From assembly GCF_016919405.1 (NCBI RefSeq), contig NZ_CP070352.1, forward strand, positions 620,001 to 684,000: DNA of 64,000 bases. The letters are read 5' to 3'. Each line of letters starts with the position of its first letter. The first letter of the stretch is position 1. The position numbers and the translations under genes are program-made. The DNA comes from Ensifer sp. PDNC004. Lineage in GTDB: Bacteria; Pseudomonadota; Alphaproteobacteria; Rhizobiales; Rhizobiaceae. Below are positions 1 through 64,000 of this stretch, piece by piece. The notes under the pieces were generated by a model, which was given only the letters and a program-made list of their open reading frames with translations, was not told the origin of the DNA and searched no databases.

Positions 1-778
1 CCGAGCCAAGCAGGGTGTTCGACGCGCCAAGCACCTGGGTCGCCTCGACGGCGAGATCCACCGGGTGGCGCTGGGTGACCAGCTTCTGTCCGGCGGCAAG
101 CGACAGGGTGCGCAGGTCCTCCACCAGCGCGGAGAGCCCCTCCACCTGCAGCAGCAATTGCCGCACCCTCTCTTGTTCAAGGGGGAAAACGCCGTCGGCC
201 ATTCCCTGAAGGTTGCCCTGCAGGATCGTCAGCGGCGTGCGCAATTCATGCGCCACGGCCATTGTATTGAAGCGGAGCCTGTCTTCCATGCTTTCAAGCT
301 CGGCCGCCAGTTCATCGAATGTTTTCACGAGAGTAGCCACCTCCTTGGCCCCCTTGCGGATCGAGCCGACACGCACCGCAAAGTCTCCGGCCCGGAGGTC
401 CTGCGTCGCCCGTGCCAACGCTTCAAGCGGGCGGCTGATCTTGCGTGCCAGCCAGTAGCCGACCAAGCCGCAGAACGCGACGGCGATGCCCCCGAAACCG
501 AGAATGAGCTTGTCGACTTCCCAGTTCCCCCACTCCTCGAGCTCCTCCGTGCTAGCCAGCAGGACCTGTAGCGAGTCCGGCGACGGCACCTTGCCGCTAT
601 TGAGATCCTTGTAAGCCTCGACCGCCTTTGCCGGCATCCTATCCAGCAGTTTTGCCTCCAGCTGCGACTCCATGGAGTTCACACCGCCGTAGACGATGAC
701 GACGCTGAACACGAGCAGGACGACAATCACCAGGGCGGTCAGGATACCCAGCGGAAGGCGCGACAGGCTGACTTTCAT
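1..778 (-). CDS. Sensor histidine kinase, BaeS-like, N-terminal part (cut by window edge)
   Basis: Inner-membrane sensor kinase, partner of the response regulator just upstream. The frame reads from an ATG at 778 to the left edge (259 residues), so the catalytic ATPase domain lies outside the window. Visible parts: transmembrane helix at residues 8-30, a short periplasmic loop (about 31-88), a second helix (about 91-110), a HAMP domain (about 110-165) and a dimerization H-box, AVAHELRTPL, with the phospho-accepting histidine near residue 177. The ATG overlaps the regulator stop as ATGA, so the two are translationally coupled. The H-box style resembles BaeS/AdeS kinases that control drug efflux; the signal is unknown. 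An efflux pump beyond the left edge would fit but cannot be seen. Confidence 0.9.
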   Translation of the reverse strand, partial: MKVSLSRLPLGILTALVIVVLLVFSVVIVYGGVNSMESQLEAKLLDRMPAKAVEAYKDLNSGKVPSPDSLQVLLASTEELEEWGNWEVDKLILGFGGIAVAFCGLVGYWLARKISRPLEALARATQDLRAGDFAVRVGSIRKGAKEVATLVKTFDELAAELESMEDRLRFNTMAVAHELRTPLTILQGNLQGMADGVFPLEQERVRQLLLQVEGLSALVEDLRTLSLAAGQKLVTQRHPVDLAVEATQVLGASNTLLGS

Positions 779-1470
779 CTTGGCTCCACGAAGCGATAAC
801 CGACGCCGCGCACGGCGCTGAAGAAGCCGCAGGCCCCGAGATCTTCCAGCTTGCGCCTGAGATTGGCGATGTGGGTGTCGACCGTGCGGGCGAGCGCGTC
901 GCTGTCCGGCAGGCAGGCGTCGAGGATATCGGCGCGATCGAAGGCATGCGTCGGGCGGCGGATCATGTGGGCAAGGATGCGGAACTCGCTGAGCGTCAAC
1001 GGCACGGAGTGGCGATTGCCGGCTTTTTCGACGAAGGCAACATGGGCATCGAGATCGACCTCGACACTCTCGAAGCGGAGCACGGTGGCGCCGGCGCCGT
1101 TGCGGGTGCGGCGCAGCACCGCGTTGACGCGCGCCACCACCTCCTGCGGGTTGAACGGCTTGATGACGTAGTCATCCGCTCCGAGCCTCAGTCCGGTCAG
1201 GCGGTCGAGATCTTCCGCCAGCGCCGTGACCATGATGACCGGCGTGTTCCCCTCGCGGCGAAGGCGGGCGAGAACCTCGAACCCGTCGAGCTTCGGCATG
1301 CGAACGTCCAGCAGCACCAGGTCCGGCGACAGCACCGCATGGTGGGTCAGCGCCGTCTCGCCGTCGGCGGCACGCACCGTCCGGAAACCGTCGCGCACGA
1401 GATACGCATCGAGGATCTGCGCAATCTCCGGCTCGTCCTCCGCCAGAAGGATGAGACCCTTATCGACCAT
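775..1470 (-). CDS. OmpR-family response regulator (BaeR/AdeR-like)
   Basis: DNA-binding response regulator of 231 residues. The receiver domain (about 5-120) has the acidic pocket EDE near residues 11-13, phospho-acceptor Asp55 in LLDVRMPKLDG, the conserved Thr in MVTAL and the Lys in DYVIKPFNP. A winged-helix effector domain follows (about 135-228), ending in the typical GVGYRFVEP. The ATG at 1470 has a GGGAG Shine-Dalgarno about 8 bases upstream. It is the first gene of a two-gene operon with the kinase cut by the left edge. Sequence style is closest to BaeR/AdeR regulators of RND efflux systems; that role is an inference from family resemblance only. Confidence 0.93.
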   Translation of the reverse strand: MVDKGLILLAEDEPEIAQILDAYLVRDGFRTVRAADGETALTHHAVLSPDLVLLDVRMPKLDGFEVLARLRREGNTPVIMVTALAEDLDRLTGLRLGADDYVIKPFNPQEVVARVNAVLRRTRNGAGATVLRFESVEVDLDAHVAFVEKAGNRHSVPLTLSEFRILAHMIRRPTHAFDRADILDACLPDSDALARTVDTHIANLRRKLEDLGACGFFSAVRGVGYRFVEPR

Positions 1471-1854
1471 GTACTAACTCCCTGGAGCTGATGTTGTGAT
1501 CAGCAGCTTATGTGACGAATGAGCTCGCGTTGCAATTCATCCGCGTGCCCCGATCGACGCTTGGCCGGCCCTCCGGATAGAGCTCCGGACAAATCTTCGC
1601 CGTTTCTTGACAATTGGCGGCGGACGGCCGGCGCAACCGGCAAAACAGGCTTCCCTACCGCCGGCGAAATGCGAAGCCGCCCGTTAAAGAGTGCTGGAGA
1701 CTTGCATTCCCGCTTGCCGTTTTGCACTCGACCAGAAGGTGCATCCGCCAGCCATCTGATCTTGCGCATCAAGCACTCCCCGTTCCTCGACGCAGCCTTG
1801 ACAGAGCGGAGCAAGTGTCCGGCCCACACATTCCGACAACTTGCGAGCGACCGC
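1471..1854. other. Intergenic region between divergent genes (384 bp)
   Basis: Separates the leftward two-component operon from the rightward PAP2 phosphatase gene and so should hold both promoters. Two TTGACA hexamers lie on the + strand (1607-1612 and 1798-1803), but neither has a convincing -10 element at the right distance. Open frames across it have no recognisable protein features and I do not call a gene here. Confidence 0.4.
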
Positions 1855-2652
1855 ATGTCCAGCCTTTACTCATCCACGGCGACTTCCTCAAACAGCAGCC
1901 GATGGCCGCGCCCCAATCCCCGTCTCTGGCCGGGGCAGGCACGGGCCCGCCTCGAACAGCAGCCGATTGCGGCTGCCGGCGCGCTGACCATTTGCGCAGC
2001 TTTCGTCTTCATGGCCTTTCCCGGCATCGATCTTGCCGTCTCGCGCTGGGCCGCCTTCGCCACCGGCGACTTTCCGCTCTCGCGGGAGCCGGAGCTGCGC
2101 GCCCTTCGTGACCTCAACCGTATCCTGCCGGTTTTCATTCTGCCCTGCGTGCTGGCAATTCTGGTTGCGCAAGCCGTCGCACCCCGCCCCTGGCTACCCC
2201 GCCCGCACAAGGCGCTGTTCTTCCTGACCTTCTTTGCGGTCGGGCCGGGGCTCCTCATCCAGGCGCTGAAGCGACTGATCGGGCGGGCGCGCCCTTATGA
2301 GATCACCGATTTCGGCGGCAGCCTGCCGTTTACGCCGGCCTGGCAAGTGTCTGGTGCCTGCTCGCGCAGTTGCTCCTTTGCGTCAGGCGAATCCGCCACC
2401 GCGATCGCGCTCGTGGCGCTTGCGCTGCTGCTGCCGGTTCAATGGCGGCGAACGGCGATCATCGCCCTCGTCCCCCTCGTCCTCGCCTTCTCGCTGAACC
2501 GGATCGTGTTCGGCGCGCATTATCTGTCCGATGTCGTTCTGGCCTGGTGCCTGATGCTGTGGCTGATGGCGTGGCTGTGGGCCGTATTTACCGAAAACGG
2601 CGAACGGATCGATGCCGCCGTGATGCGCCTTTCGCGCCGAAGCGCGCCATAG
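1855..2652 (+). CDS. PAP2-family membrane phosphatase (LpxE/PgpB-like)
   Basis: Polytopic inner-membrane phosphatase, 265 residues, acting on a lipid phosphate or pyrophosphate facing the periplasm. All three PAP2 catalytic blocks are present: KRLIGRARP (motif 1), SFASGESA (motif 2, where Glu stands at the usual PSGH histidine position) and NRIVFGAHYLSDV (motif 3, with catalytic His and Asp). Several hydrophobic helices surround them. The start at 1855 is chosen because upstream in-frame residues are Ser/Arg/Pro-rich with no domain character. Glu in motif 2 is, as I recall, common in the lipid A phosphatase branch, so LpxE-type activity is possible; a phosphatidylglycerophosphatase or undecaprenyl-pyrophosphate phosphatase cannot be excluded. 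The gene converges on the kinase gene to its right. Confidence 0.8.
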   Translation: MSSLYSSTATSSNSSRWPRPNPRLWPGQARARLEQQPIAAAGALTICAAFVFMAFPGIDLAVSRWAAFATGDFPLSREPELRALRDLNRILPVFILPCVLAILVAQAVAPRPWLPRPHKALFFLTFFAVGPGLLIQALKRLIGRARPYEITDFGGSLPFTPAWQVSGACSRSCSFASGESATAIALVALALLLPVQWRRTAIIALVPLVLAFSLNRIVFGAHYLSDVVLAWCLMLWLMAWLWAVFTENGERIDAAVMRLSRRSAP

Positions 2653-2676
2653 AGCGCCCGCGAAACCGGCACAGCT

Positions 2677-4770
2677 TCAACGCGGAAAGACGAGTTCCAC
2701 CGTCGTTCCGCGCCCCGGCTGCGAGAGAATGCGGGCGTCGCCGCCACTTTGCCGGACAAAGCCGTAGACGACGGCAAGGCCAAGGCCGGCGCCGCCCTCC
2801 TGGTCGCGGGTGGTAAAGTAGGGCTCGAACGCCTTGTCCACCGCCTCCGGCGACATGCCGATCCCCGCATCGGTCACGGAGACGACGACATCGGCCCCGG
2901 CGCTGCCGGCGCGGATCAGGATCGTGCCACCGAGCGGCATCGCCGCGGCGGCGTTGAGGCAGAGATTGAGGATCGCCTGCTCGAAGAGTGCTGCATCGAG
3001 ATGCACGTTGGGCAGGCCGTCGGCGATCTCGAAGGCGAGCCGGCATTTTTCGCCGACGGCAATTTCCAGCACGTCGGCCATGCCGCGCAGCACCGCGCCG
3101 ATTTCGAGCGCCCCCGGCTGAAGCGGATGCTGGCTGCCGACGGACAACATGCTCGAGGCCAGCGAGCGCCCGCGATCGGCCGCCTTGCGAATGCGGGCGA
3201 TATGGCGTTTCTGCCGGTCGCTGAAACCCGTTTCGCGCTCCAACAACCCCAGGCTGCCGGTGATGATGCCGATCATGTTGCCGACCTCATGGCTCACCTG
3301 ATGGGTCATGCGCATGATCCCGTCCAGCCGCTGCGCCTTGGCTGCCTCGGCCTCCTGGCGGTCGATCTCCGTCACGTCCCGCGCCAGCAACACGATACCC
3401 CGGTCCGGCTGCCGCGACAGCGAGACTTCGGTCACCCGGCCCATACCGGATCGATGGCGCAGCACCAGCCGGTCATCGAGCGAGCCCGCCTCTCGGTCAG
3501 CGGGCAAAAGGGTCGGGTCGATCTCCGGCATCGGACTGACGAACCGGCGCAACGGCAACTTCCGCGCCGAGCCCGGCCAGCCAACGAGCTCCATGACGCG
3601 CCGGTTCATCGTGATCGGTTTGCCATTCGGGTCGAAGAGCGCAATGCCCTCGTTCATGTTGCGGAAGGTCGAGCGAATGGTGCGGGCCGCCGCTTCGGCG
3701 GTACGGCGGAGCCGCGACACGCGCTCGACGCTTTCGCGAAACGCGCTGAAGGCTTCGAGCAGCCGCAAGAACTCGGTCTCCGTCCCGTTGTAGCTCGGCG
3801 TGTCGACATCACGGCGCCCCTGCGCAAGCGCATTCATGCCCTTGGAGAGCGAGACGATCCCGCGCGATACCCGCATGACGGAGCGGATCGAGAAGATCGC
3901 CATGACGAGCACGAGCAGCGAGGAGACCGCGACGATGACGAGCAGGCGGCTCAGCGCGTCGGAGGTCGAGGCGAGATCCTCGTTGAGCCCTCGGGCAACG
4001 GCCTCGCTTTGTGTTTCCGTGGCATGCGAGAGATCGCGAGAGACCGTGTGCAGCCGCGCCACCGCGGCGCGGATGGCGAACATTTCCAGAAGATAGTGGG
4101 TCTGCGCCTCGAACACCCGCTCATAGGGCGTCAGCTCGGCAGCCGAAATCCGGCTATCGGGCCCGGCGGGCGCCAGACGGGGCGTCGTGACGGCAACGTA
4201 GCGGCGGCGCAGTTCGCCAAGCTGGAACAGGCTGTCGGAGTTGGACGCCGATTGCACGATCGCATTGAGGCGCTGGCGGACCTCCGAGTTGGCAATGCCG
4301 TTGCCGGTGGCGATCTCTCCAAGTGCTGCTGCCGCATCGGCCTTGTACTGCTGGGCCGAATCCGCGTCGGCGGCAAGTGTCACCGTTTGCGTGCGGATAG
4401 CATCCAGCAGCTCGACGATGTGGGCGCTGGCAAAGCCGTCGACCGCTGTCTTGCCGACCTCCGGCGCCATCGTTTGAAGCAGGACGTCGACCTGCGCGAC
4501 GACCGAACGGCTTTCGCTCGACACCCGATAGGGCGATGTTGCGTTCATCAGGAACGGCGCGCTGGACACGAGGTCAGACACCTGACGCGAAACCAGCGAG
4601 GCCTTGGCGAGGCTCGAAAAGGCCTGCAGCCCGTAGGCCGCCATCTCGTCACGCGCCCGTTGCAGGCCGAACACGGCGACCGTTGCCAGGCTGAAGACGA
4701 GGACGCAGATGAAGACGATCGCAAACGGCAGGCGGAAGGCGATCGACGAAAGGAACGGGCGGCTGATCAC
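2677..4770 (-). CDS. Hybrid-sensor-like histidine kinase with TorS-type periplasmic domain and PAS
   Basis: Inner-membrane sensor kinase of 697 residues. Helix 1 (about 13-33) is followed by a long, alpha-helical, Ala-rich periplasmic region (about 34-280) of the kind seen in TorS, then helix 2 (about 282-305), a HAMP region, a PAS domain (about 365-475, NMNEGIALFDPNG), an H-box HQVSHEVGNM with His494, and an ATPase domain with N-box NLCLNAAAAM, DAGIGM and GAGLGLAVVYGF. There is no receiver domain. The ATG overlaps the stop of the OmpR regulator (ATGA). TorS-type sensors read a periplasmic binding protein rather than free ligand, which fits the AfuA-like protein encoded divergently at 5726. 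The signal is inferred to be the substrate of the adjacent importer. Confidence 0.88.
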   Translation of the reverse strand: MISRPFLSSIAFRLPFAIVFICVLVFSLATVAVFGLQRARDEMAAYGLQAFSSLAKASLVSRQVSDLVSSAPFLMNATSPYRVSSESRSVVAQVDVLLQTMAPEVGKTAVDGFASAHIVELLDAIRTQTVTLAADADSAQQYKADAAAALGEIATGNGIANSEVRQRLNAIVQSASNSDSLFQLGELRRRYVAVTTPRLAPAGPDSRISAAELTPYERVFEAQTHYLLEMFAIRAAVARLHTVSRDLSHATETQSEAVARGLNEDLASTSDALSRLLVIVAVSSLLVLVMAIFSIRSVMRVSRGIVSLSKGMNALAQGRRDVDTPSYNGTETEFLRLLEAFSAFRESVERVSRLRRTAEAAARTIRSTFRNMNEGIALFDPNGKPITMNRRVMELVGWPGSARKLPLRRFVSPMPEIDPTLLPADREAGSLDDRLVLRHRSGMGRVTEVSLSRQPDRGIVLLARDVTEIDRQEAEAAKAQRLDGIMRMTHQVSHEVGNMIGIITGSLGLLERETGFSDRQKRHIARIRKAADRGRSLASSMLSVGSQHPLQPGALEIGAVLRGMADVLEIAVGEKCRLAFEIADGLPNVHLDAALFEQAILNLCLNAAAAMPLGGTILIRAGSAGADVVVSVTDAGIGMSPEAVDKAFEPYFTTRDQEGGAGLGLAVVYGFVRQSGGDARILSQPGRGTTVELVFPR

Positions 4771-5507
4771 GGCCGGGCCTCGCCGTCGTCGGTATCCAGC
4801 ACATAGCCCTTGCCGCGCCGCGTCTTGATGTGGCGCGGCAGGTCCGGATTGCGCTCGATCTTGCGCCGCAGCCGGAGCACGAGCACATCGACGTTGCGGT
4901 CGATGTAGCGATCGCTTTCGGCGCCCAGCCGATCGAGGATGTGGGCGCGGGTGACCGGCGTGTTCGGCGTTTCCGCGAGGATTTCGAGCAGCGCGAACTC
5001 GGCGCTGGTGAGCGACCGGGTCGCGTCGGAAAGGCAGACCGCGCGCCGGCTCTTGAGATCGATCGACCAGTCGCCGAGCTTCAGCGCCGCGGGCTCGTGC
5101 TCGCGCTCGGCCTCCCGCTCCGGCTTCAGCGACGGGTAGGTGCGTCGAAGGACGGCCTTGATCCGGGCCGTGAGTTCGATCGGCTCGAACGGCTTCACGA
5201 CATAATCGTCGGCGGCCGTTTCCAGTCCCAGCACCCGGTCGGCCGCACTGCCTGCCGCCGTGACCATGACGATGCCGATATTGGTGCGCGCCCGCAGTCG
5301 CTGGGCAAAGGTCCGGCCCGATGTCCCAGGCAGGTTATGGTCGACGAGTACCAGGTGCACCGTTTCCCGCTCGAGGACGATGGCGGCAGCCTCCGCCGAA
5401 GGCGCCGTCAGCGGCATCCAGCCTTCGGCCTCCACCAGATCGGAAACGAGCTCCGCCATGTCCGGATCGTCCTCGACGATCAGAATCCGTATTCTCTCAC
5501 TCAGCAT
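4767..5507 (-). CDS. OmpR-family response regulator of the Afu-type module
   Basis: Response regulator of 246 residues. The receiver domain has EDD at 12-14, phospho-acceptor Asp56 in VLVDHNLPG, Thr in MVTAAG and Lys in DYVVKPFEP. The winged-helix domain (about 145-240) contains LTSAEFALLEIL and ends with RRGKGYVLDT. The start at 5507 (MLSERIRI) is preceded by GGGAGG at good spacing; an open extension upstream is without domain character. It is translationally coupled to the kinase and divergent from the binding-protein gene at 5726. Tandem 9-bp repeats in the shared intergenic region are its likely targets, so it probably activates the divergent importer genes. Confidence 0.92.
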   Translation of the reverse strand: MLSERIRILIVEDDPDMAELVSDLVEAEGWMPLTAPSAEAAAIVLERETVHLVLVDHNLPGTSGRTFAQRLRARTNIGIVMVTAAGSAADRVLGLETAADDYVVKPFEPIELTARIKAVLRRTYPSLKPEREAEREHEPAALKLGDWSIDLKSRRAVCLSDATRSLTSAEFALLEILAETPNTPVTRAHILDRLGAESDRYIDRNVDVLVLRLRRKIERNPDLPRHIKTRRGKGYVLDTDDGEARP

Positions 5508-5573
5508 GCACGTCCTCCCGTCGCCATCATAGGCGGGGCTGTCCCAATGATCAAAGCGGCTCGCGTTATGCGC

Positions 5574-5600
5574 ATTGTCACATTTGTAATCTTTGTAATC
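5574..5600. promoter_or_regulatory. Tandem 9-bp repeats, probable response-regulator binding site
   Basis: Two abutting perfect copies of TTTGTAATC lie at 5583-5591 and 5592-5600, preceded by a weaker third unit ATTGTCACA at 5574-5582. They sit between the divergent OmpR-type regulator and the importer genes. OmpR/PhoB regulators bind direct repeats on one DNA face, although with a period nearer 10-11 bp; the 9-bp period is unusual. Confidence 0.55.
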
Positions 5601-5725
5601 TTGAAACGGCAAAGCCGCATTCGTGTTGTAAGAACGGTAACCATTCTGCGGGTTGCGACCCGCGGGGAATACCGACATCCTGATTGCGGAGATTGGGGCG
5701 GCAGCGCTCCAAATGGGAGGACATC

Positions 5726-6748
5726 GTGAGAGGCATCACCGCTATCGGCGCGGGCGTGGCCCTGTGGCTGTGCATCGCCACGTCAGGCATGACGGCACCG
5801 GCGCTCACCGTACTTTGCGGTGTCGACGAGGCGTGGTGCGCGACGATGAAGGCCGCGTTCGAGGCGAAGTCGGGCATCGAGGTCGCCATGACCCGAAAGA
5901 GCAACGGCGACATCCTCACCCAAATCCGCGACGAAAAAGACGCCCCGACCATCGACGTGTGGTGGGGTGGGACCGGCGACACCCATCTGCAGGCGGGATC
6001 GGAAAACCTGCTTGAACCCTACCGCCCGGCGCATGAACGCGACATGCTGCCCTGGGCACAGAATTTCTTCGCCATCTCCGGTGGACGTTCGGCGGGCATT
6101 TATGCCGGAGCGCTCGGCTTTGCCTACAATGCCGACCTCTTGCATGCGCTGAAACTGCCGGCCCCGACCTGCTGGAAGGATCTCGCCGACAAGGCCTATC
6201 GCAGCCGTATCCGCAGCGGCAACCCGAACTCGTCCGGCACCGCCTTCACCACGCTTGCAACGCTGGTGCAGCTCTTCGGCGAGGACGAGGCCTTCCGGTT
6301 CATGGCGGCGCTCAACCGCAACATCGACCAGTACACCACGGCCGGCTCGGCCCCGGTGAAGGCGGCGGCACGCGGCGAGACCCTGATCGGCATCTCCTTC
6401 ATGCATGACGCGGTCACGCAGAAGCAGGCCGGCTCGCCGCTCGTCATCGTCGCTCCCTGCGAAGGGACGGGCTACGAAATCGGCGCCGTCAGCATCGTCA
6501 AGGGCGCGCGTCATCTGGAAAACGCCAAGAGCTTCGTCGACTTCGCACTCACCCCGGAAGGCCAGGGTACGGGTGCGGCCGCCGGCCAGAACCAGGTCCC
6601 ATCCAATGCCCGCGCGGAGTTGCCGCCTGGCGCACCGGACATATCGCTGATCAAGATGGTCGATTTCGACTTCGCCACCTTCGGCTCGCCGGAGGAACGA
6701 AGTCGACTGCTCAAACGGTTCGACGCGGAGATCGCCGCGACGAACTAA
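5726..6748 (+). CDS. AfuA-type periplasmic binding protein, candidate sensor for the divergent kinase
   Basis: Secreted binding protein of 340 residues, start GTG 5726 with GGGAGG five bases upstream. A signal peptide covers about residues 1-24 (hydrophobic stretch ending SGMTA), followed by a type II solute-binding fold: WWGGTGDTHLQAG, AGIYAGALGF, NPNSSGTA, GSAPVKAAARGE and EGTGYEIGAVSIV. Four cysteines (LCG, WCAT, CWKDL, PCEGT) match those of the next gene, suggesting two conserved disulfides. It is a clear paralogue of the product at 6875 and is the gene closest to the TorS-type kinase operon. Family members annotated as iron-binding include AfuA of Actinobacillus, shown to bind sugar phosphates. 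I infer a ligand-sensing partner for the kinase; it could also be a second transport receptor. Confidence 0.82.
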   Translation: MRGITAIGAGVALWLCIATSGMTAPALTVLCGVDEAWCATMKAAFEAKSGIEVAMTRKSNGDILTQIRDEKDAPTIDVWWGGTGDTHLQAGSENLLEPYRPAHERDMLPWAQNFFAISGGRSAGIYAGALGFAYNADLLHALKLPAPTCWKDLADKAYRSRIRSGNPNSSGTAFTTLATLVQLFGEDEAFRFMAALNRNIDQYTTAGSAPVKAAARGETLIGISFMHDAVTQKQAGSPLVIVAPCEGTGYEIGAVSIVKGARHLENAKSFVDFALTPEGQGTGAAAGQNQVPSNARAELPPGAPDISLIKMVDFDFATFGSPEERSRLLKRFDAEIAATN

Positions 6749-6874
6749 GCGCTCCGCGGAAGCCGAGTAATCCGCAGTACCGAAATCGTGAACGTGCCGC
6801 CCGGCGGGCAGGCCGATCGCCGCGCCATGCCCGTTCACACCCAAGTTTCAAACAGGCAACAGGAGGATGCCCCA

Positions 6875-7900
6875 ATGAAAACAACGACGCTTTCCCTCAT
6901 GCTTTTTGCCGGCACGGCGCTTGCCGCCCTGCCCGCCCAGGCCGCCGGCAGCCTCAACCTCATCTGCTCCGCAGACGTGGTGATCTGCGAACAGATGACC
7001 GGCGACTTCCAGAAGGAAACCGGCATCAAGGTCAATATGGTCCGCCTGTCTTCGGGCGAGACCTATGCCAAGATCCGCGCCGAGGCGCGCAACCCGAAGA
7101 CAGATATCTGGTGGGCCGGCACCGGCGACCCGCACCTGCAGGCGGCATCGGACGGCCTGACACTTGAATACAAATCGCCGATGCTGGACCAGCTTCAGGA
7201 CTGGGCGAAGAAGCAGGCTGAAGGCTCGGGCTTCCGCACGGTCGGCGTTTATGCCGGCGCGCTCGGCTGGGGCTACAACACCGAGATCTTCCAGAAGAAG
7301 GGCCTGAAAGAGCCGAAGTGCTGGGCCGACCTGCTCGACTCCTCGCTGAAGGGCGAGATCCAGATGGCCAACCCGAACTCTTCCGGGACTGCCTATACCG
7401 CGCTTGCCTCGCTGGTGCAGATCATGGGCGAAGACCAGGCATTCGACTATTTGAAGAAGCTCAACGGCAACATCGCGCAGTACACCAAGTCCGGCTCGGC
7501 GCCGGTGAAGGCGGCTGCACGCGGCGAAGCCGGCCTCGGCATCGTCTTCATGCACGACGCGGTGGCCCAGACCGCCGAAGGCTTCCCGATCAAGTCGATC
7601 GCGCCTTGCGAAGGTACGGGCTACGAGATCGGCTCGATGTCGATCATCCGTGGCGCCAAGAACCTGGACAGCGCCAAGGCCTGGTACGACTGGGCACTGA
7701 AGCCGGAAGTGCAGTCGCGCATGAAGGACGCCAAGTCCTTCCAGCTGCCGTCCAACAAGTCGGCCGAGGTGCCGAAGGAAGCGCCGAAGTTCGAGGACAT
7801 CAAGCTGATCGACTACGACTTCGCCACCTTCGGCGATGCCGAGAAGCGCAAGTCCCTGCTTGAGCGCTGGGACCGCGAAGTCGGCGCCAGCGCCAACTGA
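6875..7900 (+). CDS. AfuA-type ABC importer substrate-binding protein
   Basis: Periplasmic receptor of 341 residues for the permease and ATPase encoded next. Start ATG 6875 has AGGAGG eight bases upstream; upstream in-frame sequence is not signal-like. The signal peptide ends near residue 24 (LAALPAQAAG). Shared signatures with the preceding paralogue include WWAGTGDPHLQA, AGALGWGYN, NPNSSGTAYT, SGSAPVKAAARGE and PCEGTGYEIGSMSII, and the same four cysteines. By family it belongs with AfuA-like proteins often called ferric-iron binding but including phosphorylated-sugar receptors; the downstream phosphatase-family gene favours an organophosphate ligand (inference). Spacing to the permease gene is 140 bp. 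Confidence 0.88.
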   Translation: MKTTTLSLMLFAGTALAALPAQAAGSLNLICSADVVICEQMTGDFQKETGIKVNMVRLSSGETYAKIRAEARNPKTDIWWAGTGDPHLQAASDGLTLEYKSPMLDQLQDWAKKQAEGSGFRTVGVYAGALGWGYNTEIFQKKGLKEPKCWADLLDSSLKGEIQMANPNSSGTAYTALASLVQIMGEDQAFDYLKKLNGNIAQYTKSGSAPVKAAARGEAGLGIVFMHDAVAQTAEGFPIKSIAPCEGTGYEIGSMSIIRGAKNLDSAKAWYDWALKPEVQSRMKDAKSFQLPSNKSAEVPKEAPKFEDIKLIDYDFATFGDAEKRKSLLERWDREVGASAN

Positions 7901-8040
7901 TCGCGGCTTGAACGGTTCGGCCGGGTGATTGATCCGGCCGATACCGCCCAACGGTCCCAACCGTCGTTCTTTGCCTCCGGCACGTGCCGAGGCGATGTGA
8001 CGTCACATCATCTTTCATTTCAAATTGCGCGAGGACCGTC

Positions 8041-10275
8041 ATGGAACATCGCAACCGCAGGCTCGACCTAACGCTCGGGCTCGGACTGGCCGCATTCTTG
8101 GCTGTCCCCTGGTACCGCATCGAAGGCGGCTTCTTCGGGCTCGGCTGGCTTGCCGATTTCCCCGGCGATCCGGCCGTTGCCCCCGGCCTGATGCAGATCT
8201 TCGCCCACGGCCGGCTATGGCTGATCGTGGCGCTGGCGCTGCTCGGCATCTGCGTGGCAGCGCGTTTCGTCCGCGATCCCGCGCGTCGGGGCCTCCTGCT
8301 GGCCGTCGCCGGCGCAGCGGGCGTTCTTTATCTCGCTCTCCAGGGGCTGGCGATCGGCTTTTCCGGCTGGACCTGGACGATCAGCGAGACGCTATTCGGC
8401 AGGCTTTCCGACGGTCAGCCGTCGATGGGAGCCGGCGCCGTGCTGATGGCACTCACCTTCGTTCTTCTATTCGCCTTCGGACTTGCGGAGCGCGGCGTGC
8501 TCAAGGGCGACGCCTTCATCGTAGCGGCGATTTCCCTGCTCGTGACCCTCGTCATCGTCTTCGTCTTCTATCCGGTCGGCAGCATGTTCGCCGCCTCCGT
8601 TCAGGATTTCGACGGCTCTTTCAAGGCGGATGGTTTCATCCGCAACATCCAGGACGCGTCGATCTGGAGCCTGAGCTGTGTCGTCGGCGAAGGCCGGTGC
8701 GGCGTCGCCTGGCGCACCCTGTGGCTGGCGCTGATGACTGCGTGCGGCTCGACGCTGCTTGGCCTTGCCTTCGCGCTCGTTGCCACCCGCACGCGCTTCC
8801 CCTTCAAGAAGGGCATGCGGCTTCTGACGGTGCTGCCGATCATCACGCCGCCCTTCGTCATCGGCCTGGCGCTGACGCTGCTCTTCGGCCGTGCCGGGGT
8901 CATCACCGAATTTCTCTCGGATGCCTTCGGCGTCGAACCGGGCCGCTGGCTCTATGGCCTCACCGGCATCTGGATCGCCCAGGTCCTTTCCTTCACTCCC
9001 ATCTCGTTCCTCGTTTTGATCGGCGTCGTCGAAGGCGTCAGCCCCTCCATGGAAGAAGCGTCGCAGACGCTGCGCGCCGATCGTTGGCGCACCTTCTGGA
9101 CCGTCTCGCTGCCCTTGATGAAGCCTGGCCTCGCCAACGCCTTCCTCATCGGCTTCATCGAAAGCATGGCCGACTTCGGCAATCCGCTGGTGCTCGGCGG
9201 CAGCCATGGGGTGCTTTCGACCGAAATCTTCTTCGCCGTCGTCGGCGCGCAGAACGATCCGTCTCGCGCGGCCGTGCTCGCCATCATCCTGCTCTGCTTC
9301 ACGCTCACGGCCTTCGTCGCGCAACGTTACTGGCTCGCCGGCAAGAATTATTCGACCGTGACCGGCAAAGGTGACTCCGGCGCCCACAGCGCACTGCCGC
9401 GCTCGATCTCGATCGGTGTTCACGCCATCGTCATTCCCTGGATGATCTTCACCGTCGTCGTCTACGGCATGATCCTCTTCGGCGGCTTCGTGAAGACCTG
9501 GGGCCTCGACAACTCGCTGACGCTCGACCACTACGCCAAGGCCTTCTCGATCTCCTTTGCCGACGGCGCGATCGCCTGGACCGGCGTTGCCTGGAACTCC
9601 TTCTGGACGACCATGGAGATCTCGCTGATCGCAGCGCCCCTGACCGCCATGGTGGGTCTGCTGACGGCTTACCTGATCGTGCGCCAGCGCTTCGCCGGCC
9701 GTGACGTCTTCGAGTTCGCGCTGATGCTGAGCTTTGCCATTCCCGGCACCGTCATCGGCATCAGCTACATCATCGCCTTCAACCTGCCGCCGCTGGAAAT
9801 GACCGGCACGGCGTTGATCCTCGTCGCCTGCTTCGTCTTCCGCAACATGCCGGTCGGCGTGCGCGGCGGGATTGCGGCGATGAGCCAGCTCGACAAGAGC
9901 CTCGACGAGGCATCGCTGACACTGCGGGCAACGAGCTTTCGCACCTTGCGCAAGGTCATCCTGCCGCTCTTGAGGCCGGCCATCGTCGCAGCGCTTGTCT
10001 ATTCCTTCGTCCGGGCGATCACCTCGATCAGCGCCGTCGTCTTCCTCGTCAGCGCCGAGTACAACATGGCAACCGCCTACATCGTCGGCCTCGTCGAAAA
10101 CGGCGAATTCGGCGTGGCGATCGCCTACTCCTCGGCCCTCATCCTGGTGATGATCACCGTCATCACCGGTCTGCAACTCCTCGTCGGCGAGCGCAAGCTG
10201 AGGCGCGAAAACCGCGTCCTCGGCGCCGCTCCGGCCCGTTCGTCCAACACCATCTCCCAGGAGAAAACCGCATGA
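8041..10275 (+). CDS. AfuB-type ABC importer permease, fused double unit
   Basis: Inner-membrane permease of 744 residues formed by two fused permease halves, the usual layout in this importer family. Each half carries an EAA loop that contacts the ATPase: EEASQTLRADRWRTFW... in the first and DEASLTLRATSFRTLRK... in the second, with about six hydrophobic helices around each. An N-terminal extra hydrophobic segment (about 1-160) precedes the first half. The start at ATG 8041 begins the hydrophobic N-terminus; the in-frame extension upstream is short and unlike a membrane protein. The last codons overlap the ATPase start (ATGA), so the two are translationally coupled. Confidence 0.92.
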   Translation: MEHRNRRLDLTLGLGLAAFLAVPWYRIEGGFFGLGWLADFPGDPAVAPGLMQIFAHGRLWLIVALALLGICVAARFVRDPARRGLLLAVAGAAGVLYLALQGLAIGFSGWTWTISETLFGRLSDGQPSMGAGAVLMALTFVLLFAFGLAERGVLKGDAFIVAAISLLVTLVIVFVFYPVGSMFAASVQDFDGSFKADGFIRNIQDASIWSLSCVVGEGRCGVAWRTLWLALMTACGSTLLGLAFALVATRTRFPFKKGMRLLTVLPIITPPFVIGLALTLLFGRAGVITEFLSDAFGVEPGRWLYGLTGIWIAQVLSFTPISFLVLIGVVEGVSPSMEEASQTLRADRWRTFWTVSLPLMKPGLANAFLIGFIESMADFGNPLVLGGSHGVLSTEIFFAVVGAQNDPSRAAVLAIILLCFTLTAFVAQRYWLAGKNYSTVTGKGDSGAHSALPRSISIGVHAIVIPWMIFTVVVYGMILFGGFVKTWGLDNSLTLDHYAKAFSISFADGAIAWTGVAWNSFWTTMEISLIAAPLTAMVGLLTAYLIVRQRFAGRDVFEFALMLSFAIPGTVIGISYIIAFNLPPLEMTGTALILVACFVFRNMPVGVRGGIAAMSQLDKSLDEASLTLRATSFRTLRKVILPLLRPAIVAALVYSFVRAITSISAVVFLVSAEYNMATAYIVGLVENGEFGVAIAYSSALILVMITVITGLQLLVGERKLRRENRVLGAAPARSSNTISQEKTA

Positions 10276-11345
10276 GCACCTCCATGAACACCCCGCGCAC
10301 CGGCTCGGTCGTCTTCCAGAACGTGCGCAAGCAGTTCGGCAGCTTTACCGCCATCCACGACCTGTCGCTCACCATCGAGCCGGGCACGCTGGTGACCCTG
10401 CTCGGCCCCTCCGGCTGCGGCAAGACGACGACGCTGCGCATGCTGGCGGGCCTCGAACATCCTTCCGCCGGCCGGATCCTGATCGGCGGCAAGGACGTGA
10501 CCATGCTGCCGGCCAACGAACGCGACGTGTCGATGGTCTTCCAGTCCTATGCGCTGTTCCCGCACATGTCCGCGCTCGACAATGTCGCTTACGGCCTCGA
10601 ATCCTCGGGGATCAAGAAGAAGGAAGCCCGCGAGCGTGCAGAGGAAGGCCTGCAGCTCGTCGGCCTCGGCGGTCTCGGCCAGCGGCTTCCGGCAGAACTT
10701 TCCGGCGGCCAGCAGCAGCGCGTCGCCGTTGCCCGCGCGCTCGTGCTCGAACCGCAGGTGCTGCTGCTCGACGAACCGCTGTCCAACCTCGACGCACGTC
10801 TGCGCCGCAAGGTGCGCACGGAAATCCGCGAGTTGCAGCAGCGCCTCGGCTTCACCGCCGTCTACGTCACCCACGACCAGGACGAGGCGCTTGCCGTTTC
10901 CGATCGCATCATCGTCATGAAGGATGGTGCGATCGCGCAGCAAGGTGCACCGCGCGACCTCTATGAGGCGCCCGCCTCCACCTTTATCGCCGACTTCATG
11001 GGCGAGGCCAACGTGCTGCCCTGCGAAGTGACCGCGGCAGACGCCGGCCAGGCGACGATCCGCATCGGCGGATTTGAGCACCGCCTGCCCTCCAAGGGTG
11101 CCCGGCCGGGTCCGTCGAAACTCGCCGTAAGGCCCAACGCGGTGACGCTGACGCCGGCCAAGGGGGCTGCCCTTTCCGGCACGATCAGCAGCGCCGCCTA
11201 TCTCGGCGGCCACGTCGAATACGAGGTCGAAACGCCGGCGGGTCTGCTCTTTGTTGTCGATCAGGCGGTGGAGGAAATGCTATCTCCGGCAACGGAGGTC
11301 GCCATCGGTTTCCGCAACCGCGGCCTGGCTTTGATTGACGCATGA
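10272..11345 (+). CDS. AfuC-type ABC importer ATPase
   Basis: Cytoplasmic ATPase of 357 residues energising the AfuB-like permease. The nucleotide-binding domain (about 9-245) shows Walker A GPSGCGKTT, Q-loop VFQSYALFPHM, signature LSGGQQQRV, Walker B VLLLDEPLSNLD and the H-loop VTHDQDEA. A C-terminal TOBE domain follows (about 280-355), as in the CUT1/FbpC/PotA class. Its ATG overlaps the permease stop. The next gene, an inositol-monophosphatase-family enzyme, starts 33 bases after the stop and is very likely in the same transcript. Confidence 0.94.
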   Translation: MSTSMNTPRTGSVVFQNVRKQFGSFTAIHDLSLTIEPGTLVTLLGPSGCGKTTTLRMLAGLEHPSAGRILIGGKDVTMLPANERDVSMVFQSYALFPHMSALDNVAYGLESSGIKKKEARERAEEGLQLVGLGGLGQRLPAELSGGQQQRVAVARALVLEPQVLLLDEPLSNLDARLRRKVRTEIRELQQRLGFTAVYVTHDQDEALAVSDRIIVMKDGAIAQQGAPRDLYEAPASTFIADFMGEANVLPCEVTAADAGQATIRIGGFEHRLPSKGARPGPSKLAVRPNAVTLTPAKGAALSGTISSAAYLGGHVEYEVETPAGLLFVVDQAVEEMLSPATEVAIGFRNRGLALIDA

Positions 11346-11378
11346 CTTTTCACAACTGGATACGAGAAGGACACTTGC

Positions 11379-12191
11379 ATGACTGCTGAAATTGCCGGCC
11401 TCGACGCCCGGTTCGCGCTTGCCAAATCCATGGCCGAAGAGGCTGGCCGGCTCGCCTACGACTATTTCCTGAAGCGCGAAACGCTCGTCATCGAGACCAA
11501 GCGCGACGCGCATGACGTCGTCTCGATCGCCGACCGCAACGTCGAGACGCTGATCCGCGACAAGATCGCCGCGGCGTTTCCTGACGACGGCGTGCTCGGT
11601 GAGGAGCATGGTCTTCTCGACGGCACATCCGGCTTCACCTGGGTGCTCGATCCGATCGACGGCACCACGCCCTTCGTCAACGGCATGCCGAACTGGTGCG
11701 TCTCGATTGCGGTGGTCCATGCGGAGAAGCCCGTTATCGGGGTGATCCACGCACCCTGCCATCAGGAAACCTATGCCGCGGCAACCGGCCGGGGCGCAAC
11801 GCTTAACGGCAAGCCGCTTCGTCTCGACGGCACCCGCACGATCCGTAACGCCGTCACCGGGCTTGGCGCCAACGACCAGGTGAAACCGGGCGAGATGGGC
11901 GCTATCGTCGAGCGCCTGCTTTCGGACGGCGGTAACTTCATGCGCAACGGCTCCGGCGCGCTGATGATCGCCTATGTCGCCGCCGGTCGCCTCGTCGGCT
12001 ACTACGAGCCTTACATGCATGCCTGGGATTGCCTTGGCGGCTATTGCCTGGTGACCGAAGCCGGCGGCTGGACGCTGCCTTTCCCGGCGCGCGGCGAGGC
12101 GCTGACGCATTGGGCGCCGGTGCTGGCGGCAGCACCCGGCGCCGTCGACGACCTGCTGAAGGTCGCCCAGCTCGACCGGGCGGCAGCCTGA
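11379..12191 (+). CDS. Inositol-monophosphatase-family phosphatase
   Basis: Cytoplasmic Mg-dependent phosphatase of 270 residues. Metal-binding blocks are GEEHG (about 69-73), WVLDPIDGTTPFVNG (about 88-102) and AWDCLGGYCLVTEAGG near the C-terminus. This superfamily hydrolyses inositol phosphates, histidinol phosphate, PAP or sugar phosphates. It lies 33 bases downstream of the ATPase gene with an AGAAGGA ribosome site, so it is probably the last gene of the importer operon. That context suggests it removes phosphate from the imported compound, making the operon an organophosphate uptake and dephosphorylation unit. The exact substrate cannot be read from sequence. Its stop codon abuts the stop of the convergent slipin gene (shared TGATCA). 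Confidence 0.88.
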   Translation: MTAEIAGLDARFALAKSMAEEAGRLAYDYFLKRETLVIETKRDAHDVVSIADRNVETLIRDKIAAAFPDDGVLGEEHGLLDGTSGFTWVLDPIDGTTPFVNGMPNWCVSIAVVHAEKPVIGVIHAPCHQETYAAATGRGATLNGKPLRLDGTRTIRNAVTGLGANDQVKPGEMGAIVERLLSDGGNFMRNGSGALMIAYVAAGRLVGYYEPYMHAWDCLGGYCLVTEAGGWTLPFPARGEALTHWAPVLAAAPGAVDDLLKVAQLDRAAA

Positions 12192-12983
12192 TCACCGCTC
12201 GGTCGAGCCGGTCGGCTTGTCGGGCTTGAAGCCCAGCAGGCCGCCGAGCTCCATCGGGAACGGGAAGATCACGGTCGAGTTCTTCTCGCCGGCAATGACG
12301 TTCAAGGTGCTCAGATAGCGCAACTGCATGGCCTGAGGCTGCCGGGCGAGGATCTCGGCAGCCTCGAGCAGCTTGGCCGCCGCCTGCTGCTCGCCCTCGG
12401 CGTTGATCACCTTGGCGCGCCGCTCGCGTTCGGCTTCGGCCTGACGGGCAATCGCCCGCACCATGCTCTCGTTGATGTCGACATGCTTGATCTCGACCGT
12501 CGCCACCTTGATGCCCCAAGCATCCGTCTGGCTGTCGAGGATCTTCTGGATATCGTCGTTCAGACGGTCGCGCTCGGCCAGCATTTCGTCGAGGTCGTGT
12601 TTGCCGAGCACCGAGCGCAGGGTCGTCTGCGCCAGCTGGCTCGTCGCCATCATGAAGTCCTCGACCTGGATCGTCGATTTTTCCGCATCGATCACCCGGA
12701 AGTAGATCACGGCGCTGACGCGGACGGACACGTTGTCGTGGGAGATGACATCCTGGCTCGGCACATCCAGCACCCGCGTCCTGAGATCGACCCGCACCAT
12801 CTGCTGCACATAGGGCACAAGCAGGATCAGCCCCGGCCCCTTGACGCCGGTGAACCGGCCGAGCGTGAAGACCACACCGCGCTCGTATTCGCGCAGGATC
12901 CGGATCGAATAGGCAATAACGAGAATGACGAGCACCAACAACGCGGCAAAAGGAGCAAGGCTCCCGAACATGTCCATGACCAT
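12192..12983 (-). CDS. Slipin (stomatin/SPFH-family membrane protein)
   Basis: Membrane-anchored SPFH/Band 7 protein of 263 residues. One N-terminal hydrophobic helix (about 6-28) is followed by the Band 7 domain ([20 protein letters not shown], then [11 protein letters not shown] and [15 protein letters not shown]), a charged Ala/Glu/Arg-rich coiled coil ([20 protein letters not shown]) and a hydrophobic C-terminus. Such proteins form large membrane-associated oligomers. The gene follows the NfeD gene by 48 bases on the same strand; the NfeD/slipin pair is a widespread conserved operon in which NfeD is thought to cleave the slipin C-terminus. Confidence 0.93.
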
Positions 12984-13031
12984 TCCTCCATTCCGGGCGC
13001 CTTCACCGCGCCCTCACCGGATCCGCGGGCG

Positions 13032-14384
13032 CTATGTCTTTGGCCCGCCCCGGATCACTTCGAGCGTCAGTCCGTTTCGCGCGATGACCTTCACATTCTC
13101 GCCCCTCGACAGCGTCTCCGCGCTGACGGCCTGCCAGCGCTCGCCATGGGCGATGATGGTACCGGCCGCGCCGGTCCAGTTCTCGACCGTGCCGGCAAGG
13201 CCGATCATCTGTTCGCTGCCGGTCACCACCGCATGGCGGCGCGAGCTGAAGGCCAGCCGCGCGACCAGCAGGCTGAAGCCAAGGCTTGCGGCCGCAAGCG
13301 CCGTAAGCACAGACCAGGAGACCCCAAAATCCGGCGTATCCGTGTCGAAGAGGATGGCCGCGCCCAAGACCAGTGCAAAACTGCCGCCGGCACCGAGCAC
13401 GCCGAAGGATGGCGAATGCGCCTCGGCGACCATCAAGCCGATGCCGAGCATGATCAGCCCGATTCCGGCAAAGCTGACGGGCAGCACCGAAAGCGCATAG
13501 AGCCCGAGCAGCAGGCAGATGCCGCCGATGGTACCCGGCGCCACCGACCCCGGCGACAGGAACTCGAAGATCAGGCCGTAGATGCCGATCATCATTAGGA
13601 TGACCGCGATATTGGGATCAGTGACCACCGAAAGCAGCCGGGTGCGCCAGTCGGGCACGAAGTCCTCGGTCGCAAGACTTGCCGTGTCGAGCACGATCTC
13701 CCGCTGCCCGACGCGCACCGTCCGCCCGTTCGCCTGCTTCAGCAGATCGGCAACGTCGGTCGCAGTGAAATCGGCAACCCTCTCCCGGACGGCCGCCTCG
13801 GCCGAGAGGCTTGCAGCCTCGCGCACCGCCTTTTCGGCCCAGTCGGCATTGCGACCACGCAACTCCGCCAGCCCGCGGATATAGGCCACGGCATCGTTGA
13901 CCATTTTCGCCTCGGCAGGGCTCTGCGCCGCCGGCTGGTTGTCGCCGTCCTTGCCGGTGTCGCCGTCCTTACCCTGACCGAACATGTCGCCGCCGATCGC
14001 GATCGGCGTCGCCGCACCAAGGTTCGTTCCCGGCGCCATCGCCGCGACGTGGCTGGCATAGAGGATATAGGTGCCGGCACTCGCCGCCCGCGCGCCGCTC
14101 GGTGCAACGTAGGTTGCGACCGGTATGGGCGAGCCAAGGATCGCGCGGATGATCTCGCGCATCGAGGTGTCGAGCCCGCCGGGCGTATCGATCTGCAGGA
14201 TCACCAGCGGCAGCCGGCGCTCTTCCGCCTTCGTCAGGCCGCGCCTGACATACTCGGCGGTCGCCGGACCGATGGCGCCGTTGACATGCAGCACCAAGGC
14301 GACCCGATCGTTTTCGGCCCGCGGCGAAGCTGGAAACGCGAAGGACAAGATCAACAAAAACAACAGCGTGAGGGTTCGCAACAT
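13032..14384 (-). CDS. NfeD-family membrane-bound serine protease
   Basis: Long-form NfeD of 450 residues. A signal peptide (about 1-23) is followed by a ClpP-class periplasmic protease domain (about 27-225) with LQIDTPGGLD and the nucleophile region SGARAASAGTYI (Ser102), then four to five transmembrane helices (about 250-385) and a C-terminal OB-fold NfeDC domain (about 390-448). An acidic, Gly/Asp-rich insert lies near residues 135-155. The family was named for nodulation formation efficiency in rhizobia, and archaeal homologues cleave stomatin-type partners; the slipin gene directly downstream fits that pairing. Start ATG 14384 begins the hydrophobic signal. Confidence 0.93.
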   Translation of the reverse strand: MLRTLTLLFLLILSFAFPASPRAENDRVALVLHVNGAIGPATAEYVRRGLTKAEERRLPLVILQIDTPGGLDTSMREIIRAILGSPIPVATYVAPSGARAASAGTYILYASHVAAMAPGTNLGAATPIAIGGDMFGQGKDGDTGKDGDNQPAAQSPAEAKMVNDAVAYIRGLAELRGRNADWAEKAVREAASLSAEAAVRERVADFTATDVADLLKQANGRTVRVGQREIVLDTASLATEDFVPDWRTRLLSVVTDPNIAVILMMIGIYGLIFEFLSPGSVAPGTIGGICLLLGLYALSVLPVSFAGIGLIMLGIGLMVAEAHSPSFGVLGAGGSFALVLGAAILFDTDTPDFGVSWSVLTALAAASLGFSLLVARLAFSSRRHAVVTGSEQMIGLAGTVENWTGAAGTIIAHGERWQAVSAETLSRGENVKVIARNGLTLEVIRGGPKT

Positions 14385-14572
14385 CCGTCGTCAGAACCTC
14401 GCATGCTCGACACCTGCGAACAGGGCCACTCGCCGCATGATAGCACAACACAAGGTTAGGACGAAGCGAAGGCTGCTACTGCACACCCGAGCCCGCAAGT
14501 CAGAGCTTGGGACGCCGGCGGCCTCCCGGCTGCGACGGGATGACAACGGCGGCGATCGGCGTTATCTGCTAG
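14385..14572. other. Divergent intergenic region upstream of nfeD
   Basis: This stretch separates the leftward nfeD gene from the rightward DUF2161 gene. It should hold both promoters. I see no clear -35/-10 pair, inverted repeat or RNA-like element in it. Confidence 0.35.
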
Positions 14573-15349
14573 GTGTTCATTTCGGCGGCAACGCTTCGCC
14601 GCCTATTCGAGGCCGCCTTCATGGCGCCTTCCGGTTTCAGCAGAACAGGATTTTTGGGTTTGGAGACGACCCTCTACCAGCCGATCAAGAGCTTCCTTGA
14701 AACCCGCGGCTATAGCGTCAAGGGCGAGATCGGCGGCTGCGATATCGTCGCACTCAGCGACGACGAACCGCCGCTGGTGGTCGTGTGCGAACTGAAGCTG
14801 AGCTTCAATCTCGAACTGATCCTCCAGGCGGTCGATCGCGCCACCGCCGGTGACGAGGTGTGGGTCGCCGCGCGTGTTTCGGCCAAGGGCAAGGGGCGCG
14901 AGAGCGACCGGCGTTTCCGCGATCTCTGCCGCCGGCTCGGCTTCGGCATGCTGGCGGTTGCCGACAACGGCATGGTCGACGTCATTCTCACGGCTTCCGC
15001 GGTGATGCCGCGCAAAAACAACAGGAAGCGGGCGCGCCTGATCAGCGAACACCGCCGCCGCAAAGGCGATCCGACCGCGGGCGGTGCCACTCGCACACCG
15101 ATCATGACCGCCTACCGGCAGCAGGCGCTCGCCTGCGCCGCCGCCCTTCAAGCTGGCCAGCAACGCCCGCGCGATCTGCGCCCGGTCGCGCCGGATGCGG
15201 CCAAAATCCTGCTCAGCAACGTCTATGGCTGGTTCGACCGGGTCGACCGCGGTATCTACGCGTTGTCGGAACAGGGGGCCGAAGCGCTTCGCCGCTGGCC
15301 TCCGCTCGAGACCATAACGGTCGCGAGCACCGAGGCATCCGAAGCATGA
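14573..15349 (+). CDS. DUF2161 protein, PD-(D/E)XK-type putative phosphodiesterase
   Basis: Cytoplasmic protein of up to 258 residues matching the DUF2161 family, predicted to have a PD-(D/E)XK nuclease-like fold. Recognisable parts are TLYQPIKSFLETRGYSVKGE, the acidic GGCDIVAL and CELKLSFNLELILQAVDRA (the E-x-K core), and a C-terminal winged-helix-like region (about 195-250). The start is uncertain: ATG 14573 gives an N-terminal tail unlike the family; ATG 14621 or TTG 14660 (just before ETTLYQP) would match the usual family start better. Function is unknown; no substrate is established. It is followed by a DUF454 gene 19 bases downstream. Confidence 0.8.
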   Translation: MFISAATLRRLFEAAFMAPSGFSRTGFLGLETTLYQPIKSFLETRGYSVKGEIGGCDIVALSDDEPPLVVVCELKLSFNLELILQAVDRATAGDEVWVAARVSAKGKGRESDRRFRDLCRRLGFGMLAVADNGMVDVILTASAVMPRKNNRKRARLISEHRRRKGDPTAGGATRTPIMTAYRQQALACAAALQAGQQRPRDLRPVAPDAAKILLSNVYGWFDRVDRGIYALSEQGAEALRRWPPLETITVASTEASEA

Positions 15350-15368
15350 CCCAGCTTGGAGCTCTCCG

Positions 15369-15737
15369 GTGAACCCCGCGCTTCGCCTTCTCTACCTTTG
15401 CCTCGCATGGCTGATGGTCGGCCTCGGCGTCATCGGCGCCTTCCTTCCGATCCTGCCGACGACGCCGTTCCTGTTGCTGGCGGCCGGGCTCTTTGCCCGC
15501 GCCTCGCCCCGGCTGGAGCAATGGTTGCTCAACCACCGGGTCTTCGGTGCCTCGCTTCGGCTGTGGCGCGAAAAGGGGGCGATCTCCCGGCGGGCCAAGA
15601 CCGGGGCAGTCAGCCTCATGGCCGCCAGCTTCGGCCTCTTCCTCTTCTTCGGCAATCCGAGCCTGTTGCTCGCTGCTATCGTCGCAGCCGCTATGGCGCT
15701 TCCCGCGCTGTTCATCCTGACGCGCCCCGCGGAGTAG
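15369..15737 (+). CDS. DUF454 (YbaN-like) small inner-membrane protein
   Basis: Membrane protein of 122 residues, start GTG 15369. The family signature GLGVIGAFLPILPTTPFLLLAA near residues 18-40 and FxRxSPRLEQWLLNHRVFG are clear, followed by two more hydrophobic helices (about 78-118). Homologues such as E. coli YbaN have no established function. It follows the DUF2161 gene after 19 bases and is probably cotranscribed with it. No regulator lies nearby. Confidence 0.85.
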   Translation: MNPALRLLYLCLAWLMVGLGVIGAFLPILPTTPFLLLAAGLFARASPRLEQWLLNHRVFGASLRLWREKGAISRRAKTGAVSLMAASFGLFLFFGNPSLLLAAIVAAAMALPALFILTRPAE

Positions 15738-15970
15738 CCGGGCCCGAAGCCGGCCCCATCCACGCGCCAAACGATACCTCTGTTCTCAAGAAATACTTCA
15801 CACTCGAAAAGGTCGAAATATTACCCGAAAGCACACGCTATGGGCACACCCATCGATACTTAGTGTTTTTGTAAATCAAAATATACTTCGAACAACTCAA
15901 GAACAAAGTTGTACAAATGTGCAATTTCCGCAGCCGCGCATCCTCTCTTGCTCGACCGTTGTTCCGGATC

Positions 15971-15996
15971 CACGCGATGCACGATCGCGTGATTTT
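15971..15996 (+). terminator. Hairpin in the gap before the amino-sugar operon
   Basis: Perfect 8-bp inverted repeat CACGCGAT/ATCGCGTG with a 5-base loop, followed by ATTTTA. It could end transcription from the DUF454 gene 230 bp upstream, or be an operator; the T run is short, so either reading is tentative. Confidence 0.35.
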
Positions 15997-16085
15997 AGAC
16001 AAAGCGAACGGCCGTGGAAACGTTTCATCGGCCCACATGCCCACCTGCGAAACGCAGATAGACCCCCAAAACTGACGATTGGCGA

Positions 16086-16152
16086 TTGACAAGCCGGTCG
16101 GGTTGGCTCCATCTATTGCATTACAAAGGCAGCAATTCCTTAATAAAGGAAT
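16086..16152 (+). promoter_or_regulatory. Candidate promoter and operator-like palindrome of the amino-sugar operon
   Basis: A TTGACA -35 hexamer at 16086-16091 precedes a weak ATCTAT near 16111. Next is a perfect inverted repeat ATTCCTT-AATA-AAGGAAT (16135-16152) just before the GGAGGAG ribosome site of the GNAT gene. The repeat could bind a repressor or form a small leader hairpin. No regulator gene lies in this operon. Confidence 0.4.
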
Positions 16153-16166
16153 ATGTGGAGGAGCAT

Positions 16167-16646
16167 ATGCCTGACATGCTGGTGAGCTTGTATTCGCCGA
16201 TCCTCGGTGAACTCAAGCGCAGAACCGAAACCGACAAGGTGACGATCCGTCCCGCCTTGCCGCCGGAAATGGGCCTGGTCGTTGGCTGGGTTCGGGAGAA
16301 CTTCAGCGAGAACTGGGCGAGCGAGGTGACTGTCGCCTTCACGCGCAGGCCCGTCGCCTGTCTTATCGCGGTTGACGACGGCAAGCTCGTCGGCTTCGCC
16401 TGCTACGACACGACCGCACCCGGCTTCTTCGGCCCGACCGGCGTCGATCCCGTCGCCCGCGGCAAGGGCATCGGCGTCGCCCTGCTTTCCGACTGCCTCG
16501 ACACCATGAAGACGCTTGGCCACGCCTATGCCTTCATCGGCGACGCCGGTCCCGTCGATTTCTACGCAAAGACCGTCGGCGCCGTGCCGATCCCCGCCCC
16601 CGACAAGGGGATCTACCAGGGCATGCTGCGTCGCCCCTCCAAATAA
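16167..16646 (+). CDS. GNAT-family N-acetyltransferase
   Basis: Cytoplasmic acetyltransferase of 159 residues, probably using acetyl-CoA. The GNAT core shows VGFACYD, the acetyl-CoA loop VDPVARGKGIGVALL (near residues 92-106) and a C-terminal strand VDFYAKTVGAVPIP. Start ATG 16167 has GGAGGAG directly upstream, so the open extension to 16086 is not used. It is the first gene of an apparent seven-gene operon with a NagZ-like glycosidase and a Dpp-type importer. An amino-sugar substrate, such as acetylation of glucosamine released from the imported oligosaccharide, is a reasonable guess from context only. Confidence 0.85.
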   Translation: MPDMLVSLYSPILGELKRRTETDKVTIRPALPPEMGLVVGWVRENFSENWASEVTVAFTRRPVACLIAVDDGKLVGFACYDTTAPGFFGPTGVDPVARGKGIGVALLSDCLDTMKTLGHAYAFIGDAGPVDFYAKTVGAVPIPAPDKGIYQGMLRRPSK

Positions 16647-16667
16647 TTCCAATCCCGGAGCCTCTGA

Positions 16668-17690
16668 ATGTCCTCGACACCCCTCGCCCTTTTTGTCGGT
16701 CTTCCGAATCCTACGCTTTCGGACGACGAGTTCGCGCTGTTTCGCGAAACCAACCCGCTCGGCCTCTTCGTCGGCCGCCGCAACCAGCGCGAACCCGGCC
16801 AGGTGAAAGTGCTGATCGAGCGCTTCCGCGAAGCCGTCGGACGCGACGACGCACCTGTATTTACCGACCAGGAGGGCGGACGCGTTCAGCATCTCGACGC
16901 CGGCCCCTGGCCGCTGTTCCGTTCCTTCGGCGAATTCGCCGAACTGGCCCGCCGTGACTTTGCCCTCGGCAAGAAGGCGCTGCGCCTGTCGAGCCAGGCC
17001 ATGGGCACGATGATGACCGAGCTCGGCCTGACGAGCGGCTGCTCGCCGGTGCTCGACCTCGTCTTCTCGACGACGAGCTCCGTCATCGGCGCCCGTTCTT
17101 TCGGCGCCGACCCGGATTTTATCGCAGCCCTCGGCCGCGAAGTGGTCGATGGCCTGCTTGAGACCGGCAACATGCCTGTTATGAAGCACATTCCCGGCCA
17201 CGGCCGCGCGACGCTCGACTCGCACAAGGAGCGCCCTGTTGTCGACGCCTCGCGCGAATTGCTGACGTCCACCGATTTCAAGCCCTTCGTTGCGCTTCGC
17301 GACACGCCCTGGGCCATGGTCGCCCACGTCGTCTATTCCGCCTTCGACAAGGAGCTGCCAGCGTCCATCTCGCCGATCATGCACGACGTCATCCGCAACA
17401 ACATGGGCTATGACGGCGTGCTCGTCTCCGACTGCATCTTCATGGAATCGCTGCGCGGCACACTGCCGGAGCGCGTCCGCCAGGTGCTCGATGCCGGCTC
17501 CGACATTGCGCTGCACAGCCACGGCACACTCGCGGAAAGCGAAGCGGCAGCCAAGGCAGCAAGGCCGCTGACGGAGGCCGCACTGAAACGCATCGCGGCA
17601 GGCAAGGCGCGCCTCGGCACGCTGAAGGTCGATGTGCGCGCAGCCCATGCCGAAGTCGAGGACATCTTCAACAGCGCCCTCGTTGCCTGA
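16668..17690 (+). CDS. Glycoside hydrolase family 3, NagZ-like beta-N-acetylhexosaminidase
   Basis: Enzyme of 340 residues without signal peptide, so cytoplasmic. The NagZ hallmark loop KHIPGHGRATLDSH is present (Lys173-His174, His178, Asp184, His186), as are DQEGGRVQHL and SFGADPDF. The nucleophile motif reads VSDCIFME with Asp255 retained, where typical NagZ proteins have SDDL. NagZ removes N-acetylglucosamine from muropeptides; related enzymes act on chitobiose. It sits 21 bases after the GNAT gene and 40 before a binding-protein gene, implying that it cleaves the imported sugar in the cytoplasm. This may be a specialised paralogue separate from the housekeeping recycling NagZ. Confidence 0.88.
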   Translation: MSSTPLALFVGLPNPTLSDDEFALFRETNPLGLFVGRRNQREPGQVKVLIERFREAVGRDDAPVFTDQEGGRVQHLDAGPWPLFRSFGEFAELARRDFALGKKALRLSSQAMGTMMTELGLTSGCSPVLDLVFSTTSSVIGARSFGADPDFIAALGREVVDGLLETGNMPVMKHIPGHGRATLDSHKERPVVDASRELLTSTDFKPFVALRDTPWAMVAHVVYSAFDKELPASISPIMHDVIRNNMGYDGVLVSDCIFMESLRGTLPERVRQVLDAGSDIALHSHGTLAESEAAAKAARPLTEAALKRIAAGKARLGTLKVDVRAAHAEVEDIFNSALVA

Positions 17691-17730
17691 CCGAAACAAG
17701 AAATCCTAGCGATCTAAAAGGGGAACTACC

Positions 17731-19380
17731 GTGAAAAAATCGCTTCTCGGCGCAGCCACCGCGCTCGCCCTCATCGCCGGCCCTGCCGCGACACAGACCG
17801 TGCTGACGGCCAATATCGAGCCGGCGACCACCTGGGTTCGCAACTTCAACCCGTTCAACCAGACCTCGGCGCGCCAGAGCACGCTCGATTTCATCTACGA
17901 GCCGCTGGTCGTCTTCAACCGCTTCGACGGCAACAAGCCGGTCTTTCGCCTTGCAGAAAGCTTCAAGCTCGCCGACGACCTGAAGTCGATCGAGTTCAAG
18001 CTTCGTCCGACCCTGAAATGGTCGGACGGCAAGCCGCTGACGGCGACCGACGTCAAGTTCACCTACGACTACCTGAAGAAATTCCCGGCGCTCGACTTCG
18101 TCAGCATCTGGACCTTCATCACCGGCGTCGAGGCCGTGGACGCTCAGACCGTGCGCTTCACGCTCGCCAACCCGAGCTCGCTTGCAGCCGAACAGCTGGC
18201 GCAACTGCCGATCGTGCCCGAGCACGTCTGGAAGGACATCGCCGAGCCGGTGACCTTCGCCAACGAGACGCCTGTCGGCAGCGGTCCGCTGACCGAAATC
18301 CCGCGTTTCACCGGCCAGACCTACGACCAGTGCCGCAACCCGCATTACTGGGATGCGGCTACCCTCAAGGTCGACTGCGTGCGCTTCCCGCAGCTTGCCG
18401 ACAACAACCAGATCCTGACGGCGACCGCGTCGGGCACGCTCGACTGGGGCGTCTCCTTCATCCCGGACATCGAGAACGTCTACGTCGCCAAGGATCCGGA
18501 ACACTTCCACTTCTGGTATTCGCCGAGCAGCATGGTCGCCTTCCTGTTCAACCAGGAAACGGCCAATGAAAACAACCGCAAGGCCTTCAATGACGTGAAG
18601 TTCCGCCGTGCCGCCTCGATGGCGCTCGACCGCGGCACCATGGTCGACGTCGCCGGCTATGGCTATCCGACGCTGAACGAAGACCCGGCCGGCATGGGCG
18701 AGCTCTACAAGAGCTGGGCCGATCCGTCGGTTGCCGCCGATTTCGGCAAGTACGGCAAGTACGATGCAGATGCCGCCAAGGCGCTGCTCGACGAGGCCGG
18801 CTATGCCGACAAGGACGGTGACGGCTTCCGCGACAACCCGGATGGCAGCAAGATCTCGTTCTCGATCATCGTGCCGAGCTCCTGGACCGACTGGATCGAC
18901 ACGGTGACGATCGCCGTCGAAGGCCTGCAGGCCGTCGGTCTCGACGCCAAGATCGAGACGCCCGAGGAAGCCGTCTGGACCGGCAACCTGATCAACGGCA
19001 CCTTCGACGCCGCGATCAACAGCTTGCCGGCATCGGCCTCGCCCTACTATCCCTACAAGCGCGCCTTCAGCGCGTCGGACAAGGGCAAGACCCGCTTCAC
19101 CTCGCAACGCTGGTTCAATCCGGAAGTCGAGGCTCTGCTGACCGAGTTCACCCAGACGGCTGACCCGGCCAAGCAGAAGGAAGCGATGAACAAGGCGCAG
19201 CGCATCGTCGCCGAGAACATGCCGATGATGCCGGTGTTCAACAACCCGAACTGGTACCAGTACAACACCAAGCGCTTCAAGGGCTGGGCGACGGCGGAAA
19301 ACCCCTTCGTCAACCCGTCGATCACCCGCAACAACCCGGCGCGTCTTCTGCACCTGCTGGCGCTTGAACCGGTGAAGTGA
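17731..19380 (+). CDS. Dpp/Opp-class (SBP family 5) substrate-binding protein
   Basis: Periplasmic receptor of 549 residues, start GTG 17731 after AAAAGGGGAA. The signal peptide ends near residue 20 (GPAATQT). SBP family 5 features include LAESFKLADDLKSIEFKLRPTLKWSDGKPLTATDVKFTYDY (split across about residues 75-115) and RRAASMALDR. Although this class is named for peptides, members bind oligosaccharides, for example the chitin-oligosaccharide receptor of Vibrio and cellobiose receptors of thermophiles. With NagZ and GNAT genes upstream, an amino-sugar oligosaccharide or muropeptide ligand is inferred. A hairpin follows the stop before the permease genes. Confidence 0.88.
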   Translation: MKKSLLGAATALALIAGPAATQTVLTANIEPATTWVRNFNPFNQTSARQSTLDFIYEPLVVFNRFDGNKPVFRLAESFKLADDLKSIEFKLRPTLKWSDGKPLTATDVKFTYDYLKKFPALDFVSIWTFITGVEAVDAQTVRFTLANPSSLAAEQLAQLPIVPEHVWKDIAEPVTFANETPVGSGPLTEIPRFTGQTYDQCRNPHYWDAATLKVDCVRFPQLADNNQILTATASGTLDWGVSFIPDIENVYVAKDPEHFHFWYSPSSMVAFLFNQETANENNRKAFNDVKFRRAASMALDRGTMVDVAGYGYPTLNEDPAGMGELYKSWADPSVAADFGKYGKYDADAAKALLDEAGYADKDGDGFRDNPDGSKISFSIIVPSSWTDWIDTVTIAVEGLQAVGLDAKIETPEEAVWTGNLINGTFDAAINSLPASASPYYPYKRAFSASDKGKTRFTSQRWFNPEVEALLTEFTQTADPAKQKEAMNKAQRIVAENMPMMPVFNNPNWYQYNTKRFKGWATAENPFVNPSITRNNPARLLHLLALEPVK

Positions 19381-19395
19381 CCCCTGATCGAAGGC

Positions 19396-19432
19396 GCGGC
19401 GCCCTTCGGACGATGATCCGGGAGGGCGCCGC
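19396..19432 (+). terminator. Intercistronic hairpin between binding-protein and permease genes
   Basis: Perfect 10-bp inverted repeat GCGGCGCCCT (19396-19405) and AGGGCGCCGC (19423-19432) with a 17-base loop and no T run. Such hairpins after receptor genes protect the upstream message and partly stop transcription, giving more binding protein than permease. Confidence 0.6.
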
Positions 19433-19572
19433 ATCTCGATCGGCAACGGTGGCGGGCGCTTTTCGTCCGCCACGCAATCGTCCTTGGGGTCCGTCTCCAC
19501 GGGCGGTTCGACAAGAAGACAGCCCTGCCACCTGACGCGCTCTTGCGGCAGCCGCAGTCGATGGAGTTCCCG

Positions 19573-20550
19573 ATGGCCTTTCTGCTTCGCCGCCTCTGCT
19601 TCTATCTGGCGGCCTTCGTCGCGGCGGCGACGATCAACTTCTTCCTGCCGCGGCTGATGCCCGGCGATCCGGTGCAGATCATGTTTTCGAGCGCCGGCGC
19701 CGAACTGCCGCCCGAAAGCCTGCAGGCCCTGAAACTCACCTTCGGCTTCGTCGACGGCCCGCTTTGGCAGCAGTACCTCACCTATCTCGGCAGCATCTTC
19801 AGCGGCGACCTCGGCCGTTCCATCAAGTATTTCCCGCTGCCGGTGACCACCGTGCTCGGCAACGCACTCGTCTGGACCGTCGGTCTGATGGGAACCGCCA
19901 CCGTCGTCAGTTTCGCGCTCGGCACCTTCCTCGGCATTCTCGCGGCCTGGCGCCGTGGCAGCCTGTTCGACGTCATCGTTTCCGTCGGCGCGATCTTCGC
20001 GACCTCGGTTCCCGCCGTCGTCACCTCGCTGATCGTCGTCTTCACCTTCGGCTTCACGCTTGGCTGGTTCCCGACCGGCTATGCCGCCGACCCGGCGCTC
20101 GATCCCGCCTTCACGTTCGAATATATCGGCAGCATCCTCTACCACGGCATCCTGCCGATGCTGACGCTCTGCGCCGTTCTGACCGGCGGCTTCGCCGTGA
20201 CCATGCGCAACAACATGATCAACCTGCTTGGCGAAGACTATATCGTCATGGCCCGCGCCAAGGGGCTCTCCGACACCCGCGTGATGATCTGGTATGCGGC
20301 GCGCAACGCACTGCTGCCGACCGTCTCGAGCCTTGCGATCGCCATCGGCACGGTGCTCGGCGGCTCGCTGGTCACCGAGGTGGTGTTCAACTACCCCGGC
20401 CTCGGCAACATCCTCTACCAGGCGATCCTCGCCCGCGATTACCCCGTCATCCAGGGACAGCTCTTGATCATGACCGCCACCATGCTCATTGCCAACTTCA
20501 TCGTCGATGTCAGCTACGTGCTGCTCGACCCGCGACTGAAGAGGGCGTGA
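19573..20550 (+). CDS. Dpp/Opp-type ABC permease, DppB-like
   Basis: Inner-membrane permease of 325 residues. N-terminal LLRRLCFYLAAFVAAATINF and RLMPGDPVQ are typical of DppB-type subunits, and the EAA loop lies at ARAKGLSDTRVMIWYAARNALLP. Six hydrophobic helices are visible. Start ATG 19573 has GGAG six bases upstream; ATG 19561 in the same frame is possible. It pairs with the DppC-like subunit that starts two bases after its stop. Confidence 0.92.
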   Translation: MAFLLRRLCFYLAAFVAAATINFFLPRLMPGDPVQIMFSSAGAELPPESLQALKLTFGFVDGPLWQQYLTYLGSIFSGDLGRSIKYFPLPVTTVLGNALVWTVGLMGTATVVSFALGTFLGILAAWRRGSLFDVIVSVGAIFATSVPAVVTSLIVVFTFGFTLGWFPTGYAADPALDPAFTFEYIGSILYHGILPMLTLCAVLTGGFAVTMRNNMINLLGEDYIVMARAKGLSDTRVMIWYAARNALLPTVSSLAIAIGTVLGGSLVTEVVFNYPGLGNILYQAILARDYPVIQGQLLIMTATMLIANFIVDVSYVLLDPRLKRA

Positions 20551-20551
20551 T

Positions 20552-21442
20552 ATGAAGACCTCCTCCTTCCCGCTCATCCACAACCGCAAGGCCATGGTCG
20601 GCGCGCTGATCGTCGCCTTCATTCTGCTGGTCGCGATCGCCGCCCCCTTGCTAACCTCCTATGACCCGGGCGCCCGCGTCGGGCGGCCGCATCAGTCTCC
20701 GTCGCTCGAACACTGGCTCGGTACCACGCGCATCGGCCAGGACGTCTTCGCACGCCTCGTCTACGGTGCTCGCACGTCGCTGGCCGTCGGCTTCGGCGCC
20801 GGGCTTCTGATCACCATTGTCGGCACGGCGCTCGGCATCATCGCCGGCTATCGCGGCGGCAAGATCGACGAGGTCATCAGCTTCTTCACCAACATGGTGC
20901 TCGTCGTACCGAACCTGCCGCTGCTGCTCGTGCTCGCCGCCTTCATCGGCCAGGCAAGCCCGTGGGTCATCGCGCTCATTCTCGGCTGCACCTCCTGGGC
21001 CTGGGGCGCCCGCGTCACCCGCGCCGAGACGCTTTCGGTCAAGCAGAAGGACTATGTGAAATCCGCCGAGATGATGGGCGAGCCACGCTGGCGCATCATG
21101 ACCTTCGAGATCTTCCCCAACCTCATCTCGATCGTCGGCATCAACTTCATCGGCAGTGTGATCTTCGCGATCATCACCCAGGCAACCCTGGAGTTCCTCG
21201 GCCTCGGCGACCCCAAGGTCGTTTCCTGGGGCACGATGCTCTATGCCGCGCAGAAGGCCTCTGCGCTTTCGGTCGGTGCCTGGTGGGACATCCTGACGCC
21301 CTGTTTCGCGCTCGCCTTCCTCGGCATCGGCCTGTCGCTGCTGAACTTCGCCGTCGACGAAATCGCCAATCCGCGGCTTCGCACCGGCAACCGGCTCGGC
21401 CGCTGGTCCGCGCTCATCCGCTCCGGGGAGGGCCGCCTGTGA
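20552..21442 (+). CDS. Dpp/Opp-type ABC permease, DppC-like
   Basis: Inner-membrane permease of 296 residues with the short N-terminal cytoplasmic segment and first helix (about 13-33), then the extracytoplasmic GTTRIGQDVFARLVYGARTSL element typical of DppC subunits (split by the second helix). The EAA loop follows as ETLSVKQKDYVKSAEMMGE. It forms a heterodimer with the preceding gene product. Its TGA overlaps the GTG start of the first ATPase gene (GTGA), so translation is coupled. Confidence 0.92.
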   Translation: MKTSSFPLIHNRKAMVGALIVAFILLVAIAAPLLTSYDPGARVGRPHQSPSLEHWLGTTRIGQDVFARLVYGARTSLAVGFGAGLLITIVGTALGIIAGYRGGKIDEVISFFTNMVLVVPNLPLLLVLAAFIGQASPWVIALILGCTSWAWGARVTRAETLSVKQKDYVKSAEMMGEPRWRIMTFEIFPNLISIVGINFIGSVIFAIITQATLEFLGLGDPKVVSWGTMLYAAQKASALSVGAWWDILTPCFALAFLGIGLSLLNFAVDEIANPRLRTGNRLGRWSALIRSGEGRL

Positions 21443-22242
21443 CCGCACCTCTGCTTTCGGTCAAGAACCTGACCATCGACTATATCGGCGAGACCAACGA
21501 CTTCCGCGCCGTCGACAATGTCAGCTTTGACGTTGCTCCCGGAGAGGTCTTCGGCCTTGCAGGCGAGAGCGGCTGCGGCAAGAGCACGATCGCCTTTGCC
21601 ATCAGCCGGCTGCACAAGCCGCCGGCGCTGATCCGCAAGGAAAGCGCTATCCTGCTCGACGGCCGAGACGTGCTCGACCTCGACCAGAAGGATCTCGCCG
21701 ACTTCCGCTGGCGCGAAGTGGCAATGGTGTTCCAGAGCGCGATGAACTCGCTGAACCCAGTGCTGCGCATCGAGCAGCAGTTCTACGACGTGCTAAGAAC
21801 ACACAAGCGCATCACTCGCGCACAGGCGCGGGACCGCACCGCCGAGATGCTCAAGCTCGTCGACATCTCGCCGGACCGGATGCGCGACTATCCGCACCAG
21901 TTTTCCGGCGGCATGCGCCAGCGCATCGTCATTGCCATCTGCCTTGCGCTCGATCCGCGGCTGATCGTCATGGACGAGCCGACGACGGCGCTCGACGTCG
22001 TCGTGCAGCGCGAAATCCTGCAGCGGATCAACGAACTCCGGCGCAAGCTTGGGTTTGCAGTGCTCTTCATCACCCACGATCTCGGGCTGATGGTGCAGTT
22101 CTGCGACCGCATCGGCATCATGCTCGGCGGCAAGCTGGTCGAACAGGGCACCGCCGACGCCATCTACCGGACACCGGAGCACGACTATACCAAGAAGCTC
22201 TGGGCTTCCTTCCCCTCGTTGCACGGAGGCGTTCTTCGATGA
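21439..22242 (+). CDS. Dpp/Opp-type ABC ATPase, DppD-like
   Basis: Cytoplasmic ATPase of 267 residues, start GTG 21439 overlapping the permease stop. Walker A GESGCGKST, Q-loop VFQSAMNSLNP, signature FSGGMRQRI, Walker B LIVMDEPTTALD and H-loop ITHDLG are all present. It is shorter than typical DppD (about 325), lacking most of the C-terminal oligopeptide/dipeptide extension with its iron-sulfur cysteines. In-frame reading upstream of 21439 is not ATPase-like, which fixes the start. It works with the second ATPase, whose ATG overlaps its stop. Confidence 0.92.
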   Translation: MTAPLLSVKNLTIDYIGETNDFRAVDNVSFDVAPGEVFGLAGESGCGKSTIAFAISRLHKPPALIRKESAILLDGRDVLDLDQKDLADFRWREVAMVFQSAMNSLNPVLRIEQQFYDVLRTHKRITRAQARDRTAEMLKLVDISPDRMRDYPHQFSGGMRQRIVIAICLALDPRLIVMDEPTTALDVVVQREILQRINELRRKLGFAVLFITHDLGLMVQFCDRIGIMLGGKLVEQGTADAIYRTPEHDYTKKLWASFPSLHGGVLR

Positions 22243-23147
22243 CCGGCCTATCCGCACCCATTCTGACTTTGGATAAAGTCAGCAAGACCTTTGGAAACGG
22301 CCCCGGCGCGGTGCGCGCCGCACGGGCCATCTCCTTCTCGCTGCATGCCGGACGAGCGCTCGCCGTCGTCGGCGAATCCGGCAGCGGCAAGACCACCTGC
22401 GCCCGCATCGCCATGCGCGAATATGCGCCGAGCGAAGGGCGGCTGCTCTATAAGGGCAAGCCCGTCGACGCGGCCGGAGCCAAGGAAATCGCCGACTATC
22501 GCCGCTCGGTGCAGATGATCTTCCAGGATCCTTTCGCCTCGCTCAATCCGGCCCACACGATCGCCTACCACCTGAAGCGGCCGCTGATGCTGCACCGTCC
22601 CGACATCCGGGGGGCTGCGGTCGAAGAGGAGATCAAGGCCCTGCTTCGCCAGGTGAAGCTCGATCCTGAGATCGTCGCGCCGAAGTACCCGCACGAACTT
22701 TCCGGCGGCCAGCGCCAGCGCGTCAACATCGCCCGGGCGCTCGCGGCCAAGCCCGAGGTCATCGTTGCCGACGAGCCGACCTCGATGCTCGACGTTTCCG
22801 TGCGGCTCGGCGTGCTCAATCTCTTGAGCGAGATGAAGCGCGACATGAACCTCGGCCTGCTCTACATCACCCACGACATCGCCACCGCCCGCTACGTCGC
22901 AGAGGATATCGCGGTGATGTATGCTGGCCAGATTGTCGAATGGGGCAATACCGGCAAGGTCATCGACAACCCGGCTCATCCCTACACGAAGCTGCTGCTG
23001 TCTGCAGTGCCGGATCCGGATATCCGCTTCGACGACCCGAACGCGCAGGTCAGTTCCGCTGAAGCAGACGAAACCCGCCGGCGCTCGGCGGCAGATCAGG
23101 CGACGATCCGCGAGGTCGAGCCCGATCATTTCGTGCGCGCGGCCTGA
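22239..23147 (+). CDS. Dpp/Opp-type ABC ATPase, DppF-like
   Basis: Second ATPase of the importer, 302 residues. Walker A GESGSGKTT, Q-loop IFQDPFASLNP, signature LSGGQRQRV, Walker B VIVADEPTSMLD and H-loop ITHDIA are intact. A C-terminal oligopeptide-transporter extension (HPYTKLLLSAVPDPD) follows the core. It is the last gene of the operon that began with the GNAT gene; a strong terminator lies 20 bases after the stop. The ATGA overlap couples it to the preceding ATPase. Confidence 0.93.
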   Translation: MTGLSAPILTLDKVSKTFGNGPGAVRAARAISFSLHAGRALAVVGESGSGKTTCARIAMREYAPSEGRLLYKGKPVDAAGAKEIADYRRSVQMIFQDPFASLNPAHTIAYHLKRPLMLHRPDIRGAAVEEEIKALLRQVKLDPEIVAPKYPHELSGGQRQRVNIARALAAKPEVIVADEPTSMLDVSVRLGVLNLLSEMKRDMNLGLLYITHDIATARYVAEDIAVMYAGQIVEWGNTGKVIDNPAHPYTKLLLSAVPDPDIRFDDPNAQVSSAEADETRRRSAADQATIREVEPDHFVRAA

Positions 23148-23166
23148 GCCGCCCGCCGACCGGCAA

Positions 23167-23205
23167 AAACAAAAACGCCCCGCTTACCGCGGGGCGTTTT
23201 TGTTT
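23167..23205. terminator. Strong bidirectional rho-independent terminator
   Basis: Perfect 17-bp stem, from AAACAAAAACGCCCCGC (23167-23183) to its complement at 23189-23205, with loop TTACC. A-runs and T-runs flank the GC core on both sides, so it works in both directions: for the rightward importer operon and the leftward glnII gene. Confidence 0.93.
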
Positions 23206-23269
23206 GGTCGCGAAAAGCGCAACCCCGTCGATTTTGGCCCGGCGCCCTCGTGTGCGCCGGGCCATTAAA

Positions 23270-24310
23270 TCAGGCGGCTTCGCGCTTTTCGACGTCGGTC
23301 GGAACGGTGGAGATCGTCTTCAGGATCTGCGAAGCGATCTGGTAGGGGTCGCCCTTGGAGTTCGGGCGGCGATCTTCGAGGTAACCCTTGTAGTCGTTGT
23401 TGACGAAGCTGTGCGGAACGCGGATCGACGCACCACGGTCAGCAACACCATAGCTGAACTGGTGGATCGAAGCGGTTTCGTGCTTGCCGGTCAGGCGCAT
23501 GTGGTTGTCCGGGCCATAGACGGCAATGTGGTCGGCACGGGCTTCGGCGAAAGCCGCCATCAGGTCCTCGAAGTATTCCTTGCCGCCGACTTCGCGCATA
23601 TAGGCGGTCGAGAAGTTGGCGTGCATGCCAGAGCCGTTCCAGTCGGTGTCGCCGAGCGGCTTGCAGTGGTATTCGACGTCGATGCCGTACTTTTCCGTCA
23701 GGCGCTGCAGCAGGTAGCGTGCGAGCCAGATTTCGTCGGCAGCCTTGCGCGAGCCCTTGCCGAACACCTGGAATTCCCACTGGCCCTTGGCGACTTCCGC
23801 ATTGATGCCTTCATGGTTGATGCCGGCAGCCAGGCAGATGTCGAGATGCTCTTCAACAATCTTGCGGGCCACGTCGCCGACATTGCTGAAGCCGACGCCG
23901 CAGTAGTAGGGGCCCTGCGGCGCGGGGAAGCCGGCGTCCGGGAAGCCGAGCGGGCGGCCGCCCTGGTAGAAGAAATACTCCTGCTCGAAGCCGAACCAAG
24001 CGCCATCGTCTTCAAGGACCGTCGCGCGGGTGTTGGACGGATGCGGCGTCTTGGCATCCGGCATCATGACTTCGCAAAGGACGAGAACGCCGTTCTTGCG
24101 CTCCGGATCCGGATAGACTGCGGCCGGCTTCAGCACGCAGTCCGAGCTGCTGCCTTCGGCCTGCATCGTGGAGGAACCGTCGAAGCCCCAGAAGGGAAGC
24201 TGCTCAAGCGTCGGGAAAGCGTCGAATTCCTTGATCAGGGTCTTGCCGCGCAGGTTCGGGGTGGGCTTGTAACCGTCGAGCCAGATGTATTCGAGCTTAA
24301 ACTTTGTCAT
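23270..24310 (-). CDS. glnII: Glutamine synthetase II (eukaryotic-type)
   Basis: Cytoplasmic enzyme making glutamine from glutamate, ammonia and ATP; 346 residues, the normal GSII length and much shorter than GSI. Landmarks are LEYIWLDGYKPTPNLRGKT, the FWGFDGSSTMQAEG active-site block, EQEYFF, NGSGMHANFS and the glutamate-site region near VPHSFVNNDYKGYLEDRRP (split). GSII alongside GSI is characteristic of rhizobia and some actinomycetes. Unlike GSI it is not adenylylated; in rhizobia it is controlled by NtrC and sigma-54, and a matching promoter lies about 90 bp upstream of the ATG. It stands alone, with a strong terminator after the stop. Confidence 0.97.
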   Translation of the reverse strand: MTKFKLEYIWLDGYKPTPNLRGKTLIKEFDAFPTLEQLPFWGFDGSSTMQAEGSSSDCVLKPAAVYPDPERKNGVLVLCEVMMPDAKTPHPSNTRATVLEDDGAWFGFEQEYFFYQGGRPLGFPDAGFPAPQGPYYCGVGFSNVGDVARKIVEEHLDICLAAGINHEGINAEVAKGQWEFQVFGKGSRKAADEIWLARYLLQRLTEKYGIDVEYHCKPLGDTDWNGSGMHANFSTAYMREVGGKEYFEDLMAAFAEARADHIAVYGPDNHMRLTGKHETASIHQFSYGVADRGASIRVPHSFVNNDYKGYLEDRRPNSKGDPYQIASQILKTISTVPTDVEKREAA

Positions 24311-24401
24311 TTCGTTCTCTCACATGACGCCAGGAATGGCTGGGTTCCGAAGGCGGCTGGGCAATCCAGATTGGCTACCCGACGACCGATGCCAATTAAG
24401 A

Positions 24402-24417
24402 AGCATTAATCGTGCCA
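24402..24417 (-). promoter_or_regulatory. Sigma-54 promoter of glnII
   Basis: On the - strand the sequence reads TGGCACGATTAATGCT: a perfect -24 element TGGCAC, five spacer bases and a -12 element ATGCT (consensus TTGCA or TTGCT, one mismatch, GC kept). It lies about 90 bp upstream of the glnII ATG. NtrC-dependent sigma-54 control of glnII is established in rhizobia. Confidence 0.82.
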
Positions 24418-24584
24418 ACTCGGATTCAGGGCCGAAAAACGAGATAAAACGATCATTGGCGACAGATGCGGCGCCGGCGGACCGGTGCGGCAGCGCAAGG
24501 AAACAGCGCATCGCACAAAAAATAGGCAAATACTGCCTGACTCCGCAGCAAAGCAGGGCAACAACGCGGCGATAGATGATCGAG

Positions 24585-24602
24585 CGCCGGCAAACGCCGG
24601 CG
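24585..24602 (-). terminator. Possible terminator hairpin of the MocR gene
   Basis: Perfect 7-bp inverted repeat CGCCGGC-AAAC-GCCGGCG, 40 bases beyond the MocR stop on the - strand. No T run follows, so a rho-independent terminator is only possible, not certain. Confidence 0.35.
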
Positions 24603-24642
24603 ATTGCCTGGAAAACGTGCAGCGGCCCCTTAAACAGCTCGC

Positions 24643-26064
24643 TCAGCCGGCCGGCGGCTTCCCGCATTGGCGCATGATCGTGGGCAGAACCTTGAAAAGC
24701 CGCGCGTCATCACATTGGGAAACATTGAAGCGCAGGAAGCCGTTTGCGGTGCCGGCATGGGAAAAAACGTTGCCGGGCGCCAGAACGATTTCCTGCTGCA
24801 GCGCCTTCTGCGCCACCTCGGCCGCATCGACACTCTCGGGCAGACGGCACCAGAGGAACATGCCCGCCTGCGGCTCGATCCATGGCGTGATGCCAATCTC
24901 GCCAAGCCGCGCCGCCGTATCGCTCATTGCCCGCGACAGGCGCTGGCGTAGTGCCTCCATGTGCTTGCGGTAGCTGCCGTCCTTGAGCATCGCAAAAGCC
25001 AGCTCCGCCGAAAGGCTCGGCCCGCCGAACGTGGTGGCGATCTTCAGGTCGACCAGTCCCTCGATCCACTCCCGCGGCGCGGCGATGAAGCCGCAGCGGA
25101 TGGAGGCCGAGAGGGTCTTGGAGAAGCTGCCGATCTGCACGACACGCTCAAGCCCGTCGAAGGCGGCAAGCCGCGGCGCCGGCGCGTGCTCGAAATCGGC
25201 GAAGATGTCGTCCTCGACGATTGTCAGCCCGGCCTGTTCGGCCAGCTTCAGCAGACGATGGGCGACGACCGGAGAAAGCGTGGCGCCCGTCGGATTGTGA
25301 AGGGCGGAATTGGTGATGTAGAGCCGCGGCCGGTGGGTCGCGAGAACCTCGGCGAATTTCTCGAGATCGGGCCCCGAAGGCGTATAGGGCACGCTCACCA
25401 CGTCGGCCCGATGAGCACGCAGCAGGGCATGGAAATTGAAATAGCAGGGGTCGTCGACCACGACCGTATCGCCTGGCTCGATCAAAAAGCGGCAGAGAAG
25501 ATCGATCGCCTGCGTTCCCGATTCCGTCAGGATGATCTGGTCGGGCGATGCCTCGACGCCGTGTTCTCCGAGGCGTCGCGCGAGAAGTTGGCGCAGGGGC
25601 CGATGACCGAGCGGCGTTCCGTAGTCCGTCAGCCAGCTCGCCTCCAGCTTGGTTGCGGATTTGAGCGCACGACGGATTGCAGTTTCCGGCATCCAGCTCG
25701 GCGGCAGCCAGCCGCAGCCCGGCTTCAAGACGTTGTCGCCGGTTTCCAGCGCCTGGCGCGACACCCAGAGCGGATCGACGGCCCGGTCGAGCCGCGGACC
25801 GATCTCGGCCAGAGAAAGGGGCGCCAGCGGCGCCGAGACGAAAAAACCGGCGCCGGGTTTTGAGCGAATGACGCCTTCGGCCACCAGCCGCTCATAGGCT
25901 TCGACGACGGTGGACTTCGAAACGCGCATGGTGTTGGCGAAGGCACGGATCGACGGAAGCTTCGTCCCCGGCGTCAGGATACGCCCGGCGATCCGCTGCC
26001 GGATCGTCGCCATCACGCCTTCGAGCAGCGTTTCGCTGCCGATCTCCAAATCCTGGACCGTCAT
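24643..26064 (-). CDS. MocR-type regulator (GntR winged helix fused to aminotransferase fold)
   Basis: Transcription factor of 473 residues. A GntR-type winged helix (about 12-75: RIAGRILTPGTKLPSIRAFA, then VSKSTVVEAYERLVAEG) is fused to a type I aminotransferase domain (about 105-470). The PLP lysine is Lys316 in GSFSKTLSAS, with HNPTGAT and the aspartate of EDDIFADF also present. MocR proteins use PLP or an amino-acid/amine adduct as effector. ATG 26064 is chosen over a TTG at 26085, which would lie beside the operator palindrome. It is divergent from an EamA exporter gene and very likely controls it and itself through that palindrome. Confidence 0.93.
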   Translation of the reverse strand: MTVQDLEIGSETLLEGVMATIRQRIAGRILTPGTKLPSIRAFANTMRVSKSTVVEAYERLVAEGVIRSKPGAGFFVSAPLAPLSLAEIGPRLDRAVDPLWVSRQALETGDNVLKPGCGWLPPSWMPETAIRRALKSATKLEASWLTDYGTPLGHRPLRQLLARRLGEHGVEASPDQIILTESGTQAIDLLCRFLIEPGDTVVVDDPCYFNFHALLRAHRADVVSVPYTPSGPDLEKFAEVLATHRPRLYITNSALHNPTGATLSPVVAHRLLKLAEQAGLTIVEDDIFADFEHAPAPRLAAFDGLERVVQIGSFSKTLSASIRCGFIAAPREWIEGLVDLKIATTFGGPSLSAELAFAMLKDGSYRKHMEALRQRLSRAMSDTAARLGEIGITPWIEPQAGMFLWCRLPESVDAAEVAQKALQQEIVLAPGNVFSHAGTANGFLRFNVSQCDDARLFKVLPTIMRQCGKPPAG

Positions 26065-26085
26065 CCGTACTGCTCTTCCGTCCAA

Positions 26086-26105
26086 TACAGTTTTGCAAAA
26101 CTGTA
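26086..26105. promoter_or_regulatory. Perfect 20-bp palindrome between MocR and EamA genes, probable MocR operator
   Basis: TACAGTTTTGCAAAACTGTA is a perfect palindrome of two 10-base arms with no spacer. It lies 22 bases upstream of the MocR ATG and 60 upstream of the EamA ATG, positioned to control both divergent promoters. Binding by the MocR protein is an inference from position and symmetry. Confidence 0.75.
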
Positions 26106-26165
26106 CCGCATTGTCTCTGGCCGGGCCAGCCCATTCGCCCGATACAGGCGAAAAAGGAGAATGCT

Positions 26166-27029
26166 ATGGACAAGACGGCAGACGGTTGGGTGAGCGGTTT
26201 TCTCGGAGTGCTGATCTTCAGTGGATCACTGCCCGCGACCCGCGTCGCGGTGATGGATTTCGACCCGGTATTCCTGACGGTGGCGCGCGCGGCGATCGCC
26301 GGCCTTCTCGGGCTCGTCCTGCTTCTCATCTTCCGCCAGCCGCGCCCAGCGAAGGCCGACCTCGTTTCGCTGGCAATCGTCGCCTTCGGCGTCGTACTGG
26401 GCTTTCCGCTGCTGACCGCGCTGGCCCTGCAGCATGTCACCTCGGCGCATCTGATCGTCTTTGTCGGCCTGCTGCCGCTGGCAACCGCGATCTTCGGCGT
26501 CATGCGCGCCGGCGAGCGGCCGCGCCCGGCCTTCTGGCTCTTTTCGTCGCTCGGCAGCGCTGCTGTCGTTGGCTTTGCGCTGGTGCAGGGCTTTGCCGCC
26601 TCGCCGATCGGCGACCTCCTGATGCTCGGCGCCATCATCGTCTGCGGCCTCGGCTATGCCGAAGGCGCCAGCCTGTCGCGCAAGCTCGGCGGCTGGCAGG
26701 TGATCTGCTGGGCGTTGGTCCTGTCCTTGCCGATCATGCTGGCGATAACACTGTTCACGCTGCCAGCCTCTTTCGCGACCGTCACGAACGGCGCCTGGGC
26801 GGGCCTTGCCTATGTCTCGCTCTTCAGCATGCTCGTCGGTTTCGTCTTCTGGTATCGCGGCCTCGCGCTCGGCGGCGTCGCCGGCGTCGGGCAGTTGCAG
26901 CTTCTTCAGCCCTTTTTCGGCCTGGCGCTGGCGGCAACGCTTCTCGGCGAGCCGGTCAGCTGGAGCATGCTGGCGGCGACCGGCGCGATCGTGCTCTGCG
27001 TCGCCGGCGCCAAGAAGTTCGCGAAGTAG
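26166..27029 (+). CDS. EamA-family (DMT) transporter, probable exporter
   Basis: Ten-helix inner-membrane transporter of 287 residues built from two EamA repeats (about 8-135 and 148-285). Start ATG 26166 follows AAGGAGA. Members export amino acids, amines or other metabolites. The gene is divergent from a MocR regulator and shares a palindromic operator region with it, a common regulator/exporter pairing, so its substrate is likely an amino acid or amine that reacts with PLP. A terminator hairpin follows the stop, between it and the convergent LysR gene. Confidence 0.88.
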   Translation: MDKTADGWVSGFLGVLIFSGSLPATRVAVMDFDPVFLTVARAAIAGLLGLVLLLIFRQPRPAKADLVSLAIVAFGVVLGFPLLTALALQHVTSAHLIVFVGLLPLATAIFGVMRAGERPRPAFWLFSSLGSAAVVGFALVQGFAASPIGDLLMLGAIIVCGLGYAEGASLSRKLGGWQVICWALVLSLPIMLAITLFTLPASFATVTNGAWAGLAYVSLFSMLVGFVFWYRGLALGGVAGVGQLQLLQPFFGLALAATLLGEPVSWSMLAATGAIVLCVAGAKKFAK

Positions 27030-27050
27030 GCGACTTCACGGATCAGGTGG

Positions 27051-27074
27051 GGTGCAGGCAAGCAGGCCTGCACC
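27051..27074. terminator. Hairpin between convergent EamA and LysR genes
   Basis: Perfect 9-bp inverted repeat GGTGCAGGC/GCCTGCACC with a 6-base loop, placed between two convergent stop codons. There is no T run on either side, so it is probably a weak or rho-assisted terminator. Confidence 0.5.
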
Positions 27075-27077
27075 AGC

Positions 27078-27971
27078 CTAGAGGCGGTCGAGTTTCAACC
27101 GCTCTCCGAGCAGATCGAGAAAGCGGCGGATCTTTGCAGATGGGGTTCGCCCCTCCAGCCAGAGCGCATGGATCGGCACCGGAGCAGGCTCAAAGTCTTC
27201 CAGCACTGTTTCGACCTTGCCCGCATCGATCAGGTCCTTGATCTGCCAGAGCGGCGAAAAACCGAGGCCGAGCCCCTGTTCCACCGCCGCATAGATCGCG
27301 TTCATCGAGTTGGTGCGAACCGCGCCGCTCACCTTGAACGCCCGAGCCCGCCCGTCGATGGTGAACATCCAGAAGCCGGGTCGCTCGTCGCCCGTGCGCG
27401 TGACGCAACGATGGGCCGAGAGTTCCTGCGGATGAGCCGGCCGGCCGAAGCGCGCAAAATAGGCGGTCGAACCGAAGACGACGCGGCGCAGCGCGCCCAG
27501 GCGCTTGCCGGTCAGCCCGGAATCCTGGAGATCGCCGATCCGCACCACCAGATCGAGCCCGCTTGCGGCGAGGTCGACGAAGGCATCGGAGAGGTCGAGA
27601 TCGACCTCGACCTCAGGATATCTCGCCATGTATTCGGCGATCACAGGCATCAGGAACCGCGGCGCAAACAGACTGGGCGCCCCAAGACGCAGCACGCCTG
27701 ATGGCTCGGAGCGACGCTGTGCCACCTCCTCCCGCGCCTCGTGAATCTGCTCCACTGCGGGCTTGATGCGCAGATAGAAGCTCTCACCCGCCTCGCTCGG
27801 CATCGAGCGGCGGGTCGTTCGATGCACCAGCTCGACCCCGACATCGGCTTCGAGCATCGCGAGCGACCGGCTGACCGTCTGCAGAGGCCGCCCCAGGCGT
27901 TTCGCCGCGGCCGTCAGGCTCCCCTGCTCAACAATGGCCAGAAAGGCTTCCAAGTCTTCGATGCGGCTCAT
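27078..27971 (-). CDS. LysR-family regulator, divergent from an NmrA-like gene
   Basis: LysR-type regulator of 297 residues. The N-terminal helix-turn-helix (about 1-60) reads LEAFLAIVEQGSLTAAAKRL, then VSRSLAMLE; the effector domain (about 90-295) includes RVVFGSTAYFARFG and GLGLGFSPLWQI. Start ATG 27971 (MSRIEDLE) is the usual LysR start; the frame is open to 28004 without family character. This subgroup (short tail, single effector domain) often controls divergent oxidoreductase genes. The target is probably the NAD(P)-binding protein gene starting 112 bp away. Confidence 0.92.
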   Translation of the reverse strand: MSRIEDLEAFLAIVEQGSLTAAAKRLGRPLQTVSRSLAMLEADVGVELVHRTTRRSMPSEAGESFYLRIKPAVEQIHEAREEVAQRRSEPSGVLRLGAPSLFAPRFLMPVIAEYMARYPEVEVDLDLSDAFVDLAASGLDLVVRIGDLQDSGLTGKRLGALRRVVFGSTAYFARFGRPAHPQELSAHRCVTRTGDERPGFWMFTIDGRARAFKVSGAVRTNSMNAIYAAVEQGLGLGFSPLWQIKDLIDAGKVETVLEDFEPAPVPIHALWLEGRTPSAKIRRFLDLLGERLKLDRL

Positions 27972-28083
27972 GCCATAATCCCGTTTTGCTGGAGAATAAA
28001 TCACATTTCTCGCAGATTGTCCGCATTGTTGCGCGCCACTAGCTTGAGATCGTCACATCACGACGGCTCGAAAGGCAGACCCC

Positions 28084-28953
28084 ATGAACCAGCGCTCCAA
28101 CACGATCCTTGTCGTCGGCGCCACCGGCCGCTTTGCCGGCCTCGTCGTTCCGGAACTGGCGCGGCGCGGCGCCAGCGTCCGTGCCCTTATCCGCGACAAA
28201 GCGCAGGGCGCGCTTGCGAAATCGCTCGGCGCAGCGGAAATCGCGATCGGCGATCTGCGCGAGCGTGCCAGTCTGGACCAGGCGCTTGAGGGTGCTGCCG
28301 GTGTCTTTCACATCGGTCCGGCCTTTGCACCGGATGAGGCAGCGATGGGCGTATCGATGGTCGAAGCCGCCGTGCGCGCCGGTGTCAGGAAGTTCGTCTT
28401 CTCTTCGGTGATCCAGCCGACCCATGTGCGGCTGAAGAACCACGCGGCAAAGATCCCGGTGGAGGATGCGCTCTATTCCTCGCCGCTCGAATACACCATC
28501 CTGCATCCGGCAAACTTCATGCAGAACCTGCGGTCCGCCTGGGCAAGTGTGCTTGCTACCAGCAGCTTCGCAGAGCCGTTTCCGACGACCACGCGCATCG
28601 CCCGTGTCGATTACCGTGATGTCGCCGAAGTCGCGGCGATCGCGCTCACGGAAGACCGCCTCGCCTATGCGACGCTGGAGCTCTCTGCCGAGGGCCGGCA
28701 CAACCGCGAGGAAATTGCCGAAATGATGAGCATCGCGCTCGGTCGGCCGATCGTTGCGGCAACCATCGGCTTTCACGAATGGGCAAAGCCGATCGCCGCA
28801 AAATACACAGACCACCAGCTGGAACTGCTGTCCAAGGTCCACGCCCACTATGCCGAAGTCGGCCTCGGTGGAAACAGCATGACGCTACGCGCCGCACTTC
28901 AGCGCGAACCCCGCAATCTCGAGAGTTTCATTCACGAACTGGTGCAGGCCTAA
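28084..28953 (+). CDS. NmrA-like NAD(P)-binding protein
   Basis: Cytoplasmic Rossmann-fold protein of 289 residues in the atypical SDR group with NmrA and QOR2. The dinucleotide-binding motif is VVGATGRFAG near residues 11-20, with Arg residues after the second strand (ALIRDKAQG) that favour NADP(H). The later part (HPANFMQN, RVDYRDVAEVAA, WAKPIAAKYTDHQ) is typical of the family. It may be a quinone reductase or a redox-sensing protein; the substrate is unknown. It is divergent from a LysR gene that probably regulates it, and a DUF2798 gene follows after 44 bases. Confidence 0.85.
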   Translation: MNQRSNTILVVGATGRFAGLVVPELARRGASVRALIRDKAQGALAKSLGAAEIAIGDLRERASLDQALEGAAGVFHIGPAFAPDEAAMGVSMVEAAVRAGVRKFVFSSVIQPTHVRLKNHAAKIPVEDALYSSPLEYTILHPANFMQNLRSAWASVLATSSFAEPFPTTTRIARVDYRDVAEVAAIALTEDRLAYATLELSAEGRHNREEIAEMMSIALGRPIVAATIGFHEWAKPIAAKYTDHQLELLSKVHAHYAEVGLGGNSMTLRAALQREPRNLESFIHELVQA

Positions 28954-28997
28954 CGGCCGGCGACCATATCCCTTCCCATCCCCCCGGAGTTCATCTC

Positions 28998-29243
28998 ATG
29001 CCAAAGAAGCTTCCGCACCGATACCAAGCCATCGTCATGCCGCTCGTTCTCTCCGTCCTGATGTCCGGCATCGTTTCCTTCGTCTCGACGGCGATCGGCA
29101 ACGGCATCCAGCCCGATATTCTCGCACTGTGGATCAAGGCCTGGGCCTTCTCCTGGCTGGTCGCCTTCCCCAGCCTGTTGGTGGTCCTTCCGTTCGTGCG
29201 CCGCATCGTGGCGGCCACCGTCGAACAGCCGCGCAGCAGCTGA
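28998..29243 (+). CDS. DUF2798 small membrane protein
   Basis: Inner-membrane protein of 81 residues with two hydrophobic helices (about 12-32 and 43-68) and the family pattern LPHRYQAIVMPLVLSVLMSG near its start (residues 4-23). Start ATG 28998 follows CCGGAG. DUF2798 proteins are small, of unknown function and often sit next to LysR-controlled genes. It is 44 bases after the NmrA-like gene and probably shares its transcript. Confidence 0.82.
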   Translation: MPKKLPHRYQAIVMPLVLSVLMSGIVSFVSTAIGNGIQPDILALWIKAWAFSWLVAFPSLLVVLPFVRRIVAATVEQPRSS

Positions 29244-29289
29244 CAGGTTTCTCGCGTTGACCCCAAACCGAGCTTTGGGGAACGCGAGA

Positions 29290-29341
29290 TTTTTAGGATA
29301 TCTAAAAACGATTGACAGGAAATCGGGCTGCACCCTAGCTT
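29290..29341 (+). promoter_or_regulatory. Promoter with inverted-repeat operator upstream of the XRE-cupin gene
   Basis: An inverted repeat TTTTTAG-GATAT-CTAAAAA (29290-29308) is followed at once by a consensus -35 TTGACA (29312-29317) and, 18 bases on, a weak TAGCTT (29336-29341). The arrangement suits autoregulation by the helix-turn-helix protein encoded at 29368. Confidence 0.6.
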
Positions 29342-29367
29342 GAGGAGAGACGAGAAGGGGACAGACA

Positions 29368-30057
29368 GTGACGACGGCGGACCATGCCAGCGGCGCATCG
29401 ACCGGCGCGGCAGAAACGCCGTCGCTTGGCGATCGCCTGCGCCAGCGGCGAAAGAGCTTGAAGATGACGCTTCAGGAGGTCGCCGACGAGGCTGGCTTTT
29501 CCGTCGGCTTCATCTCGCAGATCGAGCGCGGCATTACTGTTCCCTCGCTGACCTCGCTGATCGCCGTCTGCCGGACCTTGAAGGTCGAGGCCGGCAGCTT
29601 TCTCAACCCGCCGAAGGTGGCGACGCCGTTCACCCGGCGCGAACACCGGCCGGTCTATGGGCTCGGTGGAGAAAGCGGCAAGGCCGTTTCCTACGAGCGG
29701 CTCTCCGCGTCCTTTCCCGGCAACGTGCTCAGAAGCACCATCATCCACGAGCCGCCCGGCCATCGCAGCGAACCGATGTCGCATGAGGGGGAGGAAATCT
29801 TCTTTATCCTGAAGGGAGCGCTGACGCTGGAAGTGGACGGCGAAGCGATGGTTCTGGAGCCGGGCGATTCCGCCCATTTCCCGTCGCTGCGCACCCATAC
29901 TATGTGGAACCACACCAGCGAGCCGACCACGATCCTGCACACCTGTACCATGGACGTCTTCGGCGACGGCGCCCCCTCCGGAAGCCCCGCCGACAGCCTT
30001 GCCGTGACCCGGGCCGAAAACCGGCTCGACGCCAGCGGGATCGCCGAAGACAAGTGA
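29368..30057 (+). CDS. XRE-family regulator with C-terminal cupin domain
   Basis: Transcription factor of 229 residues. A lambda-repressor-type helix-turn-helix (about 20-78: LGDRLRQRRKSLKMTLQEVA, then SVGFISQIERG) is followed by a small-molecule-binding cupin barrel (about 120-195: EGEEIFFILKGALTLEVDGE, LEPGDSAHFPS). Start GTG 29368 follows GAAGGGG. Members such as PuuR- or SutR-like proteins sense amines, amino acids or sulfur compounds. It stands alone, after its own promoter and operator, and converges on a quinone oxidoreductase gene. Its targets are unknown. Confidence 0.9.
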   Translation: MTTADHASGASTGAAETPSLGDRLRQRRKSLKMTLQEVADEAGFSVGFISQIERGITVPSLTSLIAVCRTLKVEAGSFLNPPKVATPFTRREHRPVYGLGGESGKAVSYERLSASFPGNVLRSTIIHEPPGHRSEPMSHEGEEIFFILKGALTLEVDGEAMVLEPGDSAHFPSLRTHTMWNHTSEPTTILHTCTMDVFGDGAPSGSPADSLAVTRAENRLDASGIAEDK

Positions 30058-30059
30058 CA

Positions 30060-30077
30060 GGCGCCGCAGCCGGCGCC
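30060..30077. terminator. Hairpin between convergent genes
   Basis: Perfect 7-bp GC stem GGCGCCG-CAGC-CGGCGCC located just after the XRE-cupin stop. No T run follows; weak terminator candidate. Confidence 0.4.
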
Positions 30078-30111
30078 ATCACGCGTTTGTCGAGTGGCTC
30101 GCCCCGCTGCT

Positions 30112-31083
30112 TTATGGCAGGAGCACCATGGCACCCGTCGTCTGACGTCCTTCGAGCCGGCGATGCGCCTCGGCTGCCTCGGAAAGCGGCAGACGCGCAT
30201 GCACGGGGATCTTGACCGCGCCGCGTGCGACGACTTCGAAGAGATCCTTGCTCATCGCCAGTACGTCCTCGCGCCGGACCAGATGCGCGGGTAACAGCGG
30301 CCAGGTGGCGTAAAGCGACCCCTTCTGCGCCAGCGTCGTGATGTCGAAGGGCGGGATCGGGCCGGACGCGGCACCGAAACTGACGAAGTGACCGAAGGGG
30401 CGCAGGCTGTCGAGCGAACCTTCCAACGTCGCCTTGCCGATGCTGTCATAGACGACATCGACCCCCTCGCCTTTGGTGATTTCGCGCACGCGCGCCGCAA
30501 AATTCTCCTTGCCGTAGTCGATCACGTAGTCCGCACCGTTGGCCAGCGCCAGTTCGGCCTTCTCCGGCGAACCGACGGTGCCAATGACCTTTGCGCCCAG
30601 ATGTTTCGCCCATTGCGTCAGGATAAGGCCGACACCGCCGGCGGCCGCATGGACGAGGAGGGTATGACCGGCCTCAACCCGGAAGGTGCGACGCAACAAA
30701 TATTGCGCTGTCAGGCCCTTCAACATCATCGCTGCACCCGTCTCGAAATCGATGCCGTGAGGCAGGTGCACGAGAACACGGGCAGGCACATTGTGCTCCT
30801 CCGCATAGGCACCAAGCGCTTCGGCGTAGGCGACGCGGTCCCCCGGCTTGAAGCCCTCGACGCCAGGCCCGACCAAGATCACCTCGCCCGCTCCCTCTTT
30901 GCCTGGGATGAAAGGAAGCTGCGGCGGCGGATAGGCGCCGCTGCGCAGATAGATGTCGACGAAGTTGACGCCGATCGCCCGGTTGCCCACCCGCACTTCA
31001 CCGGGGCCGGGTTCGCCGAGTTCGACATTTTCATAGGCGAGCACATCAGGCCCGCCGTGCTGATACACGCGGATAGCTTTCAT
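30112..31083 (-). CDS. Quinone oxidoreductase (MDR family, QOR type)
   Basis: NADPH-dependent enzyme of 323 residues from the zinc-free medium-chain dehydrogenase group. It starts MKAIRVYQHGGPDVLAYENV, has the GroES-like N-terminal domain and a cofactor site VHAAAGGVGLILTQWAKHLGAKVIGTV (split, about residues 145-170) and YDSIGKATLEGSL. It lacks the structural and catalytic zinc cysteines. QOR reduces quinones by one electron or other enones. It is divergent from a LysR gene at 31249 that may regulate it. Confidence 0.92.
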   Translation of the reverse strand: MKAIRVYQHGGPDVLAYENVELGEPGPGEVRVGNRAIGVNFVDIYLRSGAYPPPQLPFIPGKEGAGEVILVGPGVEGFKPGDRVAYAEALGAYAEEHNVPARVLVHLPHGIDFETGAAMMLKGLTAQYLLRRTFRVEAGHTLLVHAAAGGVGLILTQWAKHLGAKVIGTVGSPEKAELALANGADYVIDYGKENFAARVREITKGEGVDVVYDSIGKATLEGSLDSLRPFGHFVSFGAASGPIPPFDITTLAQKGSLYATWPLLPAHLVRREDVLAMSKDLFEVVARGAVKIPVHARLPLSEAAEAHRRLEGRQTTGAMVLLP

Positions 31084-31248
31084 GGATCTGGTCCTCTGGT
31101 TGGTCGGCTGGCCCTGGCAGCCTCCAAGCGACGGTCGATGCCAATCTGCTTGGTGCTGCTCCGCCTTCCTCGCTGATCACATCTGACAGATAGCCATGCG
31201 TGAGTCCCCCGTGTAGACTGATATCAATGACAACAGAGTTCAAAGATC

Positions 31249-32118
31249 GTGATATCTGATCAGATCAGCATCGACCTCCTGCGCAGCTTCGTCGCGGTCT
31301 GCCGACAGGGCAGCCTGAACCGTGTCGCCACCCAGACCGGCCGTACGCAATCGGCGCTCAGCATGCAGATGCGCCGGCTTGAGGAAGTGCTCGGCCGGCA
31401 ACTTTTCACCCGCACCGGTCGTGGCGTCGTGCCAACACCCGAAGGCGAATTGTTTCTGGGATACGCCACGCGCATGCTGGCGCTCGGCGACGAAGCGGCG
31501 GCGCGGCTGCGACAGGCGGACCTTAGCGGTGGCGTGCGGGTCGGGCTTGCCGAGGAAGTGGCAACGACGGCGCTGCCCGAAGCGCTCGGGCGATTGCGGC
31601 GCGGCTACCAGGAGATCCGGCTCGATGTTGTCGTCGAACAATGCGTGGCGCTTGGAAAGACCTGGCCCGAAGGCGACCTCGACATCATGGTCGTGCCGAC
31701 CTCCGTGGTCACCGCCGACGCCCTCACCACCTGGAACGTTGAACTGCAATGGGTCTGTGCGACGGACTACGCTTTCGACGAAACGCGGCCGATCGACCTC
31801 GTCGCCTTCGCCGCGCCCTGCCTCTGGCGCCGGCGCATGATCGAGACGCTGGCCGACCAGGGCCGGGAACACCGGATTACCTTTACCAGCCAGAGCATCA
31901 CGGCGCTGCAGGCCGCGATCGAGAACGGCCTCGGCATTGGTTTGCTTCCGCCGGAAGCGATCCGCGCGGGCACGATGCGGGCGCTGCCTGCTTCGTCGGC
32001 CGTGCCGAAGCCGTTTGCCGTGCAATATGGGCTTTTCGCCCGGGATCGACGCACGGCCGCTGTCGATTGCGCGATCAGCGTGCTGCTCGAAGCCCTGCCG
32101 ATCGCTTCCAGGACCTAG
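31249..32118 (+). CDS. LysR-family regulator, divergent from quinone oxidoreductase
   Basis: LysR-type regulator of 289 residues, start GTG 31249. Helix-turn-helix near the N-terminus (LLRSFVAVCRQGSLNRVATQ, then SALSMQMRRLEEVLG), effector domain from about residue 90, with CATDYAFDE and GIGLLPPEAI. Partial TGATATC elements flank the start (31219-31226 and 31250-31256) and may be its binding half-sites. It could control the quinone oxidoreductase gene, or the convergent dipeptidase gene; position favours the former. Confidence 0.9.
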   Translation: MISDQISIDLLRSFVAVCRQGSLNRVATQTGRTQSALSMQMRRLEEVLGRQLFTRTGRGVVPTPEGELFLGYATRMLALGDEAAARLRQADLSGGVRVGLAEEVATTALPEALGRLRRGYQEIRLDVVVEQCVALGKTWPEGDLDIMVVPTSVVTADALTTWNVELQWVCATDYAFDETRPIDLVAFAAPCLWRRRMIETLADQGREHRITFTSQSITALQAAIENGLGIGLLPPEAIRAGTMRALPASSAVPKPFAVQYGLFARDRRTAAVDCAISVLLEALPIASRT

Positions 32119-32142
32119 CGCTTGCGCGGCTCCAGCCGGCGC

Positions 32143-33183
32143 TCACGCGCCCCAGGTCGTCTCCAGCACGCGGATCCAGTTGCCGTGGCAGATCTTGGCG
32201 AGCGCCGCGTCGTCATAGCCGCGGGTGCGCAGCAGGTCGACGAGCAGCGGCAGATCGGCCGCACTGCTCATGGCCGCCGGGATGGCCGTACCGTCGAAGT
32301 CAGAGCCGAGCGCCACATGCTCGATACCGATACGCTCGACGATGTAGTCGATATGGTCGACAAGGAGCGAGAGCGGCGTATCCGTGTTCCTGGTCCCGTC
32401 CGCGCGCAGGAAAAGGACGCCGAAGTTGATGCCGGCCAAACCGCCGCTGTCCCTGATCGCGTCGAGCTGACGGTCCGTCAGGTTGCGGCTGTGCGGGCAG
32501 AGCGCATGCACGTTGGAATGGGAGGCGACGAGCGGCGCCTGCGACAGCGCGGCGATGTCCCAGAAGCCCTGCTCGTTCAAATGCGAAAGATCGAGCATGA
32601 TCTTCAACTCGTTGCAGGCGCGCACGAGATCCTTGCCGGCCTCGCTGAGGCCCGGACCGATATCGGGCGAGGAGGGAAAGCGGAAGGGAACGCCATAGGC
32701 AAAAATGTTCGGCCGGCTCCAGACGGGGCCGAGCGTGCGCAGACCCGCGGCGTGCAGCACATAGAGCGCATCGAGGTCAGCGCCGACCGCCTCGATACCC
32801 TCGATGTGCAGCACCGAGGCAAAGGCACCCTTGTCCATTGCGGCGCGGATATCGGCAGCACTGCGGCAGATCTTCAGCCGGCCCTTCGACTGGCGCTCGA
32901 TCCGCATCAGCAGGCTCGCCATGCCGAGCGTGGCTTCGAGCGCGCTTTGCTGATCAGGCGTTGCGAACTCGCCGCTGCCGTCCTTGGCAAGGCCCGGCGA
33001 TGCCACGTAGACGGCGCAGAGGCCGCCGGCGAGGCCACCCGCTGCGGCCTTGTCGAGATCGATATGCCCGGTATCGACACCGTCGAGGAAACGACGCTCG
33101 GCAGCGCCGCCCGGCGAACGCCAGAGCCGCGACAGCACGTCGTTATGTCCGTCAAAGACCGGGATTTTCGCTTGCGTCGCCAA
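32143..33183 (-). CDS. Membrane-dipeptidase family (M19) zinc dipeptidase
   Basis: Cytoplasmic dipeptidase of 346 residues, no signal peptide. Metal ligands are visible in FDGHNDVLSRLW (His13, Asp15), VLHIEGIEAV (Glu), LDLSHLNEQGF, VASHSNVHAL and GSDFDG. M19 enzymes of the renal dipeptidase type cleave dipeptides and are notable for accepting a D-residue at the C-terminal position. The gene is divergent from an S12 D-aminopeptidase-like gene and lies beside D-amino-acid aminotransferase and DmpA genes, so a role in using D-containing dipeptides is inferred. Start ATG 33183 fits the family N-terminus. Confidence 0.92.
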   Translation of the reverse strand: MATQAKIPVFDGHNDVLSRLWRSPGGAAERRFLDGVDTGHIDLDKAAAGGLAGGLCAVYVASPGLAKDGSGEFATPDQQSALEATLGMASLLMRIERQSKGRLKICRSAADIRAAMDKGAFASVLHIEGIEAVGADLDALYVLHAAGLRTLGPVWSRPNIFAYGVPFRFPSSPDIGPGLSEAGKDLVRACNELKIMLDLSHLNEQGFWDIAALSQAPLVASHSNVHALCPHSRNLTDRQLDAIRDSGGLAGINFGVLFLRADGTRNTDTPLSLLVDHIDYIVERIGIEHVALGSDFDGTAIPAAMSSAADLPLLVDLLRTRGYDDAALAKICHGNWIRVLETTWGA

Positions 33184-33255
33184 TTCTGGACCGCCTTCTC
33201 AACCTGTTGTCCTCAAGCGCGACTCATGGATAGTCGCGAACGGACCATAGACATT

Positions 33256-33279
33256 GGGTGCGGGAACCGCACCCTTTTT
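33256..33279 (+). terminator. Rho-independent terminator inside a divergent promoter region
   Basis: Perfect 8-bp stem GGGTGCGG-GAA-CCGCACCC followed by TTTTT. It is oriented to stop + strand transcription, but the nearest + strand gene starts downstream at 33423. A second stem CTGCAC/GTGCAG (33285-33303) follows. It may end a small RNA or act as a leader attenuator. Confidence 0.65.
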
Positions 33280-33422
33280 CCCTGCTGCACTAACCCGGTG
33301 CAGGCAGACCGGGCAAATGCAAACCGTGCATAGGCCCTGCCGGAATCGGAATTGGCGGCACAAGGTACTGTCGTGCTTAGTCGGAAATACGCGCGGGAAA
33401 CCGCTGCGATCAGGATTGGAGA

Positions 33423-34949
33423 ATGGACATGAAGAAGCCGGCAACGCTCGATTGGCAGGCCGCCGAAGCGGCTGCGAGAAGCCTGACCGCACAATGGGCG
33501 GCGGACGAGCCGGGCGGCGCGGTCATCGGCTTCGACGCATCCGGCGTCCGCTTCTCGCATACGGCCGGCGTCGAAAGCCTCGCTACGTTTGCGCCGTTCA
33601 CCGCCGACAGCGTCGTGCGTTACGCGTCGCTCACTAAGCACGTCTTCTCAGCGATGGTGCTGGCCCATGCCGATCTCATCGGTCTCGACGATCCGCTCGG
33701 CCAGCACCTTCCGGAACTGCGCTCGCCGCTTGCGGACGTAACGGTCGGGCAGGCGCTCGACATGACCGGCGGCCTGCCGGATACCCGCGAATGCCTGTCG
33801 CTGCTCGGCCTTTCCGTCTACTCAGAGACGAAGGCGGGGCCGCTTCTCGAATACCTCTCACGCCTGGAGCGGCTGAACTTTGATGCCGGCACCGAGGTCT
33901 CCTATTCGAACACCGGTTATCGCCTCATCGAAGCGGCGCTGGAGCGCAAGGGCTTCCGCTTCGACGATTTCGTCCAACGGGAAATCGCGGGCCCGCTTGG
34001 CATCGCGCTGAAGGCGCCGGATGTCTGGAACGATCCGGTGGCGGGCCTCGTTCCCGGCTACTGGCACGCGGGCGAAAGCTGGCAGCTTTCGGCCGCCGGT
34101 CTGCATATTTCCGCGTCGGGCAGCCTCACCGGCAGCGCCCGGTCGCTTGCCACCTGGCTGCAGGCCTTGCTTGATGATGAAGGTCGCTTTGCCGGTCTCC
34201 TGCAGAAATTGCAGGCATCCCGGTATCTCGCCGACGGGCGCCCCACGGGCTACGGGTTGGGCCTGCGCAATTCGTCGCTCGGCGCCCGCGAATTCGTCGG
34301 CCATGGCGGCTCACACCCCGGGTACAAGACCTATTTCCTGCTCGACCCGGAAACACGCGCCGGCTTCGTCGTTGTCTCCAACCGCGAGGACACCAACGGC
34401 TACAAGATCGCGCTCGAAAGCATGGCGGCGCTCACCGGGCTCGCGCTGCCGGATCCCGCGGCTGACCTCGGCGACGATTTCTATGTGACGGAAACCGGCC
34501 CTTGGTGGATCGAGGTCAAGGGCAGTACCTGCACCTATCTCGATGCGGACGAGACGCTCTATGACGACGGCGACGGCTGGGTCTCGTCGCGCTCCGCCTC
34601 ATCCCCCCTCCGACTGCGCCTCGACGGCGCCGCCCTTGTCGGCGAGGTCGGCCATGCCGCGCGACGCTTCCTTCCAGCGGCGACGCATGAGCCGCTGCCG
34701 GCGTCGCTCTCCGGGGTCTGGCGCTCCGACGAAGGGGCGGAATTCACGGTCGAGAACGGCGCGGTCCTGATGGGCGTCGGCCCCGTACGTCAGACCATGA
34801 AGCTCACTCCCCTTGGCAATGGTCGCTTCCTGTTCACGCTGAGCGATGGGCCCTGGGTCAAGCGCATCTGCCTGCATCTCCTCGGGCCCGATCACCTCGA
34901 ACTGGTGACAAGCCGAGCCCGGATGATCGAATATCGCCGCCGCGCCTGA
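33423..34949 (+). CDS. Serine hydrolase of family S12, D-aminopeptidase-like
   Basis: Enzyme of 508 residues with the beta-lactamase/DD-peptidase fold. Catalytic motifs are SLTK (Ser69, Lys72), YSN (Tyr161, Asn163) and HGG (His294). After the catalytic domain (about 1-345) a C-terminal region of about 160 residues forms a beta-rich extension (PWWIEVKGSTCTYLD, LSGVWRSDEGAEFTVENGAV). Length and layout match the D-aminopeptidase DAP of Ochrobactrum anthropi, which removes N-terminal D-amino acids. No signal peptide is evident, so it is likely cytoplasmic. It is divergent from the dipeptidase gene and followed by a LysR gene. An esterase role is the main alternative. Confidence 0.85.
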   Translation: MDMKKPATLDWQAAEAAARSLTAQWAADEPGGAVIGFDASGVRFSHTAGVESLATFAPFTADSVVRYASLTKHVFSAMVLAHADLIGLDDPLGQHLPELRSPLADVTVGQALDMTGGLPDTRECLSLLGLSVYSETKAGPLLEYLSRLERLNFDAGTEVSYSNTGYRLIEAALERKGFRFDDFVQREIAGPLGIALKAPDVWNDPVAGLVPGYWHAGESWQLSAAGLHISASGSLTGSARSLATWLQALLDDEGRFAGLLQKLQASRYLADGRPTGYGLGLRNSSLGAREFVGHGGSHPGYKTYFLLDPETRAGFVVVSNREDTNGYKIALESMAALTGLALPDPAADLGDDFYVTETGPWWIEVKGSTCTYLDADETLYDDGDGWVSSRSASSPLRLRLDGAALVGEVGHAARRFLPAATHEPLPASLSGVWRSDEGAEFTVENGAVLMGVGPVRQTMKLTPLGNGRFLFTLSDGPWVKRICLHLLGPDHLELVTSRARMIEYRRRA

Positions 34950-34983
34950 TTTTTCTTGATGACGCGCGGGCGCTGCCACAAAA

Positions 34984-35019
34984 GAAGTCCGGTCGCCGGC
35001 GAATGACGGACCGGACTTC
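34984..35019 (-). terminator. Inverted repeat before LysR gene; terminator on the - strand
   Basis: Perfect 11-bp inverted repeat GAAGTCCGGTC (34984-34994) and GACCGGACTTC (35009-35019), loop 14 bases. On the - strand it is followed by TTTTG, so it reads best as a leftward terminator; on the + strand it lies just upstream of the LysR ribosome site and could also affect that gene. Confidence 0.5.
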
Positions 35020-35027
35020 AGGAGTGC

Positions 35028-35933
35028 ATGCCCGTGGAAATCAAATGGCTTGAGGACTTTCTGGCGCTCGCCAGCACGCTGAACTTCTCAAAGGCGGCGG
35101 ACGAGCGCCATGTCACCCAATCCGCCTTCAGCCGGCGCATCCGACAGCTAGAGGCCTGGCTCGGCACAACGCTCGTAGACCGCGCGACCTATCCTTCGCG
35201 CTTGACGGAAGCGGGATCGAAATTCGTGCCGGTGGCGCAGGACACGCTGAAGCAACTCTATCAGGCAAGGCGCAATCTGCAGCAGGAGGAGGGCTCCGAC
35301 GCCCGCACCATCAAGCTGACGGCGCTGCACACGCTCTCCTTCACCTTCTTTCCCGCGTGGATGACACGGGTCAACGCCCGCAGCGGGCCGCTCTTTTCCC
35401 GGCTTCGCCCAGATTCCGGCAGCATGGAGGAAAACCTCAACTCGCTCGTCGACGGCGAATGCGACTTCCTGCTGACCTACGCCCACACCCAGGTCCCGCA
35501 CCTGCTCGACCCGCAGGCCTTCGAACATCGCGTGCTCGGCCACGAACGCATAATCCCCGTTTCGGCGGCGAATGAAGCGGGCGCGCCGCTACACCGGCTC
35601 GAAGGTGGCACGAAACCTTTCCCGCATCTGCGCTACGAAAAGTCGTCCTTCTTCGGTCAGCTTCTCGACGACCTGATCGGCCCCACGCTGCCTCCGGCGC
35701 AAAGGGTGCACGAAGGCAGCATGTCGGTGGGCTTGAAGGCCATGGCGGAAGCCGGCTGGGGCATTGCCTGGGTGCCCGAGAGCCTGATGACGGACGAACT
35801 GGCGAACGGCGCGCTGGTCAGGGCCGCCGACCCGCGCTGGGACGTGAGCGTCGAGATCCGGCTCTATCGCGCCAAGGAAAACCGCCGCCCGGTCGTCGGC
35901 CGCGTCTGGCAGAACCTGGAGGCTGTCGCCTAA
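35028..35933 (+). CDS. LysR-family regulator of the D-peptide cluster
   Basis: LysR-type regulator of 301 residues. The helix-turn-helix region reads WLEDFLALASTLNFSKAADE, then QSAFSRRIRQLEAWLG. The effector domain contains GHERIIPVSAANEAGAP and GWGIAWVPESLM. Start ATG 35028 has AGGAG close upstream; GTG 35034 is an alternative. It lies between the D-aminopeptidase-like gene and the convergent D-amino-acid aminotransferase gene, so it is the obvious candidate regulator of the cluster. Its effector is unknown. Confidence 0.9.
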   Translation: MPVEIKWLEDFLALASTLNFSKAADERHVTQSAFSRRIRQLEAWLGTTLVDRATYPSRLTEAGSKFVPVAQDTLKQLYQARRNLQQEEGSDARTIKLTALHTLSFTFFPAWMTRVNARSGPLFSRLRPDSGSMEENLNSLVDGECDFLLTYAHTQVPHLLDPQAFEHRVLGHERIIPVSAANEAGAPLHRLEGGTKPFPHLRYEKSSFFGQLLDDLIGPTLPPAQRVHEGSMSVGLKAMAEAGWGIAWVPESLMTDELANGALVRAADPRWDVSVEIRLYRAKENRRPVVGRVWQNLEAVA

Positions 35934-35942
35934 GCGACAGCC
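35921..35942. terminator. Terminator hairpin between LysR and aminotransferase genes
   Basis: Perfect 9-bp stem GGCTGTCGC/GCGACAGCC with the tetraloop CTAA, overlapping the LysR stop codon. It sits between convergent genes and is symmetric, so it could serve both; no long T run is present. Confidence 0.55.
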
Positions 35943-35959
35943 CGGCCCACACAGTCGAG

Positions 35960-36820
35960 CTAGATCGCCGTTCGCCGCGCGTGCTCCAGATAGAGCTCGC
36001 GCAGGCGCTTGACCACCGGGCCCGGCTCACCGCTACCGACGGGCTTGCCGTCGATGCGGGTGATCGGAGCAACGAAGTTTGAAGCGCTGGTGAGGCACGC
36101 TTCGCGAGCATTGAGCGCCTCTTCGAGCGTGAAGGGGCGTTCTTCCAGCGTCATTCCCTGTTCGGCGGCGAGCGCCAGAGCCGCGAGCCTGGTGCAGCCG
36201 GGCAGCGTCTTTTGACTGTTGCCGCGCGTGACGATGCGGTTGTCCGCAGTCACGATGTAGGCGGTCGAGGATGCGCCTTCGGTCACGAACCCCTCCTCGA
36301 TCATCCAGGCCTCATCGCAGCCTTCGGCCTTGGCGATCCGCTTGGCGATCACCTGCGGCAGCAGGCACACGCTCTTGATGTCGCGGCGCGCCCAGCGCTG
36401 GTCGGGCACGGTCTTGACCGACAGCCCCTTGGTGGTCGCGGTCACCAGCGTCTTTGCCTGGGTGAAGAGCACCAGCGTCGGCTTGATATCCTCTGAGAAC
36501 AGAAAGTTCCGGTCCTCGGCGCCCCGGGTGAGCTGCAGATAGACCATGCCTTCGACAAGGCCGTTTTCTTTGATCAGCCGCTTTTCGATTGCGACGATCT
36601 CGTCGGTCGATACCGGCAACGACACATCGATTTCACGCGCGCAGCGCTCCAGGCGCGCCATATGCGAGGCGCTGTCGATCAGCTTGCCTTCGAGCACGGC
36701 GGTGACCTCGTAGATGCCATCGCCGAAGAGGAAGCCGCGGTCGAAGATCGAGAGGCGCGCTTCGTTCTCCGGCAAAAACTCGCCGTTGAGATAGACGGTG
36801 CGGATGGACGGCTGGGACAT
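35960..36820 (-). CDS. D-amino-acid aminotransferase (class IV PLP enzyme)
   Basis: Cytoplasmic PLP enzyme of 286 residues, fold type IV. It has YLNGEFLPENEARLSIFDRG (family start), the PLP lysine Lys149 in RRDIKSVCLLP, Glu181 in FVTEGASSTAY and the C-terminal EACLTSASNFVAPI. These match D-alanine/D-amino-acid aminotransferases better than branched-chain enzymes, although the two share a fold. It would convert D-amino acids to keto acids. Start ATG 36820 has GGAG five bases upstream. It is 72 bases downstream of the DmpA-type gene on the same strand, probably one operon. Confidence 0.9.
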   Translation of the reverse strand: MSQPSIRTVYLNGEFLPENEARLSIFDRGFLFGDGIYEVTAVLEGKLIDSASHMARLERCAREIDVSLPVSTDEIVAIEKRLIKENGLVEGMVYLQLTRGAEDRNFLFSEDIKPTLVLFTQAKTLVTATTKGLSVKTVPDQRWARRDIKSVCLLPQVIAKRIAKAEGCDEAWMIEEGFVTEGASSTAYIVTADNRIVTRGNSQKTLPGCTRLAALALAAEQGMTLEERPFTLEEALNAREACLTSASNFVAPITRIDGKPVGSGEPGPVVKRLRELYLEHARRTAI

Positions 36821-36892
36821 GGGGGCTCCGTAGGAATTGGTTTGGCAGAAGCGCATGGACCGCAACACCGGGCGCGATACAGAGGCGCAAAA

Positions 36893-37951
36893 TCAGTGTT
36901 CGTTGAGCGCGCGAAGCCGTTCGAGCGAGATCGCCTCGACCGTGCTCGGCTTGCCGTTCGCGGCGTTGAAGCCGTGCGTCGTGCACGCCATCGTCAGAGA
37001 ATTGAGGATCGCCTCCTCGGTCGTCTCGATCGCGGCTTCAAAGAGCGGCGACATCAGGTCGTTCGGAAGGTCGGGATAGTCGGCGATCGCGGCTCGCCGC
37101 GCCTTGGTGCGGCGCACACTAGCCGCAGTCGAGAAGGCAAGCGCATAGTCGCCGGAACCGTTGCTGAGTGCCGCCCCGGTGCGGGCAAGACCGCCGAAGG
37201 CGCGTTCGGCCAGGCGCTTGAGATTGCGGGCAGACAGCGGCGCATCGGTTGCAACCACGATAACGATCGAGCCGTCCCGGTCGTGTGCCGCCGGCGCATC
37301 GTAGGCACGGCCGCAGACGGTGAGCCGGCCGCCATAATTGGATTGGACGAGCACGCCGAGCGTAAAGACCGAGCCGGCCGCCTTCACAAGGCGCGAACTC
37401 GTGCCGATGCCGCCCTTCAGCCCGAAGGCCACCGTGCCGGTTCCGGCACCGACAGCCCCCTCTTCGACGGCACCGGCCTTCGCAGCGGCCAGGGCAGCGC
37501 CGATCTCGTCGATCGTCGGCCGACCGGCGCGGATGTCGTTGAGGCGGGAATCGTTTGTCTCACCGACGACCGCGTTCAGCGACACCACCTTCTCGTTGCC
37601 CGGCTGCGCCAGCGTCCAGCGATTGACGGCCTCGATAGCCCGCCCCGTCGCCAGCGTGTTGGTGAGAACGACGGGCGTTTCCAGCTCGCCAAGTTCGTCG
37701 ATCTGGGTGGAACCCGCAAACTTGCCGAAGCCGTTGAGCACGGCGAAGCCGGCCGGCACCTTATCCTGAAAGAGGTTGCCGTCATGCGGCAGGATGGCGG
37801 TCGCCCCGGTGCGGATGCGGTCCGCATCGACAACGGTGGCCTGGCCGACGGCAACACCCGGGACATCGGTGATCGCGTTGAGCGGACCCGGCTCGTAGAC
37901 ACCTGGCCGGAAACCAAGATCTCGAAGGCGCAAGCGCTTGATATTCGTCAT
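36893..37951 (-). CDS. P1-family N-terminal-nucleophile peptidase (DmpA type)
   Basis: Self-processing aminopeptidase of 352 residues. The family cleaves itself before a serine that becomes the N-terminal nucleophile; here the site is HDRDG/SIVIVVATDAPL, Gly227-Ser228, matching DmpA and BapA. Other conserved parts are GPLNAITDVPGVAVGQATVV and NGSGDYALAFSTA. DmpA of Ochrobactrum anthropi is an L-aminopeptidase/D-esterase that releases L- and D-residues; BapA acts on beta-peptides. Start ATG 37951 (MTNIKRLR) fits the family; the open extension to 38101 does not. It leads an operon with the D-amino-acid aminotransferase gene. Confidence 0.92.
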   Translation of the reverse strand: MTNIKRLRLRDLGFRPGVYEPGPLNAITDVPGVAVGQATVVDADRIRTGATAILPHDGNLFQDKVPAGFAVLNGFGKFAGSTQIDELGELETPVVLTNTLATGRAIEAVNRWTLAQPGNEKVVSLNAVVGETNDSRLNDIRAGRPTIDEIGAALAAAKAGAVEEGAVGAGTGTVAFGLKGGIGTSSRLVKAAGSVFTLGVLVQSNYGGRLTVCGRAYDAPAAHDRDGSIVIVVATDAPLSARNLKRLAERAFGGLARTGAALSNGSGDYALAFSTAASVRRTKARRAAIADYPDLPNDLMSPLFEAAIETTEEAILNSLTMACTTHGFNAANGKPSTVEAISLERLRALNEH

Positions 37952-38243
37952 TTTTTCGTCGTTTTCCTGTCCATCGGCCCGTTCGCGAAGCAGGCATTTC
38001 GTCGCAGGGCAACCTACATCCCCCGGCGGCAAAACGGCATCGCAAAAATGGAATAGTTTCATGAGAAGCCTGCAACGCCAGCGATCGTGGAGGCTCGTCA
38101 CGACCGGCGGTCAAAACCGATCTTGCAGAAGCACCGCGTCGGCGCATGCGGCGACTGATAGTGGAGTGAAATAAAGCAGTTGCAACCATAAGAAACAGTT
38201 CATAAGTTCGCCTCGTCCTTGGCATTTGGAACGACGGCACTCG

Positions 38244-39629
38244 ATGATGAAGCCGCTTGATGCAACCGCCGGCAATCCTTCGCAAATGACGTCCGCAGGG
38301 ACGGACGTTCGCCCGAGCCTCGGCATCTGGGCCTGCTCGGCGCTCGTCGTCGGCAATATCATCGGCTCCGGTTTCTACCTGTCGCCTGCAGCGCTCGCCC
38401 CCTATGGCGCCGCAGCGCTCGTCGGCTGGGTCGGCATGGCCATTGCCGCCATGTGCCTCGGGCTGGTCTTTGCGCGGCTTGCCAGCGTCAGGCCCGCGAC
38501 CGGCGGCCCCTACGCCTACAGCCGCATGGCTTTCGGGCCGTTTGCCGGCTTCCTCGTCGCCTGGGCCTACTGGATATCGATCTGGGCGTCGCTGCCGGCG
38601 ATTGCCATGGCCTTCGCCGGTTATCTCGCCGTCTTCTTCCCGAACCTTCAGCATGTGCCAGGCGGGTTCACCGCGGTTTCGCTTGCCGCCATGTGGCTGG
38701 TCGCCGCCATCAACATGTTCGGCGTCAAGAGCGCCGGCCGCTTCCAGATCGTCACCGTCGGGCTGAAGCTCGTTCCCTTCATCGCCATCGCCCTTCTCGG
38801 CCTCTTCTGGATCGAGCCGCAGAACCTCACACCCGTCAACCCGAGCGGGCTTTCCGTCCTGGGGCTGATCTCGGCGACCGCCCCGCTGACGATGTTCGCC
38901 TTTCTCGGCATCGAGTCTGCCACCGTCCCGGCCGGCGATGTCGACGATCCGAAACGCACGATCCCGCGGGCGACGGTGCTCGGCACGCTCTGCTGCGGCC
39001 TGATCTTCATCCTCGGCACGCTCGTGGTGATGGGCACGGTTCCGCGCGAGGCGCTTGCCCGTTCTGCCGCCCCCTTTTCCGATGCGGCCTTCATGATGTG
39101 GGGCGGGTGGGGGAGCACTCTCGTGGCTGCCGCGGTCGTGCTTTCGTCGATCGGCGCGCTCAACGGCTGGACGCTGCTGATGGCGCAGGTGCCAATGGCG
39201 GCGGCGCGAGACGGCCTGTTCCCGCCGGTTTTCGGCCGCCTGTCGAGCCGCGGCGTCCCTCAATGGGGCATCGTCGTGTCGATGCTGCTCGCCTCGGCAC
39301 TGCTGGTGCTGCAGACCTCGGGCGTCTCCGGGCTGATGGCTGTTTATCGCTTCGCAGTCGATCTTTCGACCACGGCGGCCATGGTGCCCTACGTCTTCTG
39401 CAGCCTCGTCGAGGGCGCGCTTTTCCTGGCGCTCGCGCGTCCGCGCGACGCGGAGTGGGCCGGCATCCGCATCGGCCCCTACAAGCCCTATGCGCTGGTC
39501 GCTTTCGTCTTTTCCCTTTGGACGGTCTACGGCAGCGGACCTCAGGCGGGCCTCTGGTGCCTGCTCCTGCTGCTCGTGGCACTGCCCGTTTACCTGTCAG
39601 TCGAGAGGAAGGAGCCGTCCACCAGCTGA
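38244..39629 (+). CDS. APC-family amino-acid transporter (basic amino-acid/antiporter group)
   Basis: Twelve-helix inner-membrane transporter of 461 residues. The APC helix 1 motif GNIIGSGFYLSP (near residue 38) binds the amino-acid carboxylate, and GGPYAYSRMAFG and FLGIESATVPAGDVDDPKRTIPRAT (split) are typical of the AdiC/PotE/CadB group. The ribosome site is weak; ATG 38244 or 38247 may start it. It is divergent from the DmpA-type gene and 54 bases upstream of the decarboxylase gene. It could serve the decarboxylase as antiporter or import amino acids released by the peptidases. Confidence 0.9.
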   Translation: MMKPLDATAGNPSQMTSAGTDVRPSLGIWACSALVVGNIIGSGFYLSPAALAPYGAAALVGWVGMAIAAMCLGLVFARLASVRPATGGPYAYSRMAFGPFAGFLVAWAYWISIWASLPAIAMAFAGYLAVFFPNLQHVPGGFTAVSLAAMWLVAAINMFGVKSAGRFQIVTVGLKLVPFIAIALLGLFWIEPQNLTPVNPSGLSVLGLISATAPLTMFAFLGIESATVPAGDVDDPKRTIPRATVLGTLCCGLIFILGTLVVMGTVPREALARSAAPFSDAAFMMWGGWGSTLVAAAVVLSSIGALNGWTLLMAQVPMAAARDGLFPPVFGRLSSRGVPQWGIVVSMLLASALLVLQTSGVSGLMAVYRFAVDLSTTAAMVPYVFCSLVEGALFLALARPRDAEWAGIRIGPYKPYALVAFVFSLWTVYGSGPQAGLWCLLLLLVALPVYLSVERKEPSTS

Positions 39630-39683
39630 CACTTCGAAATACCCCCACCCGCACCTAGCACCGAACTATGGAGAGGATTGGAT

Positions 39684-41984
39684 ATGAGCACGTCAAACAG
39701 AGGTCACCGCCGCCTCGGCATGAAGGCACTCGTTCTTGACGACGAGATCAGCGAGGAAAGTGCTGCCGGCCGCGCCGTTCGGTCGCTGATCGCGGAACTC
39801 GAGCGCCGCCAGATCGAGGTGGTGACCGCCGAAAGCGCTGACGACGGTATCGCCGTGATCAGGTCCGATCCCGCTCTCCAATGCGTGCTGGTCGACTGGG
39901 ATCTCGGGCCGGACGGTCACGAACAATCGATCGGCGTCGTCGAGGCGCTGCGCAAGCGCAACGGCACCGTTCCATTGCTGCTGCTTGCAGACCGCAGCGT
40001 CGCCTCGTCGGTGCCCGCCGACATCATGGCGAAGGTCGACGACTTCGTCTGGATGCTCGAAGACACGATGGACTTCGTCGGCGGGCGCATCCAGGCGGCA
40101 ATCGAGCGCTATCGTTCCACCGTCCTGCCGCCGATGTTCAAGGCGCTCGCCCAGTTCTCGCAGGTGCATGAATATTCCTGGCACACGCCGGGCCACACCG
40201 GTGGTACCGGGTTCCTCAAGTCCCCGCCCGGCCGCGCCTTCTTCGAGTTCTTCGGCGAGCCGCTGCTGCGCTCGGACCTGTCGATTTCTGTCGGCGAACT
40301 TGGGTCGCTGCTCGACCATTCCGGCCCGATCGGCGCCAGCGAAAAGTATGCCGCCCGCGTCTTCGGCTCGCACCGCAGCTACCACGTCACCAACGGCTCC
40401 TCGACATCCAACCGCGTCATCCTGATGGCGAGCGTCAGCCGCGACCAGATCGCACTTTGCGACCGCAATTGCCACAAGTCGGCCGAACACGCGATGACCA
40501 TGTCGGGCGCCGTGCCGACCTATCTGGTGCCGACCCGGAACCACTACGGCATCATCGGGCCGATTCCGCCGGAACGGCTGACGGCAGTGGCGATCCGCAA
40601 GGCGATCGACCAGAACCCGCTTGCCGCCGACCTCTCGGACAAGGAGCCGAAGCACGCGATCATCACCAACTCGACCTATGACGGTCTTTGCTACAACGTC
40701 ACCCGTGTCGAGGAACTGCTCGGCGCCAGCGTCGACCGGCTGCATTTCGACGAAGCCTGGTACGGCTACGCCCGCTTCAACCCGATCTATCGCGACCGCC
40801 ACGCCATGCACGGCGATCCGAAGGCGCATACGGCCGACAAGCCGACGGTCTTTGCCACCCAGTCGACGCACAAGCTTTTGGCCGCCCTTTCTCAGGCCTC
40901 CTTCATCCATGTGCGCGACGGAAGGAAGCCGATCCCGCACGGCATCTTCAACGAGACGTTCATGATGCACGCCTCGACCTCGCCGAACTACGCGATCATC
41001 GCCTCGAACGACGTTTCGGCTGCGATGATGGACGGCCCCGGCGGAGCGGCGCTCACCAATGAATCGATCGAGGAAGCGGTCTCCTTCCGCCTGATGATGT
41101 CGCGGCTCGCCAACGACGCTGGCGAGCGCGGTGACTGGTTCTTCGATTGCTGGCAGCCGGACACGGTGCGCGACCCGAAGACCGGCCGCACCAGCCCCTT
41201 CCACGAAGCCTCGCCGGAATCCCTTGCGACCGATCCGTCCTGCTGGGTGCTGAAGCCGGGAGCCGCATGGCACGGATTCGGCGAGATCGAAGACGGTTAT
41301 TGCATGCTTGACCCGATCAAGGTCTCGATCGTCACGCCGGGTGTTGCGCCCGGCGGCGGTCTGATGCCGGTCGGCATCCCCGCGAGCCTCGTCACCGCCT
41401 ATCTCGATGCCCGCGGCATCGTCGTCGAGAAGACAACCGACTTCACCATCCTGTTCCTTTTCTCGCTCGGCATCACCAAGGGCAAGTGGGGCTCGCTCGT
41501 CAGCGCGCTTTGCGACTTCAAGCGCGACTACGACGCCAACCTCACCCTGGAAGTGGCGATCCCGTCGCTGATCGAGGACCACCCGGAGCGCTACGCCGGC
41601 ATGGGCCTCAAGGATCTTGCCGACACGATGTTCTCGGCGATGGACCAGTTGAAGACCACGGCCTCCATGGCTGCCGGTTTCTCCGTGCTGCCGCATCCGG
41701 ACCTGAGCCCGGTGCGCGCCTATGAGCGGCTGGTGCGCGGCGAGGTGGAACAGGTGACGCTCGACCATTTGGCCGGCCGCACGGTCGCGACCGGCGTCGT
41801 GCCCTATCCGCCGGGCATTCCGCTGCTGATGCCGGGCGAAAACGCCGGCCCCGCCGATGGTCCGGTCCTCGGTTATCTCAAGGCGCTCGAGGCCTATGAC
41901 CTCCGGTTCCCCGGTTTCACCCATGACACGCACGGGGTGGAGGTCGAGGATGGCCTTTACCGCGTCTATGTCTTGACCCGTTGA
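39684..41984 (+). CDS. Orn/Lys/Arg decarboxylase (fold type I PLP enzyme)
   Basis: Cytoplasmic PLP decarboxylase of 766 residues, the size of inducible arginine/lysine/ornithine decarboxylases. The N-terminal wing domain (about 13-145) is receiver-like with LVLDDE and VDWDLGP. The PLP domain (about 160-600) carries HTPGHTGGTGFLKSP, LHFDEAWYGY (Asp356) and the PLP lysine Lys397 in ATQSTHKLLA. The C-terminal domain follows. Start ATG 39684 has GAGAGGA six bases upstream. Removing CO2 from a basic amino acid consumes a proton and makes agmatine, cadaverine or putrescine. Transporter genes flank it on both sides, as in acid-resistance systems. Substrate choice among Arg, Lys and Orn is not decided by what I can see. 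Confidence 0.93.
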   Translation: MSTSNRGHRRLGMKALVLDDEISEESAAGRAVRSLIAELERRQIEVVTAESADDGIAVIRSDPALQCVLVDWDLGPDGHEQSIGVVEALRKRNGTVPLLLLADRSVASSVPADIMAKVDDFVWMLEDTMDFVGGRIQAAIERYRSTVLPPMFKALAQFSQVHEYSWHTPGHTGGTGFLKSPPGRAFFEFFGEPLLRSDLSISVGELGSLLDHSGPIGASEKYAARVFGSHRSYHVTNGSSTSNRVILMASVSRDQIALCDRNCHKSAEHAMTMSGAVPTYLVPTRNHYGIIGPIPPERLTAVAIRKAIDQNPLAADLSDKEPKHAIITNSTYDGLCYNVTRVEELLGASVDRLHFDEAWYGYARFNPIYRDRHAMHGDPKAHTADKPTVFATQSTHKLLAALSQASFIHVRDGRKPIPHGIFNETFMMHASTSPNYAIIASNDVSAAMMDGPGGAALTNESIEEAVSFRLMMSRLANDAGERGDWFFDCWQPDTVRDPKTGRTSPFHEASPESLATDPSCWVLKPGAAWHGFGEIEDGYCMLDPIKVSIVTPGVAPGGGLMPVGIPASLVTAYLDARGIVVEKTTDFTILFLFSLGITKGKWGSLVSALCDFKRDYDANLTLEVAIPSLIEDHPERYAGMGLKDLADTMFSAMDQLKTTASMAAGFSVLPHPDLSPVRAYERLVRGEVEQVTLDHLAGRTVATGVVPYPPGIPLLMPGENAGPADGPVLGYLKALEAYDLRFPGFTHDTHGVEVEDGLYRVYVLTR

Positions 41985-42006
41985 ACCGGCTTCAGGAGCG
42001 ACGAAC

Positions 42007-43572
42007 ATGGCTGTTGTCGATAGCGCTTCCAAACCCACATCCGCGGGCGTCGCGGAATCCGCCAAGATCGGCCTTGTGCCCGCGACCTTGATGGTCGCGG
42101 GCAACATGATGGGCTCCGGCGTCTTCATGCTACCGGCGAACCTTGCCGCGGTCGGGTCCATCGCCGTCTTCGGATGGCTGATCACCATTGCCGGCGCCAT
42201 CGCGCTGGCGCTGACCTTCGCCAAGCTGGCGGCGATCGACCCCGCCGCCGGCGGGCCCTACGCCTATACGCGCAAGGCCTTCGGCGACTACATGGGCTAC
42301 CAGACGAACCTCATCTACTGGCTCGCCAACGTCGTCGGCAATGTCGGCCTGGCGGTCGCCGGTCTCGGTTACCTCACCGCCTTCTTCCCGATGCTGCGCG
42401 ATCCGTTGGTCTCGGCGCTGGCGCAGGTGGCGCTGATCTGGTTCTTCACCTACGCCAACATTCTCGGGCCGAACGTCGTCGGCAGGCTGCAGTCCTTCAC
42501 CACCTCCTTCGCTTTGGTGCCGATCCTCGGCATGGCGATCTTCGGTTGGTTCTGGTTCTCGCCGGCGACCTTCTCCGAAGGGTGGAACGTGTCGGGCAAG
42601 GACAGCTGGGCGGCGATCATGGCAACGCTCAACTTCACCCTCTGGGCCTTCATCGGCGTCGAAAGCGCCTCGGTCTCGGCGGGCGTCGTGCGTGACCCGC
42701 AGCGCAACGTGCCGATCGCGACCGTTGGCGGCGTTATCCTCGCCGCCGTCGCCTATATCCTGTCGTCGACCGTCATCATGGGCATGATCCCGAACAAGGA
42801 GCTGATCGCTTCCTCGGCGCCCTTTGCCGATGCCGCGCGCCTGGCGCTCGGCGATACGGCCGGTGCCGTCGTCGCGATCTGCGCAGCCCTCGGCTGCCTG
42901 GGCTCGCTTGCCGGCTGGACGCTGCTCGTCGGGCAGACCGCCAAGGCTGCGGCCGATGACGGGCTCTTCGGTTCGATCTTCGCCAAAGTCAACTCCAAGG
43001 GCGTTCCCTCGGCCGGCCTTGCGATCGTCGCGGTGATCATGACCGTGCAGGTCTTTGCGACGATGTCGCCGACGGCCAGCGAGCAGTTCGGCAAGATCGC
43101 CTCGATCGCCGTGATCATGACGCTGCTGCCCTACATCTACTCGGCGATCTCCATCAAGGTGCTCGGCTACAAGAAGATGCCGGCAAGCACATACAACTGG
43201 TATGTGATCATCGGCCTGGCCGCGGCGATCTACAGCCTGGTGGCGTTGATCGGTTCCGACGGTGAACAGACGCGCTGGTCGCTGATCTTCGTGATCTCGA
43301 CGATCGTCTTCTACTCGGCCGCGATCACCCGCAAGCGCGAGATCGAGGAGAAGCACATCGACCCCGGCGGCCATGCCCCGACCTGGATTCGCTACGTCAC
43401 CGTCACCGTGACGGTCGCAGCCCTCGTCGCGCTGTTCTGGGTCTCGGTCGGCCGCCATCGCGCCGAAACGCTGCGAACGCGCTCACCGGTCCCACCGGCC
43501 GAAAGCACCGTGCAACCCGCCGCCGGCTCACCGGCGGCCGTGTTGCCGGCAGAGAGCCAGCCGGCGCAATAG
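42007..43572 (+). CDS. APC-family basic amino-acid/polyamine antiporter (AdiC/PotE-like)
   Basis: Twelve-helix inner-membrane antiporter of 521 residues. Helix 1 motif GNMMGSGVFMLPANLAAVG, GGPYAYTRKAFGDYMGYQ and FIGVESASVSAGVV place it with AdiC, CadB and PotE, which swap the substrate amino acid for its decarboxylated amine. It begins 22 bases after the decarboxylase stop with GGAGCGA as ribosome site, so the pair forms an exchange and decarboxylation unit. A C-terminal tail (about 480-521) rich in Pro, Ala and Ser is longer than in E. coli AdiC and of unknown role. A GC hairpin (43582-43609) follows. Confidence 0.92.
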   Translation: MAVVDSASKPTSAGVAESAKIGLVPATLMVAGNMMGSGVFMLPANLAAVGSIAVFGWLITIAGAIALALTFAKLAAIDPAAGGPYAYTRKAFGDYMGYQTNLIYWLANVVGNVGLAVAGLGYLTAFFPMLRDPLVSALAQVALIWFFTYANILGPNVVGRLQSFTTSFALVPILGMAIFGWFWFSPATFSEGWNVSGKDSWAAIMATLNFTLWAFIGVESASVSAGVVRDPQRNVPIATVGGVILAAVAYILSSTVIMGMIPNKELIASSAPFADAARLALGDTAGAVVAICAALGCLGSLAGWTLLVGQTAKAAADDGLFGSIFAKVNSKGVPSAGLAIVAVIMTVQVFATMSPTASEQFGKIASIAVIMTLLPYIYSAISIKVLGYKKMPASTYNWYVIIGLAAAIYSLVALIGSDGEQTRWSLIFVISTIVFYSAAITRKREIEEKHIDPGGHAPTWIRYVTVTVTVAALVALFWVSVGRHRAETLRTRSPVPPAESTVQPAAGSPAAVLPAESQPAQ

Positions 43573-43581
43573 CCAAGAAAA

Positions 43582-43609
43582 AGGGGCGGTGGATGCAGCC
43601 GCCGCCCCT
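43582..43609 (+). terminator. Hairpin after the antiporter gene
   Basis: Perfect 8-bp stem AGGGGCGG/CCGCCCCT with a 12-base loop, 10 bases after the antiporter stop. It lacks a T run, but its position suggests the end of the decarboxylase operon. It overlaps the remnant reading frame of the truncated oxidoreductase. Confidence 0.5.
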
Positions 43610-44233
43610 CGTCCTTCGGTGAACGGCTACTTGTCGTCCATCGTCGGCGGTGCCGGCGGGGTCGGCACCGTGCTGACGCAACTCGCCTGCAGACTGACCG
43701 GCCTGACGGTGATTGCGACCGCGTCGCGCGAGAAAAGCCGAGACTGGTGCTTGCAGATGGGCGCGCATCATGTCCTCGACCATCGCCGGCCGTTGCCACA
43801 GCAGGTGGAAGCGTTGGAAGCGCCACCGGTGCGCTATGTCGCCTCGTTGACGCACACCGCGCAGCACCTTGCCGAGCTGATCGAGATCATCGAGCCGCAT
43901 GGAAAGATCGGTGTGATCGACGATCACGACAGCCTCGATGCCGCACCACTCAAGGCCAAGAGCCTTTCGCTCCACTGGGAAATGGTGTTCACCCGCCCGC
44001 TCTATGGCACTGCCGATCTCATCGGGCAGCATCGCATCCTGAAGGAGGTCGCCTCGCTCACGGATGCGGGCGTTTTGCGGTCCACCATGACGAAATGCCT
44101 GTCGCCGTTTTCGGCCGAAAACCTGGAGGAGGGACACCGCCTGGTGGAGGGCGGCGCAATGGTCGGAAAAGTCGTGATGAGCCGCGGGCCGTCTGACGTG
44201 CCACAAGCAGATCAAGCGTCGGTTGCGCCCTGA
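43589..44233 (+). pseudogene. Truncated zinc-type alcohol dehydrogenase/quinone oxidoreductase (C-terminal part)
   Basis: A frame of 214 codons encodes only the cofactor domain and C-terminus of an MDR-family enzyme: IVGGAGGVGTVLTQLACRLTG (nucleotide site), TASREKSRDWCLQMGAHHVLDH and EIIEPHGKIGVIDDHDSLDAAPLK (split). The GroES-like catalytic half, about 130-150 residues in intact relatives of about 337, is missing. The frame begins inside the terminator of the antiporter gene with no ribosome site, so the 5' half was lost by deletion. The remaining frame is open, suggesting the loss is recent. No product is expected to be active as a dehydrogenase. Confidence 0.8.
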
Positions 44234-44290
44234 CCGAGAGACTGCCGGCCCTGCCGGCTCGAGGCGCAGATCGAGAATTCGATGAACCAC

Positions 44291-44326
44291 GCCGACGAAA
44301 TACGGCAATTGCCGTATTTCGTCGGC
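44291..44326. repeat. Perfect 36-bp palindrome
   Basis: The arm GCCGACGAAATACGGCAA (44291-44308) is followed directly by its exact reverse complement (44309-44326), with no spacer or mismatch. It lies between the truncated oxidoreductase and the autotransporter gene, about 105 bp upstream of the latter's start. It may be an operator, a terminator stem, or a leader structure; no T run follows on either strand. Confidence 0.9.
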
Positions 44327-44431
44327 CGACATGCGAGGCTAGCCTCCGCGCGCCCACTTCGTGAATTTCCGTTTTCCTTCAATACCCTGCGCCACGGACG
44401 CAACGCGATGCCAGGCCCTTGAGGAACTGCC

Positions 44432-47230
44432 TTGGAAAAGAACCCCCGTATCGTTATCCACCTCGCCACGCTCCTGCTGTCGACCGCATTGTCACCATTT
44501 GCGCTCGCACAGGATGTGGGTGACCCCGGCGATCCGGAGACCTGGCGCACGCCGGAATTCGAGGCGCAGTGGGGGCTTGGCAGGATCGACGCCGAGTATG
44601 CCTACATGCTGGGCTACGACGGCAGCGGGATCAAGGTCGGCGTGGTCGACAGCGGCCTCGACATCACCCATCCCGAGTTCGCCGGGCGCTATGCGGAGGG
44701 AATTACCTACGACCCGGAGAAACCATGGACGTTCGTGGCGGAGGGGCATGGGACAACGGTCGCCTCGGTGATCGCGGCCAATCGCGATGGCGCCGGCATG
44801 CACGGCGTTGCGCCAGGCGCGACTATCGTTCAGGTAGGGGCCTCGGACATCCCTGGCTACATCAATACCGATGCCGCCAACTACGGAATCCGCACGCTCA
44901 TCGACCGGGGTGTGAAGATCATCAACAACAGCTTTGGCGATGGCTTCATTACGGAAACGACCGCCGAACAAGTTGAAGCGGAGCTCTCAAACAATCTGTC
45001 CACCTATCGCTACGCGGTCTCGCGCGGAGGACTCCTCGTCTTTTCAGCGATGAACGACGGTGCCACACAACCTTCCGTGGGCGCCGGTCTTCCACACCTT
45101 TTCCCGGAACTGGAACAGGGCTGGCTTGCCGTCGTGGCGACCAGTCCAACGCATATTCCCGATTGGTCGAACAGGTGCGGCGTTGCCATGAACTGGTGCC
45201 TGACTGCACCGGGCGGCGGCGACGCGACACTATGGGATCCAGACAAAGGCGAGTGGGTATGGGCGAACCCGCAAGACAACATCATGGTTGCGGTTCCCGG
45301 CGGTGCATACAGCAGAGAAACCGGTACATCGCTGGCCGCCCCCTTCGTCTCGGGAACGGCAGCCCTGGTAGCGCAGGCCTTTCCCTATATGACAATGGCT
45401 CAGATCCGGCAGGTATTGCTGGGCACCGCCACCGACATCGGGCTTCCTGGCGTCGATCCGGTTTTCGGCTACGGCCTCGTCAGCGCCGGCCGGGCGGTAC
45501 GGGGCCCCGGAAAATTCGACTGGGGTGATTTCCATGCCGTGATTACCGACGGCGAAAGCGAGTGGTCAAACAACATCACCGGCGCGGGAGGGCTAATCAA
45601 GTCGGGCGACGGCATATTGATCTTGGCCGGCGACAGCACCTATCACGGCTCCACACGCGTCGATGGCGGTTTTCTTGCGATTGCCGGCAGCATTGCCTCC
45701 GAGACCTTTGCTGACGGGAACGGCACACTCTCCGGCAACGGCACCATCTACGGCAATGTCAACAATGACGGCGCCGTCAATCCCGGCTGGGGCCGCAAGG
45801 GCGGTACACTCACCGTGGACGGCGACTACCGCCAGTCGCCCGACGCCTGGTTCCTCGTCAATCTCGACGCCCCCGACGGGACCAGCCGGCTGGATGTCAC
45901 CGGCACGGCGGGCATCGCCGGTATGGTGGATGTCAGAGTGAGGCCAGAAAACTACCGGGGTGACGGCCGCCATACCATCCTGTCCGCAGCGAGCGGCGTA
46001 AGCGGGCGTTTCGAGGATGACTGTGGCTGTCATGCCTTCCTCGATCTCTCACTGGCCTACGACCCGACCACCGTCTATCTCGACGTCGCCCGCAACGGCG
46101 TGGCCTTCGCCGATGTAGCAACCACCCGCAACGCTGCGGCAACCGCTGCCGTAATCGAGCGTCTTGGCATCGGCCGATCCCTGCATGATCTCGCGGTGAC
46201 CCTTGACGCCGCGACCGCCTCCGATCTTTTCGGCCAGCTGCCCGGCGAAGTCTACGGCTCGACCGTGACCGGCTTGATCGAAAACAGCCAAGTCATCGGC
46301 AACCAGATGAACGACCGGCTGCGCTCGGCCTTCGAGACCGTCGGCGCGAAGGCACGGCCGATCGTGGCAGCGGACGATCTCACCACCGGGTCGATCGCGG
46401 CAGCGGAACGTTACGGCGCTTGGGGTTCCGCCTTCGGCGCCTGGGGCCATACGGATGGCGACGGCAACGCCGCCGCGCTGTCGCGTTCCACCGGCGGCTT
46501 CGTCGCCGGTGTCGACGGCCTCGTCAAAGATGACTGGAGACTCGGCTTCCTCGCCGGGTACAGTTCGTCGAGCTTCAAGGTGGACGACCGCCGTTCTTCG
46601 ACCTCCAGCGACAACTATCATCTCGGCGTCTATGGCGGCACGCAGTGGGGCGCCCTGTCGTTCCGCTCGGGCCTTGCCTATACGTGGAGCGATATCGACA
46701 GCAGCCGCAATGTGATCTCGCCGGCGCTGGTCGATAGCCTGACCGCCGACTACCGCGCCGGCACCACGCAGGTGTTCGGCGAGTTCGGCTATGGCATGCA
46801 GGCGGGCAGTCTTTCATTCGAGCCCTTTGCCAATCTCGCCGATGTCAACGTGCAGACCGACAGCTTCACGGAGAAGGGCGGCGCAGCGGCGCTATCCGTA
46901 CGCGGCGGCTCCGACGACATGACCTTCACCACGCTCGGCCTGCGGCTGGCGACCGATTTCGACCTTGGAACGGCAAAAGCTACCGCCCGAGGCGTCATTG
47001 GTTGGCGACACGCGTATGGCGACGTCACGCCGGCGGTTTCCCAGGCGTTTTCCGGCAGCGACGCCTTTTCGGTCGCCGGCGCACCGATCGCGCGGGACAG
47101 CGCCCTCATCGAGGCCGGTTTCGACTTTGCCGTTACACCGGCGGCAACGCTTGGGATCTCCTATCAGGGGCAGATCGCCTCGGCCGCTCACGATCACGGC
47201 GTGCGGGCCGATCTCGCCGTCAAGTTCTAG
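44432..47230 (+). CDS. Subtilisin-type (S8) serine protease autotransporter
   Basis: Type Va secreted protein of 932 residues, start TTG 44432 with GAGGA six bases upstream. Signal peptide about 1-26 (ends PFALAQ). The S8 protease domain (about 45-350) has the triad Asp73 (VVDSG), His106 (GHGTTVAS) and Ser300 (GTSLAAPFVSG). A passenger-associated repeat region follows (about 385-480: GDSTYHGSTRVDGGFLAIAG, LSGNGTIYGNV), then a linker and a C-terminal autotransporter beta-barrel (about 655-932) ending in Phe (DLAVKF). The protease is exported to the outer membrane and displayed or released at the surface. Likely roles are protein degradation, adhesion or processing of other surface proteins; targets are unknown. 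It appears to be a single-gene transcript. Confidence 0.93.
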   Translation: MEKNPRIVIHLATLLLSTALSPFALAQDVGDPGDPETWRTPEFEAQWGLGRIDAEYAYMLGYDGSGIKVGVVDSGLDITHPEFAGRYAEGITYDPEKPWTFVAEGHGTTVASVIAANRDGAGMHGVAPGATIVQVGASDIPGYINTDAANYGIRTLIDRGVKIINNSFGDGFITETTAEQVEAELSNNLSTYRYAVSRGGLLVFSAMNDGATQPSVGAGLPHLFPELEQGWLAVVATSPTHIPDWSNRCGVAMNWCLTAPGGGDATLWDPDKGEWVWANPQDNIMVAVPGGAYSRETGTSLAAPFVSGTAALVAQAFPYMTMAQIRQVLLGTATDIGLPGVDPVFGYGLVSAGRAVRGPGKFDWGDFHAVITDGESEWSNNITGAGGLIKSGDGILILAGDSTYHGSTRVDGGFLAIAGSIASETFADGNGTLSGNGTIYGNVNNDGAVNPGWGRKGGTLTVDGDYRQSPDAWFLVNLDAPDGTSRLDVTGTAGIAGMVDVRVRPENYRGDGRHTILSAASGVSGRFEDDCGCHAFLDLSLAYDPTTVYLDVARNGVAFADVATTRNAAATAAVIERLGIGRSLHDLAVTLDAATASDLFGQLPGEVYGSTVTGLIENSQVIGNQMNDRLRSAFETVGAKARPIVAADDLTTGSIAAAERYGAWGSAFGAWGHTDGDGNAAALSRSTGGFVAGVDGLVKDDWRLGFLAGYSSSSFKVDDRRSSTSSDNYHLGVYGGTQWGALSFRSGLAYTWSDIDSSRNVISPALVDSLTADYRAGTTQVFGEFGYGMQAGSLSFEPFANLADVNVQTDSFTEKGGAAALSVRGGSDDMTFTTLGLRLATDFDLGTAKATARGVIGWRHAYGDVTPAVSQAFSGSDAFSVAGAPIARDSALIEAGFDFAVTPAATLGISYQGQIASAAHDHGVRADLAVKF

Positions 47231-47249
47231 CAGCCGCTGGCCACGCCGG

Positions 47250-48188
47250 TCACGAAGCGATCTGCTCGGGCGCCGGCATCAGGTTTCGCGAATGGCTTGG
47301 CGGCGCGCCCATGATCTTGCGGAAGGCGCGGCTGAAGGAAGCCTCGGAATCATAGCCGAGACGGTTGGCGACATGGGCGACGCGCTTTCCTTCGCGCAGC
47401 CACTGATGCGCCTGGTGCATGCGCATCCGTGCCACGTAGCGCGCCGGCGTCTCGCCGACGGTATCGGCGAAGCGCTGGGCGAAACCGGAGCGCGACGCGC
47501 CCATGAGCTTTGCCAGTTCCGGTACGGTCCAGTCCTTCGTCGGGTCGAGATGGATGGCGGCGAGCACCCGGCCGACCTCCGGATGACGCACGGCGGCAAG
47601 CCAGCCGGTCGACGTGCCGCAGCCGTGCTCCACCCAGGCGCGGATGATCGTCGCGGTCAGCACGTCGGCAAGCCGCGCCAGGATCCCGCCGGAGCCGACG
47701 CGCTGCATCGCCGCCTCGCGCGTCATGGTATCGAGCAGCGACGGGATCGACGGCTCGCTTGAGGCAAGGTCGCTGGTCCGCATCACCGACGGCATGAGCT
47801 GCAGGAGCGGGTGCAGCCGGTCGACATTGAACTGCATCACCGCGAAGAACAGCAGGTTCTGGGTATCGGAATTGGGGCATTGCACGTCGACGATGCCGTC
47901 GCAAAGCTGCCGTTTCGGCAGGTCGTGGATCGAGATCGTCGGCAGGCCGGGCTTGCTGGCGAGCACATGCGCGTCGCCGCGCGGCAAGAGCACGGCATCG
48001 CCCGGCGTCAGCTCCACCCAGGCGCCATCGGGGCTCTGGAGATGGGCCGAACCGGACGCGAGAAAGTGAAAACGCGCTGGTTCCTGCGCCGGATAGGAGG
48101 TTGCCCATGGCGCACAGGGCTGGCAACGCCCATATTCCACTCCGTCTAACCTCAGGCCGCGCAGGATGTCGGTCAGCGCATCGGTCAT
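47250..48188 (-). CDS. AraC-family regulator with cupin_6 N-terminal domain
   Basis: Regulator of 312 residues. An N-terminal cupin-like sensor domain (about 5-170: ARFHFLASGSAHLQ, VELTPGDAVLLPRGDAHVL) is followed by a double helix-turn-helix DNA-binding domain (about 205-300: LAKLMGASRSGFAQRFADTV, then HVANRLGYDSEASFSRAFRK). This architecture is frequent next to MFS exporters and oxidoreductases. The gene is divergent from an MFS transporter gene at 48296 and probably activates it in response to a small molecule. An inverted repeat lies in the shared promoter region. Confidence 0.92.
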   Translation of the reverse strand: MTDALTDILRGLRLDGVEYGRCQPCAPWATSYPAQEPARFHFLASGSAHLQSPDGAWVELTPGDAVLLPRGDAHVLASKPGLPTISIHDLPKRQLCDGIVDVQCPNSDTQNLLFFAVMQFNVDRLHPLLQLMPSVMRTSDLASSEPSIPSLLDTMTREAAMQRVGSGGILARLADVLTATIIRAWVEHGCGTSTGWLAAVRHPEVGRVLAAIHLDPTKDWTVPELAKLMGASRSGFAQRFADTVGETPARYVARMRMHQAHQWLREGKRVAHVANRLGYDSEASFSRAFRKIMGAPPSHSRNLMPAPEQIAS

Positions 48189-48229
48189 GGGTCACTCCAG
48201 CTTTGGACAAACGGCATAGTGTTTTGGAT

Positions 48230-48244
48230 TTTCTAGCATAGAAA
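48230..48244. promoter_or_regulatory. Inverted repeat between AraC and MFS genes
   Basis: TTTCTA-GCA-TAGAAA is a perfect 6-bp inverted repeat with a 3-base spacer, midway between the divergent starts. It may be an operator; AraC proteins more often use direct repeats, so the link to the adjacent regulator is uncertain. Confidence 0.4.
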
Positions 48245-48295
48245 CTCCAGTTGCACATGCATATTTTCATCTCACCTGCAATGGAGATGAAAGTT

Positions 48296-49498
48296 ATGGA
48301 TGGCATCGTCGCAAGGCCTTCGGGCGAGGCGGATGAACAAGAAAAGCCGCTATGGGCGGCGGTCGTATCCCTGGCGCTCGGCGTTTTCGGCCTGGTCACG
48401 GCGGAATTTCTGCCGGCAAGCCTGCTGACGCCGATGTCGGCCGATCTCGGCGTTACCGTCGGCGCGGCCGGACAATCCGTGACGACCACGGCCGTCGTCG
48501 CGGCCATCGCCGGCCCGGCGATCGTCGTCTACACCGGTCGCTTCGACCGCCGCAACGTGCTGCTCACATTGACGGCGCTTCTCATCATTTCCAGCCTGAT
48601 CGCCGGCTTCGCATCCAGCCTGCCGATGCTGCTTGTCGCGCGCTTCCTGCTCGGCATTGGCCTTGGCGGTTTCTGGGCCCTGTCGTTGGCGCTTGCCATG
48701 CGGCTCGTTCCAGGCCGGCTGATGCCGCGCGCCATGGCGATCGTGATGTCCGGTGTCTCGATCGCGACCGTCTGCGCGGCCCCGGTCGGCGCCTGGATCG
48801 GCGCGACGCTCGGCTGGCGCTACGCCTTCCTGCTTGCCGCCGCCGTCGGCATCGTCACCTTCATCGTCCAGGCGCTGACCGTTCCGCGCCTGCCGCCGAG
48901 GGGGACCACCGGCCTCAATACCATCCTCAACGTATTGAAGCGTCCCGCGATCCGGCTTGGCCTGGCAACCATCCTGCTCGTCGTCACGGGTCACTTTGCC
49001 GGCTTCACCTATGTCCGCCCGTTCCTCGAACAGGTGCCGCAGTTCGGCGTCGAGGCGATCACCGCCATCCTGCTCGCCTTCGGCGTCGGCGGCTTCTTCG
49101 GCAACATTGCCGGCGGCTTTCTGGCCGAACGCAGCACACGCCTTGCGATGATGTCGGCGGCGGCCGGCGTCGCCTCCACCACCTTGATCCTGGGGCTTGC
49201 AGGCGCGCTACCGGCCGTCGCGATCGTTGCGATCGCCGCCTGGGGCTTCGCCTTCGGCGCCCTGCCGGTCAGTGTCCAGTCGTTCCTCAGCCGGGCTGCC
49301 GGCGACGAGGCCGAAGGTGCGGGGGCCGCAACGCTCACCACCTTCCAGATCGCCATTTCCACCGGCGCAATCCTCGGCGGCCTGCTCGTCGAACTGCAGG
49401 GCCCGGCCGGCGTCTTCCTCTTTGCCGCCGTGGCCGCGATGCTCGGCACCTCGCTGGTGTCTGTCTATCGCGAGCGGGTTCTTCAACCGGCGGAGTAA
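48296..49498 (+). CDS. MFS transporter (DHA1 group exporter)
   Basis: Twelve-helix inner-membrane transporter of 400 residues in the DHA1 group with AraJ/YdhP/NepI-type exporters. Motif A-like YTGRFDRRNVLL follows helix 2, and GIGLGGFWALSLALAMRLVP and VGAWIGATLGWRYAFLL mark helices 4-5 (motif C region). Start ATG 48296 has GGAG nine bases upstream; in-frame ATGs at 48281 and 48287 are alternatives. It is divergent from an AraC regulator. Substrates of such exporters include sugars, nucleosides or drugs; none can be assigned. Confidence 0.9.
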   Translation: MDGIVARPSGEADEQEKPLWAAVVSLALGVFGLVTAEFLPASLLTPMSADLGVTVGAAGQSVTTTAVVAAIAGPAIVVYTGRFDRRNVLLTLTALLIISSLIAGFASSLPMLLVARFLLGIGLGGFWALSLALAMRLVPGRLMPRAMAIVMSGVSIATVCAAPVGAWIGATLGWRYAFLLAAAVGIVTFIVQALTVPRLPPRGTTGLNTILNVLKRPAIRLGLATILLVVTGHFAGFTYVRPFLEQVPQFGVEAITAILLAFGVGGFFGNIAGGFLAERSTRLAMMSAAAGVASTTLILGLAGALPAVAIVAIAAWGFAFGALPVSVQSFLSRAAGDEAEGAGAATLTTFQIAISTGAILGGLLVELQGPAGVFLFAAVAAMLGTSLVSVYRERVLQPAE

Positions 49499-49682
49499 CA
49501 ACAATCGCATCAGCTTGGTGCGGGAGTGGCAACTCGCACCTGCGCCTGCCGGGCTCATTGGGTTCGGCAGGCAAAGCGATTCTCAGCGCAGCGCGTCGAC
49601 CGGGGGTCACGGCGAGCGCTGCACACAGCGAGCGTAGTGGGCTCGTCGGAGACCACACACCCCTCCACCCACGTCGCCAAGA

Positions 49683-50759
49683 TCAATTCCCCGGAAGCCG
49701 CCGCTCCTTCCAGGCTGCTTTCGGCACTTCGCCACCGATCGCGATGCTGAAGGAGGTCACTTCGGTCGCATCTTCATTGACGACGCAATTGAAGTCGACG
49801 TCGTACCAATTCGATTTGTTCTGGTAGGCCCCACCGCTGGCGTCCATACGGTTTTTGGCGATGAAGCCGCCCTTCGGTCCGAACGGCACCAGTCCTTCGG
49901 GTGGGGTATCCGGCCGTTGACTTCGGATCTGTTCCAGTGCCTCGAGATTGCACAGTTGCAGGATCCGCCTCTTGACCGGCAGGTTGATCAAGGCCTGCTT
50001 CACCCGCGGATCGGCAATCGACTTTGCAGAATAAAGTTCTTTTGCTTCGGTCAACGTGCTCGGAACGGGCTTGAGTTCGACCTTTGCCGCAGCATCGGCC
50101 GGCTTGGTCTTTGTGGTCCCTTCCGATTTGGCCGTCTGCGCCTTGGCGTCAGGCGTCTCTTTTGGTTCAGGCTTGGCTTCGGCCACCGTTACCGCAGGCT
50201 TTTCATCCGCCTTCTGTGTGGCGCTGTCTGTGGATCTCGCAGGCACGGCAAGCGTTGACGGAGGCTTCGGCTCCTTGACCGGTTCTTTTTTCTCGGTCGA
50301 AGGCGCCGTTGCCGGCTTATCCGACGGCTTTGCCTTGTCGTCCACGGCCTTTGCCGGCTCGGAAGCCTCGGTCTTTTTCTCCGTCTCGCGCGCGGCCGGC
50401 GGAAGCTCGGCCTCCTTGTTGTCCTGTTTGGTCTTGGCCATCGCCGAGGCGAACGATTGCGGCATTTGCTGCGCCGGCTTGGGTTGCGGTTTCGGCTGTT
50501 CGGCCTTCTTCTCTTCGCCCTTTTTCGGCGCCGCCTTCTTTTGTTCTGCCTGCTTCTGCTCGGCCTTCTTCGGCTCTTTCGCCTCTGCCGGCGGCGGAAC
50601 GAGTTCGACGTTGACGGTCTGCTCCTTCGGCGGCTTCGGCAGCTCGAACGGCAGGTCGTACAAAAGGAAAAGGGCTACGACGAGGTGCAGGGCGACCGAC
50701 ACCGGTGCGCCCCATCCCATCCGTTCCCGCCAATTTCCCGCAAAAAGCTGCATCGCCAA
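49683..50759 (-). CDS. DUF930 protein with TonB-like N-terminus and long Lys/Pro/Ala-rich linker
   Basis: Envelope protein of 358 residues. One N-terminal helix (about 17-37, VSVALHLVVALFLLYDL) with a short cytoplasmic tail gives a TonB-like topology. A charged linker of about 190 residues follows, dense in Lys, Pro, Ala and Glu, with repeated EKKAEQ/PKP units suited to spanning the periplasm. The C-terminal DUF930 domain (about 240-350) has two cysteines (LQLCNLEAL, DFNCVVN) and WYDVDF. DUF930 is an alphaproteobacterial domain of unknown function. It may connect inner and outer envelope layers, but no ExbBD genes are nearby. It is divergent from an amino-acid importer operon. Confidence 0.82.
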   Translation of the reverse strand: MAMQLFAGNWRERMGWGAPVSVALHLVVALFLLYDLPFELPKPPKEQTVNVELVPPPAEAKEPKKAEQKQAEQKKAAPKKGEEKKAEQPKPQPKPAQQMPQSFASAMAKTKQDNKEAELPPAARETEKKTEASEPAKAVDDKAKPSDKPATAPSTEKKEPVKEPKPPSTLAVPARSTDSATQKADEKPAVTVAEAKPEPKETPDAKAQTAKSEGTTKTKPADAAAKVELKPVPSTLTEAKELYSAKSIADPRVKQALINLPVKRRILQLCNLEALEQIRSQRPDTPPEGLVPFGPKGGFIAKNRMDASGGAYQNKSNWYDVDFNCVVNEDATEVTSFSIAIGGEVPKAAWKERRLPGN

Positions 50760-51094
50760 GGAGATAAACCAATCGACGGGCGGAACCTAGGAGCTTCCGC
50801 CGATCTCAACAAGAGGCATAGGCCTGCATATGCAGCCGGAGTTTTGCGCTGCAGCCTGCCGGTCATCGGTCGAGGGCAAATGCAATGCCCCCCTTCTGGG
50901 GTCATCGCCAGCAACTGATGAGCTCTTGTCAAAAACGTTCCCGGCAAAAACGAGGCGGCGAAATCTGTTTCGGGTCCCGCGCTTATTTCGCACAATCATA
51001 CCTATTATATAATTTCTATAGATTTAATTTTTAGGCACGCCTCAAGCGGCTCTGGCCGGTGGCGCAATGACATTCTTTGGCTTTGGGGACCCTT
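50760..51094. other. Divergent intergenic region before the amino-acid importer (335 bp)
   Basis: Contains a 12-bp palindrome CTGCATATGCAG (50824-50835) near the DUF930 gene and a markedly AT-rich segment (about 50990-51035) that is the best place for the importer promoter. No convincing hexamer pair, RNA gene or protein-coding frame was found. Confidence 0.4.
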
Positions 51095-52138
51095 ATGCAG
51101 CGAACTTCCACTCACCGAAAACTTTTCACAAAAGCCTTTGCCGCGACGGCAGCGCTGGCGGCCGGCCTGATCGCCACTTCGGCGCTTGCCGGCGAAACGC
51201 TCGACAAGATCAAGGCGCGCGGCGTCATCAAGGTCGGCGTCGGCACCACGCCAGGCTTCTTCTCGCCCGATAGCAACGGCCGCTGGCAGGGCTTCTTCGT
51301 CGACTTCGGCCGCGCCATCGCGATTACCGTCTTCAACGATGCCGAAAAGGTCGAGTTCACCAATTCCTCGCCGCAGCAGCGTCTGCCGGCGCTGCAGTCG
51401 GGCGAGTTCGACATTCTGCTTTCGGGCGTCACCCAGACGGTGAGCCGCGCCTTCAAGCTCGGCTTCCACTTCGGCCCCGTCGTCTTCTATGACGGCCAGG
51501 GCCTGCTGGTGCGCAAGGACCTCGGCGTATCCAAGGGCGAGGAGCTCGACGGTGCGACGATCGGCGTCCAGAGCGGCACCACCGGCGAACTCAACATCGC
51601 CGATTTCTTCCGCAAGACTGGCAAGGCTTTCACGCCGGTCACGATCGAGGAGACCGGCGAGTTCCTGAAGGCGCTCGACAGTGGCCGTGTCGACGCGCTG
51701 ACCCAGGATGCGACCGACCTTGCCGCCAAGCGCACCCAGCTCTCCAAGCCCGACGACTACGTGCTTCTGCCGGAGCGCCTGTCGAAGGAGCCCTTGGCAC
51801 CGGCAATTCGCGCCGGTGACGACCAATGGCTCGAAATCGTCAACTGGACCGTCTACGCGACGATCCAGGCGGAAGAGTTCGGCATCACCAAGGACAATGT
51901 CGATACCTTCCTCAAGAGCGAAGACCCTGCGATCAAGCGCTTCCTCGGCGTCGACCCATCGCTCGGCGAAGCCATCGGTCTCGATCCGAAATTCGCCTAC
52001 AACATCGTCAAGACCGTCGGCAACTACGGCGAGATCTTCGAGCGCAACGTCGGCAAGGGCACGCCGCTCAACTTCGAGCGCGGCTACAACCAGCCCTGGA
52101 CGGCCGGCGGCCTGCTCTATTCGCCGCCGTTCCGTTGA
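51095..52138 (+). CDS. Polar amino-acid ABC binding protein, AapJ-like
   Basis: Periplasmic receptor of 347 residues. The signal peptide ends near residue 30 (ATSALAGETL). The SBP family 3 start ETLDKIKARGVIKVGVGTTPGF is typical of AapJ/BztA receptors, as are GFFVDFGRAIAITVF and LLSGVTQT. Start ATG 51095 is used because the in-frame extension to 51077 adds nothing. AapJ binds a broad range of L-amino acids in Rhizobium. The two permease genes follow, but no ATPase gene does, which is unusual for this operon type. Confidence 0.9.
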   Translation: MQRTSTHRKLFTKAFAATAALAAGLIATSALAGETLDKIKARGVIKVGVGTTPGFFSPDSNGRWQGFFVDFGRAIAITVFNDAEKVEFTNSSPQQRLPALQSGEFDILLSGVTQTVSRAFKLGFHFGPVVFYDGQGLLVRKDLGVSKGEELDGATIGVQSGTTGELNIADFFRKTGKAFTPVTIEETGEFLKALDSGRVDALTQDATDLAAKRTQLSKPDDYVLLPERLSKEPLAPAIRAGDDQWLEIVNWTVYATIQAEEFGITKDNVDTFLKSEDPAIKRFLGVDPSLGEAIGLDPKFAYNIVKTVGNYGEIFERNVGKGTPLNFERGYNQPWTAGGLLYSPPFR

Positions 52139-52146
52139 GCCGGTTC

Positions 52147-53349
52147 ATGGTCCTTCCCATGACACGCCACATCCAACCGGGCCCTTCGGGGCCCGGACCC
52201 GTCTCGCGCCTCGTGTCGTGGATCGGGCCTCTGCCTTTGCAGCAAGGCCTGCTCTTTGTCGGCGTGCTGCTGCTCTTTGCGTTTCTCGGCCAGAACACCG
52301 CCGAGAGCATGCACCGCATGGGACTGACGCCGGGCTTTGCCTTCCTCTCCCATCAGGCCAATTTCGAGATCGGCGAAAGCGTCCTTCCTTACGCGGCCGG
52401 CGACAGCTACGCCCGGGCGCTGGCCGCCGGCATCGCCAATACGGTCAAGGTCGCGCTCGTCGGATGTCTGCTTGCAACCGTACTCGGTGTCGCACTCGGC
52501 ATCTTCAGGCTGTCCGGCAATCTGCTGCTCGCGACCTTCGCCCATGGCTATGTCGAGCTTCTGCGCAACACGCCTTTGTTGCTGCAACTGTTCCTGTGGA
52601 GTGCGATCATCCGCGCGCTTCCGCCGCCGCGCGGCGCCTATACGTTTCTGGGCAGCGTCTATCTCAGCAATCGCGGCGTTTTTCTGCCCTCGCTTTCGGT
52701 CGACGGCCTGCCGGCCTCCGTATGGCTGCCCGCGGTGCTCCTGACCGTCTTCGCGGCACTCGTCATTTCCAGGCGCCTGCTGGCGGGCGCGACGTTCTAT
52801 CTGCCGAAAACCGCCGGCACCGTACTCGGCGCGTTAGCAATCTTCTATTTCGCTCTCGTATCCCTCGGCTTCAGCGCATCGGTCGAAGTGCCTGCCAAGG
52901 GCGGCTTCAACATTCGCGGCGGCCTATCGCTGACCCCGGAATTCGCCGCGCTGCTGATCGGCCTCGTCGTCAATGCCTCCGCTTCGATTTCCGAGATCGT
53001 GCGCAGCGGCATCCAGTCGGTGGCATCGGGTCAATGGGAAGCCGCTCGCGCACTCGGGCTGAAGCCCGCGCAGATCATGCGCCTCGTCGTACTGCCGCAG
53101 GCGCTTCGGGTGATCACGCCGCTGATGATTTCGAGCTTTCTCGATCTGACCAAGAATTCGAGCCTCGCGGTCGCAATTGGTTACCCCGATCTCGTCAGCG
53201 TCGCCAACACGACGGCCAACACCACCGGTCAGGCGCTCGAAGCGATCATCCTCATCGGCGCCGTCTACCTGACCATCAGCCTTTCGGTTTCGGCCCTCAT
53301 GAACCTCTACAACCGGCGCGTGGTCCTGCGCGGAGAAGGAAAACGATGA
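52147..53349 (+). CDS. Polar amino-acid ABC permease, AapQ-like
   Basis: Inner-membrane permease of 400 residues, the AapQ/BztB type with a long insertion between helices. TVKVALVGCLLATVLGVALG and ELLRNTPLLLQLFLWS are typical, and the EAA loop is SGQWEAARALGLKPAQIMRLVVLPQALR (split, about residues 300-325). Start ATG 52147 or 52159; neither has a strong ribosome site, and translation may be coupled to the receptor gene eight bases upstream. It overlaps the next permease gene by four bases. Confidence 0.88.
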   Translation: MVLPMTRHIQPGPSGPGPVSRLVSWIGPLPLQQGLLFVGVLLLFAFLGQNTAESMHRMGLTPGFAFLSHQANFEIGESVLPYAAGDSYARALAAGIANTVKVALVGCLLATVLGVALGIFRLSGNLLLATFAHGYVELLRNTPLLLQLFLWSAIIRALPPPRGAYTFLGSVYLSNRGVFLPSLSVDGLPASVWLPAVLLTVFAALVISRRLLAGATFYLPKTAGTVLGALAIFYFALVSLGFSASVEVPAKGGFNIRGGLSLTPEFAALLIGLVVNASASISEIVRSGIQSVASGQWEAARALGLKPAQIMRLVVLPQALRVITPLMISSFLDLTKNSSLAVAIGYPDLVSVANTTANTTGQALEAIILIGAVYLTISLSVSALMNLYNRRVVLRGEGKR

Positions 53350-54419
53350 GCCAGATCGAACTTGCGCCGCCGGTTGCACCCGACTGGCACCGCTGGCGCG
53401 AAGGCCTCTTCAGTGGCTGGGCCAATGGCCTCGTCACGCTGGCAACACTCGCCGCGCTCCTCTGGCTTGCTCTTCCCTTTGTCCGTTGGGCCGTCATCGA
53501 TGCCGTCTGGACCGGCACGGCGGCCGATTGCGCCGCGGAAGGCGCTGGCGCCTGCTGGGCCTTTGTCGGCGCCAAGTTTCGGTTCATGCTGTTTGCCTTC
53601 TTCCCACCGCCGCTGCAATGGCGCCCCGTGCTGGTGATCGTCCTTATCGCTGCGCTGCTGACGGTCTCCGCCATTCCCCGTTTCTGGAGCTTCCGCCTGG
53701 TGCCGGTCTGGTTGCTGGCGCTCGTCGGCATCTGGCTGCTGATGGCGGGGACGTCGGGCTTGGAACCGGTCTCGACCAATCATTGGGGCGGGCTGCCGAT
53801 TACGCTCACAGTCTCGATCGCCGGCCTCGCCTTTGCCTTCCCGATCGCGCTGCTGCTGGCCCTTGTCCGCCAGTCGGACATGGGCATCGTTCGGTCCCTG
53901 GCCATCGCCTTCATCGAAGTGCTGCGCGGCGTGCCTATGATCGCCGTTCTCTACGTGGCGATGCTGATCGTACCGATGGCGCTGCCGAGCGGCGCGGCCA
54001 TCGACAAGTTGCTGCGCGCACAGATCGGCGTCACGCTGTTCTTCTCCGCCTATCTCGCCGAGATCATCCGCGCCGGCCTGCAAGTGATCCCGGCGGGTCA
54101 GAAGGAGGCGGCCCTGTCGCTTGGCCTTGGCCGGATCCAGATGCTCCGGCTGGTGGTGCTGCCGCAGGCGCTGCGGGCCGTCATCCCGGCGATCGTCAAC
54201 CTGTCGATCGGCATCGTGCTCAACACCTCGCTGCTGGCCGTCATCGGCATCTACGATCTGCTGAATGCCGCCAAGACCTCGGCCACCGACCCCGCCTGGC
54301 TCGGCTTTTACAGCGAGGCCTATATCTTCGCGGCGCTGGTCTATTTCGCCATCTGCTTCACCGGCTCTCGCTACAGCCTCTGGCTGGAGAGGAAGCTCAA
54401 CGGAGGCCATCGCCGATAG
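53346..54419 (+). CDS. Polar amino-acid ABC permease, AapM-like
   Basis: Inner-membrane permease of 357 residues, AapM/BztC type, partner of AapQ. An N-terminal hydrophobic segment and a loop with a Cys pair (DCAAEGAGACWAF) precede the permease core. The core has EVLRGVPMIAVLYVAMLIVP and the EAA loop AGQKEAALSLGLGRIQMLRL. Start ATG 53346 overlaps the AapQ stop (ATGA). The gene that would normally follow, the ATPase AapP, is absent; a flavoprotein gene comes next. The complex must borrow an ATPase encoded elsewhere. Confidence 0.9.
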   Translation: MSQIELAPPVAPDWHRWREGLFSGWANGLVTLATLAALLWLALPFVRWAVIDAVWTGTAADCAAEGAGACWAFVGAKFRFMLFAFFPPPLQWRPVLVIVLIAALLTVSAIPRFWSFRLVPVWLLALVGIWLLMAGTSGLEPVSTNHWGGLPITLTVSIAGLAFAFPIALLLALVRQSDMGIVRSLAIAFIEVLRGVPMIAVLYVAMLIVPMALPSGAAIDKLLRAQIGVTLFFSAYLAEIIRAGLQVIPAGQKEAALSLGLGRIQMLRLVVLPQALRAVIPAIVNLSIGIVLNTSLLAVIGIYDLLNAAKTSATDPAWLGFYSEAYIFAALVYFAICFTGSRYSLWLERKLNGGHRR

Positions 54420-54499
54420 GCGCATCCGACGGGGGTTGCGTGCCACGCGCCGCCGGGCCAAGAGTGCGCCGAAGCGAAATCTGTGACCGGGCAAAGCGC

Positions 54500-55714
54500 A
54501 TGAGACAAAAAAACATCGTCGTCATTGGCGGCGGACCGAGCGGCTTGATGGCCGCCGAGGTGCTGTCCGAGCGCGGCCACGCGGTCACCGTCTATGACAG
54601 CATGCCGACGGTGGCGCGCAAATTCCTGCTCGCCGGCAAGTCGGGTCTGAACATCACCCATTCCGAGCCCTATGCCGCCTTTGCCGAGCGCTTCGGCGAT
54701 GCCTCGCCGCGACTGCGCGCAGCGCTGGACGCGTTCACGCCGGATGACATCAGGCGTTGGGCAAAGACGCTCGGCACGGAGACCTTCGTCGGTTCCTCGG
54801 GCCGCGTCTTCCCAGAGGTGATGAAGGCGTCGCCGCTGCTACGCGCCTGGCTCAAGTCGCTGGAAGGCCGCGGCGTTCGCATCCTGACGCGGCACCGCTG
54901 GACAGGTTTTGAGGGCAACGCGCTTGCGTTCGATACTCCCGACGGCAAGACGCTTGTCAGCGCCGATGCGACCCTGCTTGCGCTCGGTGGCGCCAGCTAT
55001 CCGCGCCTCGGATCCGATGCCGCCTGGACACCATGGCTGGAACACAGGGACGTGTTAGTCGCCAAGTTCCAACCCGCCAATTGCGGCTTCGATGTCGACT
55101 GGAGCGCGACCTTCCGCGATCGCTTCGCCGGCGCGGCGCTGAAGGGCGTCACCGCGACCTCGGAAGCGGGCACCGTCCCGGGCGAATTCGTCGTCAGCGA
55201 GACCGGTATCGAAGGTAGTCTCGTCTATGCACACACGAGCGCGCTTCGGGACCGACTGTCGCGCGGCGAAACGGCCGACCTGGTGGTCGACCTTACCCCA
55301 GGGCGCACCGTCGAGAAATTGGCAAAAGACCTTGGCCGCTTCGATAGCAAGACCAGCTTCTCCAATCGCCTGCGCAAGGGGGCTGGCCTCGAAGGGGTGA
55401 AAGCGGCGCTGGTGCGTGAGGTTTCGCCTGATGCCGCGCGTTTGCCACCTTCAGAACTTGCGGCCTTGATCAAGGCGCTGCCAATCCGGCTCGTCCGCCC
55501 GCGCCCGATCGCCGAAGCCATCTCGTCGGCCGGCGGCATCGCCTGGTCCGCGATCGATGACGAATACATGCTGAAATCAATGCCCGGCACCTTCGTCGCC
55601 GGCGAAATGATCGACTGGGAAGCGCCGACCGGGGGCTATCTGCTGACCGCCTGCTTTGCGACCGGGCGTGCGGCGGCGCGCGGGCTCGATCGCTGGCTTA
55701 GCCGAGCGACATAA
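54500..55714 (+). CDS. FAD-binding flavoprotein, BaiN/HI0933 family
   Basis: Predicted cytoplasmic flavoenzyme of 404 residues, the TIGR03862/HI0933-like group. The N-terminal FAD site is VVIGGGPSGLMAAEVLSERG, followed by KFLLAGKSGLNITHSEP typical of the family, and the C-terminal FAD loop VAGEMIDWEAPTGGYLLTAC (near residues 365-385). Physiological substrates of this family are poorly known; BaiN was proposed as a bile-acid dehydrogenase. Start ATG 54500 fits the family. It follows the importer permease by 80 bases and may be cotranscribed. A strong hairpin follows the stop. Confidence 0.9.
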   Translation: MRQKNIVVIGGGPSGLMAAEVLSERGHAVTVYDSMPTVARKFLLAGKSGLNITHSEPYAAFAERFGDASPRLRAALDAFTPDDIRRWAKTLGTETFVGSSGRVFPEVMKASPLLRAWLKSLEGRGVRILTRHRWTGFEGNALAFDTPDGKTLVSADATLLALGGASYPRLGSDAAWTPWLEHRDVLVAKFQPANCGFDVDWSATFRDRFAGAALKGVTATSEAGTVPGEFVVSETGIEGSLVYAHTSALRDRLSRGETADLVVDLTPGRTVEKLAKDLGRFDSKTSFSNRLRKGAGLEGVKAALVREVSPDAARLPPSELAALIKALPIRLVRPRPIAEAISSAGGIAWSAIDDEYMLKSMPGTFVAGEMIDWEAPTGGYLLTACFATGRAAARGLDRWLSRAT

Positions 55715-55717
55715 AAA

Positions 55718-55746
55718 ATCGCCGCGCCCTTGCCAGGCGCGGCGAT
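55718..55746. terminator. Bidirectional terminator between flavoprotein and ABC exporter genes
   Basis: Perfect 11-bp stem ATCGCCGCGCC/GGCGCGGCGAT with a 7-base loop; A-rich on the left (AAAAA) and TCGTTT on the right. It lies between convergent genes and probably serves both. Confidence 0.8.
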
Positions 55747-55768
55747 CGTTTCAAGTGGCGTCAAAGCC

Positions 55769-57583
55769 TTACTGGTCGTTCAGTACCAGCCCCTTGGTCA
55801 ATTCCAGCGCCTGGCGCTCGAAGAGACCACGGTAGATGCCGCCGTCGAGGCGGATCAGCGCGTCGTGTGTGCCCTCCTCGGCGATCCGGCCGTGGTCGAA
55901 GACCAGCAACCGGTCGAGCGCACGAACAGTCGACAGCCGGTGCGCGATGACCAGCGTCGTGCGCCCGAGCATCAGCCGCTCCATCGCCTGCTGGATCAGC
56001 ACCTCCGATTCCGAATCGAGGCTCGATGTCGCCTCGTCGAGGATCAGGATCGGTGCGTCCGCGAGGAACGCGCGAGCAATGGCGATGCGCTGGCGCTCGC
56101 CGCCCGAGAGCTTGACGCCGCGTTCGCCCACCAACGTGCCGTATCCTTTCGGCAGCGCCGTGATGAAGTCGTGGGCGCTTGCAAGCTTCGCCGCCTTCTC
56201 GATCTCGCTCTGCGTGGCGTTCGGCCGCGCATAGGCGATGTTTTCCGACAGAGAGCGATGGAACAGGATCGGCTCCTGCTGGACGATCGCGATCTGCTGG
56301 CGCAGCGAGGTCTGCGTCACCGACGCTATGTCCTGACCATCGATGCGGATGTCGCCGGCTTTCAGGTCGTGCAGGCGCTGGATCAGCTTGACGAAGGTCG
56401 TCTTGCCCGAACCGGAATGCCCGACGAGACCGACACGCTCGCCCTCCCGGATCGTCACCGAGAACCGGTCGTAGAGCGGCTTGCGGTGCGCACCGTAGTG
56501 GAACGTCACATCCTTGAACTCGATGCGGCCGTCGGTGATCCGGATCGGCTTGGCATCCGCCTTGTCGTCGATGCCGAGCGACTGGCCGTGGATGTCGACA
56601 AGCTCTTCCATGTCGTTGATCGAGCGCTGCAGGTTGCGGATGTGCTGCCCGACTTCACGCAAGTAACCCTGCAGGATGAAGAACGAGGTGAGCACGAAGG
56701 TGATGTCGCCGGCCGTCGCCTGGCCCTTCGACCAGAGGAACAACGCAAAACCAATCACCGCCGCGCGCAGAATGAGCAGCATGGCGCCCTGCGACGTGCC
56801 GTTTGTCGTGCCGCGGATCCAGGTGCGGCGCGTACGGTCACGCCATTTGGCGAGCACCTTGGCAAGGCGTGCGTCCTCGCGGCCTTCGCCGCCAAAACCC
56901 TTGACGACGATGTTGCAGCTCACGGCATCGGCGAGCGCCCCGCCGAGCTTGGTGTCCCACCGGTTGGCAAGGCTTGCCATCGGCGCCACATAGCCGAGCG
57001 ACAGCACGATCGTCATCAGGATGAAGACGATCGACCCGATACCGATGATGACGCCCATCATCGGCCAATAGAACGACATCAGGATTGTCGATCCGACCAG
57101 CATCACGACGGACGGAAACAGGGCGACGAGCAAGGTGTCGTTCAACAGATCGAGCGCCCACATGCCGCGCGTCACCTTGCGCACCGTCGATCCGGCAAAG
57201 CTGTTGGCATGCCAGTCGGTCGAGAAGCGCTGGATGCGATAAAACGCAGCCGACGCGATGTCGGTCATCATCTTGAGGGTCAGATCGGTGACCCCCAGGA
57301 AGGTGAAGTGCCTGAGAATGATCGCGCCGAGCGACAGCGCCATCAGCATCCAGAAGGCGGCAAGCGCCGCATCCCAGGCAAGCTGATCGGTCGCCACACC
57401 GGAAACGACGGCGTCCACGAGCCGGCCCGAATAGAGCGGCGTCAGGACGTCGGCGAGCGTCGACAGGAGAACCATGCCGAGAATGACGCTGATGCGCAGC
57501 GGCTGCGCTTTCCAGTGCGACCAGGTGAATCCGAGAACGCTGCGGAACGCACCGCCGCGCAGGTCAATACGAGTAAAAGCCAT
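55769..57583 (-). CDS. ABC exporter half-transporter (fused membrane and ATPase domains)
   Basis: Inner-membrane exporter of 604 residues: a six-helix type I exporter domain (about 25-330) and a C-terminal ATPase (about 355-595). The ATPase shows Walker A GHSGSGKTT, Q-loop VQQEPILFHRSL, signature LSGGERQRI, Walker B ILILDEATSSLD and H-loop IAHRLSTV. It acts as a homodimer or with a partner; the usual second half-transporter is not adjacent. Such MsbA/BmrA-type exporters move lipids, drugs or peptides; the substrate is unknown. A hairpin lies just upstream of its start on the same transcript. Confidence 0.92.
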   Translation of the reverse strand: MAFTRIDLRGGAFRSVLGFTWSHWKAQPLRISVILGMVLLSTLADVLTPLYSGRLVDAVVSGVATDQLAWDAALAAFWMLMALSLGAIILRHFTFLGVTDLTLKMMTDIASAAFYRIQRFSTDWHANSFAGSTVRKVTRGMWALDLLNDTLLVALFPSVVMLVGSTILMSFYWPMMGVIIGIGSIVFILMTIVLSLGYVAPMASLANRWDTKLGGALADAVSCNIVVKGFGGEGREDARLAKVLAKWRDRTRRTWIRGTTNGTSQGAMLLILRAAVIGFALFLWSKGQATAGDITFVLTSFFILQGYLREVGQHIRNLQRSINDMEELVDIHGQSLGIDDKADAKPIRITDGRIEFKDVTFHYGAHRKPLYDRFSVTIREGERVGLVGHSGSGKTTFVKLIQRLHDLKAGDIRIDGQDIASVTQTSLRQQIAIVQQEPILFHRSLSENIAYARPNATQSEIEKAAKLASAHDFITALPKGYGTLVGERGVKLSGGERQRIAIARAFLADAPILILDEATSSLDSESEVLIQQAMERLMLGRTTLVIAHRLSTVRALDRLLVFDHGRIAEEGTHDALIRLDGGIYRGLFERQALELTKGLVLNDQ

Positions 57584-58077
57584 AACAATCGCCCGATGCG
57601 CGACGCATCGGCCTCAAACAAGATCAGAATGGAATATGCCGTTAAAAGGAACCCAGCTTCCGATGCGGCATCATTGGAGTGACCGTATCCTCAAGAGAGG
57701 AAGGGCCAAGGTCAGCGAAACGAAATCCGACCTGGAAAAGACGGAAAGGCGAAAATGCCCTTCCCGGCCCAGTTCAAGACTGCACGCCGCCCCGTAGGGA
57801 GAAAGAAAAAGCTGGCATCTTTTGAAACCTCCCTGATTGGTTGCCGGAAGACGACCTATAGGCGAATCGCGCGCAACCGCCAAGTGCAGAAATCTTGCCA
57901 TGGCGCCAATCGTCGCGGCTGCGACCTGTTTGCAACAGTCTCCGACATGCCTGCGGGGTTTACGGCGATGTGCTGTTCGTAGCAGAGTACGCCGCGATCG
58001 CCGACCGTGCATGGCACGAAACGGCGGCATCTTGGGGAGGGTCCGCGACAACCGGCACCGGCAATGACCGGACGGCG
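57584..58077. other. Divergent intergenic region before the PgtC-like gene (494 bp)
   Basis: Separates the leftward ABC exporter gene from the rightward signalling operon. Besides the leader hairpin at 57593-57611 I see an imperfect stem GGAAAGGC/GCCCTTCC near 57743-57764. No convincing promoter, RNA gene or coding frame stands out. The large size suggests more regulation than I can recognise. Confidence 0.4.
57593..57611 (-). promoter_or_regulatory. Leader hairpin before the ABC exporter start
   Basis: Perfect 8-bp inverted repeat CCGATGCG-CGA-CGCATCGG ends 9 bases from the exporter ATG and overlaps its GGGCGA ribosome site region on the - strand. It could be an operator or a structure limiting translation. 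Confidence 0.4.
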
Positions 58078-59451
58078 ATGCGCGGTGGGAGTGAATTGAC
58101 AAGGTTCCGGTTCTATATCGTTGCGGCCCTGCTGCCGCTGATCACCCTTGGCTTCATGGCGTTTGCAGGCCCTGCACGTGCTGTCGAGAAGCAGGAACTC
58201 GTGGTGGTCACTTCCTATCCGCCGTCCTTCTTCGAGCCCTTCCGCGCTGCGTTCGAACGCGCCAATGCCGACATGCGGGTGACGATCGTGCAGCGCAACA
58301 CCGCGAGCGCCAGCCGCTTCGTCATCGAGAAGGCGGATGTGCCGGCCGACATCTTCTGGGCCTCGGCGGCCGATGCCTTCGAGCTCCTTAAGCGCAACGG
58401 AAGCCTGCGTCCGATCGCGCCGCGCAATACCGGCGCACCGGATCATGTCTTCGGCTACCCGGTGAACGACCCCCAAGGCTATTATCTGGGCTTCGCGCTG
58501 TCGGGCTACGGCTTCGTCTATAATCCCGCCCATCTCGCGCGCAGCAAACTGCCCGTGCCGGAGAACTGGCAGGATCTGCTGAACCCCGTCTATTCCGGCC
58601 AGATCGGCATCACCACGCCGTCCCGCTCGGGCACGACGCACCTGATCGTCGAGGCCTTGCTGCAAACCTACGGGTGGGAGAAAGGCTGGGCGATGCTGTC
58701 GCAGCTCGGCGGCAATCTCTCGACGGTTACCGCCCGCAGCTTCGGAGTGGCCTCCGGCGTGGCGCAGCGGCGCTTCAGCATCGGCATCACCATCGACTTC
58801 CTCGCCACCTCGCCGGATTTCGCCGGCGCCCGCAATGTCTTCGTCCTGCCGCCCGACACCGTGTTCGTGCCCGCAAGCATCGGCATCCTCGCCCGGGCAC
58901 GCAACGTGCCGGGAGCGGAACGCTTCGTCGATTTCGTGCTTTCGGAGGCTGGCCAGAAACTCCTGCTGTCGCCGGCAATCGCCCGCATACCGGTCAACCC
59001 CGCGCTCAACAGCGGCCTGCTGCCGCAGGAAGACGGCGAGCGCCTGCTGAAATCCGGTGGCTTCGACGCGGCGCTTTCGGCGCGCAGATACGGGCTCGTC
59101 AATCTGATTTTCGACGACTATATCGTGCGCCGCCGGGCAACCCTTGCCCGCCTGTGGAAGAGGACCGCGGATCTGGAGGCGATGAACATCGAAGACGCGC
59201 AACGGCTGAGCATGCTGGCCCGGGCACGGCGGCTGTTGGGCCAGCCTCCGCTTTCAGCAAGCGAAGTCGCCAATGTGGCAGAGGCCCTGCAAGGCGAATG
59301 GCCGCGTGGCGTCGCCCGCTCCCCTGCCCATGCGGAACTCGCGAGCCGCCTGCGCGCGCGGATCGAGCAGAACCTCAGCGAGGCGGAACAGCTGCTGTCC
59401 TCGGCCGCGCGATCCGGCGACCCCGTCAATCTCCATCCGTGGCGGCAGTGA
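58078..59451 (+). CDS. PgtC-like periplasmic binding protein, candidate sensor subunit
   Basis: Exported binding-protein-like product of 457 residues. Start ATG 58078 or TTG 58096; the TTG has GGGAG four bases upstream. A signal peptide ends near PARAVEKQE. The binding fold has FWASAADAFELLKRNGSL, YPVNDPQGYYLGFALSGYGF, PSRSGTTHLIVEALLQTYGW and RSFGVASGV. A C-terminal helical extension (about the last 110 residues, Arg/Ala/Leu-rich) goes beyond a normal receptor. It is a paralogue of the protein at 62851. It stands before a kinase and an NtrC-type activator, the order of pgtC-pgtB-pgtA of Salmonella phosphoglycerate transport, where PgtC is a regulator. I infer a ligand-sensing partner of the kinase. 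Confidence 0.82.
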   Translation: MRGGSELTRFRFYIVAALLPLITLGFMAFAGPARAVEKQELVVVTSYPPSFFEPFRAAFERANADMRVTIVQRNTASASRFVIEKADVPADIFWASAADAFELLKRNGSLRPIAPRNTGAPDHVFGYPVNDPQGYYLGFALSGYGFVYNPAHLARSKLPVPENWQDLLNPVYSGQIGITTPSRSGTTHLIVEALLQTYGWEKGWAMLSQLGGNLSTVTARSFGVASGVAQRRFSIGITIDFLATSPDFAGARNVFVLPPDTVFVPASIGILARARNVPGAERFVDFVLSEAGQKLLLSPAIARIPVNPALNSGLLPQEDGERLLKSGGFDAALSARRYGLVNLIFDDYIVRRRATLARLWKRTADLEAMNIEDAQRLSMLARARRLLGQPPLSASEVANVAEALQGEWPRGVARSPAHAELASRLRARIEQNLSEAEQLLSSAARSGDPVNLHPWRQ

Positions 59452-59453
59452 CG

Positions 59454-61355
59454 ATGGCGGTGATCGAAACGACCGCCCGGCAGCCGCGCTGGCGCTTCGG
59501 TATTGGCGCCCGACTCGTGCTCGCCTTCGTCGCGATCGTCGGGCTCGCCGTCGGCGCCTGCGTGGTCGGCTGGCTTTCCTATGAGCGGTTGTCGGGCGAA
59601 CTGTCGCGCATGGCCGACGAGCAGATGCCGCAGCTCGCCTTCGCGTCGCGCCTCTCCAAGGCCGGGGCCGACATCGGCTCCGTGACGTCGGTGCTTGCCG
59701 GCGCCGAAAACCGCACCGAATACAACGAGATCCGCGCCGTCTACGCGACGCGCCTCCAGACCCTTCGAGCCCTACTTGAAGAAAACACGGCGCAATCGAG
59801 CACGGCGGCGCTGCTGCCGCTCGCCGAGGCCATCGGCGCCAATCTGAAAAAGATCGACCTTGCGGCCGGCAAGCGCTTCACTTTGCGCGAGGCCATGCGC
59901 TCGGACATCGACGAGCTTCGCTGGGTCCAGGCGGATCTTCTGGGAGAAGCCGACCCGTTGGTCGACGACATCCGCTTCAACATCGAAGCGGAAACCCGCA
60001 AGGGCCAGGGTGCGGCCGCGCTCGCCGAACAGCAGAAGAGCGAAGCGCTGTTGACCGTCGTCTCCCAGGCAAACCTTGCGACAGGTCTCATCGGGCGGCT
60101 CGTCAACGCCACGACCGAAGAGGAAATGCAGGAGACCAACGCCTTCCTCGGCGATAGCGCCGACGAACTGGCGAGCCGCATTCGCTCGCTCGACAGCTGG
60201 CCCGACAGCATCACCGTGCGGCAGCTGGCCGGGCGCATTCTCGACCAGTCCAACGCCTCGACGGGCATCCCCAATCGCAAGCGCTCGGAAATGCTGCAGG
60301 CCGGCACGCTTGCCGAACTTGCCAGCGAAAACGGCCGGTTGGTCGAAGAGCTTGGCCGCAAGATCGAGACGGAAGTGGTGGCGATCGAGGCGAGCGCCGG
60401 GGACGCCGCGCGACGCGCGGCCGCGGCAATCGAAACCGGGCGTAGCCTGCTCCTCGCGATCGCCATCCTCTCGGTGCTGGTGGCAAGCGCCATCGGCTAC
60501 TTCTACGTCCACCGCAACCTCATCGCCCGTATCCGCCTGCTGGCGACGGCCGCCGGCGCGATCAGCGCGGGCCGGCATTCCGCAGCGATCCCGCCGCCCG
60601 AAGCCGACGAACTCGGAGACCTCTCGCGCGCGCTGACCCTCTTTCGCCAGACCCGCGACGAGCTGATCCAGTCGGCAAAGCTTGCGGCCCTCGGCCAGAT
60701 GGCGGCCGGCATCGGCCACGAACTCAACCAGCCGCTGGCCGCCCTTCGCGCACACATCCACAACGCCGCCACGCTGATCGGCCGCGGCAAGGGCGAACAG
60801 GCGGTCAACAACCTCGACAAGATGAAGGGGCTGACGGGACGCATGGCCGACCAGATCAGCCATATCCGCCGCTTTGCCCGGCGGCCGGACGCGCAACTGC
60901 GGCCGGTCGATCTCACCGCAGCGGTGCGGGACGCCCTCAGCCTGCTCGAACATCGTTTCGAGGAGGAGAGCGTCGTGCTCGAGCTTTCGTTGCCGGAAGG
61001 CGGCCCGGCAATGGTCATGGCCGAACCGGTCCGGCTCGAGCAGGTCGCCGTCAATCTCATCGGCAATGCGCTTGACGCGGTCTCCGACCAACCGCTTCGG
61101 CGCGTGACCGTCGGCGTTGAAATGACCGGTGGCGCCGCCCGCCTGATCGTCGGCGACACCGGACACGGCATCGCCGCGGAAAACCTGCCGGCCGTGTTCG
61201 ATCCGTTCTTCACCACCAAGCCGGTTGGTTCGGGGCTCGGCCTCGGCCTGTCGATCTCCTACAACATCGTCAAGGATTTCGGCGGCGACATCGCAATCCT
61301 CGAGACCGGTCCGACCGGCACACGATTCCTCGTATCCCTGAAAGGCCTGGAATGA
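59454..61355 (+). CDS. PgtB-like sensor histidine kinase
   Basis: Inner-membrane kinase of 633 residues. Helix 1 (about 15-37), a long helical TorS-like periplasmic domain (about 38-335), helix 2 (about 337-358), HAMP, and a kinase core with H-box GIGHELNQPLAALRA (His422), N-box NLIGNALDAV, GDTGHGI and GLGLGLSISYNIV. The H-box style is that of DctB/NtrB-like partners of sigma-54 activators. Start ATG 59454; GTG 59448, overlapping the previous stop as GTGA, is an alternative. The helical sensor domain suits reading a periplasmic binding protein. It overlaps the regulator gene by four bases. Confidence 0.9.
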   Translation: MAVIETTARQPRWRFGIGARLVLAFVAIVGLAVGACVVGWLSYERLSGELSRMADEQMPQLAFASRLSKAGADIGSVTSVLAGAENRTEYNEIRAVYATRLQTLRALLEENTAQSSTAALLPLAEAIGANLKKIDLAAGKRFTLREAMRSDIDELRWVQADLLGEADPLVDDIRFNIEAETRKGQGAAALAEQQKSEALLTVVSQANLATGLIGRLVNATTEEEMQETNAFLGDSADELASRIRSLDSWPDSITVRQLAGRILDQSNASTGIPNRKRSEMLQAGTLAELASENGRLVEELGRKIETEVVAIEASAGDAARRAAAAIETGRSLLLAIAILSVLVASAIGYFYVHRNLIARIRLLATAAGAISAGRHSAAIPPPEADELGDLSRALTLFRQTRDELIQSAKLAALGQMAAGIGHELNQPLAALRAHIHNAATLIGRGKGEQAVNNLDKMKGLTGRMADQISHIRRFARRPDAQLRPVDLTAAVRDALSLLEHRFEEESVVLELSLPEGGPAMVMAEPVRLEQVAVNLIGNALDAVSDQPLRRVTVGVEMTGGAARLIVGDTGHGIAAENLPAVFDPFFTTKPVGSGLGLGLSISYNIVKDFGGDIAILETGPTGTRFLVSLKGLE

Positions 61356-62692
61356 GACCGGAAGCGGACATCATCCTGATCGACGACGACGCCAGCGTGC
61401 TTGAAGCTTGCTGCCAGGTGCTGGAACTGGAGGACTTCACCGTCGCCCCGCACGGTTCCGTCATCTCGGCGCTCGCCGGCCTGCGCGCCGACAGCGACAC
61501 CGTGATCGTATCGGATGTCCGCATGCCCGATCATGACGGCTTCGACCTGGTCGCTGCCGTGCGCAAGATCGATCCCGATATCCCGATCGTGCTGATGTCC
61601 GGGCATGGCGACATCCCAATGGCGCTGCGCGCGATGCGCGAAGGCGCCTGGGACTTCCTCGAAAAGCCGGCCGATCCGGTCCACCTGATCGAGACCGTGC
61701 GCCGCGCCCGCGATCACCGGCGGCTGCTGCTCGAAAACCGGCGACTGCGCCTCTCTGTGGACAAAGACGGCTGGGAAACACGGCTGATCGGGCACTCCGC
61801 GCCGATGGTGGCGCTGCGCGAAAAACTGCAGCGCATCGCGGCAGCCAGCGCCGACGTGCTGATCATCGGCGATACCGGCACCGGCAAGGAGGTCACGGCG
61901 CGCGCGCTGCACGATTTCAGTGGTCGCAAGGGCCGCTTCGTCGCTGTCAACTGCGGCGCCATTCCGGAGACCATGCTCGAATCCGAGCTTTTCGGGCACG
62001 AGGCCGGCGCCTTCACCGGCGCTCGGGAAAAACGCATCGGCAAGATCGAATATGCCGATGGCGGCACGCTGTTTCTCGACGAGATCGAGTCGATGCCGCT
62101 CGCAGCCCAGGTGCGGCTGCTGCGTGTGCTGCAGGAGCGCGTGATCGAGCGCCTCGGCTCGAACGTCGAACTGCCGGTCAATATCTGCGTGGTGGCGGCG
62201 ACCAAGGCCGACCTGCACGATGCCGCGCGACGGGGAGAATTCCGCGAAGACCTTGCCTATCGCCTCGACATCGCCCGGGTCGAACTGCCGCCGCTCGCGC
62301 GTCGCAAGGGCGATGTCGGCCTCCTGTTCCAGCATTTCCTTGGCCTTGCCGCCAAGCGCCAGGGACGCACGCCGCCACCGGTCGGCGCCGAGCATCTCGC
62401 CGACCTTAACGCCCGGCCCTGGCCCGGCAACGTGCGTGAGCTGCGCAATGTCGCGGAACGCTTCGTGCTCGGGCTCGAAGAGCGCCCGGACACCGAAGCC
62501 GCGACGGCAGGCGGCGAGACTCTGGAAGCACAGATGGATCGGCTGGAGCGGACCATCCTCATCAACAGTCTCGCCAGGCATGAAGGCCGCGTGGGTGCAA
62601 CCGCCGACGCGCTCGGGATCTCCCGCAAAACGCTCTATCTGAAGATGCGCAAGTTCGACATCGATGCCCGGGCCGATGGCGACGAGGGGTGA
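61352..62692 (+). CDS. PgtA/DctD-like sigma-54-dependent response regulator
   Basis: Activator of sigma-54 RNA polymerase, 446 residues. Receiver domain with DDD at 11-13 and Asp55 in VSDVRMPDHDG; AAA+ domain (about 145-375) with Walker A GDTGTGKE (173-180), GAFTGA (219-224), which contacts sigma-54, and Walker B GGTLFLDEIE; C-terminal Fis-type helix-turn-helix (GRVGATADALGISRKTLYLK). It is translationally coupled to the kinase. A consensus sigma-54 promoter and two 19-bp repeats lie directly downstream, before the importer receptor gene, and are its evident target. Confidence 0.95.
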   Translation: MRPEADIILIDDDASVLEACCQVLELEDFTVAPHGSVISALAGLRADSDTVIVSDVRMPDHDGFDLVAAVRKIDPDIPIVLMSGHGDIPMALRAMREGAWDFLEKPADPVHLIETVRRARDHRRLLLENRRLRLSVDKDGWETRLIGHSAPMVALREKLQRIAAASADVLIIGDTGTGKEVTARALHDFSGRKGRFVAVNCGAIPETMLESELFGHEAGAFTGAREKRIGKIEYADGGTLFLDEIESMPLAAQVRLLRVLQERVIERLGSNVELPVNICVVAATKADLHDAARRGEFREDLAYRLDIARVELPPLARRKGDVGLLFQHFLGLAAKRQGRTPPPVGAEHLADLNARPWPGNVRELRNVAERFVLGLEERPDTEAATAGGETLEAQMDRLERTILINSLARHEGRVGATADALGISRKTLYLKMRKFDIDARADGDEG

Positions 62693-62743
62693 TGTTACCC
62701 TTTTGACCCCGCCTCACCGGCCCCGATGTTACCTTTCTTACCC
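62691..62743 (+). promoter_or_regulatory. Two 19-bp direct repeats, probable activator binding sites
   Basis: GATGTTACCCTTTTGACCC (62691-62709) and GATGTTACCTTTCTTACCC (62725-62743) differ at three positions and start 34 bp apart, about three helical turns. They lie 42-94 bp upstream of the -24 element, the usual place for NtrC-family upstream sites. The first overlaps the regulator stop codon. Confidence 0.78.
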
Positions 62744-62760
62744 ATTCTCAGCTGAAATCG

Positions 62761-62779
62761 CCCGGTTTTCCGGGTTTTT
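62761..62779 (+). terminator. Short terminator after the activator gene
   Basis: CCCGG-TTTT-CCGGG followed by TTTTT, located between the activator stop and the sigma-54 promoter. It would stop read-through from the regulatory genes so that the importer depends on its own promoter. The stem is only 5 bp. Confidence 0.5.
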
Positions 62780-62784
62780 CGATC

Positions 62785-62800
62785 TGGCACGGGCCTTGCT
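62785..62800 (+). promoter_or_regulatory. Consensus sigma-54 promoter of the importer receptor gene
   Basis: TGGCACGGGCCTTGCT matches the -24/-12 consensus exactly (TGGCAC, five bases, TTGCT). The expected start site is near 62810, about 40 bases before the ATG. The adjacent sigma-54 activator gene and repeats make this a confident regulatory link. Confidence 0.93.
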
Positions 62801-62813
62801 CTCAAGAGGACAG

Positions 62814-62830
62814 CCGCCAAGCATTGGCGG
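62814..62830 (+). promoter_or_regulatory. 5' leader hairpin of the receptor mRNA
   Basis: Perfect 7-bp stem CCGCCAA-GCA-TTGGCGG beginning a few bases after the predicted transcription start and ending 7 bases before the GGGAGGAG ribosome site. It probably protects the 5' end of the message. Confidence 0.5.
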
Positions 62831-62850
62831 TCTATTGGGAGGAGATACCT

Positions 62851-64000
62851 ATGTTGAAAACCATCGCAGCAGCGATGCTGATGTCGGCTGCCTTCATCGT
62901 GACGGCCCACGCGCAAGACGGCGGCAAGGTGACGATCGTCACCTCGTTCTCCAAGGACGTGACCGACCCGTTCAAGGCCGGCTTCGAGGCCGCCAACCCC
63001 GGCTTCACCCTCGACGTCCAGAACAAGAGCACCAGCTCGGGCGTCAAGTACATCGACGAGACCAAGGTCAACAACCAGGTCGACCTGTTCTGGGCATCGG
63101 CCCCTGACGCCTTCGACAGCCTGAAGAGCAGGCAATTGCTCGCCAAGTTCACCCCGTCGGTGACGGGCCTGCCGGAAAAGGTCGGCTCCTATCCGGTCAA
63201 CGATCCTGATGGTTTCTACTTCGGCTTTGCCGCATCGGGCTACGGCATCATGTCGAATGACCGCTACTTGGAAGCCAACAATCTGCCGAAGCCGGCCGAG
63301 TGGGGCGATCTCGCCAAGCCGGAATATTTCGACCACGTCGCCATCGCCGCCCCGTCGCGTTCCGGAACCACACACCTGACGATCGAGACGATCCTGCAGG
63401 GCGAAGGCTGGGACAAGGGCTGGGGTACGCTGAAAGGCATCGGCGGCAACCTCCAGCAGGTGACCGAACGCTCCTTCGGTGTTCCGGATGCGGTCAACTC
63501 CGGCCAGACCGGCATCGGCATCGTCATCGACTTCTTCGCCTTCTCGGCCCAGGCGAGCGGCTTCCCGGTCAGCTTCGCCTATCCGTCGGTGACGACGGTC
63601 GTTCCGGCCAATATCGGCATCGTCGCCAATGCGCCGAACCAGGCCGGTGCCGAGGCCTTCGTCAACTACATCCTGTCGGAGAAGGGCCAGGAAGTCCTGC
63701 TCGAGCCGGCCATCCGTCGCCTGCCGATCAACCCGGCGCTCTACGCCAAGGCGCCCGAAGGCTTCCCGAACCCCTTCAAGGATCCGCGCTTCCAGTCGAT
63801 GATCACCTTTGACAGCGACGTTTCGAAGCAGCGCACGGATGTTGTCGACACGCTGTTCGACCAGCTGATTTCCTTCCAGCTCGAAAACCTCAAGGGCGCC
63901 ACTCAGGCGATCCATGCGGCCGAAAAGGCGCTTGCCGCCAACGAGCAGCCGGCCACCCGCGCACTTCTCGATGAAGCCAAGGCCCTGGTTGCCGCCATGC
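62851..64000 (+). CDS. ABC importer substrate-binding protein, AfuA/Fbp-like (cut by window edge)
   Basis: Periplasmic receptor, 383 residues visible and running off the right edge. Start ATG 62851 has GGGAGGAG. Signal peptide about 1-21 (VTAHAQDGG). The fold shows TSFSKDVTDPFKAGFEA, LFWASAPDAFDSLKS, YPVNDPDGFYFGFAASGYGI, PSRSGTTHLTIETILQGEGW and RSFGVPDAV. It closely resembles the PgtC-like protein at 58078, including a helical C-terminal tail. It is driven by the sigma-54 promoter and should begin an ABC importer operon whose permease and ATPase genes lie beyond the window. A phosphorylated small molecule is the suggested ligand by analogy with the pgt system. Confidence 0.88.
   Translation, partial: MLKTIAAAMLMSAAFIVTAHAQDGGKVTIVTSFSKDVTDPFKAGFEAANPGFTLDVQNKSTSSGVKYIDETKVNNQVDLFWASAPDAFDSLKSRQLLAKFTPSVTGLPEKVGSYPVNDPDGFYFGFAASGYGIMSNDRYLEANNLPKPAEWGDLAKPEYFDHVAIAAPSRSGTTHLTIETILQGEGWDKGWGTLKGIGGNLQQVTERSFGVPDAVNSGQTGIGIVIDFFAFSAQASGFPVSFAYPSVTTVVPANIGIVANAPNQAGAEAFVNYILSEKGQEVLLEPAIRRLPINPALYAKAPEGFPNPFKDPRFQSMITFDSDVSKQRTDVVDTLFDQLISFQLENLKGATQAIHAAEKALAANEQPATRALLDEAKALVAAM

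Follow-up and report, generated by a model that had tools for sequence, protein, structure and literature searches.

The end of the window (the whole 64,000-nucleotide stretch of Ensifer sp. PDNC004 DNA analysed here) carries a signalling and importer unit that is a variant of the known PgtCBA type, linked to an ABC importer. Genes for a sensor solute-binding protein (SBP), a kinase and a regulator are followed, all in one direction, by a pair of repeats, a terminator-like hairpin, a sigma-54 site and the gene for a second SBP, SBP2 (Table 1). We consider it likely that the unit as a whole serves the substrate-induced uptake of a small phosphorylated acid through the sensor SBP, the kinase and a sigma-54 activator and, as part of this best explanation, that the sensor and transport SBPs are the products of one old duplication. 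The initial annotation had recognised the sensor SBP, the kinase, the GAFTGA regulator, the sigma-54 promoter and the second SBP, and its genes and coordinates were right apart from the start of the sensor, which it placed at 57895. The likely start is TTG 58096, preceded by GGGAG as judged by eye, with ATG 58078 (457 aa) as the alternative. The annotation had also put the terminator before the repeats; the order is the reverse, as the repeats (62691 and 62725) precede the hairpin.

Table 1. Features of the unit. Positions refer to the window; those marked C1 lie past its end.
Feature	Coordinates	Strand	Details
Sensor SBP (PgtC-like, SBP_bac_6 family)	58096..59451	+	451 aa from TTG 58096
Sensor histidine kinase, 633 aa	59454..61355	+	TM, periplasmic domain, TM, HAMP, HisKA (H422), HATPase
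NtrC-family response regulator	61352..62692	+	receiver + AAA+ with GAFTGA + Fis-type HTH
Candidate upstream activator site 1	62692..62711	+	ATGTTACC-N4-TGACCCAT, 2/16 mismatches; overlaps regulator stop codon
Candidate upstream activator site 2	62726..62745	+	ATGTTACC-N4-TGACCCAT, 1/16 mismatches; 34 bp from site 1
Terminator-like hairpin + T run	62760..62779	+	between activator sites and promoter
Sigma-54 promoter TGGCACGGGCCTTGCT	62785..62800	+	0 mismatches
Transport SBP2, 439 aa	62851..64000, on to C1:684170 past window	+	SBP paralogous to sensor
Fused ABC permease	C1:684293-686002, outside window	same direction	directly 3' of SBP2
ABC ATPase	C1:686019-687119, outside window	same direction	
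Histidine phosphatase	about C1:687209-687871, outside window	same direction	

A permease and an ATPase directly follow SBP2, and a histidine phosphatase comes after them, so the ABC importer anticipated from the window does hold. The rest of the initial interpretation stood only in part. The sensing unit was not rewired to this importer here, since the ABC-linked sigma-54 form is itself widespread; local rewiring in the Ensifer strain is ruled out by the same layout in many families. A regulator followed by such an SBP was found in 56 non-duplicate loci, mostly of alphaproteobacteria but also of vibrios and scattered MAGs, in a sample that leans towards the form of the window because the scan behind it kept the best 80 of 581 relatives ranked by similarity to the window. 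All six genes were recognised in 49 of the 56, in a recount made without the ORF-overlap filter. The other seven lack the sensor and/or the kinase (L037, L088, L117), the ATPase (L063, L075, L097) or both permease and ATPase (L061). The link between signalling genes and ABC importer is not universal: in two Aminobacter loci (L045, L050) all three signalling genes are present, but neither an ABC operon of SBP2's family next to them nor a sigma-54 site is, and a third locus (L038) has kinase and regulator, with neither SBP2 nor a permease in the 3.3 kb downstream. Among the open papers listed in literature searches, none was found to describe the ABC-linked form, most subscription journals lying beyond these searches. 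Apart from phosphatases, pyruvate kinase and a phosphonate-type SBP, the neighbour clusters present in at least four loci were mostly overlapping-frame noise or unrelated genes.

The sigma-54 site, called an exact promoter in the initial annotation, is the sole exact match in the 64 kb, against an average of 0.03 in shuffled sequence. Both the site and the paired repeats hold the same position in distant relatives and are thus not due to chance; for the sigma-54 site, the shuffles and the conserved position together rule out a chance match. A sigma-54 site lies upstream of the regulator-linked SBP in 55 of the 56 loci and upstream of only 4 of 60 sensor genes (three duplicates among 59 loci were removed for the 56-locus counts and kept for the latter); these counts, like those of neighbour genes, were made with the ORF-overlap filter, which hides some genes, the window's own sensor included. 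The paired 20-bp sites are present in 33/56 loci. In the window, the two repeats are identical at 16 of 19 positions, as counted by eye, and at 77% over 26 bp. The region holds five terminator-like sites and shuffles average 4.0, so that the hairpin says little on its own. The regulator has the receiver, AAA+ and Fis-type HTH domains of the NtrC family, with GAFTGA encoded at nt 62006-62023, and its target operon has the -24/-12 promoter with upstream sites of NtrC-type control.

In the model that we propose, the upstream SBP would be a dedicated sensor, probably for sensing only, which when ligand-bound would engage a helical periplasmic domain of the kinase. The kinase would phosphorylate the NtrC-type regulator, which may bind the two 20-bp sites, whose spacing is close to three turns of the helix; its GAFTGA loop would then activate sigma-54 RNA polymerase at the promoter, which starts 59 and 93 bp past the site starts. 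SBP2, the fused permease, the ATPase and, here, the phosphatase would be switched on, and the phosphatase may dephosphorylate the imported compound. In the kinase, a hydrophobic helix on either side (at roughly residues 13-44 and 322-354) bounds a periplasmic domain (about residues 45-320) that is predicted to be all-helical and that matches TorS in a structural search, the match list of which is dominated by the kinase core. TorS turned up in this comparison only and was absent from the PDB sequence matches listed; among the 60 of 121 listed, a search with the kinase profile gave kinase matches only, none starting before profile position 362. In E. coli, TorT is the SBP partner of TorS and of its helical periplasmic domain. 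TorS differs from the Ensifer kinase in being a hybrid kinase, in serving TMAO respiration and in working with another class of regulator.

The SBP fold is predicted to be nearest to the organophosphate binders AfuA, VcA0625 and P5PA, with iron and citrate proteins ranked lower; an iron or citrate SBP was rejected on this ranking. Neither of the contrary outcomes named in the initial annotation was found: permease and ATPase are present, and the SBP fold lies closest to organophosphate binders. The importer probably takes up small acids that carry phosphate, phosphoglycerate being an example, and the predicted ligand is most likely a phosphorylated small acid, 3PG, 2PG or PEP, perhaps phosphoglycolate. 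A phosphatase and/or a pyruvate kinase lies downstream in 23 of 53 cassettes (four more, with less than 700 bp beyond the ATPase, were dropped, and the end of the ATPase was estimated in nine cases in which no ORF was kept). None of the three enzymes was found within about 1.7 kb in the other 30/53, the Vibrio/Grimontia loci L105, L111, L120 and L125 among them, and inspection by eye of the DNA beyond the cassettes in L105, L111, L120, L117 and L101 recognised no further phosphate genes. The reference enzymes were drawn from L011, L040, L042 and L073, all among the loci counted, and these four therefore match themselves. Another phosphate ester, for instance pyridoxal phosphate or glycerol phosphate, is a possible ligand, although we doubt it: a pyridoxal neighbour occurs in one locus only, whereas phosphoglycolate phosphatase (9/53) and pyruvate kinase (4/53) recur, and pyruvate kinase also adjoins PgtP-like MFS genes in L044 (by annotation) and L135 (by Pfam).

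The paralogy of the two SBPs, noted in the initial annotation, was borne out: they are 44% identical, and the remaining matches in the genome reach 24-34%. In trees that left out SBPs of less than 380 residues in the called ORF, a supported branch separates the sensor SBPs, enteric PgtC among them, from 73 of the 74 SBPs linked to ABC importers. The window sensor, entered by hand, groups with PgtC with a support of 99 in a tree from which 18 loci were removed to thin near relatives, and its relatives' sensors do so with a support of 98 in a second tree; both trees carry a long-branch warning, since PgtC, only about 28% identical to the window sensor, sits on long branches that the tree program marked as such. 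It seems unlikely that the upstream SBP serves the importer as another transport SBP alongside SBP2, with the kinase itself sensing the ligand. Pocket residues are common to both SBPs in a sequence alignment, to which the window sensor was likewise added by hand, and in Ruminiclostridium cellulolyticum the Cua kinase and regulator alone still perceived sugar, according to the excerpted text of PMC10384115. Yet the sensor forms a separate lineage, 56/60 sensor genes are without a sigma-54 site, the kinase domain resembles that of TorS, and PgtC acts as a sensor in Salmonella, alongside an MFS transporter (PMC11077982, in excerpt). CuaDSR/CuaABC also has distinct sensing and transporting SBPs, and its two-component system turns on an ABC importer; it differs from the Ensifer unit in that its ligand is cellobiose and sigma-54 goes unmentioned in the same excerpts (PMC10384115), and the likeness drawn here is one of layout.

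AfuABC, the sugar-phosphate importer of Actinobacillus and Citrobacter rodentium, offers the closest solved SBP fold, and the phosphate pocket of the SBPs resembles that of AfuA. We regard it as very unlikely that the Ensifer importer and its sensor handle cyclic sugar phosphates (hexose or heptose phosphates), as AfuABC does. Among the sugar-coordinating residues of AfuA found to be essential (H205, D206 and E229; PMC4546632, in excerpt), only D206 is kept throughout the transport and sensor SBPs. As compared by sequence alignment, not superposition, H205 is replaced by Ile in 74/74 transport SBPs and by Ile (53) or Val (5) in the 58 sensors, and E229 by Val in 64/74 transport SBPs; many sensors have an acidic residue there, Asp in 20 and Glu in 17. 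The window proteins follow suit, with Ile for H205 in both, D206 kept in both, and Val (SBP2) or Asp (sensor) for E229. The Ensifer unit also differs from AfuABC in having its own regulation of the PgtCBA type.

An importer for iron or 2-aminoethylphosphonate, as automatic annotation would have it, is highly improbable. In its favour, permeases of SBP2's importer family carry the annotation 'iron ABC transporter permease', and the top NCBIfam models are phnS2 (TIGR03261) for both SBPs and PhnT2 for the ATPase. In L064, L065, L066, L072 and L075, moreover, the gene of a phosphonate-type SBP (cluster 9) is no more than 4 kb away from the module; two members of this cluster were confirmed as PF12974. 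Against it, the phnS2 scores are 126.9 and 109.9 bits against a cut-off of 392.75 and the PhnT2 score 379 against 458, ferric-binding proteins fall about 5 Z units below AfuA in the fold ranking, the PF12974 gene belongs to another SBP family and adjoins few loci only, and the sensor groups with PgtC.

The PgtCBA-like character of the signalling genes stands as regards gene order, the grouping of the sensor with PgtC and the best NCBIfam model of the kinase, PgtB (NF047794), and is weakened by scores far below the cut-offs. The kinase reaches 211.8 bits of 1000, its best stretch lying in the kinase core, and the regulator 289.2 of 650 with the PgtA model (NF047793), less than with the ntrC model (358.8). 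PgtC-PgtB-PgtA of Salmonella and other enterics has the same order and direction of sensor SBP, kinase and regulator, its sensors share one side of the supported branch, PgtC holds most of the same pocket residues, and comparable dyad sites adjoin pgtP, with GGGTCA-N4-TGACCC in one pgtP promoter region. It differs in driving the MFS transporter PgtP, where the Ensifer unit has an ABC importer with a sister transport SBP. It also differs in its regulator and promoter: the regulator was without GAFTGA in 5/5 PgtP-like MFS-linked loci examined (an E. coli plasmid, Providencia, V. fluvialis and two further genomes, Salmonella PgtA being outside this set), and no sigma-54 site was found at these five loci, whereas the Ensifer unit has both. 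The MFS-linked form thus looks derived, and the six-gene unit appears to have an altered relative in the Salmonella system. The main texts of a study of the Salmonella sigma-54 regulon (PMC3844500) and of a survey of Azospirillum two-component systems do not contain 'pgt' and 'Pgt', respectively. A search of 398 Pseudomonadota genomes with the PgtB model gave matches in seven genomes at E <= 1e-60, all of them short of the cut-off, and among 14 control genomes E. coli alone matched, over the cut-off; the search is no gauge of the frequency of ABC versus MFS forms.

We somewhat favour the view that PgtCBA is an altered MFS offshoot of an old, widespread organophosphate-sensing module. Its sensor SBP would have split once from an ABC-importer SBP, become connected to paired dyad sites by way of a TorS-like kinase and a sigma-54 activator, and later moved to TTT and MFS transporters, a direction that we infer from sequence comparison. 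If the activator of the MFS branch did lose the sigma-54 contact loop, Salmonella PgtA would act without sigma-54. The ABC-linked unit offers a hypothesis for the origin of the 'unconventional' PgtC sensor of Salmonella, and a function, ligand class, operator and promoter can be predicted for importers annotated as iron transporters. In two related loci the same module adjoins a tripartite tricarboxylate transporter (TTT), which it may also serve, as it may, without GAFTGA, PgtP-like MFS transporters of the Salmonella Pgt type; a single sensing module would then be found on three transporter classes, ABC, TTT and MFS.

All signalling and solute-binding protein (SBP) genes of the last 6 kb of the window lie on the + strand. 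ORF and domain reading bore out the order proposed in the initial annotation, with a first SBP gene (the sensor), a histidine kinase, an NtrC-type regulator with a GAFTGA loop, and a second SBP gene (SBP2). The ABC importer predicted downstream was found once the sequence was extended past position 64000. After the end of SBP2, this extended locus (L011) encodes a 569-aa fused ABC permease, a 366-aa ATPase and a histidine phosphatase of family PF00300; the possibility that no permease and ATPase genes follow is thus excluded. Beyond the phosphatase, the opposite strand codes for a protein of 1126 aa that combines an endonuclease/exonuclease/phosphatase domain with an autotransporter barrel and might free phosphate esters extracellularly for the adjoining importer. 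A gene for a GlpR/DeoR-type regulator comes next.

Coordinates of the features (window positions unless a locus, L, or the genome, C1, is named)
Feature	Position	Strand	Remark
Sensor SBP gene	58096 (or 58078) to 59451	+	ORF read
Histidine kinase	59454-61355	+
NtrC-type response regulator	61352-62692	+	GAFTGA at 62006-62023
Two repeat copies	62691 and 62725		between regulator and SBP2; conserved 20-mers start at 62692 and 62726
Terminator-like hairpin	62760-62779		between regulator and SBP2
Sigma-54 site, exact	62785-62800		between regulator and SBP2
SBP2 gene	from 62851, past window end	+
1126-aa protein	L011 10963-14340 = C1:687962-691339	-	domain matches
Loop-less PgtA-type regulator	L039 10241-11494
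Loop-less PgtA-type regulator	L043 11244-12494
Loop-less PgtA-type regulator	L044 11547-12815
Loop-less PgtA-type regulators	L135, L136

Of 297 genomes from the window's order, 10 have a kinase relative at E <= 1e-60, and nine neighbourhoods were fetched in addition to the window's own. Four of the nine (L030, L031, L033, L034) show the complete order SBP-kinase-regulator-SBP-permease-ATPase. One begins within the kinase and runs through to the ATPase (L037), and another ends within the regulator (L032). In the neighbourhood of L038 the kinase and regulator are present and no SBP or permease was recognised; ABC genes are absent from those of L035 and L036. Scanning public genomes with a 20-SBP alignment gave at least 581 encoding stretches; in 51 of the best 80, which were analysed, an SBP comes straight after the regulator. 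The hosts include Ensifer, Aminobacter, Mesorhizobium, Pseudochrobactrum, Microvirga, Bosea, Chelatococcus, Ancylobacter, Azospirillum, Vibrio, Grimontia and several MAGs. These 51 loci and others, less three duplicates, make up a set of 56, in 49 of which all six genes were recognised. A contig labelled Euryarchaeota (L103) has a proteobacterial-type six-gene cassette; the label is probably a binning error. In Azospirillum sp. TSH58 (L046 8947-10235), a sensor-like SBP is broken across two reading frames, and the annotation shows no adjoining kinase.

The exact sigma-54 promoter was confirmed; the sigma-54 pattern is present once in the 64 kb against 0.03 expected. The terminator-like hairpin, which had been placed ahead of the repeats, instead sits downstream of both. 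A sigma-54 site matching TGGCACRNNNNTTGCW (12 fixed positions) with at most two mismatches was found in 58 of 59 regulator-SBP2 regions (251-431 bp scanned; 55 of 56 with the three duplicate loci dropped) and with at most one in 49 of 59, and simple shuffles averaged 3.8 mismatches. The same scan gave 4 of 60 upstream of sensor SBPs (431 bp, one 370 bp). Among ABC SBPs with no regulator immediately before them it gave 5 of 19, three of the five being rearranged Devosia loci in which the ABC genes lie ahead of the signalling genes. The generalised repeat, ATGTTACC-N4-TGACCCAT with up to 5 of 16 mismatches, is present at least once in 46 of the 56 loci and at least twice in 33. The paired copies are 31-34 bp apart, about three helical turns, in 32 of the 33; of 1,120 shuffles, 2.7% had one copy and none had two. 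In distant loci the repeat drifts towards the dyad GGGTCA-N4-TGACCC, found with at most three mismatches in 14 of 56 loci against 5% of shuffles. Seven of the ten loci without the first form have the dyad, and three (L081, L105, L119) have neither. The dyad is also found beside pgtP, the gene of the MFS transporter of the Pgt system, with no mismatches in Providencia and two in both an E. coli plasmid and V. fluvialis.

Of the 56 regulators, 55 carry GAFTGA or a close variant (GSFTGA, GAFTNA, GAFTSA), and each of these 55 is accompanied by a sigma-54 site; the sole exception, from Paracoccus denitrificans (L040), has neither. Sequence comparison found no GAFTGA loop in PgtA, the Pgt regulator, of the E. 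coli plasmid, Providencia or V. fluvialis, nor in the regulators of two further MFS-linked loci (L135, L136), which have transporters with 28-29% identity to PgtP. In the five MFS-linked loci, the stretch separating the MFS gene from the PgtC-type (sensor) gene yielded no sigma-54 site with up to two mismatches. In the DNA-binding tail, the window regulator and PgtA are clearly related. Because the window proteins fall below the Pgt model cut-offs and the transporter is of the ABC, not the Pgt, class, the cassette is outside Pgt in the strict sense. The loop-less PgtA-type regulators contrast with the description of PgtA as sigma-54-contacting.

A third transporter class is joined to the signalling module in L035 and L036, from two genomes of one family. 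There, a sigma-54 site (1 mismatch in L035, 0 in L036), activator-like sites and genes for two components of a tripartite tricarboxylate transporter (TTT), TctC and TctA, come after the same three signalling genes; Pfam was the basis of assignment in L035, and similarity to L035 in L036. Phosphate transporter genes, for a Na/Pi cotransporter and for PHO4 with its DUF47 partner, lie close to the TTT-linked modules (L035 5210-6967; L036 2732-4896).

A maximum-likelihood tree was built from 136 SBPs. A branch with SH-aLRT 98 sets off the 56 sensors and three PgtC proteins, and 73 of the 74 ABC-linked SBPs form another group (SH-aLRT 98); the transport SBP of L113 lies nearer the root than these 73. 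A second tree, of 110 rows, also took in the window sensor as well as one sensor from Paracoccus and one linked to a TTT, and gave support of 99 for the sensor side. This suggests a single split into sensor and transporter SBPs, the exact position of PgtC being unsure since both trees are quick and long branches were flagged. We infer that the sigma-54/ABC form is older than the MFS form, because PgtA lacks the loop and the ABC form is widely spread.

We propose that the ligand-bound sensor docks on the TorS-like periplasmic domain of the kinase, which would pass phosphate to the regulator. The latter, sitting on the paired sites, would then open the sigma-54 promoter and switch on SBP2, permease, ATPase and phosphatase. 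Such working resembles Pgt and the sugar-phosphate importer AfuABC combined, and CuaD/CuaA is described as a worked-out case of a dedicated sensor SBP with a separate transport SBP (PMC10384115).

In AfuA, the SBP of AfuABC, the phosphate is described as surrounded by S37, G38, T60, S148-G149-T150 and G185, and the sugar as held by H205, D206 and E229 (PMC4546632, PMC8427247). We aligned 137 proteins (74 transport SBPs, 58 sensors and 5 PgtC-type). All 74 transport SBPs and 57 of 58 sensors keep the S-G-T of the phosphate site; in the remaining sensor, Ser replaces Thr. None of the 137 departs from R207, S208 or D227 (SBP2 numbering), and no transport SBP or sensor departs from T61, a position that is Ser or Thr in 4 of 5 PgtC-type proteins. 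The T60 of AfuA is not conserved, transport SBPs having Ala there and sensors either Ala or Ser. The H205 position is Ile or Val throughout; at that of E229, Val predominates among transport SBPs, and many sensors have an acidic residue. Two arginines that do not vary among sensors and transporters, R170 and R207, would suit an acidic ligand.

PgtC is reported to sense 3PG (PMC11077982), and PgtP to import 2PG, 3PG and PEP (PMC7873081). A phosphatase and/or pyruvate kinase gene lies downstream in 23 of 53 cassettes (histidine phosphatase 21, phosphoglycolate phosphatase 9, pyruvate kinase 4), a representative phosphoglycolate phosphatase scoring 218.7 bits against a cut-off of 180; the other 30 have none of the three enzymes within about 1.7 kb downstream. 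Pyruvate kinase also adjoins the MFS gene in V. fluvialis (annotated) and in L135. A phosphonate-type SBP gene (PF12974) is near the cassette in L064, L065, L066, L072 and L075, immediately after it in the first two. Our best guess for the ligand, a phosphorylated C2 or C3 acid, could equally well prove wrong; some phosphorus-bearing organic acid or ester is quite likely.

By annotation, a second ABC importer, with an inositol monophosphatase, an RpiR regulator and the acid phosphatase AphA, adjoins the variant cassette of Paracoccus denitrificans (L040 1-4256). Further PgtB-like kinase/regulator pairs, with no adjoining PgtC-like SBP, occur in L137-L142, and sigma-54-like sites with at most one mismatch in L137, L138, L140 and L141. 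The L137 pair adjoins a GDPD gene and a phosphonate-type ABC importer (Pfam), and L141 looks alike by eye.
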